Assembly: GCA_030670085.1 (NCBI GenBank)
Contig: DAOVCJ010000006.1
Location: 1-44,242, forward strand
Direction: 5' to 3'
Length of the DNA: 44,242 bases
DNA from: Candidatus Aenigmatarchaeota archaeon
GTDB lineage: Archaea > Aenigmatarchaeota > Aenigmatarchaeia > QMZP01
In this document: in pieces, positions 1 through 44,242 of the stretch
Layout of the letters: every line of letters starts with the position of its first letter
Position numbering within the stretch: the stretch's first letter is position 1
Notes under the pieces: generated by a model
Database searches by the model: none
Told to the model about the DNA's origin: nothing
Seen by the model: the letters and a program-made list of their open reading frames with translations, nothing else
Made by a program: the position numbers and the translations under genes

Positions 1-1514
1 GTGGTTAATACGCTGTTCCACTCCAAGACTTTCGTTTCGCCTGAAGTTGTTACTGCCAAACCATTCTGGGGTGTTATTTCAAAAGAAATAGGAACATATT
101 CCCTTACCGGACCTTCATAATCCCTTTTTGGTTTAATGGTAAAAATCATTTTGTACTTTGCGGGTGGGTAGATTCTTGTTGGTCCGGTTCTCTCGACATC
201 AAAATCAACGTGTTTTTTAACAGCGAATGTATCTGTCATACTTCTTACACCGTTCCTCGTTACAGCTGTTAGCTTCATCGTATAGTTTCCTTCTGTATTG
301 ACCGTATAATAAGCGTAGTAATCAGGGAGGTTGGTCACGCCGTAAACTTCGCATTCTGGAGAAACTTCGATTGTCCCATCAGATGTTCTCAGGGTTATCT
401 TTTCGTTTTTCGGGTCTGTTATCTCCAAGGTGACATTGGCATCGCACACCATGTGACCTTGGTCGTCTAAGACTGCTATTCCAATAAACGCTTTCTCGTT
501 CTCAAGATATATGGATTTGTGGGTGTTTATGGCGAGCACACCCCAGAGGAATTCAGCCTCCTGATAGTGTGTCTCATCCCCTTCTTTAAAATTCATCCTC
601 ATCTTGTACAGTCCTGGTCTGAATGACCTTTTTTCCGAAATCTCTATTTCAAACTCTCCTTCACCCACTTTCACAACATTTGCTTTAATATCAGACAGTT
701 TTTTATCTGGGCCGTAAACGAACATACCCAAACCCTCTGGTTCCACGCTCTCGTTTGTTGTGAACCTGAGTCTTGGCTTCTCGTTCATTTTGAAGTTATC
801 CTTTTCTGGTAAAAGCTTTATCACTTTTTCTCTGAACTCCTTGAATTTTTCTGTCTTCTCCTCCATCGCTTCAATCTCAACTATCATGTAGTTTATTTCC
901 ATTATCTCCAGTATGGTCCCATTCTCCACCTCAAAAACCAGTTTATATGAGCTCTCGTTCAGGTCTGTAAGGAAACACGTGTCGACACAGATGTCGACAA
1001 AATTTAATTCGATATCTTGCGTTGTATTTACTATATCCTCAGCCCTAACAAATGGAACAAAACCAAATAATGTGGAGTTTTTATGCTTGAGTAAGGATCT
1101 GTCGAGAATTAGATACCTTTTTCCTTGGCTCTCTATGTAAACCCTTACACTCCCGTTTCCTATCATAGAACCTGAAAGCTTTATGGAGTTCAGCTCCCCC
1201 AGATTCTGTGGCTTCCAGTTATATTCCTGACTTGCGTTGACAGTCATGTTAAGGGTCTCTGTGTGATATACTAGAGTGGGCCTGAAAATAATATAACCTG
1301 TAAAGCTTGTTGCCCCAATAACCAGAAAAACCAGAAGGGCTATTATTATTACATTTCTGCTTGGAAATCTCCTTTCAGTCTCAATAGTCTCTCCCTTTGG
1401 TAGGGTCTTACCTAGATATAGACTCTTTACTCTCCCGTCAGGCATTCTGACGCTCTTGTAGTAGAAAGGACCATACCTCTTCTTCCCTCTCTTGAAGTAT
1501 CTAGCATACGCCAC
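1..1514 (-). CDS. Large surface/extracellular protein, partial (C-terminus off left edge); N-terminal cytoplasmic basic segment then TM helix, then beta-rich ectodomain
   Basis: Open reverse frame across 1-1514 (GTG start VAYARYFKRGKKRYGPFYYKSVRMPDG...; TM NVIIIALLVFLVIGATSFTGYIIF; ectodomain with NxT/S sites); absent from ORF track because it runs off the edge. Confidence 0.7.
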   Translation of the reverse strand, partial: MAYARYFKRGKKRYGPFYYKSVRMPDGRVKSLYLGKTLPKGETIETERRFPSRNVIIIALLVFLVIGATSFTGYIIFRPTLVYHTETLNMTVNASQEYNWKPQNLGELNSIKLSGSMIGNGSVRVYIESQGKRYLILDRSLLKHKNSTLFGFVPFVRAEDIVNTTQDIELNFVDICVDTCFLTDLNESSYKLVFEVENGTILEIMEINYMIVEIEAMEEKTEKFKEFREKVIKLLPEKDNFKMNEKPRLRFTTNESVEPEGLGMFVYGPDKKLSDIKANVVKVGEGEFEIEISEKRSFRPGLYKMRMNFKEGDETHYQEAEFLWGVLAINTHKSIYLENEKAFIGIAVLDDQGHMVCDANVTLEITDPKNEKITLRTSDGTIEVSPECEVYGVTNLPDYYAYYTVNTEGNYTMKLTAVTRNGVRSMTDTFAVKKHVDFDVERTGPTRIYPPAKYKMIFTIKPKRDYEGPVREYVPISFEITPQNGLAVTTSGETKVLEWNSVLT

Positions 1515-1628
1515 AGCTATCCCCAAGCCTAAAAATTTGTAGTGTAACAGAATTTGAGCCTGAAATATAGACCATATATATAATTATACGATTGGCTAAT
1601 TAAATAAAATTTCTATAGTAAATGTGGA

Positions 1629-2165
1629 TTAAACCCCGAAAAAGCCTAATATCCAAGGTCCCAGCAGGCTTCCCGCGTAAGCCGCTATCAGAAACTGGAA
1701 GAATCTCCCTATGACCGATGCCAGAAGGAATTTCTTTATGTCCATCCTGAATATCCCTCCACACCAGGTGAAAACCTTGAAGGGTATGGGACTGAAAGCC
1801 GCAATAAGGATTGCCCAGGCCCCATACTTGTCGAACCACTTCTCAACTCTTGGCACGTGCTTTTTGAACAGTCTTTCAGCCACGGGGTGTCCCAGGTAGA
1901 ATCCCAGGAAATAGCCAACCAGGGCCCCTAAAACAGAGCCAACAGTAGCGACTATCGTTACTGTGAAGGGATCCAGACCGAATCCTGTTGTGGGGGCAAT
2001 TATCACAGCAGTGGGAACCGGGAATATGAAGGATTCCAGTAGCGCAATGATAAACGTGCCTGATATACCATACTCCAGAACAAATGCCTGGACCCATAAA
2101 AGGAATGCCTGAAACATAGAACCTGGTAAATAATTTGCAAAACATGTTTTAAATAAGTACTTCAA
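1629..2165 (-). CDS. DedA/VTT (YqaA-like) family membrane protein
   Basis: 178 aa, multiple TM, FSPIPFKVFTWCGGIFRMDIKKFLLASVIGR typical of VTT/DedA. Confidence 0.8.
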   Translation of the reverse strand: MKYLFKTCFANYLPGSMFQAFLLWVQAFVLEYGISGTFIIALLESFIFPVPTAVIIAPTTGFGLDPFTVTIVATVGSVLGALVGYFLGFYLGHPVAERLFKKHVPRVEKWFDKYGAWAILIAAFSPIPFKVFTWCGGIFRMDIKKFLLASVIGRFFQFLIAAYAGSLLGPWILGFFGV

Positions 2166-2189
2166 GTTCGTAGAATCTTAAATCCTTAA

Positions 2190-2489
2190 TCACTCAGCCG
2201 AGACCACTCTTTCTCTCCATTTATACGAATTTAACCTCTCTCTTGCCTCTTTCAGAAGATTCCATGGATCTCTACCAAGGGTTTTAAATATAAGGGCACA
2301 AGAATATATGTTTGCTATTATATCCAGTTCTGGGTCATTAAACTTATCGGTTAAGCCATACATTTTTTTGACTATGTTAAGGTATTCATCCTCCCCGAGT
2401 TTTTCTGTATCACTTTCTGCAATCTCCTCTATGTAGCTGAATTTCTCCTTCAGGGCCTTTTGCTCTTTACTCAGAACTTCTTCATTCAT
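2190..2489 (-). CDS. Hypothetical protein, 99 aa
   Basis: ORF directly downstream of metK on same strand. Confidence 0.55.
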   Translation of the reverse strand: MNEEVLSKEQKALKEKFSYIEEIAESDTEKLGEDEYLNIVKKMYGLTDKFNDPELDIIANIYSCALIFKTLGRDPWNLLKEARERLNSYKWRERVVSAE

Positions 2490-2497
2490 TTTTACCT

Positions 2498-3739
2498 TTA
2501 GTACGTTATGACTTCTTTTTTCTCTTCTCTTTCCTCTTTTGCTTCTTCTTTCGCGAGTTTCTCCTCAGGTTCTCCTTCCATCGCTTTTTCAGGTTCGAGA
2601 CCCGCTTCCCTTCTAAGGGTTTCTGCTAGGTCTGTCTTTTCCCAGGTGAAGTCCGGGTCTTCCCTGCCGAAGTGTCCGTAAACCGAGGTCTTTCTGTATA
2701 TCGGTCTCTGCAAATCCAGCTGCTTTATCATCTCTGCCGGTGTCAGATTGAAATGCTTCTTTACAAGCTCTACTATCTTTTCCACAGGAACCTTGTTTGT
2801 CTTGAACGTGTCTATCATCACTGACAGGGGTTCTGTCCCGCCTATCACATAGGATAACTGGATCTCGCATCTGTCTGCCAGTCCTGCAGCCACTATGTTC
2901 TTTGCGATGTATCTTGCCATGTAGGAGGCGGATTTGTCAACCTTTGTAGGATCTTTACCTGAGAAGGCTCCTCCACCATGGCCTCCAACCCCTCCATACG
3001 TATCTGCTATGATCTTTCTCCCTGTCATCCCTGCGTCTGCGATAGGACCGCCAGCAACGAACCTTCCCGTGTTGTTTATATAAAATTTCGTATCCTCATC
3101 CAGCCATTTTTCACAGACCGGTTTTATGACGTGCTCTATCATATCCTTTCTCAGATTTTCCATATCCACATCCGGGTCATGCTGTGCAGCAATAACAACG
3201 GAGTGGACTCTGCTTGGCTTTGTATTTTTATATTCCACTGTAACCTGGGATTTCCCATCAGGTCTCAGGTAAGGCAGGGTTCCATTTTTCCTGACCTCAG
3301 CAAGCCTCATGACAAGTCTGTGTGCCAGAAGGATTGGCAAAGGCATGAGTTCTGGGGTTTCATTCGTCGCGTAACCGGACATCATTCCCTGATCCCCTGC
3401 CCCTTCTCTATTCACACCCAGGGCGATATCAGGGGACTGCTCATCTACCGATGTCATGATTGCACATGATTCAAAGTGGAAACCGTACTCAGGTTTCACA
3501 TAACCAATATCCTTTATAACCTGTCTCGCGACTTTGGGTATATCCACATAACAGCTGGTTGTTATCTCCCCTGTAATGAAAACCATACCTGTTGTCGTTA
3601 GGACTTCACACGCGACCCTTGCTTTTGGATCCTTTTCTATGATTGTATCGAGAATGGCATCAGATATCTGATCAGATATCTTATCAGGATGCCCCTCTGC
3701 CACGGATTCTGAAGTAAACATATAGTTATTGGCTCTCAT
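2498..3739 (-). CDS. metK: S-adenosylmethionine synthetase, bacterial/eukaryotic-type MetK with charged C-terminal tail
   Basis: Motifs [59 protein letters not shown] aaaggagg. Confidence 0.95.
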
Positions 3740-3756
3740 GGTAAAACCTCCTTTGG

Positions 3757-3776
3757 TCGCGGCAGGAAAACCGCGA
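3757..3776 (-). promoter_or_regulatory. metK 5' leader hairpin next to SD
   Basis: TCGCGG-N8-CCGCGA stem immediately upstream of AAAGGAGG. Confidence 0.4.
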
Positions 3777-3822
3777 TTGTAAAATTTAATAAAAACTTTG
3801 GATTGAAATCTTTTATTACTAT

Positions 3823-3858
3823 CTGTCCCGAAAGGAATTTAAAATTCCTGACAGGAAT
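3823..3858. promoter_or_regulatory. Candidate operator: overlapping palindromes in divergent metK / DUF429 promoter region
   Basis: AGGAATTTaAAATTCCT (3833-3849) and ATTCCTGaCAGGAAT (3844-3858), next to TATA-like atttttatagc. Confidence 0.5.
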
Positions 3859-3889
3859 ATTTTTATAGCTTAAAGCCAATCCTCAATCA

Positions 3890-4363
3890 ATGAAGATAAT
3901 CGGTATTGACCTTGCAGGGAAGGACAAGAACCCGACTGGTTTCTGCATAATGATTGATAAGGAGACGAAAGTTATGCTCCTTCATTCCAATGAGGAGATT
4001 CTGAAGGCAGTGGAGGAGATTGGACCGGATGTTGTGGCGGTAGATGCTCCCTTCTCGTTCCCTGAGGATGGATATTACAGGGACAGCGACCAGAAACTCC
4101 AGGAGGAGGGATTCAAACCCTTGTCTCCTAGGTTTCCCGGGATGAGACCGCTGGTTGAAAGGGCATTGAAGCTAGTTCCGGAACTTCGGAAGAACTACAG
4201 GGTTATCGAGGTCTTTCCCCGTGCAACAGAGAAAATCCTGGGCCTTGAAGAGAAGAAGACCCATGAATATGATGCGCTTCTCTGCGCCCTTACCGGGAAA
4301 TACTACTTCCAGGGCAAGTTCAGAGCAATAGGCAAAGAAGAGATAATGGTTCCCAGTCTGTGA
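3890..4363 (+). CDS. DUF429 (RNase H-fold-like) family protein
   Basis: MKIIGIDLAGKDKNPTGFCIM...VVAVDAPFSFP...THEYDALLCALTG. Confidence 0.75.
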   Translation: MKIIGIDLAGKDKNPTGFCIMIDKETKVMLLHSNEEILKAVEEIGPDVVAVDAPFSFPEDGYYRDSDQKLQEEGFKPLSPRFPGMRPLVERALKLVPELRKNYRVIEVFPRATEKILGLEEKKTHEYDALLCALTGKYYFQGKFRAIGKEEIMVPSL

Positions 4364-4409
4364 AAAAGATTTAGAAAAGGATTTATATAGACAAAGCAAA
4401 ATATGGCTT

Positions 4410-4931
4410 ATGGAAGAGAGGGTTATACTTGTAGATGAGAATGACAAGGTTATTGGGACAGAGGAAAAACTGAAAGCGCATCAGAACGGCGGGAAGCTGC
4501 ATAGGGCATTCTCCATATTCATCTTCAACAGCAAGGGAGAGATGCTTCTCCAGAAGAGGGCGAAATCGAAATACCATTTCGGCGGTCTCTGGACAAACGC
4601 GTGCTGCAGCCACCCGAATCCTGACAAACCCCTGGAAGATACTGTCCACAAAAAACTGGAGCAGGAAATGGGCTTTGACACGGATTTGAAGGAAACGTTC
4701 ACCTTTATCTACAAGGCAGAGTCTGAAAACAATCTCACAGAGCACGAACTCGATCACGTATTCATAGGAAAGTTTGACGGCGAGCCGAAAATCAATCCAG
4801 AAGAAGCAGATGAGTGGAAGTGGATAAACATAGAAGAGCTACAGAAAGATATCAAGGAAAACCCGGGAAAATACACACCATGGTTCAAAATCGCGCTAGA
4901 AAGGGTCATTTCGGAAAGAAACAACATCTAA
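4410..4931 (+). CDS. idi: Isopentenyl-diphosphate delta-isomerase, type 1 (Nudix)
   Basis: LHRAFSIFIFNSKGEMLLQKRAKSKYHFGGLWTNACCSHP, E-rich Nudix-like helix, EADEWKWI. Confidence 0.9.
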   Translation: MEERVILVDENDKVIGTEEKLKAHQNGGKLHRAFSIFIFNSKGEMLLQKRAKSKYHFGGLWTNACCSHPNPDKPLEDTVHKKLEQEMGFDTDLKETFTFIYKAESENNLTEHELDHVFIGKFDGEPKINPEEADEWKWINIEELQKDIKENPGKYTPWFKIALERVISERNNI

Positions 4932-6031
4932 GAAAGAATGTCCTTTACGAACTTCTTTGGGTCAAATCTTATGATATCCTCATATCCCTGCCCTGTTCCC
5001 ATGAAAAGTATGGGCTTCTTTATTGCATAACAAACCGAGAGAATCGACCCTCCTTTAGGGTTCACATCCGTCTTTGCCATTATAACAGCGTCAACCCCCA
5101 CTGCCTCATGGAACTGCTTTGCCTGCTCCACTGCATCGTTTCCCGTGAGTGAATCAACAACAAGAACCTTGAGGTCTGGCTTGTTTACCCTTACCACCTT
5201 CTTCAGCTCATCCATGAGGTTTTTATCTGTATGCGCTCTGCCTGCGGTGTCTGCCAGAACAACGTCATAGTTGTTAGCCTCAGCGAACCTCACAGCATCA
5301 AACACAACAGCCGCTGAATCTGACCCATACTGGTGCTTGATAACCCTCACCCCCAGTTTTCTACCATGCTCTTCTAGCTGCTCAATGCTCGCTGCCCTGA
5401 ACGTGTCTCCAGCTGCCAGAACTGGCTTGTATCCCTTCTTCAGCAGGTACTTCGCAACCTTTGCGATGGATGTGGTCTTTCCCGAGCCGTTGAATCCCAG
5501 GAAGACCAGGCAGAGGGGTTTCTTTTTCTTTATCATCTTCTCCAGTTTCACCTCGCCCTGGTTGACTATTGCGAACAAACTCTCCTCAAAAACCTGGGAA
5601 ACGAATTTTGATGCCTGTACCCTCTTTATCGGCTTATCCACCAGCCTCTCCTTAAGGTTCTTACTGAAGAAATCCAACACTTCGACAGCGACATTGTTAC
5701 TCAGGAAATCCCTCTCATTCTCAGAAAAGAAATCATCAATATCTTTTTCAGAAAGTCTCCTTGTGGTTATTCTTTCTCTTAACCTGAAGATTCTCCTCCT
5801 CTCCCTTTTCTCGGGCTCTGGTTCTTCTGGCTCCGGTTTCTCCTCTACCTTCTCGGGTTTTTTCTCTATCTTTTCTATCCTCTCTATTTTCTCTTTCTTT
5901 TTGGGCTTTTCTGGTTTCTTTGGCTTCTCTTTCGCTTCTTTTGGTCTCTCCTCTATCTTTTCCCTCTCTTCTGCCTTCCTCGTTATCTTTTTTATCGAAT
6001 CCTTGAGGCTCTTCTTCAGTAAACCGAACAT
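4928..6031 (-). CDS. ftsY: Signal recognition particle receptor FtsY
   Basis: NG domain: GFNGSGKTTSIAKVAKYL, DTFRAASIEQLE, LADTAGRAHTDKNLMDEL, TKTDVNPKGG-like; K/E/P-rich N-terminus. Confidence 0.95.
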   Translation of the reverse strand: MFGLLKKSLKDSIKKITRKAEEREKIEERPKEAKEKPKKPEKPKKKEKIERIEKIEKKPEKVEEKPEPEEPEPEKRERRRIFRLRERITTRRLSEKDIDDFFSENERDFLSNNVAVEVLDFFSKNLKERLVDKPIKRVQASKFVSQVFEESLFAIVNQGEVKLEKMIKKKKPLCLVFLGFNGSGKTTSIAKVAKYLLKKGYKPVLAAGDTFRAASIEQLEEHGRKLGVRVIKHQYGSDSAAVVFDAVRFAEANNYDVVLADTAGRAHTDKNLMDELKKVVRVNKPDLKVLVVDSLTGNDAVEQAKQFHEAVGVDAVIMAKTDVNPKGGSILSVCYAIKKPILFMGTGQGYEDIIRFDPKKFVKDILS

Positions 6032-6101
6032 GGTATCACTCGCGTTAACTCTTTTTATCTTTTGTCTTCAAATATATAAACTATAAGATAAGGAATGTTA
6101 T

Positions 6102-7157
6102 ATGGACCCGCATTCTATTGAACTTCCGAGGAATATCCTGATAGGGAAAGGGATTTTGGATAAAGTCTCGAATGTCTGTGAGGAACTGAAGATTTCTGGA
6201 AAGCCCCTTGTCCTTACAGGGGAGCACACCAAAGGGGTAGCTGGGGAAAGGGTAAGGAAATCCCTCCTGGATGTTGACCCAGACACCCAGATGGAAATTG
6301 TGAAAGAGGCCTCTAAAAAGGAAGTGGAGAGGCTGGATGAGAGAATCCCCATGGATATTGATCTTATTGTCTCTGTTGGAGGGGGAAAGGTTATTGATGT
6401 TGGGAAGCTTTTGGCATACCAGGCAAAAATCCCCTTTATCTCTGTTCCTACTGCTCCATCCCACGACGGAGTGGCGTCTGAGAGGGTTTCCCTTAAGGAC
6501 GGTGAGGTTTTTCACTCCCTTAAGGCCAGGGTTCCGATTGCTATAATAGCTGATATCGAAATCCTTAGGAATGCACCATACAAACTCATCGCTTCTGGCG
6601 GAGCAGATGTGATATCCAACTGCACAGCTGTCAATGACTGGAAGCTGGCAAAAGAGAAGGGGGAATACTACTCAGAGTATGCTGCCGCTCTGTCTCTGCT
6701 CTCCTCAGAGATCGTCCTCAACTCCGCTGAGATGATAAGGAAAAAGGAGGAGAGGGGTATAAGAAACCTTGTCGAGGCCCTGATTTCTTCGAGCATAAGC
6801 ATGTCCCTTGTTCAATCCTCGAGACCCGCATCAGGGAGCGAGCACATGTTTTCCCATGCCCTGGACCAGCTGAAATTCCAGGCAGGCGTGAACAAATCCC
6901 TGCACGGGGAGCAGTGTGGCGTTGGATCCATACTTTTCGCCTACATACAGGGACAGGACTGGGAAAAAATAAGGAACGGATTAAAAACCCTTGGGGCCCC
7001 CACAACCGCAGGGGAACTGGATATTGACAAGGATATGCTTGTTGAATCAATGCTCAAGGCAAAAGACGTAAGGGAGCGGTATACAGTCCTGAATGAAAAG
7101 CCCCTAGACAAGGAGAAAGCGCTGGATATCTGCAGAGCCACGGGGGTAATAGAGTAG
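6102..7157 (+). CDS. egsA: sn-glycerol-1-phosphate dehydrogenase
   Basis: GGGKVIDVGKLLAY...FISVPTAPSHDGVAS...SEHMFSHALD...LHGEQCGVG. Confidence 0.95.
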   Translation: MDPHSIELPRNILIGKGILDKVSNVCEELKISGKPLVLTGEHTKGVAGERVRKSLLDVDPDTQMEIVKEASKKEVERLDERIPMDIDLIVSVGGGKVIDVGKLLAYQAKIPFISVPTAPSHDGVASERVSLKDGEVFHSLKARVPIAIIADIEILRNAPYKLIASGGADVISNCTAVNDWKLAKEKGEYYSEYAAALSLLSSEIVLNSAEMIRKKEERGIRNLVEALISSSISMSLVQSSRPASGSEHMFSHALDQLKFQAGVNKSLHGEQCGVGSILFAYIQGQDWEKIRNGLKTLGAPTTAGELDIDKDMLVESMLKAKDVRERYTVLNEKPLDKEKALDICRATGVIE

Positions 7158-7236
7158 CTAATTGGTAAGTTTTATAAACTCATAACCAGAAAGTATAGAG
7201 ATATTTAAATAATTTTGCCAATTATGAAGGGATTGT

Positions 7237-8016
7237 ATGAAATTATTCAGGCTGGGGAGAAAGAAGGTAAAGCCCAGGGTCTTCCGGTACATAAAGAAGA
7301 AGAGGAAATCCAAACCTTTGCATTTCACGCTGATCGACCCGGACAAGCAGAAGCCCCAGGAGGCCGCAGCCCTCGCATTGAAAGTGAAGGAATGGGGTTC
7401 TGATGCGATAATGGTCGGTGGTTCCCATGCAGCCCAGATGGTTTTCCTGAACGATACCATAAAGGCGATAAAAGAGAAGACCGATATCCCCATAATTCTG
7501 TTCCCTTCCTCGCACTCAGGAATTTCCCCCTATGCTGATTCTGTTTTCTTTATGTCGTTGCTCAATTCCCGCTCCCCGCAATACCTTATAGAGGAGCAGG
7601 TCAAGGGTTCTGTTCTGGTAAAGGGATACGGACTTGAACCGCTGCCAATGGCCTACCTTATCGTTGAATCCGGCTCCATGACCTCAGCTGCCTGGAGCGG
7701 TGATGTCAAACCACTGCCTAGGGAAAAGCCAGAGTTCGCTGTCGCATACGTCCTTGCAGCAAAATACCTCGGGATGAAGTTCATCTACCTGGAGGCGGGC
7801 TCCGGGGCAGAGCATCCGGTTCCTAACGAGATGATAGCTGCTGCAAAGAAAAACATGGACAAGGACATGTTCCTTATTGTTGGTGGGGGGATAAGGGACG
7901 ACAAGACCGCGAGGGAGAAAGTCAAGGCCGGCGCAGACATAATTGTCACAGGAACCATAGCTGAGAAGAACTCTGACATGCTTAGAAAGATAATCAAGGC
8001 TATCAAGAAGGGTTAA
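7237..8016 (+). CDS. Geranylgeranylglyceryl phosphate synthase (GGGPS)
   Basis: FTLIDPDKQ, AIMVGGSH, YLEAGSGAEHPVP, LIVGGGIRDDKTAREKVKAGADIIVTG. Confidence 0.93.
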   Translation: MKLFRLGRKKVKPRVFRYIKKKRKSKPLHFTLIDPDKQKPQEAAALALKVKEWGSDAIMVGGSHAAQMVFLNDTIKAIKEKTDIPIILFPSSHSGISPYADSVFFMSLLNSRSPQYLIEEQVKGSVLVKGYGLEPLPMAYLIVESGSMTSAAWSGDVKPLPREKPEFAVAYVLAAKYLGMKFIYLEAGSGAEHPVPNEMIAAAKKNMDKDMFLIVGGGIRDDKTAREKVKAGADIIVTGTIAEKNSDMLRKIIKAIKKG

Positions 8017-8074
8017 TCCAGTGCTAATTCTCAGCTGATTCTGAAATTTAAGGGTCGAAGACAAAATATAATTA

Positions 8075-8638
8075 ATGCCAAAGAAAGGTGTCGCGATAAC
8101 GAGTGAGTTGGGCGTCATAATCCTGACCATCCTCGTAGTCCTTATTGTTCTTTTAGCTGTTGTTCCCTACCTCATGGGAGAGGAAGCTGGACCAAAAACA
8201 CCATATGACCATATAATAAAAACTGCTACAGGCGAGTACAGAGTTGAAATCGTGATGATAAAGGCCATGATGAAGGTCGGCTCTGATTTTGATCCCTCCC
8301 TTTCAGGTGACAGAATCGGGTTGATGGCCATAACACAGAGAATGATAAATGATCTGAGAAGTGGTGAAAGCTCCGAGCATTGCGACAAGATGGAGGTCAA
8401 GGATCCCCAGGAACCGGAGCAGAACATAGAGGCCGGTACATGCTACTTCTCATATTTATTAGAGAGGTACAACAATAATAAATTACAGGCATTAGTCGCG
8501 TATCACTGGGAACCGTCAAAGCTTGACGGTGTTGGGAAGGATACAGAAAAGGCTCCTGGTGGCTCGAGAAACTATGCAAAAAATGTGATGGGGTTTTACA
8601 ATGAGTACAAAAAGGACATTGGCTGGGATTTTGTATAG
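8075..8638 (+). CDS. Membrane-anchored lytic-transglycosylase (SLT)-fold-like protein, apparent loss of catalytic Glu
   Basis: IKAMMKVGSDFDPSLSGDRIGLMAITQRMINDL...NIEAGTCYFSYLLERYNNNKLQALVAYHWEPSKLDG...NYAKNVMGFYNEY follows SLT layout; KKG|VAITSELG + TM N-terminus. Confidence 0.7.
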   Translation: MPKKGVAITSELGVIILTILVVLIVLLAVVPYLMGEEAGPKTPYDHIIKTATGEYRVEIVMIKAMMKVGSDFDPSLSGDRIGLMAITQRMINDLRSGESSEHCDKMEVKDPQEPEQNIEAGTCYFSYLLERYNNNKLQALVAYHWEPSKLDGVGKDTEKAPGGSRNYAKNVMGFYNEYKKDIGWDFV

Positions 8639-8798
8639 GAAGCTGAAGGGACAGATAGTGGTCTCTGAACTCGGCCTGCTCAAACTCGGTCTCCTGCTCC
8701 TGATAGTAATCGGTTGCGTAGTGATTTTCCTTTTCTTTTCAGGCTACATAGACAAGGCTGTTGAATGGGTTACAAAACTCTTCACAGGAGGTGAATAA
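8601..8798 (+). CDS. Small single-TM protein with class III-like signal
   Basis: RKLKG|QIVVSELGLLKLGLLLLIVIGCVVIFLFF...AVEWVTKLFTGGE; translationally overlapping neighbours. Confidence 0.65.
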   Translation: MSTKRTLAGILYRKLKGQIVVSELGLLKLGLLLLIVIGCVVIFLFFSGYIDKAVEWVTKLFTGGE

Positions 8799-11203
8799 TG
8801 GAAACACCACCCGCAACCATGATGGCGCTCCTGATCGCAGTGTTATTTATAGGCGTTGCCCTTGTTTTTGCAACAGGCCTTGCCGGAAAGTTCCCGGGCC
8901 TGAGCGATTGGTTAGATAAATTGTTCGGGGGACTGGACGACACTGATACAAAGGATGTTGAAATTGCCAAAAATTCTGTGGGTGGCCTGGTTTGTGCAGT
9001 AAACTCTGTCCTTGTGAATGATAGAGATTTGTGTATGTCTCAATATACTAGTTCCTCGACATCAGGATCTTTATTAGAAATTATAGGACAAGTTACCCTA
9101 GGTCCCAAACAAGGCGAGGCTGTTGTTGAATGTGAGGGCGGTGGATTTCCAGAGGATAAGGAGTGCTGTTTCTTTTACGATCAAAGGGAAAGGAGAGCTA
9201 TGCCAAAGGGGACTTGCCTTGCAGCAGGAGGTAAGATAGATGACCCTGATGTACCGATAATAACAGGCACTGACTTTAGGGATGAGTGTACAGGGCTGTA
9301 TCCTGAAGAAGTTACATGCAAGGTTAAGAACTTCCGTCTCCCTGAGAGGTTCTTGGGATTGTTTGACAAAGGAAAGGAGTACATATCTGGTTTTGGTGAC
9401 CCAACATTTCTCATCTATTTCCAGAGCTTCCCGTCAGGAGAGGATGATGCATGGAGCTCCCCGACATCCTGGTTCCATGGTGTAAGCACCATAATGTTTG
9501 CAACCATGTGTATTGGTCATTTTGTTGGTCCATTTGTCAAAGCTGGTAAATGGATCCTGACTAAGACTTCACCAACTGCACTGGCAAAGGCAACGGTTAA
9601 AATAGCGGGAAAGACAGAGAGTGTGTCTGCTAAACTGAAGGATTTATTGGTGAAATATGGAAAAATGAAACCCGAAAGGGCAGAAGCTATTTTACATAAG
9701 GAAGCCCTTGTTACTGGAGCAACAAAGAAAAAAACCTTGATATCAACAATCAAAGATTACTTTGGGAAAGATTTCAAGAACAAAATCAATCTTGCTGTAA
9801 CCAAGAAATACGCTACTTTTGATGATTATTATGTAGCTACAAGGGAGCTGGGTCTCCTAGGAGAGAGGGGCAGCATATACTATAAGAGCGCTGAAAAGGC
9901 GTTTGCTGACGTTGCCACGGGAAAGGAGATTGTTACTGACCTTGCTCGATTCCTTCCAAAAGAGGCTGCACTAAGCGCTACTAGGGCAGCAACAATAAAG
10001 GGTATAGGAAAATTATCTGTCCCTGTAGTCACAAAGACAATGGGTTACCTTGCAATAGATGCACCTGCAGCATATCTGTTATACATTATTGACAAGAAGA
10101 TAAGGAGAACTATTGATGTTCCAGATAAGATGATACTTGACATGCCGGGCTCCAAGAGAGATGAGTATAATCTCGAATTCGAATTTAAGGAGGTGCCAAT
10201 ACTATTGGATAAAGATAATGATCCGTCCTTCTATCTGGCTTCTCCCTGCCACACCGACCTGGAGATCAGGAAAGAACTGATTTACTGCAAGAGATACGTG
10301 TACGAAAGCTCAGGTGCTGTTGAGTGTGAACGTGCATCAGACAGAGAAATATGCAACGAATACTACCAGGGCATTGGCATTCTTCCCGGCTGGTTCACTG
10401 GAAAGGATTGCGACAAGATACTGTCATGGGTACCCAAGTGCGGTGAGGATGACTACAGGGGCTATGACAGGACAATGTTCGTGGACAACAACAATGACGG
10501 GGTATGGGACGAGGTGATTATATACCAATATTTCAAGGAAGTTGATATAAACGCTAACAAAATAGTGGTCAAGGACCCGAACCCGGGAGATGATGACAAT
10601 AGACTCAGTTCCTGGAAGGCGTATGATGAAAATGGTGACATAATTGAGGAAGGCACGTTTTACCCACTTGATCCTTCAGAAGACGTATCTTTTAGGATTA
10701 GCGGAATCATTTCAACCCAGGTGGAGATAAGGGATGATAATGATGATGGTTTGTGGGACAAGGTTATTGTTGGAAACCCGCCCTCACATATAGGAACTAT
10801 GCGAAGCGTCATTGCAGATCTTGATGGTGACGGTGATTGGGAAACCATGGGCATAATCAACACTAAAGGAGAATATGAACCCAAAATAGCGCTTAGCTCA
10901 AAGTCTGAAGATGGAAATGTTTATTATATGGACTGGTGCAGGACAGGCGCAGTAATTATAAAGGTTGATGAGGATTCTATGAAATGGTATAAGGATGAGT
11001 ACAAGGAGGATTACAATTTCTGTTACTGGAGGGGTAATGAGCTACTTTCAGATGCGCTGGTTGTTGGGAGTTTTGCTGCAAATGCTTTTGTAAAGAAACT
11101 TGGTGTTGGTGGTTTTCTCCTCGGAACAGCTGCTGATTGTGGTCTTGCATACATAAGTATGAAAACAAGTGGTGGAAACTGGCCAGATAGGAGTGCCATT
11201 TAA
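8798..11203 (+). CDS. Large membrane-anchored protein, 801 aa, with EF-hand/dockerin-like Ca-binding loops
   Basis: N-terminal TM; DNNNDGVWDE, DDNDDGLWDK, DLDGDGDWET loops; several Cys. Confidence 0.8.
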   Translation: METPPATMMALLIAVLFIGVALVFATGLAGKFPGLSDWLDKLFGGLDDTDTKDVEIAKNSVGGLVCAVNSVLVNDRDLCMSQYTSSSTSGSLLEIIGQVTLGPKQGEAVVECEGGGFPEDKECCFFYDQRERRAMPKGTCLAAGGKIDDPDVPIITGTDFRDECTGLYPEEVTCKVKNFRLPERFLGLFDKGKEYISGFGDPTFLIYFQSFPSGEDDAWSSPTSWFHGVSTIMFATMCIGHFVGPFVKAGKWILTKTSPTALAKATVKIAGKTESVSAKLKDLLVKYGKMKPERAEAILHKEALVTGATKKKTLISTIKDYFGKDFKNKINLAVTKKYATFDDYYVATRELGLLGERGSIYYKSAEKAFADVATGKEIVTDLARFLPKEAALSATRAATIKGIGKLSVPVVTKTMGYLAIDAPAAYLLYIIDKKIRRTIDVPDKMILDMPGSKRDEYNLEFEFKEVPILLDKDNDPSFYLASPCHTDLEIRKELIYCKRYVYESSGAVECERASDREICNEYYQGIGILPGWFTGKDCDKILSWVPKCGEDDYRGYDRTMFVDNNNDGVWDEVIIYQYFKEVDINANKIVVKDPNPGDDDNRLSSWKAYDENGDIIEEGTFYPLDPSEDVSFRISGIISTQVEIRDDNDDGLWDKVIVGNPPSHIGTMRSVIADLDGDGDWETMGIINTKGEYEPKIALSSKSEDGNVYYMDWCRTGAVIIKVDEDSMKWYKDEYKEDYNFCYWRGNELLSDALVVGSFAANAFVKKLGVGGFLLGTAADCGLAYISMKTSGGNWPDRSAI

Positions 11204-11207
11204 TGTG

Positions 11208-11366
11208 ATGATTATGCACATAGGAATAAAGGTTGTGATTGCAATTGTCTTGATTGTGATTTTCATAGTGGTTTATCTAGCGTTTGTGGGCGGGGCCACT
11301 GGAGAGGCAAGTTCGTTTCTCGAGAGCATATGGAAGGGAATAGAAGCGCTCTTTCCCTTCAAGTGA
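11208..11366 (+). CDS. Small single-TM protein
   Basis: MIMHIGIKVVIAIVLIVIFIVVYLAFVGGATGEASSFLESIWKGIEALFPFK; ATG 11208 chosen over ORF-track 11169 to reduce overlap. Confidence 0.6.
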   Translation: MIMHIGIKVVIAIVLIVIFIVVYLAFVGGATGEASSFLESIWKGIEALFPFK

Positions 11367-11395
11367 TTTGGTTTAGATTTTAGCTTTTTTTAAGT

Positions 11396-12043
11396 TTGGA
11401 AAGCCAATTATATTCTATGAAGGGTATTGAAAGGACAATGATTCTTGTGATATTCGCTGTGTTAATGCTAATACTTGTTCTAGCCGTTTTTTCACTCAAG
11501 GTATATCCACTGATCAGGTGGGGGGTTTTCAGCCCTTGCTGGGGATCTTTTACGAGTAAGATGGGTTCTTTTACAGGAATCGAATTTCTAAGAAAGCCAC
11601 AGACCATAACTGTAGGTGAGTGTGTCGGGAGCATAATGTTTGTGAACAAAGAGGCTCCTAATGAATATTTCGAAGGTATCAATCAGGATTATATGAATCA
11701 ACTTAACTGTAGGGAGGATGGTGCAAGCTATGTTTTGGGATTCCCAATCAACAAGTTCAAGCCTGAAAAGGTTGGTTGGAATGTTTTCAAGTGGCCGAAA
11801 AAGGTGTGGCAGGAGATGAAGGATTTCTGGCTGCATGACCTTGGTGGCGTGAAGCCGATATGCAATATGCTGGATAAGGAAAGGACCTTCACTTCCAAAA
11901 GCGTCCAGGCAATAGTAACTCCGGGAACATACTGCATAGAGGTAAAGCTGACGAGTGATAAGAGGTATTATGAGGTTAAGATAGATGATGGTGCGTGCGA
12001 AAAGGATGACAGGAAAGAGGATGTGGGGATTCCCATAAAGTAG
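11396..12043 (+). CDS. Membrane-anchored Cys-containing protein with class III-like signal
   Basis: SMKG|IERTMILVIFAVLMLILVLAVFSL. Confidence 0.7.
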   Translation: MESQLYSMKGIERTMILVIFAVLMLILVLAVFSLKVYPLIRWGVFSPCWGSFTSKMGSFTGIEFLRKPQTITVGECVGSIMFVNKEAPNEYFEGINQDYMNQLNCREDGASYVLGFPINKFKPEKVGWNVFKWPKKVWQEMKDFWLHDLGGVKPICNMLDKERTFTSKSVQAIVTPGTYCIEVKLTSDKRYYEVKIDDGACEKDDRKEDVGIPIK

Positions 12044-12053
12044 GCGGTGAAAA

Positions 12054-12434
12054 ATGCGAGGAATGAGTTCTGAGCTGATACAGACCATATTTGCTGTGTT
12101 GGTTATAATCCTGGCCCTGGCTTTTTCCCTCACACTCGAGGCCAAACCCTCCTTTGAAACGTATGGGAAAGCCCAGGCAAGGCTATGGGCAAAATCCATC
12201 GCTTCTACGATAGATACCATGTCCGGGGTTGAAAAGGGGAGGGTTGAGCTTGATTTTGGTATCGTGTGGGATGTAGAGATAAAATGCAATGATGAGTGTG
12301 AGGTTAAGGTAAGCCATGATAAAATCAAGGGAAAAAAGAGGCTTCTTACGAGAACAGATGAAGTGAACCTCGGGGGCATTGCTGGTATTCTGATTGAAAA
12401 GGAGGGTGATTCTGTAAAGGTCACTGGAGGATAG
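12054..12434 (+). CDS. Pilin-like small membrane-anchored protein
   Basis: MRG|MSSELIQTIFAVLVIILALAFSL. Confidence 0.7.
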   Translation: MRGMSSELIQTIFAVLVIILALAFSLTLEAKPSFETYGKAQARLWAKSIASTIDTMSGVEKGRVELDFGIVWDVEIKCNDECEVKVSHDKIKGKKRLLTRTDEVNLGGIAGILIEKEGDSVKVTGG

Positions 12435-12435
12435 A

Positions 12436-12894
12436 ATGGGAGAATACAACCTTATCTACATGGCAATAGGACTTATAATATTCGTTGGTCTAACTGTGGG
12501 AGGGAAGATATACCTAGTCGAGAGCATGGGAAGTGCCTACCTAGAGGAGAAGACCACAGCAGAGGACCTGGATAAGATAACAGTTACGCATCTGGTCAAA
12601 GACTGCCTGATGCAGGGTAATGATTACATGGACTCTGATTTTTTGGATGCCAATAACGGGGAGAACATATGCGATCTCTGCGAGATATGCAACATCGCCG
12701 CTGAGGTAGAGGTAAAGAATCTGGAGAATGGAAAAGAATGGTCATTCGAGTACAGTACTTTCAAACGATTTATCACAAAGGTGAAGGAGCTAGTAACGGT
12801 ATGGAAAAAGGAAAGACATGAAACCCACAGCATAACAGTGAACATAAAGAGCGGGGATGAGATTCACGTTGGTGAGCTAAATGTCAAGGTATAG
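12436..12894 (+). CDS. Membrane-anchored protein with CxxCxxC motif
   Basis: N-terminal TM; ENICDLCEICNIA. Confidence 0.7.
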   Translation: MGEYNLIYMAIGLIIFVGLTVGGKIYLVESMGSAYLEEKTTAEDLDKITVTHLVKDCLMQGNDYMDSDFLDANNGENICDLCEICNIAAEVEVKNLENGKEWSFEYSTFKRFITKVKELVTVWKKERHETHSITVNIKSGDEIHVGELNVKV

Positions 12895-13816
12895 GAAGGG
12901 TCAGTTGGTGTTGTTCTTCATACTCGTTGGAGCAGTAGGTATAATGATGCTTCTCATAGTAACAGGGGTTATTCATGCAAATTACGCCCTGGGTATCAGG
13001 AAAACCCTGTACGTTTCCATTGAGATGGAGGACAAGGGAACAGAGCTGATAAGCCTTCTGAATTCCAATACAACGGGAATGAAGTACATGGAAATAATAG
13101 GGGATTTCTCAGCAGAGAATCATGAAGTTTATATTGATAAGCATAAAGCCGCGGTCAAGGGAACCCTTATCAAAATCAGAAAGGGTGGCTACAACTTCTA
13201 CATTGTGTGGCCGGGCGGAACCGATACCTTGGAGGAGGGGAGTCTGGACTGCAGTCTTGTGGTGGACAAGGATATAATATTAACCTGGCCGGTGCCTGAA
13301 GTGTATACAATAAGCTCCCCTTATGGTCAAGAAAGAACCGACCCAACTCCACACATACATGGTGGGATTGATATACCGGGGGATGGTTTAAGGGTTGTGG
13401 CTGCTGCTGACGGAGAGGTTGTTCTTGCTGGCTGGGAGGATCCGTCTGACCATTTATATGGTTTCGGTAAGAGGGTCACGATAAAACACACCCTTCCAGG
13501 TGACAAGTATTATTACACTATTTACGGGCACCTGAGTGAGATATCAGTCAGTGAAGGTGAGACTGTGACTAAGGGTCAGGAAATCGGAAAAACAGGAGAC
13601 ACTGGATACTCGCTTGGACCACACCTGCATTTCGAGCTTGCAGATGGACCTTACTTAAGCAGAAACTCCATAAATGTCTGTCCCTATGTCGGGAACCCGT
13701 TCGGTTGTACAGCTCCGGGTGCACCTGAAGTTTCGGTAGGGATATACGGGACAGAGATACCACTGCCTGGGGGGCAGGAGGGTATGCTGAAGGGGGAGGT
13801 TGAGTTCCTATGCTGA
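12881..13816 (+). CDS. Membrane-anchored M23-family (LytM-like) metallopeptidase
   Basis: HGGIDIPG (HxxxD), YGHLSEISVSEGETVTKGQEIGKTGDTGYSLGPHLHFEL (HxH); RKG|QLVLFFILVGAVG N-terminus. Confidence 0.9.
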   Translation: MSRYRKGQLVLFFILVGAVGIMMLLIVTGVIHANYALGIRKTLYVSIEMEDKGTELISLLNSNTTGMKYMEIIGDFSAENHEVYIDKHKAAVKGTLIKIRKGGYNFYIVWPGGTDTLEEGSLDCSLVVDKDIILTWPVPEVYTISSPYGQERTDPTPHIHGGIDIPGDGLRVVAAADGEVVLAGWEDPSDHLYGFGKRVTIKHTLPGDKYYYTIYGHLSEISVSEGETVTKGQEIGKTGDTGYSLGPHLHFELADGPYLSRNSINVCPYVGNPFGCTAPGAPEVSVGIYGTEIPLPGGQEGMLKGEVEFLC

Positions 13817-14709
13817 AGGGAAGCATGGCGAATGTGGTGATACTAGTCGCGCTTTTATTTACACTGGTTGTTTTATTCTATGATATCACACCATTCTGGT
13901 ACGAGGGGCAGAAGGATGAGGCAATACTCCACAGGGACCTGTACATGATGAACCATTCCCTTACGGCTGCCAGGTCCTATATGGACACCTCCCTCAGCTA
14001 CTCGGTTTACCAGGCATGTTATGATACTCTGAAAAACCTTGACACCTCTGCCGGGGATGATGTATTCAGGTCAGATCTTGAGGATTCGATAAAAAGTTAT
14101 TTGAACAGGTACAGGAAGGATGAATACTACTTCATGAGCAATTACCCCGTCACCATACCTGAATACACAACCGTTACGATTGAAACCCTGGACCCCCTGA
14201 AGGTTAAGGTGGAATCCCCCTCTAATATGTACATAAGCCTTGAGCATGAAGGGAGTGAAAGGAGGCTTGAGACAAAGAACACCATGGAGAAAACCATTAC
14301 GATAGACTGCTACGGAATTTACAAAAAGGGTAAGGAGGTCCACACAGAAATTAATAATGTCATTGGGGATAAGATAAAGGAAAAGATTGATTCCTGGCCC
14401 GACACCTCGGACGCCCTGCCAAAGCTGAATGAACTGGAGAATCAAGTAAAAACCATTCCCGAGCTCGCTTTTGAAAAAACCGAGGGTGATTACTCAATAA
14501 AATCAGAATTCAGCGAAGCCAAGGTGGAGTTTGAAGGATATGAAAAATCAGGCAGCGAACCTTATAAGAACATAAAATACAAGGTGAGTGTAAAGCTCAA
14601 AGTTTCCGTAACGAGGCATGACCAGATATTCCCGATATACAATGGGAGTAAAATCGTTTTCTCTCCCCTGACTATGGTTTTCCTTTTCGAGGAGAGCTAT
14701 TCTGGATAG
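13810..14709 (+). CDS. Membrane-anchored protein, 299 aa, class III-like signal
   Basis: MLKG|SMANVVILVALLFTLVVLF. Confidence 0.7.
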   Translation: MLKGSMANVVILVALLFTLVVLFYDITPFWYEGQKDEAILHRDLYMMNHSLTAARSYMDTSLSYSVYQACYDTLKNLDTSAGDDVFRSDLEDSIKSYLNRYRKDEYYFMSNYPVTIPEYTTVTIETLDPLKVKVESPSNMYISLEHEGSERRLETKNTMEKTITIDCYGIYKKGKEVHTEINNVIGDKIKEKIDSWPDTSDALPKLNELENQVKTIPELAFEKTEGDYSIKSEFSEAKVEFEGYEKSGSEPYKNIKYKVSVKLKVSVTRHDQIFPIYNGSKIVFSPLTMVFLFEESYSG

Positions 14710-14795
14710 TAAACCTTTAAAATGTAATGCCCCTAATTAAAAGTAAGTATCAGTCAACATATGCAAAAAATGACAAAAATACAGGAGGCGATATT

Positions 14796-15125
14796 ATGGC
14801 AGAGGAACAGAAAGAAGCAAAGGAACAGAAAAAAGAGGAAAAAGCAAAGGCAGCAAAAAGGGATGACAACATCGTCTACGTTGGTAAGAAGCCAACCATG
14901 GCCTACGTGCTTGCAGTTATCACACAGTTCTCTGACGGCATGTCAGAGGTGAACATAAAGGCACGTGGAAGGTCAATATCAAGAGCAGTAGACGTTGCCG
15001 AGGTCGTGAAGAACCGGTTCGTGCAGGGTGTCAAATACAATATAGAAATAGGAACCGAAGAGATTCAGGACGAGCAGAAGAGCAGAATCAATGTGTCAAC
15101 AATCAACATAAAACTCAAGAAGTAA
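14796..15125 (+). CDS. albA: DNA/RNA-binding protein Alba
   Basis: [53 protein letters not shown] caggagg upstream of ATG 14796. Confidence 0.93.
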
Positions 15126-15154
15126 GTATCTGAGAAGCCGATAGGAACCTCTTT

Positions 15155-15511
15155 TTATTTATTTAGTTTATTTAGCCCTAATTTTGTTTTTCCGGATTTT
15201 ATGGTGCCGGAGACCCGAAGGGTTTGAAAAATGACTCTCTGGTCCCCTATCTGGTGAACTAGACCGAGGCTAACCTTTACCGAGTCCACGAATTTTGGGG
15301 AGCACTGGATAAACCCTATCTGCTTATTCGGGTCCCAGAGGTTCTTTATGATCCTGACGTTCGCCTTTGAGAGGTCTCTCTCTCCCAACCAGTTGAGAAG
15401 GGAGTTCCAGGCAGCGTTGTGCATGCTTGCATAGTCTAGCTTCTCCTTTGAGTGAACCCTGAAGATTACATAGCGCTTCTTTTCCCTCAGGCTTGGAAGA
15501 ATATTGGCCAT
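15155..15511 (-). CDS. rnp2: Ribonuclease P protein component 2 (Pop5/Rpp14 family)
   Basis: LREKKRYVIFRVHSKEKLDYASMHNAAWNSLLNWLGERDLSKANVRII. Confidence 0.8.
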   Translation of the reverse strand: MANILPSLREKKRYVIFRVHSKEKLDYASMHNAAWNSLLNWLGERDLSKANVRIIKNLWDPNKQIGFIQCSPKFVDSVKVSLGLVHQIGDQRVIFQTLRVSGTIKSGKTKLGLNKLNK

Positions 15512-15545
15512 ATTTATTCTTATACGACAGGCTTCTTAAAATATT

Positions 15546-15863
15546 TCATAGAGAAGCCTCAATTTCAACAATGTCTTCAATTATTCCTATCTTATGTTTT
15601 TTTATGGTTAACATTTCACCGGTTGTTGGCGACCTTAGTTTTCCTTTATCAAAAACTTGGTCAATGACAAAATAACCAATTGATGGAAATGGTAGACCCC
15701 GTAATTTTTTATATTTTTGCATTTCTTCGTACAGGTATTTATCTACTTTAATAAATTCTTCCCCAGGGGGTATGGTTTTTGTTATTGTGGGGACAACGTA
15801 AACAGAGTCAGGATCTCCATCTTCCCATTTCATTCTAGTAGCATACACTTTGATCTTGTTCAT
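15546..15863 (-). CDS. Hypothetical protein, 105 aa
   Basis: Intact ORF in AT-rich accessory-looking stretch. Confidence 0.5.
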   Translation of the reverse strand: MNKIKVYATRMKWEDGDPDSVYVVPTITKTIPPGEEFIKVDKYLYEEMQKYKKLRGLPFPSIGYFVIDQVFDKGKLRSPTTGEMLTIKKHKIGIIEDIVEIEASL

Positions 15864-15949
15864 GCTTATTATATATTATAATATTTAATATTAGGTAAAG
15901 CTGTTCCCAGGAGAAAAGCTTAAAAACCCTTCCTTTGAATTAGATACTA

Positions 15950-16016
15950 TGTCGGGAACTTCAAAGCGAATAGATTGCAATAATAACTGATTTCTTTACT
16001 CATTGGTCTCCCGGCT
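15950..16016 (+). ncRNA. Candidate small structured RNA upstream of asnS
   Basis: Closing stem GTCGGGA (15951-15957)/TCCCGGC (16009-16015), TATA-like gcttaaaaacc about 26 nt upstream, T-rich run after. Confidence 0.3.
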
Positions 16017-16065
16017 CACGAACTTTTTATTAAACTGAATTTAATATAATAATGATTAAGGGTGT

Positions 16066-17340
16066 ATGAGTATGCAGATAGAAGAGATTTCAAAGCATGC
16101 AGGCAAAACCGTAGACCTGAGAGGATGGATCCACAGAATAAGGGAAAGTAAAGGTATAGTTTTCATGGTTCTGAGGGATTCAACCGGGATTGTTCAGTGT
16201 GTTGTGAAGGACGGGGCCCGGGGATTTAAGGAGGCTGAGGAGGCAGGAATGGAGGCCTCTATCACCCTCAAAGGCAAAGTAAGGAAGGATGAGAGGGCGC
16301 CTGGTGGTTTCGAGATTGAGGTCAAGAAGTTTGATGTTGTGGGACCATCTGATAATTTCCCTATAAGGGAGTTCCAATCGCCGGAATTCCTGCTGGATTA
16401 CAGGCACCTCTGGGTGAGGTCGCAGAAGCTTACCAAGATTTTCAAGATCAGGTCAGATGTCACAGGACTGATACATGAATTCTTCAGAAAGAGGGGGTTC
16501 TATGAGATTCAGTCCCCCTCCCTTACACAGATTCAGTGCGAGGGTGGCTCAACCCTGTTCGGTCTGGACTACTTCGGCCAGAAGGCGTATCTGACACAGA
16601 GCTGGCAGCTCCATGCAGAGGCAATGATTCCCGTCCTAGAGAAGATATACTGCATTGCCCCGAGCTTCAGGGCAGAGAAGAGCAGGACAAGGAAGCACCT
16701 CGCTGAGTACTGGCACGCAGAGGCAGAAGCTGCCTGGATGGATCATGAGGGAAGCATGAAGCTTCAGGAGGACCTTGTGAGTTACGTTGTGCAGAGGATA
16801 ATCAAGATGAGAAGCAAGGAGCTCAGGGAGCTTGGAAGGGATCCCAAGAGTCTTTCGCATATCAAGCCCCCGTTCCCGAGAATAACGTATGAGAAAGCAA
16901 TAGAGCTGCTCAAGAAGGACGGGATCAGGAGGAAGTGGGGAGATGATTTCGGCGCTCCAGAAGAGAAAGCGTTGGCAAAGCACTTCAAGAAGCCGTTCTT
17001 CATAGAGAAATGGCCAAAGTATTCGAAGGCGTTCTACATGAAAGAATCCAAGGATGGGAAGACGGTTCTGTGTGATGACCTCTTCATGCCTGAGGGGTAT
17101 GGGGAACTTATCGGAGGGAGTGAGAGGGAAACCGACCTCCAGACGCTCCTGAAGAGGATGAAGGAATTCAAGCTGAAGAGAAAACCCTATGAGTTCTACC
17201 TGGATTTGAGGAGATATGGTTCTGTCCCGCACTCGGGCTTCGGACTGGGGATTGAAAGGCTTGTGATGTGGATATGTGGTATTGACCATATAAGGGATAC
17301 CATAGCGTTTCCAAGGGTCATAAACAGGATTCACCCTTAG
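16066..17340 (+). CDS. asnS: Asparaginyl-tRNA synthetase
   Basis: Class II: FRAEKSRTRKHLAEYWHAEAEAAWMD, ELIGGSERE, HSGFGLGIERLVMWICG. Confidence 0.9.
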   Translation: MSMQIEEISKHAGKTVDLRGWIHRIRESKGIVFMVLRDSTGIVQCVVKDGARGFKEAEEAGMEASITLKGKVRKDERAPGGFEIEVKKFDVVGPSDNFPIREFQSPEFLLDYRHLWVRSQKLTKIFKIRSDVTGLIHEFFRKRGFYEIQSPSLTQIQCEGGSTLFGLDYFGQKAYLTQSWQLHAEAMIPVLEKIYCIAPSFRAEKSRTRKHLAEYWHAEAEAAWMDHEGSMKLQEDLVSYVVQRIIKMRSKELRELGRDPKSLSHIKPPFPRITYEKAIELLKKDGIRRKWGDDFGAPEEKALAKHFKKPFFIEKWPKYSKAFYMKESKDGKTVLCDDLFMPEGYGELIGGSERETDLQTLLKRMKEFKLKRKPYEFYLDLRRYGSVPHSGFGLGIERLVMWICGIDHIRDTIAFPRVINRIHP

Positions 17341-17350
17341 GAGGGGTTGG

Positions 17351-17809
17351 ATGAGCGAGGAAGTTGTTGATAGAGTAAAAAAGGCGCTGGATGGCAGGAG
17401 GGTGAAGTATGAACTATCTGTTCATGAGCCGGTCTACACCTCTGAACAGGCTGCAAGGATAAGGGACGTTTCTATAAAGACAGGAGTGAAGGCTCTCGTA
17501 TTGAAAACATATGAACACCGGTTTATACTGGCCCTTGTCACAGCAGACAAGAGGGCTGACCTGGAAAAAATAGCGGAGCTTGAGGGTACGAAAAACGTCC
17601 GCCTCGCGAATCCGCAAGAGGTGTTTGAGGCCACGGGGTGCGAGATAGGTTCTGTCCCACCGTTCGGGCACCTGACTGAGATCAAGACCTACATGGACAG
17701 GGAAATCCTGGAGAACGACGAGGTCAACTTCAACTGCGGGCTTCACACTAAGTCCATAAAGATGAAGGCCCAGGACCTTTTAAAAGTAATAAACCCTATT
17801 TTTATCTGA
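17351..17809 (+). CDS. YbaK/ProX-type aminoacyl-tRNA deacylase-like protein
   Basis: KTGVKALVLKTYEHRFILALVTADKRADLEKIAELEGTKNVRLANPQEVFEATGCEIGSVPPFG. Confidence 0.85.
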   Translation: MSEEVVDRVKKALDGRRVKYELSVHEPVYTSEQAARIRDVSIKTGVKALVLKTYEHRFILALVTADKRADLEKIAELEGTKNVRLANPQEVFEATGCEIGSVPPFGHLTEIKTYMDREILENDEVNFNCGLHTKSIKMKAQDLLKVINPIFI

Positions 17810-17875
17810 CGCCGCCAAAGTATATAATAAATCGAGGTCATTAACTGGGTGTATCAAGACCTCTATCGATGTGAT

Positions 17876-18010
17876 GGGCCCGTAGCTCAATCGGATAGAG
17901 CGCTCGAGCATTTGCGGCGAAGCTTCGGACCGAGAGGTTGGGGGTTCGACAAGCGAATGACGGCTTGGATATATTGAAACAAGCCGTCTCTCGAACATCC
18001 CTTCGGGCCC
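17876..18010 (+). tRNA. tRNA-Arg(TCG) with two introns: 17907-17921 (30/31, 15 nt) and 17951-17997 (59/60, 47 nt)
   Basis: GGGCCCG/CGGGCCC acceptor; mature CTCGG-CTTCGGA-CCGAG and GGGGG-TTCGACT-CCCTT; BHB motifs drawn at both junctions. Confidence 0.88.
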
Positions 18011-18042
18011 ATTTAAATCGGACCTGAACCAATATATATTCT

Positions 18043-18966
18043 ATGAAGGGGACGCTCTACCTCGTATTGGCGGGGGTTATACTGGGAACAACTGCCATAT
18101 GGGTCAAATTGGTTGGCTCTGCAGTATCACCTTTCATGCTGACTATATTCAGGGTTCTTATTGCCGCCTTCCTTGCTTTTGTGCTCGTTTTCTTTATGAG
18201 GAATCTTAAGATACTCTGGACTGAGAGGAGATACGCGGTTGTCCTTATACTCTCGGGTTTTTTCGGTGTCACTCTGGGATTTGGCCTGTTCATAGCAGCC
18301 CTGCAGTATGTACCTGTTGCAAATGTTGTTTTGCTAATTGGGATTAGTCCTGTAACAACGGCTTTCCTTGCATATTTTTTCCTCAAAGAGAATATAACGA
18401 AATGGGAGATATTAGGAGTGGTGCTGGTTATACTGGGAATTGCATCCATATACGGGCCTGAAATAAACCTCCAGGCAAACATGTTCGGAAATATATTAGC
18501 GCTCCTGGCTGGTGCCTCTTATTCTGTTTTTGTGGTTTCCATGCGATATTTTGAGCAGAAGAAGATTCCGTTCTCTGCAGTGACCTTCTGGCCCATGTTA
18601 ATAGGAGGACTCTTCATGTTCCTGTTCCTTCCATTTGAGCCAATTGCTATCTCGTTCTCAGGAACCATAATGTTTTTTGTATTCGTACTTGCATTCTCAA
18701 CCTTCCTGGGATTCACGTTCTTTGCAGAGGGTCTCAAGACCGTAAGGGCACACAATGCACCGATAATAATACTACTAACAGAACCGATAGTAGGGATACT
18801 GCTTGCATGGCTGATTCTCGGAGAAGTCCCGCCTGGGTACATCTACTTCGGGGGTTCCCTTATAATCCTTGCAAACCTCCTGGTTGAGAAAGAGGTCAGG
18901 AAGAAGAAGTTGGGCAAAAAACCCACCACGATATATAAGAAGCCTCAGCCTTTGTGTGAAAAATAA
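18043..18966 (+). CDS. EamA/DMT-superfamily transporter
   Basis: 10-TM pattern; EPIVGILLAWLILGEVPP. Confidence 0.85.
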   Translation: MKGTLYLVLAGVILGTTAIWVKLVGSAVSPFMLTIFRVLIAAFLAFVLVFFMRNLKILWTERRYAVVLILSGFFGVTLGFGLFIAALQYVPVANVVLLIGISPVTTAFLAYFFLKENITKWEILGVVLVILGIASIYGPEINLQANMFGNILALLAGASYSVFVVSMRYFEQKKIPFSAVTFWPMLIGGLFMFLFLPFEPIAISFSGTIMFFVFVLAFSTFLGFTFFAEGLKTVRAHNAPIIILLTEPIVGILLAWLILGEVPPGYIYFGGSLIILANLLVEKEVRKKKLGKKPTTIYKKPQPLCEK

Positions 18967-19009
18967 ATAAATCTCCTTTTTTAAATATTGAATAATCAAT
19001 TTAAGTCAT

Positions 19010-19129
19010 GCCGGGGTAGCTCAGTTGGTAAGAGCGCTAGACTCATAAGAAAGGCTTATGAGTTCTGATTCCAGATGACGAAGGCTCTGAGACATCTAGA
19101 GGTCGTGGGTTCAAGTCCCGCCCTCGGCA
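19010..19129 (+). tRNA. tRNA-Met(CAT) (elongator-like) with 46-nt intron at 37/38 (19048-19093)
   Basis: GCCGGGG/CCTCGGC acceptor, CTAGA-CTCATAA-TCTAG, GTGGG-TTCAAGT-CCCGC; canonical BHB: CTCA/TGAG central helix, bulges TAA and ACA. Confidence 0.92.
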
Positions 19130-19309
19130 TTACATAATCCGTATACGGGATGTGGCTATTAAGCATATTCCTATTATGCCTATAACAATTGCAGCACCTG
19201 TTGTAGTTTCTCCGAACAGACTGCCCTCAAACATTATGGCAGCACCTGTTAACGCCAATATAATTCCCAATACAAATCTAATTAAAGACCACTTTTTGTT
19301 TTTCTCCAT
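19130..19309 (-). CDS. Small two-TM membrane protein, 59 aa (below ORF-track cutoff)
   Basis: MEKNKKWSLIRFVLGIILALTGAAIMFEGSLFGETTTGAAIVIGIIGICLIATSRIRIM*. Confidence 0.6.
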   Translation of the reverse strand: MEKNKKWSLIRFVLGIILALTGAAIMFEGSLFGETTTGAAIVIGIIGICLIATSRIRIM

Positions 19310-19393
19310 ATTTAACTAATAAAATCGATATTTAAAAATTTTTCATTATCAGGAGCAAGATAGCTTTTTAAGTTGTTTTTGGAAATATAGGGT

Positions 19394-20326
19394 ATGAGCA
19401 TGAAGGTTTTGGTCACAGAGAAGAAACACGTGCATGAGGACTCGATAGAACTGCTAAGGAAGGGGGGTTTAGAGGTTGATTTTAGTGAGCCGGACCTTTC
19501 AAAGGTGAAGCTGGAGGATTACGATGTTCTGTTCGTAAGGACCTACACAAGGGTGGATAAGAAGGTCCTGGACCGGGCGAAGAATTTGAAAGCGGTGATA
19601 AGGGCGGGAGTTGGCCTGGATAACATCGATGTTGAGGAGTGTAAAAAGAGAAACATCAGGGTTTATCATTCACCTGGCTCAAACGCGAATGCTGTCGCGA
19701 GCCACACTATCGCTTTGATTTTCGCTGTTCTGAGGAGGATAGCGAAGGCTGACAAGCACGTGAGGGAAGGGAAATGGAACAGGGAGGAATTCCTATCACA
19801 TGAGCTGGACGAGAAGGTTATAGGGATTGTGGGATTCGGTGCGATAGGAAGACTCGTTGTGAAGAAACTTTCTGGGTTTGATGTCGAGTTTTTAGCTTAC
19901 GACCCGTACCTAACAAGGGAGCAAATAGAAGATGCAGAGGAGGCAAGGGGAAGGGTAAAGAAGCTCGAGGACCTGCACGAACTCATCAGGAAATCCGACA
20001 TAATAACAATCCATGTTCCCCTGATGCCTGAAACCAGATACCTCATAGGGGAAAAGGAGTTCAAGATTATGAAGTCCCACACAATCCTGATAAACACCTC
20101 AAGGGGCGGGGTGGTGGATGAGAAAGCCCTGATAGACTGCCTTAAAAAGGACAAATTATATGGAGCAGGTCTGGACGTGTTTGAGGAGGAGCCTCCAAAG
20201 AACCAGGAGCTTCTGAATCTTCACAACATCGTCCTGACGCCACATACAGCTGCCATGACAGAGCAGGCCCACAGGAATATGTCTGTTCAGGCAGTGGAAG
20301 GCTTTCTGAAGGATTTCAAGGTATAA
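19394..20326 (+). CDS. serA: D-3-phosphoglycerate dehydrogenase-like 2-hydroxyacid dehydrogenase
   Basis: GIVGFGAIGRLVVKKL, LINTSRGGVVDEKAL, HTAAMTEQAHRNMS. Confidence 0.88.
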   Translation: MSMKVLVTEKKHVHEDSIELLRKGGLEVDFSEPDLSKVKLEDYDVLFVRTYTRVDKKVLDRAKNLKAVIRAGVGLDNIDVEECKKRNIRVYHSPGSNANAVASHTIALIFAVLRRIAKADKHVREGKWNREEFLSHELDEKVIGIVGFGAIGRLVVKKLSGFDVEFLAYDPYLTREQIEDAEEARGRVKKLEDLHELIRKSDIITIHVPLMPETRYLIGEKEFKIMKSHTILINTSRGGVVDEKALIDCLKKDKLYGAGLDVFEEEPPKNQELLNLHNIVLTPHTAAMTEQAHRNMSVQAVEGFLKDFKV

Positions 20327-20378
20327 ACAGATAAGCTTAAATTATTTACTGTAATATATATTATATAGTGGTGATATT

Positions 20379-20480
20379 ATGGCTATTTGTATAGGATGCG
20401 GAAGATTTATAGAACACGAAGGATTGTGCACAAGATGTAAAAGAAAGAAGGATGAAGATAAACTCAAAAAAATTATATAA
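20379..20480 (+). CDS. 33-aa zinc-ribbon microprotein
   Basis: MAICIGCGRFIEHEGLCTRCKRKKDEDKLKKII*; two CxxC; SD-like gtggtgat upstream. Confidence 0.5.
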   Translation: MAICIGCGRFIEHEGLCTRCKRKKDEDKLKKII

Positions 20481-20509
20481 ATAAGAATAAGCTTCCGTAA
20501 TTTATTATT

Positions 20510-21697
20510 ATGATGGAGATAAGGTTCGATCCCAAGAAGGGAATCTGGGCTGAAGAGGAAGAGACTGTAGACAAGCTCAGGAAGAACTACTTCGGTACTC
20601 CGAAGGGGAAGAAAATCTGGCTTGAGATAGAGGAATCTCTGTATCTGATAACCTTCCAGAACGCTTCATGCTGGCTCGGGAAAAAGCAGATAGGCTTCAA
20701 TGAGCTTGCCTCCCACTTCGCGAAGAAGGACAAGAGGCTTTTCATAAAATATAACGCCTACAGGGACTGGAGGGACAGGGGCCTGGTTGTGAAGTCAATA
20801 GGCCTGGTTGAGACTGGGAAGAAGAGGAAGGTCAAGTGGAGGAGATACCCTGCAGAGACATCAAAAATCAAAAAGTTGAGAGCCAGGGTTTACTGGTATC
20901 CTGATTCTTTGTTTTCAGTTCTGGAGGACGAGACCCTTGGAAAGAAGCTATTCAATGATTACTGGTTCGGGCAGTTCGGAATCTACAAGCAGGAAAGGGG
21001 GACGCTTCTGAAGCTGAATTTTCTGGAAACTATATTCCTTGCAAAGCACTTCGGTTTAAAGGTCGTTAATGTTGAAAACGGGAAGGAGATGAAATCATCA
21101 CAAATCCTTGAACAGGTCACAAAGGAGAGGGAGTATACAAAAAGCCTTTACAAAGTTTATGAGGAATGGAGACTGAAGGGTTACGTTGTGAAGACCGGTT
21201 TCAAGTTCGGTTCGCATTTCAGGATTTATTTCCCTAGCGCATCTCCAGCAAAGGAAGGGAAATGGATCCATTCGAAGCATGTACTTCATGTTTTCCCAAA
21301 GGAGCAGAAACTCCTGATATCTGAATGGGCAAGGGCGGTCAGGGTCGCGCATGGAGTGAAGAAGACATTCCTTTTATCCGTTCCCGAGCTGGAGAAAAAA
21401 GACTACGTGGACTATCCGTCAGATTTCATTGCATACAGAAGGAAGAAGGTTGGTGGGAACTGGATAAGGGAAACCCTGGAGGACAAAGCAAGGTATCTCC
21501 TGGTCGCTGTCTCCGAGGATGAGCACATAGGAGGTGTTGAGCTCGCTTCCCTCCTCACAAAGGCAGAGAGAATGGGACTGAACGTCCTGCTTTCCATAAC
21601 AGACAGGGAAACCTCAATCACCTACTACGTCCTTAACAAGGTAAAGCTGCCCGGCTCCAAATACGAATACTATGAGATTGAATGGATGAAGCCGTAG
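20510..21697 (+). CDS. endA: tRNA-splicing endonuclease EndA, multi-unit (possibly epsilon2-like) architecture
   Basis: YEEWRLKGYVVKTGFKFGSHFRIY...IHSKHVLHVF...RVAHGVKKTFLLSV (Y/H/K triad context) plus extra C-terminal unit ending ERMGLNVLLSITDRETSITYYVL. Confidence 0.9.
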   Translation: MMEIRFDPKKGIWAEEEETVDKLRKNYFGTPKGKKIWLEIEESLYLITFQNASCWLGKKQIGFNELASHFAKKDKRLFIKYNAYRDWRDRGLVVKSIGLVETGKKRKVKWRRYPAETSKIKKLRARVYWYPDSLFSVLEDETLGKKLFNDYWFGQFGIYKQERGTLLKLNFLETIFLAKHFGLKVVNVENGKEMKSSQILEQVTKEREYTKSLYKVYEEWRLKGYVVKTGFKFGSHFRIYFPSASPAKEGKWIHSKHVLHVFPKEQKLLISEWARAVRVAHGVKKTFLLSVPELEKKDYVDYPSDFIAYRRKKVGGNWIRETLEDKARYLLVAVSEDEHIGGVELASLLTKAERMGLNVLLSITDRETSITYYVLNKVKLPGSKYEYYEIEWMKP

Positions 21698-21729
21698 AAT
21701 AGATTAATCTCAATTTAGGAGGGGATGAT

Positions 21730-21761
21730 ACAAGAGGGGGGACCTGGGTTCCCTCTTTTGT
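21730..21761 (+). terminator. Hairpin between endA and polB (terminator or leader structure)
   Basis: ACAAGAGGG...CCCTCTTTTGT inverted repeat followed by T-run. Confidence 0.35.
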
Positions 21762-21797
21762 AAGTAAGCTTTTTAATCCCAAAATCAAACTAAAATC

Positions 21798-24248
21798 ATG
21801 CCTGAGGAGATTGAGTTCTGCATACTGAACATAGACTATATGATGGAGGGGAATACCCCTGTTATCAGGGTGTGGGGGAAGACTGATAAGGGAAAAACAA
21901 TCTGCGTCCTTGACAGAACTTTCGAGCCGTATTTCTACATGGAGCCCAAGCCGGATTTGAAAAAAGCGGATATTGAGAATTTGAAGGCAAAGATTCTCAG
22001 AATGGAACTCGAGGGTGAGAAACCGGAAAGGGTCGAAATCTTGGACAAGACAATCCTGGGAAAGCCCCTGAAGGTTCTGAAGGTTAGTGTGAAGAGGCCT
22101 CCGGACGTCCCGAAGTTCCGGGATCTTCTGAAGGACTGGAAGGAGGTAAGGAACGAGTACGAATACGGGATTTCATTCTACAGGAGGTATCTGATAGACA
22201 ATGATCTCATACCAATGAGCTGGGCAAGGGTCTCTGGCAAGAAGATAGAATCCGGCCTGCTGGTGGACGAGACTATTGAGGCGAAGGAGGTTAAGCCAAT
22301 AGAAAGGGAGGGGCTACCGAACCTACATGTTATGGCCTTTGACATTGAGCTCGCAGAGGAGGATGGGGAAGGGAAGATAATAATGATTTCTTTCAGGAGC
22401 AACAGGGGGTTGAACAAGGTTATAACGTACAAGAAAGTCAAGGGAAAGGGAACAGAGCTTGTCAGGAGCGAGGAGGAGCTCCTCAAAAGGTTCACCGAGG
22501 TTGTGAAAGAACAGAACCCTGACATAATCGTCGGGTACAACACAGACAGGTATGATTTTCTGAAGCTGAATGAGAGATGTGAGAAATACAGGATAGAGTT
22601 GAGGCTTGGAAGGGATGACAGGCATGTTGTTTTCAGGAAGAGGGGTAGAATCTTCTCAGCTCAGATAAACGGCAGGGTTCATGTAGACCTTTTTGACTTC
22701 ATAGAACATATCCTGGGAAGTTCCCTGGCAACAGAAACCCTGACCCTTGACAGAGTCGCAAAGGAAATCCTGGGAAAGGGAAAGAAAAAAGTCGAATGGA
22801 AGGAGATTGAAAAGGCATGGAAGGAGGGAAAGAACCTAGAAAGGATTGTTGAGTACTGTAGATGGGACTCGGAACTAACCCTGCTCCTTTCGGATCATCT
22901 GCTTCCCCAGATATATGAACTCTGCAAAACAGTGGGCCAGATCCTTTTTGATGTTTCTCGAATGACCTACTCACAGCTTGTGGAGTGGTTACTGATAAGG
23001 AATGCCTACAGGATTGGGGAGATATCCCAGAACAGGCCAAAGTACGATGAGGTTATGAGAAGGAGGAAGTATCCGGCCTACACAGGGGGTTATGTTCACG
23101 TTCCAAAGGAGGGCATACATGACAAGATCGCTCTCTTTGATTTTGCCTCGCTGTACCCCACCATAACCATAACCCACAACGTCTCCCCTGATACGCTTAA
23201 CTGCATATGCTGCAAATCAGGGGATTCAAAGAAGAACAAGGTCCCGGGACAGGAACACTACTACTGCAAGAAGAAGATTGGGTTCATACCCAATATCATC
23301 AAAGAACTGCTGGAGAAGAGGAACAATATCAAAAGGAAAATGGACAGAGCGAAACCATACAGTATAAAGTACAAGGGCCTTGACAACAGGCAGTACGCTT
23401 TGAAGGTCTTGACGAATTCCATATACGGTTACTATGCCTTTGCGGGCTCCAGATGGTACTCAAGGGTTTGTGCGGAATCCATAACCGCATGGGGTAGGTT
23501 CTACATAAAGAAGGTCATATCAATGGCTGAGAGGATGAAGTATGAGGTTATTTATGGTGATACGGATTCCCTCTTCCTTAAAGTGAGAGGCCAGAAGCAT
23601 GCAACAGATTTCCTGAAGAGGGTTAACAGGTCCCTCCCAGGGATAATGGAACTGGATTTCAGGGATCTTTATAAATCCGGGATATTTGTTCTAGGGAAGA
23701 CGGGGATTGCTGCAAAGAAGCGTTATGCGCTGATAGATTTCGATGGGAAGATAACGATAAGGGGATTTGAGAAGGTCAGGAGGGATTGGTCAAAAATCGC
23801 GAAGGACACGCAGGAAAACGTCCTGTTTGCGGTTCTGAAGGACAAATCTCCAAAGAAGGCGGTAAAAATCGTAAAGAAAACCATAGATGATATTCAAAAA
23901 AACAGAGTTGATATGGATGATCTGGTTATCTATTCCCAAGTAACCAGGCCCCTGTCCAAGTACGAACAGATAAGTCCCCATGTCGTTGCTGCGAGAAAAG
24001 CAAGGGAAAGGGGAAGGGTTATCAAGGAGGGATCAACCATAAGTTTCATAATAACCAAGGGTTCTGGTTCAATCTCCACGAGGGCAGAGCCCGCTGAGGA
24101 TGCCAAAAACTATGATCCTGACTATTACATAAACCACCAGGTAATTCCCGCTGCTCTGCGAGTTCTCTCTGGCCTGGGGTACACAGAGGGGAATTTTGAA
24201 AGTGGGGAGAAGAAGGCACAGGTCTCCATCTCAAGGTTTGTGAAGTGA
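21798..24248 (+). CDS. polB: Family B DNA polymerase
   Basis: FDIELAEEDG (ExoI), DFASLYPTI, KVLTNSIYGYYAFAGSRWY, YGDTDSLF. Confidence 0.96.
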   Translation: MPEEIEFCILNIDYMMEGNTPVIRVWGKTDKGKTICVLDRTFEPYFYMEPKPDLKKADIENLKAKILRMELEGEKPERVEILDKTILGKPLKVLKVSVKRPPDVPKFRDLLKDWKEVRNEYEYGISFYRRYLIDNDLIPMSWARVSGKKIESGLLVDETIEAKEVKPIEREGLPNLHVMAFDIELAEEDGEGKIIMISFRSNRGLNKVITYKKVKGKGTELVRSEEELLKRFTEVVKEQNPDIIVGYNTDRYDFLKLNERCEKYRIELRLGRDDRHVVFRKRGRIFSAQINGRVHVDLFDFIEHILGSSLATETLTLDRVAKEILGKGKKKVEWKEIEKAWKEGKNLERIVEYCRWDSELTLLLSDHLLPQIYELCKTVGQILFDVSRMTYSQLVEWLLIRNAYRIGEISQNRPKYDEVMRRRKYPAYTGGYVHVPKEGIHDKIALFDFASLYPTITITHNVSPDTLNCICCKSGDSKKNKVPGQEHYYCKKKIGFIPNIIKELLEKRNNIKRKMDRAKPYSIKYKGLDNRQYALKVLTNSIYGYYAFAGSRWYSRVCAESITAWGRFYIKKVISMAERMKYEVIYGDTDSLFLKVRGQKHATDFLKRVNRSLPGIMELDFRDLYKSGIFVLGKTGIAAKKRYALIDFDGKITIRGFEKVRRDWSKIAKDTQENVLFAVLKDKSPKKAVKIVKKTIDDIQKNRVDMDDLVIYSQVTRPLSKYEQISPHVVAARKARERGRVIKEGSTISFIITKGSGSISTRAEPAEDAKNYDPDYYINHQVIPAALRVLSGLGYTEGNFESGEKKAQVSISRFVK

Positions 24249-24250
24249 TG

Positions 24251-24760
24251 TCACACCCAACCAAAAACACCAGCCATCCAGGCTACTGAGTAGAATCCTG
24301 CCCAGGCTAGAATAACATTGATTATTACTTTTCCTATGACTGTTGCGAGGAAGAATCTCTTTAAGTCGTATTTAATTATCCCGGCAAGTATTCCTATTAT
24401 ATCGTATGGTAATGGTGTGGCTGCGAAAAGAATTATGACAGGAAATACACCCTTGTTATCTGACCATTTCTTTGCTTTGGAGAGCCATTTCTGATTCTTG
24501 CTCTTTATAACTTCCCTCCCACCGATTCCAAGAACGTAACCCGTTAACTCTCCTATTGCGGCTCCCACTCCCGCAGTTATTCCAACTAACCATGGATTCA
24601 AAATCGCTCCAGCAAAGAAGGAAATCGCAAAAACAGGAACAGGAAGGAATATCGAGGCGTTTCCCAGTATGCTTACCACAAAGATTCCCAGATAGCCCCA
24701 GGTTACAGCAATATCCTGGGACCACAAAACGAACTGTTGTGCAAGGGCAAGGATGTCCAT
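24251..24760 (-). CDS. DedA/VTT-domain membrane protein
   Basis: 169 aa, TM-rich, ATPLPYDIIGILAGIIKYDLKRFFLATVIGK. Confidence 0.8.
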   Translation of the reverse strand: MDILALAQQFVLWSQDIAVTWGYLGIFVVSILGNASIFLPVPVFAISFFAGAILNPWLVGITAGVGAAIGELTGYVLGIGGREVIKSKNQKWLSKAKKWSDNKGVFPVIILFAATPLPYDIIGILAGIIKYDLKRFFLATVIGKVIINVILAWAGFYSVAWMAGVFGWV

Positions 24761-24803
24761 ATGTTTTTATTGTTGTTCTGGTTAAATAAAATGGAGTGAT
24801 CTT

Positions 24804-25223
24804 ATGGCTGTGGAGACAAAGACGATAAGGGTGTCATCAAAGGCAGAGACAGATATCATAAACATAACAGAACAGGTTTCCCACGCAGTCCAAGATTCGA
24901 AAGTCAGGAATGGGATTGTTAACGTATTCGTACCGGGGTCCACTGCGTCTGTTTCAACTATCGAATTTGAGCCGAACCTGGTCAAGGACTTTGAGGACGC
25001 TATAGAGAGACTGGTTCCATCAGATATCAAGTACAGGCACACAGAAACCTGGGGTGATGACAACGGGAAGTCACATGTCAGGGCGACCCTGGTTCAGCCA
25101 GGACTGACCGTTCCCTTCCGGGACAAGAAACTGCTTTTGGGGCAGTGGCAGCAGCTGGTCCTCATTGACTTTGACGTCCCTGCCAGAACAAGGGAAGTGG
25201 TTCTGCAGATTATTGGAGAGTGA
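24804..25223 (+). CDS. YjbQ/UPF0047 family protein
   Basis: NGIVNVFVPGSTASVSTIEFEP...HTETWGDDNGKSHVRATLVQPGLTVPF...LGQWQQLVLIDFD. Confidence 0.9.
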   Translation: MAVETKTIRVSSKAETDIINITEQVSHAVQDSKVRNGIVNVFVPGSTASVSTIEFEPNLVKDFEDAIERLVPSDIKYRHTETWGDDNGKSHVRATLVQPGLTVPFRDKKLLLGQWQQLVLIDFDVPARTREVVLQIIGE

Positions 25224-25938
25224 AGTAAACCCTTCGGTTGTTTTTGCCCTTGTTTTCTGCCCTCTCGAATTTTATTTCTCCTATCTCTTTCAGGCTCTTC
25301 ACATGGGTTCCACCGTCCGCCTCCTTTATGAGGCCGACTATGTCAACTATCCTTATGTTCTTGACTGAAGGCGGGAGCATCTTTTCAGGGTCCACACCCG
25401 CGAGTTTGAACAGGCCCTTGTCCTTGATTGCTTCCTCTCTGGGCATGTAGGATATCTTTATGGGCAGATCCTTATTTATGAAATCATTCGACATCTTAAT
25501 GTACTCGATGATTTTTTCCTTGTCAAAATCCTCTAGGTTCAGATCAATTCTGGAGTGATCGGTTCCCAGCTGGTTCCCTGTAATAAGGGCGCCTGTCTCG
25601 TTCTCTATTACCCCGCTTAGGACATGGGCAGCGGTGTGCATCCTCATCAATCGATATCTTCGGTCCCAGTCTATCCTACACTTCATCTTGTCTCCTTCCT
25701 TCAGTCCCTCATTGTCGACCTCGTGTGAGATGTTCCCTCCGAATTTCCCAACAAAGACAACCTTGAAAACCATCCCGTCTGATGTTCTCACCATCTCTCC
25801 GATATCCCATGGCTGCCCGCCTGACTTGGGATAGAAAGCTGTTTTGTCTAGGACAATGAACTTCTTGTCTGCCTTAGCTACATCTGCCTCCCACTCCTTC
25901 AGGTAGGAGTCATCCAGGTACAGGGCGTCTCTGGTCAT
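25210..25938 (-). CDS. Alanyl-tRNA editing protein (AlaX-M-like)
   Basis: LDKTAFYPKSGGQPWDIG, HTAAHVLSG, EADGGTHVKSLKEIGEI. Confidence 0.88.
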   Translation of the reverse strand: MTRDALYLDDSYLKEWEADVAKADKKFIVLDKTAFYPKSGGQPWDIGEMVRTSDGMVFKVVFVGKFGGNISHEVDNEGLKEGDKMKCRIDWDRRYRLMRMHTAAHVLSGVIENETGALITGNQLGTDHSRIDLNLEDFDKEKIIEYIKMSNDFINKDLPIKISYMPREEAIKDKGLFKLAGVDPEKMLPPSVKNIRIVDIVGLIKEADGGTHVKSLKEIGEIKFERAENKGKNNRRVYFTLQ

Positions 25939-25974
25939 AATCTATAAATTAAAGACAATGATATATAAATTTAT

Positions 25975-26754
25975 ATGGGCTTCAGGAAGGTTGCTGTGGA
26001 GGCTGTGAAGGAATCAGGCAAAGTGATCAGAGAGAACTTCGGTCATGTGAAAGGCTTGAAGATAAAGCATGGGGACTGGCGCGACCTGGTAACGGATATT
26101 GACATAGAGGCCAATAAGATAATACTCAACATTCTGAAAGAAAACTTCCCTGAGCACAATATAATATCAGAGGAAGCCAAGCCTTTCGAGAGGGGATCGG
26201 ATTACGTTTGGTTTGTTGATCCAATGGATGGGACAACCAATTACACTGTGGCATTTCCGTTCATAGGAACGTGTATAGGTCTGACGTTTAAAGGGAAACC
26301 AATTCTTGGAGTGGTCTACAACCCCATAATAGATGAGTTCTTTGTTGGAGAGGATGGCAAGGGAGCGACTCTGAATGGTGAGGAAATCCGGGTATCGGAA
26401 AATTCCGAACTCAAGAAAACCATTGTCAGTTTCTGTCATATGAACACACCAGAGAGTATAATGAGTGTGGAGAAGCCCTTCCGGTATTTCAAGACCAATG
26501 CAAGGGATTACAGAAAGTTTGGTTCAGGGGGGCTGGAAATCTGCTGGGTTGCGTGCGGGAGGAACGACGTCTACTTCAGGCCTGATGTGGTCCTTCATGA
26601 TGTAATTCCGGGTTATGTGATTGCGAAAGAATCAGGCGCGAAAATAACGGACTGGCAGAACAGGCCATGGAAATTGGAATCGAAGAACCTGCTCGTAACC
26701 AACGGGACCAAGATTCATGAAAATGTTTTGGGGATTATAAATCGTTCGAAATAA
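25975..26754 (+). CDS. Inositol monophosphatase / FBPase-family phosphatase
   Basis: DLVTDIDIEANKIIL, ISEEA, WFVDPMDGTTNYTVAFPF. Confidence 0.85.
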   Translation: MGFRKVAVEAVKESGKVIRENFGHVKGLKIKHGDWRDLVTDIDIEANKIILNILKENFPEHNIISEEAKPFERGSDYVWFVDPMDGTTNYTVAFPFIGTCIGLTFKGKPILGVVYNPIIDEFFVGEDGKGATLNGEEIRVSENSELKKTIVSFCHMNTPESIMSVEKPFRYFKTNARDYRKFGSGGLEICWVACGRNDVYFRPDVVLHDVIPGYVIAKESGAKITDWQNRPWKLESKNLLVTNGTKIHENVLGIINRSK

Positions 26755-26792
26755 AACTAAAAAAGTTATTTCGGGTTTTAAGAATTGATTGC

Positions 26793-26849
26793 TTACCTCT
26801 TTCTCTTTGCCTTTCTCTTTGCCTTCTTTGCCCTTTTTCTTACTGCCAT
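26793..26849 (-). CDS. 18-aa highly basic micro-ORF
   Basis: MAVRKRAKKAKRKAKRKR* with TATA-like sequence upstream on minus strand. Confidence 0.35.
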   Translation of the reverse strand: MAVRKRAKKAKRKAKRKR

Positions 26850-26991
26850 GTAAATCTGTATAATAATTGTTCTTTCTTAAATAAAAAGTTTTTCAAAAAT
26901 TTTTCAAAAACTGCTTTTTCGAGGTAAAAGTCCCTTTAAAAGATTATCTAAGAATAAAATAACTGCATAGCAAGGAATTTTAGGTGAAAGT

Positions 26992-28236
26992 ATGGACTTA
27001 CATCAGAATCCGAAAATAAAGACGTACCACATGCTAAATGATAGCCCTGCCAGCCGTAAGAATACCAGGGAGAAGTTGAGGGATTATGGGGGTGGTATTG
27101 CCCTTGTTCTTCCATCACTCTACAAGGAGATTCAGGGAGAGGGTCTTCCTATTATAGGGGAAAAACTGAAGGATGTGGATTACATCAATCAACTTGTTGT
27201 TGTTTTGGATGGACCATCAAATAAGAAAAATTTTGATGAGTTTAGCGAATTTTTCTCAGGGCTTCCAGGGGATCCCAAGATTGTTTGGACAGAAGGTAAA
27301 AGAGTAAAAACATTGTACGAGTCGTTAAAAAAAAAGGACCTTGATTTCGACCATCGTGGTAAAGGAAGAGCTGTTCATCTGGCCAATGGGTACATACTTG
27401 CAATAGGAAAGAGCAGGGTTATAGCATTGCATGACTGTGATATAAAAACATATGATACGAGTATCGTTGACAGACTAGTCTACCCGATTGCTAAACGGGG
27501 AGACGAGTTCTGCAAGGGTTTTTACAGCAGGCATACAGAAGAAATGTACGGAAGGGTTGCGAGGCTTTTCATTATCCCTCTGCTAAGGGCTTTGAAAAAA
27601 GTGGATAGTATCAAGAAAAACGAAGATGCCATGGAATTTCTTGAGTATATGGAATCCTTCAGGTATCCTAGTGCAGGCGAGGTTTCGATGAGGCGAGGAC
27701 TTGCACGAACAATCAGAATGCCTTATGACTGGAGCATTGAAGTTGGAATGTTGGCAGAGGTTTACGAAAAAATGTCATTGGATAAGATATGCCAGAGTGA
27801 GCTTTTGGATGTGGGATATGAACACAAGCATCAGGAGTTATCTCAGGATGATAGAGAAGGGGGTTTGCATAAGATGTCAAGAGAGATTGCCAAATCCATA
27901 TTTAGAACTCTGGCAAGACATCATGGCGTTACTTTCACTGATGACATATTCAGAACCCTGGAACAGTTATACGTTAAAGAGGCAGAAAAACTGATAGATA
28001 TTTATGAGGGTGATGCAGAAATTAACGCACTTGATTATAACAGGCATGAAGAGAAGGTTATTGTGGAAACATTCGCTGATAAATCATTAAAGGAGGCTAA
28101 AGACGAATATAACCGATATGTTGAAAGTGATCCCACGCTCCCATCCTGGGAAAGAATCATTTCAGCAGATCCTGATTTTTTCAAGAAGTTTGAGGACGCT
28201 GTTGGAGAGGACAACTTACGTCATGTTATGATATAG
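26992..28236 (+). CDS. GT81-like glucosyl-3-phosphoglycerate synthase family glycosyltransferase
   Basis: VVVLDGPS, GKGRAVH, LHDCDIKTYD, CKGFYSRH, YDWSIEVGMLAEVYEK, EHKHQELS. Confidence 0.7.
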   Translation: MDLHQNPKIKTYHMLNDSPASRKNTREKLRDYGGGIALVLPSLYKEIQGEGLPIIGEKLKDVDYINQLVVVLDGPSNKKNFDEFSEFFSGLPGDPKIVWTEGKRVKTLYESLKKKDLDFDHRGKGRAVHLANGYILAIGKSRVIALHDCDIKTYDTSIVDRLVYPIAKRGDEFCKGFYSRHTEEMYGRVARLFIIPLLRALKKVDSIKKNEDAMEFLEYMESFRYPSAGEVSMRRGLARTIRMPYDWSIEVGMLAEVYEKMSLDKICQSELLDVGYEHKHQELSQDDREGGLHKMSREIAKSIFRTLARHHGVTFTDDIFRTLEQLYVKEAEKLIDIYEGDAEINALDYNRHEEKVIVETFADKSLKEAKDEYNRYVESDPTLPSWERIISADPDFFKKFEDAVGEDNLRHVMI

Positions 28237-28307
28237 TTTGTCAAACGGTTAGACACGTTTCTCCAAACATTATAAATCCAAAGAACAATTTTATTATTAG
28301 GGGTTTT

Positions 28308-29201
28308 ATGGAGAAGGAAGTTCTGGATAAATACAAGAAAGCGGGGAGTGTTACTGCAGAGGTAAGGCAGGAGATTTCCAAGATGCTGAAGCCTGGACTG
28401 AAGATTCTGGATCTCGCAAACAGGGTCGATGATCTGATAGAAAAGAAGGGAGCCAAGCCAGCATTCCCTGTGAACATCTCGATAAACGAGGTTGCTGCTC
28501 ACTACACCCCATCCTTTGGGGATACGAAGGAAATAGAGGAAGGTAATTTGGTAAAGATTGACATAGGGGCTCACATAGATGGTTACATAGGGGACATGGC
28601 GTTCACTTACTGCTCCCAGCCGAACCATTTGCTTAAGGCATCGGAGAAGGTTCTGGAGAAGGCTATCAAGATTATAAAGCCAGGGGTTTCCCTTGCAGAG
28701 ATAGGAACAACAATCGAAAATTCTGCAAAGGATCAGGGTGTTGGAGTTATCGTCAACCTTACAGGACATACGCTGGATAAATATGTCTTCCATGGTCCGC
28801 CCTCAATTCTCAACGTGAAGAACGACCTCGACCACAGGTTCAAGGAGTGGGATGTCATTGCCCTGGAGCCGTTCATAACAGAAACCAATGGTCATGTAAA
28901 GAACTCCGGAACGGTTGAGATATACAGGTATCTCATGGACAGGCCAGTGAGATTGATGGAGGCGAGGAATATCCTGGCGATGGCGAGGGATGAATATCAT
29001 TCGTTACCCTTTGCTAAGCGATGGCTCTACAAGAAATTCTCACCCATCAAGGTATCGCTCGCGTTGAGGCAGCTGGGAGCGGTGGAAGCGTTGGAAACCT
29101 ACCCTGTTCTGAAGGAGGTTGAAAACAAACCCATTGCCCAGTCTGAACACACAATAATCGTAATGGACAAACCAATCATAACGACGAGGTTGGTTGAATG
29201 A
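28308..29201 (+). CDS. map: Methionine aminopeptidase type II
   Basis: PAFPVNISINEVAAHYTPSFGD, KIDIGAHIDGYIGDMAFT, GHTLDKYVFHGPPS. Confidence 0.95.
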   Translation: MEKEVLDKYKKAGSVTAEVRQEISKMLKPGLKILDLANRVDDLIEKKGAKPAFPVNISINEVAAHYTPSFGDTKEIEEGNLVKIDIGAHIDGYIGDMAFTYCSQPNHLLKASEKVLEKAIKIIKPGVSLAEIGTTIENSAKDQGVGVIVNLTGHTLDKYVFHGPPSILNVKNDLDHRFKEWDVIALEPFITETNGHVKNSGTVEIYRYLMDRPVRLMEARNILAMARDEYHSLPFAKRWLYKKFSPIKVSLALRQLGAVEALETYPVLKEVENKPIAQSEHTIIVMDKPIITTRLVE

Positions 29202-29692
29202 GTTTTGTTGTTGGAACGGTTCTGGGTATTGTGAAGAACGACGAGATTCTTCTGATAAACAGAAACAAGTATCCATTTGTTGGTTTCTGGGGCCTTCCTG
29301 GAGGAAAGGTGGAGGTGGGAGAGCGTATAGAGGAAACCGCTCTCAGGGAAGCGCTTGAGGAAACAGGTCTGGATATGGATTTTCACTCATTCAGGGGAAC
29401 AGTCTCAGCACGTATAATGGAAAGTGGAAAGGCCCTGAACCATTTCATTCTTCTCGTGTGCAGGCTGAGTCCCAAGGAAGGTGAGATTAAACAGGGCGGT
29501 GAAGGAGAACTCAGATGGTTCAAACTCGGTGAACTTGATGGTATGAAGGATAGGATTATACCAGACGATCTCCATATGATAAACAAGATGATTCTCAGCG
29601 AGGAGAAAAAGAACTTCACAAGCGTTATGGAAAAGAATGGGAATGATTACATTCTCAGGGAATTTGAAGTGAATGAATATGGGAAGAAGTGA
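29198..29692 (+). CDS. Nudix hydrolase
   Basis: GLPGGKVEVGERIEETALREALEETGL. Confidence 0.92.
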   Translation: MSFVVGTVLGIVKNDEILLINRNKYPFVGFWGLPGGKVEVGERIEETALREALEETGLDMDFHSFRGTVSARIMESGKALNHFILLVCRLSPKEGEIKQGGEGELRWFKLGELDGMKDRIIPDDLHMINKMILSEEKKNFTSVMEKNGNDYILREFEVNEYGKK

Positions 29693-29996
29693 ATTCTCAG
29701 AAAGGGTTCTTGATATTTGCAGGAAGGTTCCGAAGGGAAGGATTACAACTTATGGGGAGATTGCAAGGGCTCTGGGAAAGCCCAAAGCCTCCAGGGTAGT
29801 GGGGCAGGCTCTGAAGAGGAACCCGAAACCCATTGAAACCCCATGCCACAGGGTGGTTCGCTCTGACGGTAGTTTGGGAGGGTACGGAGGCCCGGGCAGA
29901 AAGGGGGTGGAGAAAAAGAAGAGTCTGCTGAAAAAAGAGGGGGTAAGAGTAGAGAAGGACAGAATAAAAATAAGAAATTATCTTTACCGTTTTTAA
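29673..29996 (+). CDS. ogt: Methylated-DNA--protein-cysteine methyltransferase domain protein
   Basis: VPKGRITTYGEIARALGKPKASRVVGQALKRNPKPIETPCHRVVRSDGSLGGYGGP (active PCHRV). Confidence 0.9.
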   Translation: MNMGRSEFSERVLDICRKVPKGRITTYGEIARALGKPKASRVVGQALKRNPKPIETPCHRVVRSDGSLGGYGGPGRKGVEKKKSLLKKEGVRVEKDRIKIRNYLYRF

Positions 29997-30142
29997 GACC
30001 ATATGTTTGGGTACTCCAGGTCTGATTCCACTACCAGACCGAACTCTGAGAATATTGCAAAGCAGTTCGGGCACCTGAAAACCTCTGGATTTTTGTGCCA
30101 GCACTTTCCAGATGTTCCGCATAATGGACACTTGTTTCGCAT
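29993..30142 (-). CDS. 49-aa zinc-ribbon protein
   Basis: MRNKCPLCGTSGKCWHKNPEVFRCPNCFAIFSEFG; start moved from ORF-track 30214. Confidence 0.55.
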   Translation of the reverse strand: MRNKCPLCGTSGKCWHKNPEVFRCPNCFAIFSEFGLVVESDLEYPNIWS

Positions 30143-30167
30143 AAGAACCAACCAGACAAGTTGGAAT

Positions 30168-30242
30168 GACGGATAGGTTACAGTTGGATTGACGGATTGG
30201 TTATATTGGTTCAATCCGTCGAATTGCTTGGCTCATTCCGTC
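30168..30242. repeat. Compound hairpin repeat, variant of the GACGGCTTG family
   Basis: GACGGATTG-N12-CAATCCGTC (30191-30220) flanked by GACGGATAG (30168) and CATTCCGTC (30234-30242). Confidence 0.6.
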
Positions 30243-30297
30243 GTATGATTTAGTTTAATAATAATATGTGGCAGAACCTTTAAATATGGTTGATGTC

Positions 30298-30705
30298 CTA
30301 GTTCACTATCTTTATCTTCATCTCTTCTGCCTTCTTTATGATTTCTGTCCTCTTCCTCTTTCCAACTGATGATGATATGAGAGCGATTTCTTTCCCGGGG
30401 TTCAGCTTCTCGAGTTCATTCGGGTTTGAGATTCTGACCTCTCTGTACCCGTATCTCGTCAGGCCCTTTACGCTTCTCGGAGAACCATAACCAACCTTCG
30501 GAAGCCTGCCCCTTGCCCTTTCATGCTTCCTCAGTTTTGAATGCCTTCCCCTTGGTCTCCTCCAGGCCTTTTTCAGTTTTTTCAGTCTGTACCCCTCCTG
30601 CCTTGAAAAGCCTGGCTTTTTCTTCTTCATTTTCTTTCTCACCTTTAGCATGGGCCTGGATTCCTTCCTGACCCTGTTGGTTTTTTTCCTATTCATTCTT
30701 CTCAC
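30298..30705 (-). CDS. rpl32e: Ribosomal protein L32e
   Basis: WRRPRGRHSKLRKHERARGRLPKVGYGSPRSVKGL. Confidence 0.93.
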   Translation of the reverse strand: MRRMNRKKTNRVRKESRPMLKVRKKMKKKKPGFSRQEGYRLKKLKKAWRRPRGRHSKLRKHERARGRLPKVGYGSPRSVKGLTRYGYREVRISNPNELEKLNPGKEIALISSSVGKRKRTEIIKKAEEMKIKIVN

Positions 30706-31240
30706 CCTCTGTTGGTTCTTCTATGGGTTTACACTTCTGGATCAGGTGGCAGCCATCCTGGAAAACCCTCCTGTCATAACCCTTGACCTTTGTTGTAAGC
30801 TCTATGTTCGCGGCTGTCTGGCCAACATCATCCTTGTCTATCCCTGTTATCACGACTTCATCCTTCTTTACATCAACCTTTGCGTCACCGACTATCTTTG
30901 CGGTCCTTGGCTTCCTCTCTCCCATGAAGTTCTGTATGATTACTTTTTCATCCTCTATGTTGAATTTTACAGGGAAATGGGAATAGACTGTCTTGAGCCT
31001 AGCCTCCCATCCCTGGGTAACACCGATTATCATGTTCCTCAGATGGGCGCTCCAGGTTCCTACCATCGCTTTCTCCTTTCTCCTTTCAGAGCCCGAGCTG
31101 AGTATAACCTCCTTGTCCTTTATGTCCACCTTCACTCCCTTCGGGGATTTTCTCATCTCTCCCTTCGGGCCCTTGACTACCAGATTCCCCTGCTCCACTC
31201 CAACGGTTACACCGTCAGGAATTTCAACTTTTTTCTGCAT
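30689..31240 (-). CDS. rpl6: Ribosomal protein L6
   Basis: GTWSAHLRNMIIGVTQGWEARLKTVYSHFPVKF. Confidence 0.93.
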   Translation of the reverse strand: MQKKVEIPDGVTVGVEQGNLVVKGPKGEMRKSPKGVKVDIKDKEVILSSGSERRKEKAMVGTWSAHLRNMIIGVTQGWEARLKTVYSHFPVKFNIEDEKVIIQNFMGERKPRTAKIVGDAKVDVKKDEVVITGIDKDDVGQTAANIELTTKVKGYDRRVFQDGCHLIQKCKPIEEPTEGEKNE

Positions 31241-31290
31241 ACAATCACCGCTAATTAAGAAAATTAACCGTAAATGATATAAATTGTTTT

Positions 31291-32541
31291 CTATTTCTTC
31301 TTTCTGGGCTTCTTTGCCTTCTTGGGCTTTGTTTTTTTAGGTTTCGCTGGCTTCTTGGGTTTCTTGGTTTTTTTCGGTTTCGCTGCCCTCCTTGGCTTTT
31401 CTTTCTTCTCCCGCTTTCCTGCAAGCCCTGGGATTCTGCCAATCAGGGTGAATGCACCTGTTCCTATGGGGGCAACCTGATTCATCATTATGTTTTCTAT
31501 GGTTCCCTTCATATCGTCCTTCTCTCCCCTTATGGCTGCGTTGGTCAGGTGTTTTTTGGTCTCCTCAAACGAAGCCCTAACAAGGACAGATGCCTTTTGG
31601 CCTGAGATTCCGTATCTTCCGATCGCTCGTATGTTTCCCCTCACGGTCATCAGATCAGCCAGCAGCATGATATATCTCACATCAACCCCAAGTCCCTGCT
31701 CCTCCATTGTATATTTGGCCTGCTTTATTATGACGTTTCTTGCCGCTTCAACGCCCAGAACATCAAGGACCTCGAACATGTTGTTGCCCACTGTCCTGGT
31801 GTAATCAACCCCCTCTATCTCATAAACCTTTTTCAGGTTTGAACCCAGGGTAGTGATTATCCATTCGCCCCCCTCCTTTGTCACAACAACCTGGGATATT
31901 CCCCTTATACCCTTTATGTGCGACTCCAGAAGGGAATACTTGAGCTTGTGCAAATTCTTCAGGTCAACTTTTTTGGGTCTGACAATAAGGTAATCCCCCT
32001 CCACCAATGTCTCAGTGTTTCTGAGCCTTATGCACTTTGAAACCTTCTGGGGATCCATATCCAGGCCTGCAAGTTTTTTCATATCTAACTTGCACCTTAT
32101 CTGGACTTCTGTGAGATCAGTGGTTGTGGAGATGATGACGTCCTTCGCTTTCACTTCCCTTACACTGCTTGCTATCTTCCTTACGCTTTCGATGCTCTGG
32201 TGATCCTTCTCCATATAAACGCTCATGGTTGGTGTTCTGGGCTCCCTCCTGGCATCGAATATCTCGAGCATCCTGGGAAGACCGAGGGTGACCTGTATCC
32301 CTGCAGTACCTGCAAAATGGTAGGTTCTCATGGTCATCTGGGTGGCGGGTTCTGACAGGGACTGGGCAGCTACCACACCAACCGGCTCCTCTGGATCATA
32401 GGAGGATTTTGCGTAGAGTGTCTTGACAATGTCCAGAATCTCTTTCTTCTTCTCTTCTGATGCCCTGTGCTGAGTAAAGTAATCATCCAGCTCTTTCCTT
32501 ACCTTCAGTGGCAACGTGTTCATATCTTTTGCTCCTTTCAC
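31291..32541 (-). CDS. rpoA2: RNA polymerase subunit A'' with K/P-rich C-terminal tail
   Basis: EPVGVVAAQSLSEPATQMTMRTYHFAGTAG; tail RRAAKPKKTKKPKKPAKPKKTKPKK. Confidence 0.96.
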   Translation of the reverse strand: MKGAKDMNTLPLKVRKELDDYFTQHRASEEKKKEILDIVKTLYAKSSYDPEEPVGVVAAQSLSEPATQMTMRTYHFAGTAGIQVTLGLPRMLEIFDARREPRTPTMSVYMEKDHQSIESVRKIASSVREVKAKDVIISTTTDLTEVQIRCKLDMKKLAGLDMDPQKVSKCIRLRNTETLVEGDYLIVRPKKVDLKNLHKLKYSLLESHIKGIRGISQVVVTKEGGEWIITTLGSNLKKVYEIEGVDYTRTVGNNMFEVLDVLGVEAARNVIIKQAKYTMEEQGLGVDVRYIMLLADLMTVRGNIRAIGRYGISGQKASVLVRASFEETKKHLTNAAIRGEKDDMKGTIENIMMNQVAPIGTGAFTLIGRIPGLAGKREKKEKPRRAAKPKKTKKPKKPAKPKKTKPKKAKKPRKKK

Positions 32542-35073
32542 CTATATTTTAACTGCCTGGGCTTCGATGAACTCCCTCCAGTCCAGGTTACCCCAGTCGG
32601 ATTTGGAGGGGTCAATCATGTCCTCACCTGCTGTGAACTGCACTATCTGATTGTGGGCATTCCTTATGGACCCGTCATGGTTCACCTTCAGGTCCTGCAG
32701 GGCGTTGACAAGCCTCCTCTGCATGTAACCTGATTTCCTGGTTCTCAGTGATTTATCCATAAGGCCTTCCCTGCCGTTCATGATATTCCAGAATAGCTCG
32801 AACGGTCTGAGGCCGTCCTTAAAACCCCTTGATACAAAACCATGGGATCGTGGGGAAAGATCATAGGGTTTTATGTGGGGCAGGGTCCTGTTAAGATAAC
32901 CCCTCTTTATCCTCTTGCCCAGGATAGTTTCCTGTCCAACAACAGCTGCCATTTGTGTTGTGTTTATCAGGGAACCCTTTGCCCCTGCCGATGACATGAA
33001 ATAGATATCATTTTTCTTAATGTTTTCAGAAACTATGTCTCCTACCCTGCTTACCCCTGATGCCAGAACGTTCATTATCTGCGCTTCCAGAGATTCCTCT
33101 GGCGTCATACCAGGCAGAATCGTAAGTTCCTTCTTGTTATACTGATTTATCAGCTTGTGTGATTCCTTCTCTGCCTTGTCTATCTCCTCTCTTATAGTCT
33201 TATGCGCACCATCAGGCAGATCCAAGTCAGAGATTCCAAGGGAGAAACCCCTCTTCATCAGGAAGGCTGTTCCCAGTCTCCCATAATTGTCTATGAAATC
33301 CTTTATATTATCGTTATCCACAAGCCTGTGCAGTCTGCCTATTATCTTTCCCTTTTCCGCACCCACGCCCACCTTGTCCACAACTCCCCTCTTCAGAATT
33401 CCCCTATCAATCGTGACCCAGCAGTCATAGGGACAGTTCTGCTTCTCGCATGTATCGCAATTCCTGCACGCATGCGCCTTGAATTCTATGTTCAGCTCTT
33501 TAGGTAGCAAAAAGCTGAATATCTCCTTGCCTGTAAATTTCTCCCTGTCAGGCAGATCAATATCAATCCCGGCATCAGATAAAAGCTGTGCGGTCTCCTC
33601 CTTGCTGAGAACGGTTTCCTTCATGGTCAGGAGGTAAACACCTGATATCTGGTCAAGATCCAGTCCTATTATCGGACCTCCGAATTTCGGGGATATTATG
33701 TTGTGCTTGACATCCATAAGGAAGGTAGCCTCTGTTCTCGCTTCCTGTGTCTGCAGGACATGGAGGTTCATCTCGTCTCCATCAAAATCCGCGTTGTAGG
33801 GAGGACATACAGAGGGATTCATTCGGAATGTTTTGTACGGCATAATCCTGACCCTGTGGGCCATTATGGATATTCTGTGAAGGGATGGTTGCCTGTTGAA
33901 GAGAACTATGTCACCGTCCTGGAGCTGCCTCTCCGCGATCCAGTCAGGGCCCATGTTGCTCATCAATTCCTTCTTGTTTTCAATCGTGACCTTTATTCTC
34001 CTTCCGTCTGCCCTGACAACGTAATTGATCTTGTCAAGCTTGAACAGATCTTTTACATACTTGGTGTTGAGTGGTGTTACATATTCGGGGATTGTGAGCT
34101 CCCTCGCAACAATCTCAGGAACACCGACCTCATTTATTGATATCTTGGGGTCAGGAGAGATAACGGTCCTTGCAGAGAAGTTCACCCTCTTTCCTAAGAG
34201 GTTGCCCCTTATCCTTCCCTCCTTTGCCTTCAGTCTCTGAATCAAGCCCTTCAGAGGTCTACCTGACCTATGCCTTGCTAGGGGAATCCCAGTCAGTTCA
34301 TTATCAAAATACGTTGAGATGTGGTATTGAACGAGCTCCCATAAATCATTCAATATGAATTCAGGTGCCCCGATATCGATGTTTTCCTTCAGGCTCTGGT
34401 TTATCCTGACCACATCGACCAGTTTGTGTGTCAGGTCATCTTCTGACCTCTCCCCGCTCTCCAGGGTTATGCTCGGCCTCACTGTTACAGGGGGTATTGG
34501 GAAAAGTGTGACAATGAGCCACTCAGGTCTCCCTCCCCTGAATCCTATCTTTCTCAGATCCTTGTCCGGAATTTTTTCGAACCTCTCCCTTATGGTTTCA
34601 GAATTGAGCTCGTCCTTGTCCTGGTAGAAGGTGTAGGGCTTCACAAAGGTTATCTTCTTCTGCTGTGCCTTGCAGTGGGGACATCTTGAGGGTATGGTCT
34701 TCTCTGAGGATTTTTTCTTCCTTGGTTTCTTTTCCTGTCCCTCTGGAGGCACGATGAGTATTCTCCCGCACTTTTTGCAGACCATCCTGAGCAACTGGTA
34801 AATGGTCTTTGTGTAGAGGACATGGACAATGGGTTTTGCAAGCTCCAGGTATCCGAAATGTCCCATGCACTCCCCTATGCCACCTCCGCATGTTCTGCAG
34901 TGAAGCCCTGGGTCTATCACACCGAGCCTGGGATCCATGACCCCTCCCTCAACAGGGTAACCGTCTGCATCGTAAAGGTCCGAGCTTACAACCCTTACCC
35001 TTGCAAGGGATTTTACTGTCTGTGGTGATATTACCCCGAATGTAATCTCTGAGATTTTTGAAACCATAATCAT
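32542..35073 (-). CDS. rpoA1: RNA polymerase subunit A'
   Basis: NADFDGDEMNLHV; zinc motifs; GKRVNFSARTVISPDP. Confidence 0.97.
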   Translation of the reverse strand: MIMVSKISEITFGVISPQTVKSLARVRVVSSDLYDADGYPVEGGVMDPRLGVIDPGLHCRTCGGGIGECMGHFGYLELAKPIVHVLYTKTIYQLLRMVCKKCGRILIVPPEGQEKKPRKKKSSEKTIPSRCPHCKAQQKKITFVKPYTFYQDKDELNSETIRERFEKIPDKDLRKIGFRGGRPEWLIVTLFPIPPVTVRPSITLESGERSEDDLTHKLVDVVRINQSLKENIDIGAPEFILNDLWELVQYHISTYFDNELTGIPLARHRSGRPLKGLIQRLKAKEGRIRGNLLGKRVNFSARTVISPDPKISINEVGVPEIVARELTIPEYVTPLNTKYVKDLFKLDKINYVVRADGRRIKVTIENKKELMSNMGPDWIAERQLQDGDIVLFNRQPSLHRISIMAHRVRIMPYKTFRMNPSVCPPYNADFDGDEMNLHVLQTQEARTEATFLMDVKHNIISPKFGGPIIGLDLDQISGVYLLTMKETVLSKEETAQLLSDAGIDIDLPDREKFTGKEIFSFLLPKELNIEFKAHACRNCDTCEKQNCPYDCWVTIDRGILKRGVVDKVGVGAEKGKIIGRLHRLVDNDNIKDFIDNYGRLGTAFLMKRGFSLGISDLDLPDGAHKTIREEIDKAEKESHKLINQYNKKELTILPGMTPEESLEAQIMNVLASGVSRVGDIVSENIKKNDIYFMSSAGAKGSLINTTQMAAVVGQETILGKRIKRGYLNRTLPHIKPYDLSPRSHGFVSRGFKDGLRPFELFWNIMNGREGLMDKSLRTRKSGYMQRRLVNALQDLKVNHDGSIRNAHNQIVQFTAGEDMIDPSKSDWGNLDWREFIEAQAVKI

Positions 35074-37127
35074 ACCTCCTTTGTCCCGAGTTTGGGATAT
35101 ATTCCCATTGATTTCAGTTCATCCAAAGTGAGCTTGAAGGCATAAGAAGTCTCGACCCATACAATCTCTGAATCCTTGCACACCGCACAGTAGCTCTTGT
35201 TCTTTGCTATGTCACGTATGGCGACCAGGCCGCACTTGGTGCATATTGGAATCATGGTCTTGTCAGAATCGAACCTCTCCTTCAGGGTAAGAACTGCTCC
35301 GTGGCCAATCAGGCACTGCTGCTCCATCTCCCCCAGCCTTAACCCCCCTCTCTTTGCTCTACCCTCTGTCGGTTGCTTGGTAAGGAGGGTTACGGGTCCC
35401 CTTGATCTTGCATGTATCTTGTCAGAAACCATGTGGTCAAGCTTCATGTAGTAGGCCAATCCTGTGAATATCATAACCTCGTATTTTGTTCCCTTGTTCC
35501 CGTCATACAAAACTTGCTTTCCATCGTCCCTGAATCCCATGCTCTTCATAGCCTTTCTTATCTCATCCTCCCTCACATGGTTGAATGCCGAGGCGTCCAT
35601 ACTCTTCCCTGCCAGTGCTCCCATCTTTCCGGCCAAAAGCTCTAGGAGCTGACCAATGGTCATCCTGGAGGGAATGGCATGTGGATTGAAAATCAGGTCC
35701 GGTACATTTCCTTCTGCAGTGAAGGGCATGTCCTCGTGGGGAACGAGAAGTGATATCACGCCCTTCTGACCGTGCCTTGAGGCGAGTTTGTCACCAATCT
35801 CCAGAATCCTCTGGTCCCTTATCCTTACCTTGATGAGCTGGTCAGAATCCACTGTTTCGGAAATCAGGATATCGTCCACGATTCCCTCCTCTCCATACCT
35901 AACAGTAACAGATGTTTCCCTTCTGTTCTCTATGTCAGCCGCAAAATCCTCAGCAGAAAGGAACCTCAGGGGAGAAACCTTTCCTATCAGGACAGAATCT
36001 GACACCACCCTTGTTTCCGGGTTTGTTATCCCGTCTGCCCCAATATCCATATAAGCTTCTTCACCTAGGTATCCCTTTATTCCAGGTTCGGGAACCCGTA
36101 TTTCGTCTTCCTGGCCTCCCCAGTACTTCTTCTTTATGGTCTCATAGGTTCTGAAATAGATTGACCTGAACAATCCCCTCTCAACGGAGGATTTGTTTAT
36201 AACAGTTGCGTCATTCAGGTTATAACCATCATGGCACATTATTGCAACCACAACATTCTGTCCTTCTGGGTATTCATCAAGAATATCACTTATGTTGGTT
36301 CTTACAAGCGGTGCCTGTGGGTATGAAAGAATGTTGAACTTGGTATCCGCTCTCACTGGGAAATTGCTTGCCATCAGGCCTATTGCCTGACCAACCATCT
36401 TTGCTCCATAGTTTATTCTGTCCCCCCTGTTATATTCAGGGTAGGGGATAAGGGCAGCTGACGTCCCTAGTATGGTTATGGGGTCTATCTCCAGATGTGT
36501 ATGCTCCTTCCCCAAATCCTCTGGTTTCAGTGCAATGTACGTGTTCTCCTCTTCCTCTGCATCCAGGTATTCAATTATTCCATGCTGTGTAAGGTATGAC
36601 CAGTTTATCTCATCCTTGTTGAGCTTTTTCAGTATCTTATCAGTAAGCTTTGGCTTCCCGTTCTCCACTATTATAAGGGGTCTTCTTGTCCTGCCATGGC
36701 TTGTGTTCACCCTCACCTCTCCAAATTCAGGATGGTACGCGACATTCATCTGTTGGGATATCAGTCCCATTCTCCTCTTCTTCCTCAGGTTCTCAACAAA
36801 CTCGACTGGGTTCTTTATTTCGCCAACAACCCTTCCGTTGAAGTACACATCATTCTTTCCGCTAACCCGTTTCTCAACTACCCTGATTTCAGGCCTTCTG
36901 GCTTCATATCTTATGGGTTTGGGTTTTCTGGCTTCGGGTTCCCTTCTAATCCTTCTCTCTAACTTTGGTTTCCTTGTTGGTTTTCTCATTGGCTTCTTTG
37001 CTGGTTTTTTTGTTGGTTTTCTCACTGGTTTTTTTGTCAGCCTTCTTTTTGGTCTTTTCATTGGGCTTTTCGTAAGCTTTTTCTTCACCTTCTTTGCTGG
37101 CTTCCTTAACGCCTTTTTCCTTTTCAT
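35070..37127 (-). CDS. rpoB1: RNA polymerase subunit B' with basic K/R/P-rich N-terminal extension
   Basis: DKLASRHGQKGV...EDMPFTAEGNVPDLIFNPHAIPSRMTIGQLLE; N-term RKPTKKPAKKPMRKPTRKP. Confidence 0.97.
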   Translation of the reverse strand: MKRKKALRKPAKKVKKKLTKSPMKRPKRRLTKKPVRKPTKKPAKKPMRKPTRKPKLERRIRREPEARKPKPIRYEARRPEIRVVEKRVSGKNDVYFNGRVVGEIKNPVEFVENLRKKRRMGLISQQMNVAYHPEFGEVRVNTSHGRTRRPLIIVENGKPKLTDKILKKLNKDEINWSYLTQHGIIEYLDAEEEENTYIALKPEDLGKEHTHLEIDPITILGTSAALIPYPEYNRGDRINYGAKMVGQAIGLMASNFPVRADTKFNILSYPQAPLVRTNISDILDEYPEGQNVVVAIMCHDGYNLNDATVINKSSVERGLFRSIYFRTYETIKKKYWGGQEDEIRVPEPGIKGYLGEEAYMDIGADGITNPETRVVSDSVLIGKVSPLRFLSAEDFAADIENRRETSVTVRYGEEGIVDDILISETVDSDQLIKVRIRDQRILEIGDKLASRHGQKGVISLLVPHEDMPFTAEGNVPDLIFNPHAIPSRMTIGQLLELLAGKMGALAGKSMDASAFNHVREDEIRKAMKSMGFRDDGKQVLYDGNKGTKYEVMIFTGLAYYMKLDHMVSDKIHARSRGPVTLLTKQPTEGRAKRGGLRLGEMEQQCLIGHGAVLTLKERFDSDKTMIPICTKCGLVAIRDIAKNKSYCAVCKDSEIVWVETSYAFKLTLDELKSMGIYPKLGTKEV

Positions 37128-37131
37128 AGAA

Positions 37132-38586
37132 TCACTCAGATGTTATGATTTTATTTATCCTCTCATTCTCCTTTTCCGGCAGGCCCGGGGTTATCTCTGA
37201 CATTATGGCCAGATGTTTTCTGAGTCCTATGCTTGAACCCTCAGGCGTTTCCGCCGGATCCAGTCTGCCCCACTCTGTCGGGTGGATCTGCCTGGCCTTG
37301 AAGTGTTCTTGAGTAGAAGTGAGCGGGGATATTATCGACCTGAGATGAGAAATAGTCTTTACGTAAGAGCTCCTGTCGAGCCTCTGGGAAACGCCTGTTC
37401 TCCCCCCGATCCAGTTCCCGGTTGCGAGGGAGGAGAGTATCTGCTTGGTCACGGCGTTTGCCTCTATTATCCCCTGCATGGAGGGTTTCTTTCCCCTCTT
37501 CACAAGCTTCTGGTAATTATAATTCATCTTTGCAAGCAGGCCCCATCTCCCAAGCATTATAGACCTGAAGAGCTGGCCCATTAGTTCACCGGACATCAAA
37601 AGACGTTTGTTGGAGTAGTGGTCGATATCGTCCTGGGGAATCATATCCAGGGCAAGCATCACTGTCTTCTTCACAATCTTTGAAAGAACCTCTGCCTTTT
37701 CCATTCTGCTTGAGGTTTCCTGTCCTACGTGCGGGAGCAGGTATCTGTCAAGGATTTGGTTAACCCTCTCTATCCTGTAATCCTCAGATACCCTGAGCTT
37801 CCTTCCTATGACATCTATCGCCTCATCAGAATTGCTAACCTCGCACTGATATAGATTAATATAGAGCTCATTCAGTATCCTCGGGTCATCAGAAATAGAA
37901 AGGCATATGTCCTTGTCGGTTTCAAGGCCAAGGGCCTTAAGAAGAACAATAATGGAGACCTTCTTGATATTTGCAAAGGATATGCTTATCTCTCCGTCAG
38001 GCTTCCTCTCTATAATATGCCTCTGCTTGAATCCGGAGCGCTCGGAGTTTATCCTGACTGATATGAAGTCTCCCTCCTTTTCAAATATGGGCTTGTTCGG
38101 GCTTATCTCCTCTATCAGAACCAGAACCCTTTCTGTTCCGTTAACAATGAAGTACCCGCCCGGGTCCTTCGGGTCCTCCCCGTTATGGATAAGCTCCTTG
38201 TCTGTTAAACCGTGAGTAGAACAGAGCTTTGACTTGACCATTATTGGGAGGTCGCCGATGTGAACCTTCTCGGGTTTCTCCTGAATCCCATTGACTATGG
38301 GTGTGATGTCAACAAATACGGGTGCAGAATACGTAAGGTTTCGAACCCTTGCCTCGTTCGGGTATATCTGTCTGGTAGAACCGTCTGCCTCCTTAACAGT
38401 CGGACTTCCAATCTCAACCTTCCCGAACTTCATTTTCATGTCACCAAGCTCAGGATTCATCCTAACTGTCTCTATCTCATTTATTATGTTCTGCATCCCC
38501 TCTTCCACGAAGTGGTTAAAGGATTCTATCTGGAAATCAACCCATCCTCTTTCCTTCTCTATGCTCCTGTACAGGGACATGAACAT
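37132..38586 (-). CDS. rpoB2: RNA polymerase subunit B''
   Basis: GYFIVNGTERVLVLIEE...DDIDHYSNKRLLMSGELMGQLFR...THLRSIISPLT-like; PTEWGRLDPAETPEGSSIGLRKHLAIM. Confidence 0.96.
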   Translation of the reverse strand: MFMSLYRSIEKERGWVDFQIESFNHFVEEGMQNIINEIETVRMNPELGDMKMKFGKVEIGSPTVKEADGSTRQIYPNEARVRNLTYSAPVFVDITPIVNGIQEKPEKVHIGDLPIMVKSKLCSTHGLTDKELIHNGEDPKDPGGYFIVNGTERVLVLIEEISPNKPIFEKEGDFISVRINSERSGFKQRHIIERKPDGEISISFANIKKVSIIVLLKALGLETDKDICLSISDDPRILNELYINLYQCEVSNSDEAIDVIGRKLRVSEDYRIERVNQILDRYLLPHVGQETSSRMEKAEVLSKIVKKTVMLALDMIPQDDIDHYSNKRLLMSGELMGQLFRSIMLGRWGLLAKMNYNYQKLVKRGKKPSMQGIIEANAVTKQILSSLATGNWIGGRTGVSQRLDRSSYVKTISHLRSIISPLTSTQEHFKARQIHPTEWGRLDPAETPEGSSIGLRKHLAIMSEITPGLPEKENERINKIITSE

Positions 38587-38604
38587 TCAAATCACCCTTT
38601 ACAC

Positions 38605-38634
38605 GACGGCTTGCCTTGATATAAACAAGCCGTT
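38605..38634. repeat. 30-nt hairpin element, intergenic copy in rpoB'' leader region
   Basis: GACGGCTTG-CCTTGATATAAA-CAAGCCGTt. Confidence 0.7.
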
Positions 38635-38643
38635 TCACGCTTT

Positions 38644-38823
38644 TTACAACTCCACTTCCTTATCAAACTCCATTTTCTTTATTATCAGGTTTCCATTGAC
38701 CGTTATCACGAACTGAATCATATCGCCTTTCTTCATCCCCAATTTCTTCCTTATATCCTTTGGGATAGTTATCTGCCCTTGCTTCGTAATCACCGAGGTT
38801 CCTATGACGGATGCCTTAACCAT
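38644..38823 (-). CDS. AbrB/MazE/SpoVT-family small DNA-binding protein, 59 aa (below ORF-track cutoff)
   Basis: MVKASVIGTSVITKQGQITIPKDIRKKLGMKKGDMIQFVITVNGNLIIKKMEFDKEVEL*. Confidence 0.8.
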   Translation of the reverse strand: MVKASVIGTSVITKQGQITIPKDIRKKLGMKKGDMIQFVITVNGNLIIKKMEFDKEVEL

Positions 38824-38968
38824 ATTAATATATTATCTTTAAGTATTTATTAATTTTACTATTTATCGCCTATTTCCCACCTGTTTCCAGCTCATTTCCC
38901 ACGCGACCGTTCGCAATTCACAACCTTCGCCCTTTGCATACCTATGGATATACTAAAGAAGGTATGTT

Positions 38969-39244
38969 CTAAACGACAACTCTGTAATAGAATGTCTGGC
39001 TTGCTGTGGGGGATTTCCTTGTTATCCTTATAACATCCCCTGGTTTTGTGTTAAGATTCACTATAGCAGAATCGTCTGAAAAGATATTAGGAAGCTCCTT
39101 TTCAGTAATACCGAGTTTTTTCAAGAGAACTTCCTTTTCTTTTTTCGTCATAAGTTCATGCTTAGGAACCATTTCATGATTCAGTATATCGATTGCCTTA
39201 GCCACTCCGCTGCCCCTTCTTTTTGTATATGTTGTAGGTCTCAA
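38969..39244 (-). CDS. rpoH: RNA polymerase subunit H
   Basis: DILNHEMVPKHELMTKKEKEVLLKKLGITEKELPNIFSDDSAIVNLNTKPGDVIRITRKSPTASQTFYYRVV. Confidence 0.93.
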   Translation of the reverse strand: MRPTTYTKRRGSGVAKAIDILNHEMVPKHELMTKKEKEVLLKKLGITEKELPNIFSDDSAIVNLNTKPGDVIRITRKSPTASQTFYYRVVV

Positions 39245-39251
39245 GTATGAT

Positions 39252-39276
39252 ACCTACTATTTAGGTCTCGAACCTA
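39252..39276. promoter_or_regulatory. Candidate operator at rpoH promoter
   Basis: Alternating ACCTA / TAGGT / ACCTA half-sites at 39252, 39262, 39272 over TATA-like gatataaatagg (minus strand). Confidence 0.4.
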
Positions 39277-39355
39277 TTTATATCTTCATATCCCGACTTT
39301 ATCTGATTGCTCCAAGTCGGGTCTCGAGTGTGAGCATGATTTTATTCGTTTTACA

Positions 39356-39760
39356 TTATACCTTGAACATCTCCACGGACTTCACGGTGTTTGCTGACAT
39401 GAATTCCTGCCTTAGGTTTTCGAATCCGTTACAACAGCGGGATATGTCAACCACAAGATCCCATTCCGTTAGGTTCTTTGATAGGGATCTGCTCTCGCTC
39501 GCTATGATGTTTATGTTATTCGTGTCCAGGATATTTGCGATGCTTGCAAGGGAATCAGGCAGATCAGTCAAAACGAACCTTAGCTTTGCGGATTTCCCCT
39601 TTACAAGCGGGAGCATCCTCAGTTCGTTCTTCTCATGGTCGGGAACCAGGATTACCTCGGTCCCGTTCTTAACTTTCAGGTTTTTCCTCACATGGGCAGG
39701 AATCAGTATCCTTCCCTTGGAATCCAGTCTCGCAACGTTTGTCCCCCTCATTTTTCCCAC
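39356..39760 (-). CDS. AbrB-domain + ACT-like regulator
   Basis: VARLDSKGRILIPAHVRKNLKVKNGTEVILVPD; ACT-like LRFVLTDLPDSLASIANILDTNNINIIASESRS. Confidence 0.75.
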   Translation of the reverse strand: MGKMRGTNVARLDSKGRILIPAHVRKNLKVKNGTEVILVPDHEKNELRMLPLVKGKSAKLRFVLTDLPDSLASIANILDTNNINIIASESRSLSKNLTEWDLVVDISRCCNGFENLRQEFMSANTVKSVEMFKV

Positions 39761-39828
39761 ATCTTACACATTTTAGCTTCCTTCTTTATAAAGTTTTCAC
39801 CCATTCTAACGGGTTAAATTTTCATTTC

Positions 39829-40236
39829 CTAGGTTTTTTTGAAATCAATTTTTAGTTTTTTTATCATGTCATAAACATCTTGGGAAGGTATAAATTCTGC
39901 ATGAGGTGGGAAATCTCCGGTGAATTCTAGTGCCTTGTAAAATGTATAGGCAACTGCCCCACCAAGTCTACCAATCTTTTCGTCCCATAATTTAAACTGT
40001 GGTTCAACATACTTTTTTAATGCTGTAGTGGTAAGCCCATATTTTTTAGTGCAATGCTCTCTTAAAGCAGCCTCTGTATCACCACCATTCGTCAGCTCTA
40101 ATCCAGGCAACCGTATAACATCATCTTTACCTTTACGACCGAATACACATGATTCTCCTTCTTTTTCTATTTCAAACAGTACAAAAACTTTATGAATTGT
40201 CTCTGACCCAGGTTTTGTAACGTTTGTTCCCCTCAT
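39829..40236 (-). CDS. Degenerate Nudix-fold-like protein
   Basis: VIRLPGLELTNGGDTEAALREHCTKKYGL; Nudix Glu residues not conserved. Confidence 0.45.
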   Translation of the reverse strand: MRGTNVTKPGSETIHKVFVLFEIEKEGESCVFGRKGKDDVIRLPGLELTNGGDTEAALREHCTKKYGLTTTALKKYVEPQFKLWDEKIGRLGGAVAYTFYKALEFTGDFPPHAEFIPSQDVYDMIKKLKIDFKKT

Positions 40237-40247
40237 TTTTCAGCCTC

Positions 40248-40667
40248 CTAGCCAAGTAAATTCAGTAAGCCATACACCCCTTTTCGCTTTATCTTACCTA
40301 CACCGGGTGTGTAAAAATTCGTTTTATAATCGTTTCTATACAACCTGTAAACTGTAGTTTTGATAGCTGCATCGCCTCTAATTGTCCATTCATCATCTTC
40401 ATGAATTTCATGAAAACTATCAGGGTTGTTACGTATTCCGTGTTCTTTGAGTATCTTTGTTAGGGCTCCCCTCAGATCTGGCTTTTTTGTAAGAGAACGC
40501 TTTGCCTTCACCTTTGGTAACCCATAAAGAAGTTCACCTTTTTCCCTGATACCTAATACATAGTTGCTATCGTATTCAAGTACTCCAACTCCAATTTCCC
40601 ACAATTCTTTTCCCAGAACCTTAGCAATCTCATGTAGATCTTTAATTGTTCTCATAATAATCATCAC
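40248..40667 (-). CDS. Degenerate Nudix-fold-like protein, possible paralog of preceding
   Basis: YVLGIREKGELLYGLPKV...LRGALTKILKEHGI. Confidence 0.4.
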   Translation of the reverse strand: MMIIMRTIKDLHEIAKVLGKELWEIGVGVLEYDSNYVLGIREKGELLYGLPKVKAKRSLTKKPDLRGALTKILKEHGIRNNPDSFHEIHEDDEWTIRGDAAIKTTVYRLYRNDYKTNFYTPGVGKIKRKGVYGLLNLLG

Positions 40668-40794
40668 TTAATGAATTTCTTGATATAATAATTAATGCAA
40701 AGGTTTATAAAATTTACTCGTAAAATATAGTAAAAAGGGTTTTTTAGGCAAAAGTATTTAAATTCTAAAGGTCAATATCCAAACCCCTGATATC

Positions 40795-41697
40795 ATGAAA
40801 ACAGATCTAGGTGGCAAAATGGTAATCAACAATAGAAATTATAAAAATCATATCCCCATAGAATATGACCCTCAAGAATCCATTACATTGGATCATTTTG
40901 CTAGTTATAAGTGGTTTAGAAGCATGTTGGATCACTATGGATTTAAAGAACCCTTCCGGCTTGGTGACAAGCTTGAAATACATTCTGCAAGACAAAACTT
41001 AGAGCATCAGGCTGAAAAATCTGTTAAGATAACAAGCCATGATTATGATGCCTGGGGATTCCCAAAAGATGATGATTTCGCTCCTGAGCAAATAGAAGAA
41101 TGGGGATTTGTGCCTGAGGAACTTTTGCTGCGCTGGAAATCTGGATTGCTCAGAGGGGAAGAGCTTAAAAGTGAGGAGGAATTTTATAATAGGCTGAAAA
41201 ATGTCAAGAATATTAGGAATCCAGGAAAGATAAAACCCATTAATGTGAAAATTCTAGTAACCGAGGCCACACCAACCAGAATCCCATCCAGTGTAATGGA
41301 TGTTTATAACTTACGCTTAAAATATCCTGAAAAATATCAAAAAGGAACACCTATCAATATCAGAAAATATGAAACAAGCCTTGAAGATCCTACCAGGTTC
41401 ACCATCATAGATGATGGAAAATACGCCTACGTGTTGTGGAGGGTGTTAAAAGATGGTGTTGATATAGAGCTAGGAAAACCTCAAAAAGTGACAGAAGGAA
41501 TATGGGTTGGTTACTTTATCTGGGATAAACCACCAGAACCGATACACATATTAAACACGGCCTTTGATGAAACATGGAATGATTTGGCAATAGATATCCC
41601 AGTTATACAGAAAGAGAAGAAGAGCAGGATAAAAGAACTCCAGAGAAACGGCATAGAAGAACGCAGATTCAGGGGTAAAGAAATTAAGAGGAGATAA
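40795..41697 (+). CDS. Unknown protein; C-terminal half resembles TrmB C-terminal sensor domain
   Basis: RFTIIDDGKYAYVLWRVLKDG...ILNTAFDETWNDL vs neighbouring TrmB GNIIDDKMVTMVLKWG...VMKEYFNLIWEKI. Confidence 0.55.
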   Translation: MKTDLGGKMVINNRNYKNHIPIEYDPQESITLDHFASYKWFRSMLDHYGFKEPFRLGDKLEIHSARQNLEHQAEKSVKITSHDYDAWGFPKDDDFAPEQIEEWGFVPEELLLRWKSGLLRGEELKSEEEFYNRLKNVKNIRNPGKIKPINVKILVTEATPTRIPSSVMDVYNLRLKYPEKYQKGTPINIRKYETSLEDPTRFTIIDDGKYAYVLWRVLKDGVDIELGKPQKVTEGIWVGYFIWDKPPEPIHILNTAFDETWNDLAIDIPVIQKEKKSRIKELQRNGIEERRFRGKEIKRR

Positions 41698-41702
41698 AAG
41701 CA

Positions 41703-42506
41703 TCAAATCTTTTCCCAGATGAGATTGAAATACTCCTTCATTACACTTACAAAAACCGGATTGTTGATTATGAGCATCTCATAGCCAAATTCTCTGTCCG
41801 TTCCAGGGATGCCGGTAAAAACCTGCTTTCCCCATTTCAGAACCATTGTTACCATTTTATCGTCTATTATATTTCCTCTCATACTCCCCTTATAATCGGT
41901 CTTTATCTCAACCCCAACTTTTGACAGCATTTCTATATTTTTCCTAACTTCTTCATTCTCTGGTTTGTATAGAAGCAACCTCATCTTCACGCCTTTTTTT
42001 GCTATTTTTTTGAGGATATCAGAGTCATCCCTGACAAACGAGGCATCACCTGAAAACATAAGAATTTCGTTCCCTGCCTGCTTTTCTGAATCTTGTCTCA
42101 TCGCAACGATATTACTCTTATTCTTTGTTGACCACATTCCCCATTTTTCCCCCTTTGGTGGCTTACTCTCGGGTATGAGTTTTGAGAAATCCTCCGCTAC
42201 CTTGTCGCACACACCCTTCATGGTATCCATACCTCTTTCAAAATCCCCTCTCTTGTGCCTCATGTAGTGTTCAAGCGCCATCCTGGCTTCTATTGGTTTG
42301 TAGCGCTTGGGTCTTGTTTTGGTGGAAAGAACGAATCCCATCTTGATCAGCTTCTCAATTGTGTCATAGACCCTGGGAAGGGGTATCTTAGCCATTCTGG
42401 ATATTTCCTCTGCTGTTGAGGTTCCGTGGGTCATGAGACATATCAAAGTTTTCGCTTCGTACTCGCTCAGACCGATTTCATGCAGCAGTCCTTCAGTCGC
42501 ATTCAT
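41703..42506 (-). CDS. TrmB-family transcriptional regulator
   Basis: wHTH GLSEYEAKTLICLMTHGTSTAEEISRMAKIPLPRVYDTIEKLIKMGFV; TrmB C-domain. Confidence 0.85.
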   Translation of the reverse strand: MNATEGLLHEIGLSEYEAKTLICLMTHGTSTAEEISRMAKIPLPRVYDTIEKLIKMGFVLSTKTRPKRYKPIEARMALEHYMRHKRGDFERGMDTMKGVCDKVAEDFSKLIPESKPPKGEKWGMWSTKNKSNIVAMRQDSEKQAGNEILMFSGDASFVRDDSDILKKIAKKGVKMRLLLYKPENEEVRKNIEMLSKVGVEIKTDYKGSMRGNIIDDKMVTMVLKWGKQVFTGIPGTDREFGYEMLIINNPVFVSVMKEYFNLIWEKI

Positions 42507-42588
42507 AAACTCACCAAGGAGTTTATTATTCGGTTTGGTATTTAAATACTTTTCCGTAAAAAACCGGAAAACAAATAAAAAAATAAGT

Positions 42589-42790
42589 GGGCCCAGAGGG
42601 AAATCCGAGAGACGGCTTTCTCCAATCTTCCCAAGCCGTCATACGCTTCTCGAACCCTCGACACCCGGGTTTAGAGCACTCTCGCTTAAAGCGAATTTCT
42701 CCCTGTCACTGGCAATCCATGCGATTGCCTCAACATGCTTTTATCCTGACAGATAAAAGCCCGGTGCTCTACCAACTGAGCTATGGGCCC
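42589..42790 (-). tRNA. tRNA-Lys(TTT) with two introns: 42671-42753 (37/38, about 83 nt) and 42602-42648 (59/60, 47 nt)
   Basis: GGGCCCA/TGGGCCC acceptor, CCGGG-CTTTTA|A-CCCGG, GAGGG-TTCGAGT-CCCTC; BHB clear at 59/60. Confidence 0.85.
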
Positions 42791-42907
42791 ATATGTTAAT
42801 AAGAATATAAGATAAGGGAAATTTATAAATGTAATTCGTGACAAGTTTGCTCATAAAGGCCCATATCATAAATGAATCATATATATTATTCCTGACTAAC
42901 TATAATT

Positions 42908-43465
42908 ATGAAAAGGTGGTTTGCACTTGTTCCTGCCTTGGTTTTAGTGATAGCTGTTTCTGGCTGCACGACCCAGCAGGGCGAGGACATGATTGCTCTT
43001 GCACCTTATGCTGACATAGAAGCCACTGTGATCTCCTTATCATTAGATGAATCAGGGAATTATTATGAAGGGGATGAACTTACTGATGCTCCAGATGATT
43101 CAGCAATCGTTAGAATTGATAAAATCGTTGAGACCGGCGGTTCTCATGAATTCAATTGGACTTCGGTAGGCATTGAAGAAGGTAAAGAGGTTTCACTTGG
43201 TTTCAGGTATACTGCAAGACCGGCAAAAATAATAACCGTTGTTGGCCAAACAACGCAAACAGGTGATACAATTTCCCACGATATTGTACCCACGGAAATC
43301 ACGTTTGAAAACGGATATTTTGTATTCAAGATAAATGGTAATTCAGAGACTGAAACAATATTATCGGGTCTAGAAGAGGGAACCAAATTCAAAGCAAGAA
43401 TTTGGCATGTCCCTGGATGGGAAGAAATTGATAAAAAGGTACAGAAATATGAAATAATTTCTTAA
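42908..43465 (+). CDS. Putative secreted lipoprotein
   Basis: MKRWFALVPALVLVIAVSGCTTQQ lipobox-like signal. Confidence 0.65.
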   Translation: MKRWFALVPALVLVIAVSGCTTQQGEDMIALAPYADIEATVISLSLDESGNYYEGDELTDAPDDSAIVRIDKIVETGGSHEFNWTSVGIEEGKEVSLGFRYTARPAKIITVVGQTTQTGDTISHDIVPTEITFENGYFVFKINGNSETETILSGLEEGTKFKARIWHVPGWEEIDKKVQKYEIIS

Positions 43466-43517
43466 TGCCTTCAGGGAGGGTGTTACACTTTTTCCGCGCA
43501 TCTTGATTTTACTACAA

Positions 43518-43590
43518 CGCCCTGGCCGGGATTCGAACCCGGGTCCTGGGAGTGACAGTCCCAGATGCTAAACCACTACACTACCAGAGC
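43518..43590 (-). tRNA. tRNA-Asp(GTC), intronless
   Basis: GCTCTGG...TGGGA-CTGTCAC-TCCCA...CCGGG-TTCGAAT-CCCGG-CCAGGGC. Confidence 0.95.
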
Positions 43591-43603
43591 ATTTCCTTCG
43601 AAT

Positions 43604-43633
43604 TACGGCTTTGCTCAACCCATGTAAGCCGTC
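43604..43633. repeat. 30-nt hairpin element, solitary copy upstream of tRNA-Asp
   Basis: Minus strand GACGGCTTA-N12-AAAGCCGTA followed by TTCGA. Confidence 0.65.
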
Positions 43634-43706
43634 ATGTGTTTTCTGATATTAAGAGTATATTGTTATTTAAATAATTAAAACTTGCTGTTTTTGAAAAATG
43701 AAAAGT

Positions 43707-43818
43707 GAAGGCAGCTATCTGGATTTCCCTCACGAATGAAGTACACACCAGACCGTTGGGAGGCTTGACTTCCGTGTTCGGAATGGGTACGGGTAAACAC
43801 TCCCACTTTGGCCGCCAT
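43707..43818 (-). rRNA. rrf: 5S rRNA
   Basis: Minus strand GGCGGCCAAAGTGGGA...CCGTACCCATTCCGAACACGGAAGTCAAGCC...AGCTGCC; ends approximate. Confidence 0.9.
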
Positions 43819-43860
43819 CAAATAATAATTGCGAATCAGGTATTTAAACGTTAATTTTAT

Positions 43861-43982
43861 GGGCCCGAGGGGAGATTCGAGGGACGGCTTGTTTCAATAC
43901 ATCCAAGCCGTCATACGCTTTTTCGAACCCCTGACATCTCGGTTAAGAGCCGAGCGCTCTAACCAGGCTGAGCTACGGGCCC
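43861..43982 (-). tRNA. tRNA-Lys(CTT) with 59/60 intron 43874-43921 (48 nt)
   Basis: GGGCCCG/CGGGCCC, CTCGG-CTCTTAA-CCGAG, AGGGG-TTCGAAT-CCCCT; BHB TTCG/CGAA with bulges AAA and TCT. Confidence 0.92.
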
Positions 43983-43994
43983 GTCACATCGAAC

Positions 43995-44024
43995 GACGGC
44001 TTATTTTGATTTATCCAAGCCGTC
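43995..44024. repeat. 30-nt hairpin element, solitary copy upstream of tRNA-Lys(CTT)
   Basis: Minus strand GACGGCTTG-GATAAATCAAAA-TAAGCCGTC followed by GTTCGA. Confidence 0.75.
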
Positions 44025-44102
44025 ATTACGTTTTTATAAGTCTTATTTTTTAAATAGGTTTAAATAAAAATATTTAACCTTGTACTTAAAAATCAAGCGG
44101 AG

Positions 44103-44242
44103 GTGATTACTTTCCCGAAAAAAACAAAGCCCAGGAAGGCTAAGAAAGCTGTGAAAAAAGAGAAAAAGGCTGAGAAGAGAACTGTGAAGAGGCCGCTTCC
44201 AGAGGTTAACATAGGCTTAGTCGGTCATGTTGATCATGGCAA
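44103..44242 (+). CDS. Translation initiation factor aIF2 gamma, partial (runs off right edge); basic N-terminal extension; start codon uncertain
   Basis: KKTKPRKAKKAVKKEKKAEKRTVKRPLPEVNIGLVGHVDHG. Confidence 0.8.
   Translation, partial: MITFPKKTKPRKAKKAVKKEKKAEKRTVKRPLPEVNIGLVGHVDHG

Follow-up and report, generated by a model that had tools for sequence, protein, structure and literature searches.

The closest described relative of the enzyme considered here is the epsilon2 RNA-splicing endonuclease (EndA) of ARMAN-2 (Candidatus Micrarchaeum acidiphilum; PDB 4FZ2, 9W2K), and residue roles for this type come from a 2025 RNA-bound structure (PMC12397907). Broad specificity is expected for epsilon2 enzymes and likewise for the (alpha-beta)2 enzymes of N. 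equitans (3IEY) and Aeropyrum pernix (3P1Z), and these two types are the only ones reported to remove relaxed bulge motifs efficiently (PMC6379350). A further point of reference is the alpha4 enzyme of Methanocaldococcus jannaschii (1A79). A review speaks of a single splicing endonuclease for each organism (PMC4090602). The open-access literature that we searched yielded neither a case of two splicing endonucleases in one organism nor a description of a three-unit enzyme outside the ARMAN archaea. As for the substrates, introns of similar sequence are known from different tRNAs of Thermoproteales, where transposition has been proposed (PMC4033280, PMC4090602).

Our analysis covers a 44,242-nt stretch of a Candidatus Aenigmatarchaeota genome (the window) together with the rest of that genome and its relatives. 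We are confident that the open reading frame at 20510–21697 encodes an epsilon2-type RNA-splicing endonuclease that counts T-loop introns among its likeliest substrates and would act alongside an alpha-type EndA. The epsilon enzyme adds a member to a type already described; what is new is its pairing with alpha in one genome and an alpha family that lacks the catalytic lysine.

Architecture and residues of the three-unit endonuclease

The endA gene (20510–21697, + strand) encodes 395 aa. In a phmmer search of the PDB, residues 10–395 aligned with residues 12–387 of ARMAN-2 EndA (4FZ2/9W2K; E = 1.1e-103; 44.8% identity), while the remaining PDB EndAs gave partial alignments only. The chain is composed of three units in the order alphaN-alpha-betaC. 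The non-catalytic alphaN unit (about aa 1–97, 20510–20800, boundary approximate) contains a Pfam EndA N-domain match (PF02778, aa 16–48) and forms a compact alpha/beta block in the predicted model, which bears out the N-terminal pseudo-unit suspected in the earlier note. It is followed by the catalytic alpha unit (about aa 125–295, 20882–21394, boundary approximate), with the C-domain match PF01974 at aa 213–295 and model elements spanning 126–292. The roughly 120 aa that the note had seen beyond this unit, ending in a second C-domain-like motif, prove to be a betaC unit (about aa 305–395, 21422–21694). A whole-genome profile search returned a second, weaker PF01974 match in the same frame (21407–21625, 22 bits), and the beta-subunit profiles NF007084-86 match aa 314–380, with the beta match of the genome search lying at 21485–21649. 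The motif ERMGLNVLLSITDRETSITYYVL falls within this region.

An AlphaFold monomer model of the protein (pLDDT 87, pTM 0.81) superimposes on 9W2K with a TM of 0.89/0.91 and an rmsd of 2.6 Å (Foldseek E = 3e-43). By residue alignment, the catalytic triad is complete and present once, in the middle unit: Y240 (21227–21229; ARMAN-2 Y236), H254 (21269–21274 together with S255; ARMAN-2 H251 and S252) and K285 (21362–21364; ARMAN-2 K282). The bulge-binding pair is likewise present, with R278 (21341–21343; ARMAN-2 R275) in the catalytic unit and W392 (21683–21685; ARMAN-2 W384) in betaC, as are the Y159-K160 pair of the ARMAN-specific loop (ASL; 20984–20989; ARMAN-2 Y160-K161) and K232 (ARMAN-2 K228). 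All nine mechanistic residues of the ARMAN-2 enzyme are thus found in the window protein. They are also kept across 37 Aenigmatarchaeota and 39 Micrarchaeota homologues, save for one K-to-R exchange and one gap; the loop tyrosine occurs in 76 of 76 homologues and the loop lysine in 75, the other having Arg. The earlier note had called the Y/H/K context intact and likened the protein to the three-unit epsilon2 enzymes of ARMAN, proposing structure prediction and alignment of the ARMAN loop as checks; both were run, and both agree with it.

Two other enzyme types, raised in the note as possible refutations, were considered for this gene. One is the ordinary alpha-prime2 EndA of two units, which would be narrow in specificity and would here carry an unrelated extension at its C terminus. 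Such an enzyme also fuses a pseudo-unit to a catalytic unit, and the model does resemble enzymes of this type at a Foldseek TM of about 0.5. This reading is scarcely credible, however, because the chain continues for about 100 aa of betaC past the catalytic unit, its last 90 aa match beta subunits, the alignment extends to ARMAN-2 residue 387 with W384 included, and the ASL Tyr-Lys pair is in place. Alignment, residues and structure search all speak against alpha-prime2. An (alpha-beta)2 enzyme requires a separate beta gene and was rejected, since none was found: genome-wide, PF01974 at E ≤ 10 recovers the epsilon and alpha genes only, and the beta profile, apart from betaC of epsilon, picks up just the alpha gene, weakly. 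The bin searched is 87.6% complete, and two single-contig relatives (G001, CP070801.1; G035, CP070804.1) give the same result.

The epsilon2-type protein is closest in sequence to other Candidatus Aenigmatarchaeota genomes (89% for CP070801.1, 63% for CP070804.1), and Micrarchaeota homologues are 39–47% identical over the best segment; a Micrarchaeota or ARMAN host was rejected on this ground. Its dN/dS of 0.080 against G001 indicates strong purifying selection. It shares length, unit order, fold, triad, Arg/Trp pair and ASL Tyr/Lys with the ARMAN-2 enzyme and differs in its host, an Aenigmatarchaeota archaeon, and in the presence of a second, alpha-type EndA in the same genome. The link to ARMAN drawn in the note therefore stands for the enzyme type; the family itself is not confined to ARMAN.

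By analogy with the RNA-bound structure, two alphaN-alpha-betaC chains would form the working dimer, and Y240, H254 and K285 in each half would cut RNA by an RNase-A-like transesterification. The first bulged base would be clamped between the chains, by R278 from one and W392 from its partner, and the Y159/K160 loop may hold relaxed bulge motifs in register. Likely substrates would be T-loop introns in which an asymmetric loop replaces the intron-side helix, as well as ordinary BHB introns. The exons would then be sealed by RtcB, the expected exon ligase, which is encoded in the genome.

tRNA introns and the hairpin family

The window contains introns of several kinds. In tRNA-Arg(UCG) (17876–18011, +) a 15-nt intron lies at 30/31 (17907–17921) and a 47-nt intron in the T-loop at 59/60 (17951–17997). 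tRNA-Lys(UUU) (42588–42790, −) combines an anticodon-loop intron with putative ends and a 47-nt 59/60 intron (42602–42648), and tRNA-Lys(CUU) (43860–43982, −) has a 48-nt 59/60 intron (43874–43921). tRNA-Met(CAU) (19009–19130, +) has a 46-nt intron in its anticodon loop (19048–19093). Standard scanning with ARAGORN/Rfam missed the T-loop-intron tRNAs, so these genes were assigned by reading the sequence. Within the anticodon loop of tRNA-Lys(UUU), a structured insertion of about 80–90 nt (42650–42780, −) has CTTTTATC/GATAAAAG and CTGTCA/TGACAG pairings and possibly comprises more than one intron.

Judged from their sequences, the T-loop introns are relaxed motifs that keep the exon and central helices and have mostly lost the strict intron-side helix. 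We counted pairs on an explicit register in 13 such introns, nine from the source genome and four from three relatives. The T-stem is paired at 5/5 positions and the central helix at 4/4 in 13 of 13, and the intron-side loop is asymmetric, with a 5′ linker of 6–9 nt and a 3′ linker of 3–4 nt. The 3-bp intron helix after the 5′ bulge is absent in seven of the eight introns scored. The hairpin stem of these introns has changed at both partners of a pair (C-G to A-T and T-A; G-C to A-T).

The earlier note had located introns at 30/31 and 59/60 and considered that they fit a broad-specificity enzyme. Both positions are occupied, and for the relaxed 59/60 introns the proposal is plausible and agrees with their structure. 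By its score the 30/31 intron is a strict BHB, for which a broad-specificity enzyme would not be required. Epsilon alone does not account for the richness in introns. Class-level relatives of the order that have alpha alone also possess intron-rich tRNAs, so intron richness by itself does not demand epsilon. A T-loop-intron signature was found in 9 of 36 epsilon genomes and 2 of 18 alpha-only genomes (one of them chance-like), a difference in the predicted direction that is not significant, with counts made by hand and a signature recall of about half. One genome that is alpha-only in a 92%-complete bin (G011) still carries a T-loop intron.

The T-loop introns, those of the three window tRNAs included, belong to one dispersed family built on a 28-nt hairpin core, ACGGCTT-N14-AAGCCGT, flanked roughly by CGNATG...CTNTCG; loop and flanks are both conserved. 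Exact core copies number six in the window (17960–17987, 38606–38633, 42612–42639, 43605–43632, 43884–43911 and 43996–44023) against none in 100 shuffles, and 21 genome-wide against none for the reversed control. Further copies of the hairpin occur in tRNA D-loops, in 16S and 23S rRNA, immediately before the 5′ end of tRNA genes and ahead of some protein-coding genes, and the family is also present in other genera of the order. The leader copies precede their tRNA genes by a few to about 20 nt, as seen at 43996–44023 and 43605–43632 in the window and at two further loci (L040, C20:23078; L062, C13:35518). As with the Thermoproteales introns, one sequence family populates introns of different tRNAs. 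It differs from them in extending to 16S/23S rRNA, D-loops and leaders and in having a fixed 28-nt hairpin core.

The 16S gene (L073:460–2211; G000:C20:104959–106710) carries seven insertions of 33–48 nt, 300 nt in total, of which the hairpin family accounts for at least three; more copies lie in the 23S gene. The length of the 16S gene was rejected as a sign of epsilon-dependent introns, since alpha-only genomes have long 16S genes too. A different repeat family in G011 is seen in an in-frame insertion of about 90 nt with palindromic repeats in a DNA polymerase B gene (L205, G011:C39, about 4604–4695).

An alpha-type paralogue with a replaced lysine

The note's epsilon2 reading is right; the genome also holds a second EndA outside the window, where a reader of that stretch could not see it. 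This stand-alone, alpha-type protein of about 176 aa is encoded on contig C28 (L001:1474–2004, −). Its monomer model (pLDDT 88) is closest to the alpha4 enzyme 1A79 (TM 0.83–0.86) and has the single-unit EndA fold. Its nearest relative is the alpha protein of G001 (95% over 146 columns), against which a dN/dS of 0.075 indicates strong purifying selection. Both enzymes also occur together in a congeneric genome assembled as a single contig. Because the one-contig genomes G001 and G035 carry both, contamination is an unlikely origin of the alpha gene and the pair is not a binning artefact.

With the M. jannaschii enzyme the paralogue shares fold, Tyr, His, a conserved Arg and a 'PED' segment that falls opposite the loop of that enzyme in the alignment. 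It differs at the catalytic lysine, the Lys of 'HSVRK' in 1A79, where it has Ala, so that its Tyr/His/Lys triad is incomplete. Ala, rarely Thr or Ser, occupies this position in every alpha of the class that we surveyed (30 sequences in alignment A2 and those of seven further genomes), although Tyr and His are invariant. The alphas of two Micrarchaeota genomes (L233, L234) retain the Lys. A second difference from 1A79 is an insertion directly before the catalytic His, which is Lys-rich, contains an invariant GPK in alignment A2 and resembles KKGKRSEREHSKW of N. equitans. Lysines of this loop may take over the role of the catalytic Lys. The Lys-less enzyme itself is probably active, because alpha is the sole EndA found in an intron-rich genome, G041. 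This assembly is 93% complete in 5 contigs, and 11 of its 14 tRNA matches extend over at least 100 nt. The family puts the invariance of the Tyr/His/Lys triad in question.

Distribution and origin of the two enzymes

Among 41 genomes of the order, 15 encode both enzymes, 21 epsilon only, three alpha only and two neither, which puts epsilon in 36 of 41, almost the whole order. Outside the order, 19 of 20 class-level genomes have alpha-type, alpha/beta-type or two-unit genes, and a recognisable epsilon was found in none of the 20. These counts were made by hand from frame lengths, and absence from a fragmentary bin is weak evidence for any single genome. In family f4, epsilon is the sole EndA in all eight genomes where an EndA was found; alpha seems to have been lost there, and epsilon evidently suffices. 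Gene order at polB, compared with a view to the apparent absence of epsilon from G003 and G011, is not conserved.

How the two enzymes share the work can be read in more than one way. We favour an epsilon enzyme that acts beside an older alpha EndA, which would do without the canonical Lys and still appears to be a functional splicing enzyme in related lineages; alpha could remove some or all introns, and a division of labour between the two may exist. Epsilon might instead be genuine but redundant, an acquired enzyme in a minor role while alpha does most of the splicing. The retention of alpha beside epsilon in those 15 genomes, the purifying selection on alpha and its standing as sole EndA in class-level genomes whose tRNAs are rich in introns lend this some weight, but epsilon is under purifying selection as well, is found almost throughout the order and is the one enzyme left in f4, and we regard redundancy as unlikely. 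Somewhat less likely still is that alpha has lost catalysis and serves as a partner or regulator, or that it enters mixed complexes with epsilon, rather than being a second enzyme. The replaced Lys would suit such a role; the invariant Tyr and His, the 1A79-like fold and the fact that no other EndA was found in well-assembled genomes rich in introns, G041 among them, do not.

In a tree rooted with alpha as outgroup, the Aenigmatarchaeota epsilon sequences form one clade (100/99) nested within those of Micrarchaeota, next to three Micrarchaeota genomes that also have alpha. This nesting suggests that epsilon came by transfer from Micrarchaeota, although a single Micrarchaeota epsilon clade is not rejected by the AU test (p = 0.234). 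A tentative scenario, which we consider possible and no firmer than that, begins with an ancestral Aenigmatarchaeota alpha that works without the canonical Lys, possibly by means of the KxGPK-loop lysines. One order would then have gained epsilon, probably from Micrarchaeota, after which the intron load was divided or alpha was replaced, and a single family of hairpin introns would have dispersed among the tRNA and rRNA genes of this lineage.

An order-wide epsilon in a second DPANN phylum, beside an older alpha, presents the natural stages of alpha only, both, and epsilon only. With one endonuclease added and the other lost, co-evolution of enzymes and introns becomes testable within one order. 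Among 30 Micrarchaeota genomes chosen for having epsilon, three also have a strong alpha, and eight (including L235, L236 and L237) encode a weakly matching EndA-like protein in frames of 157–235 aa.
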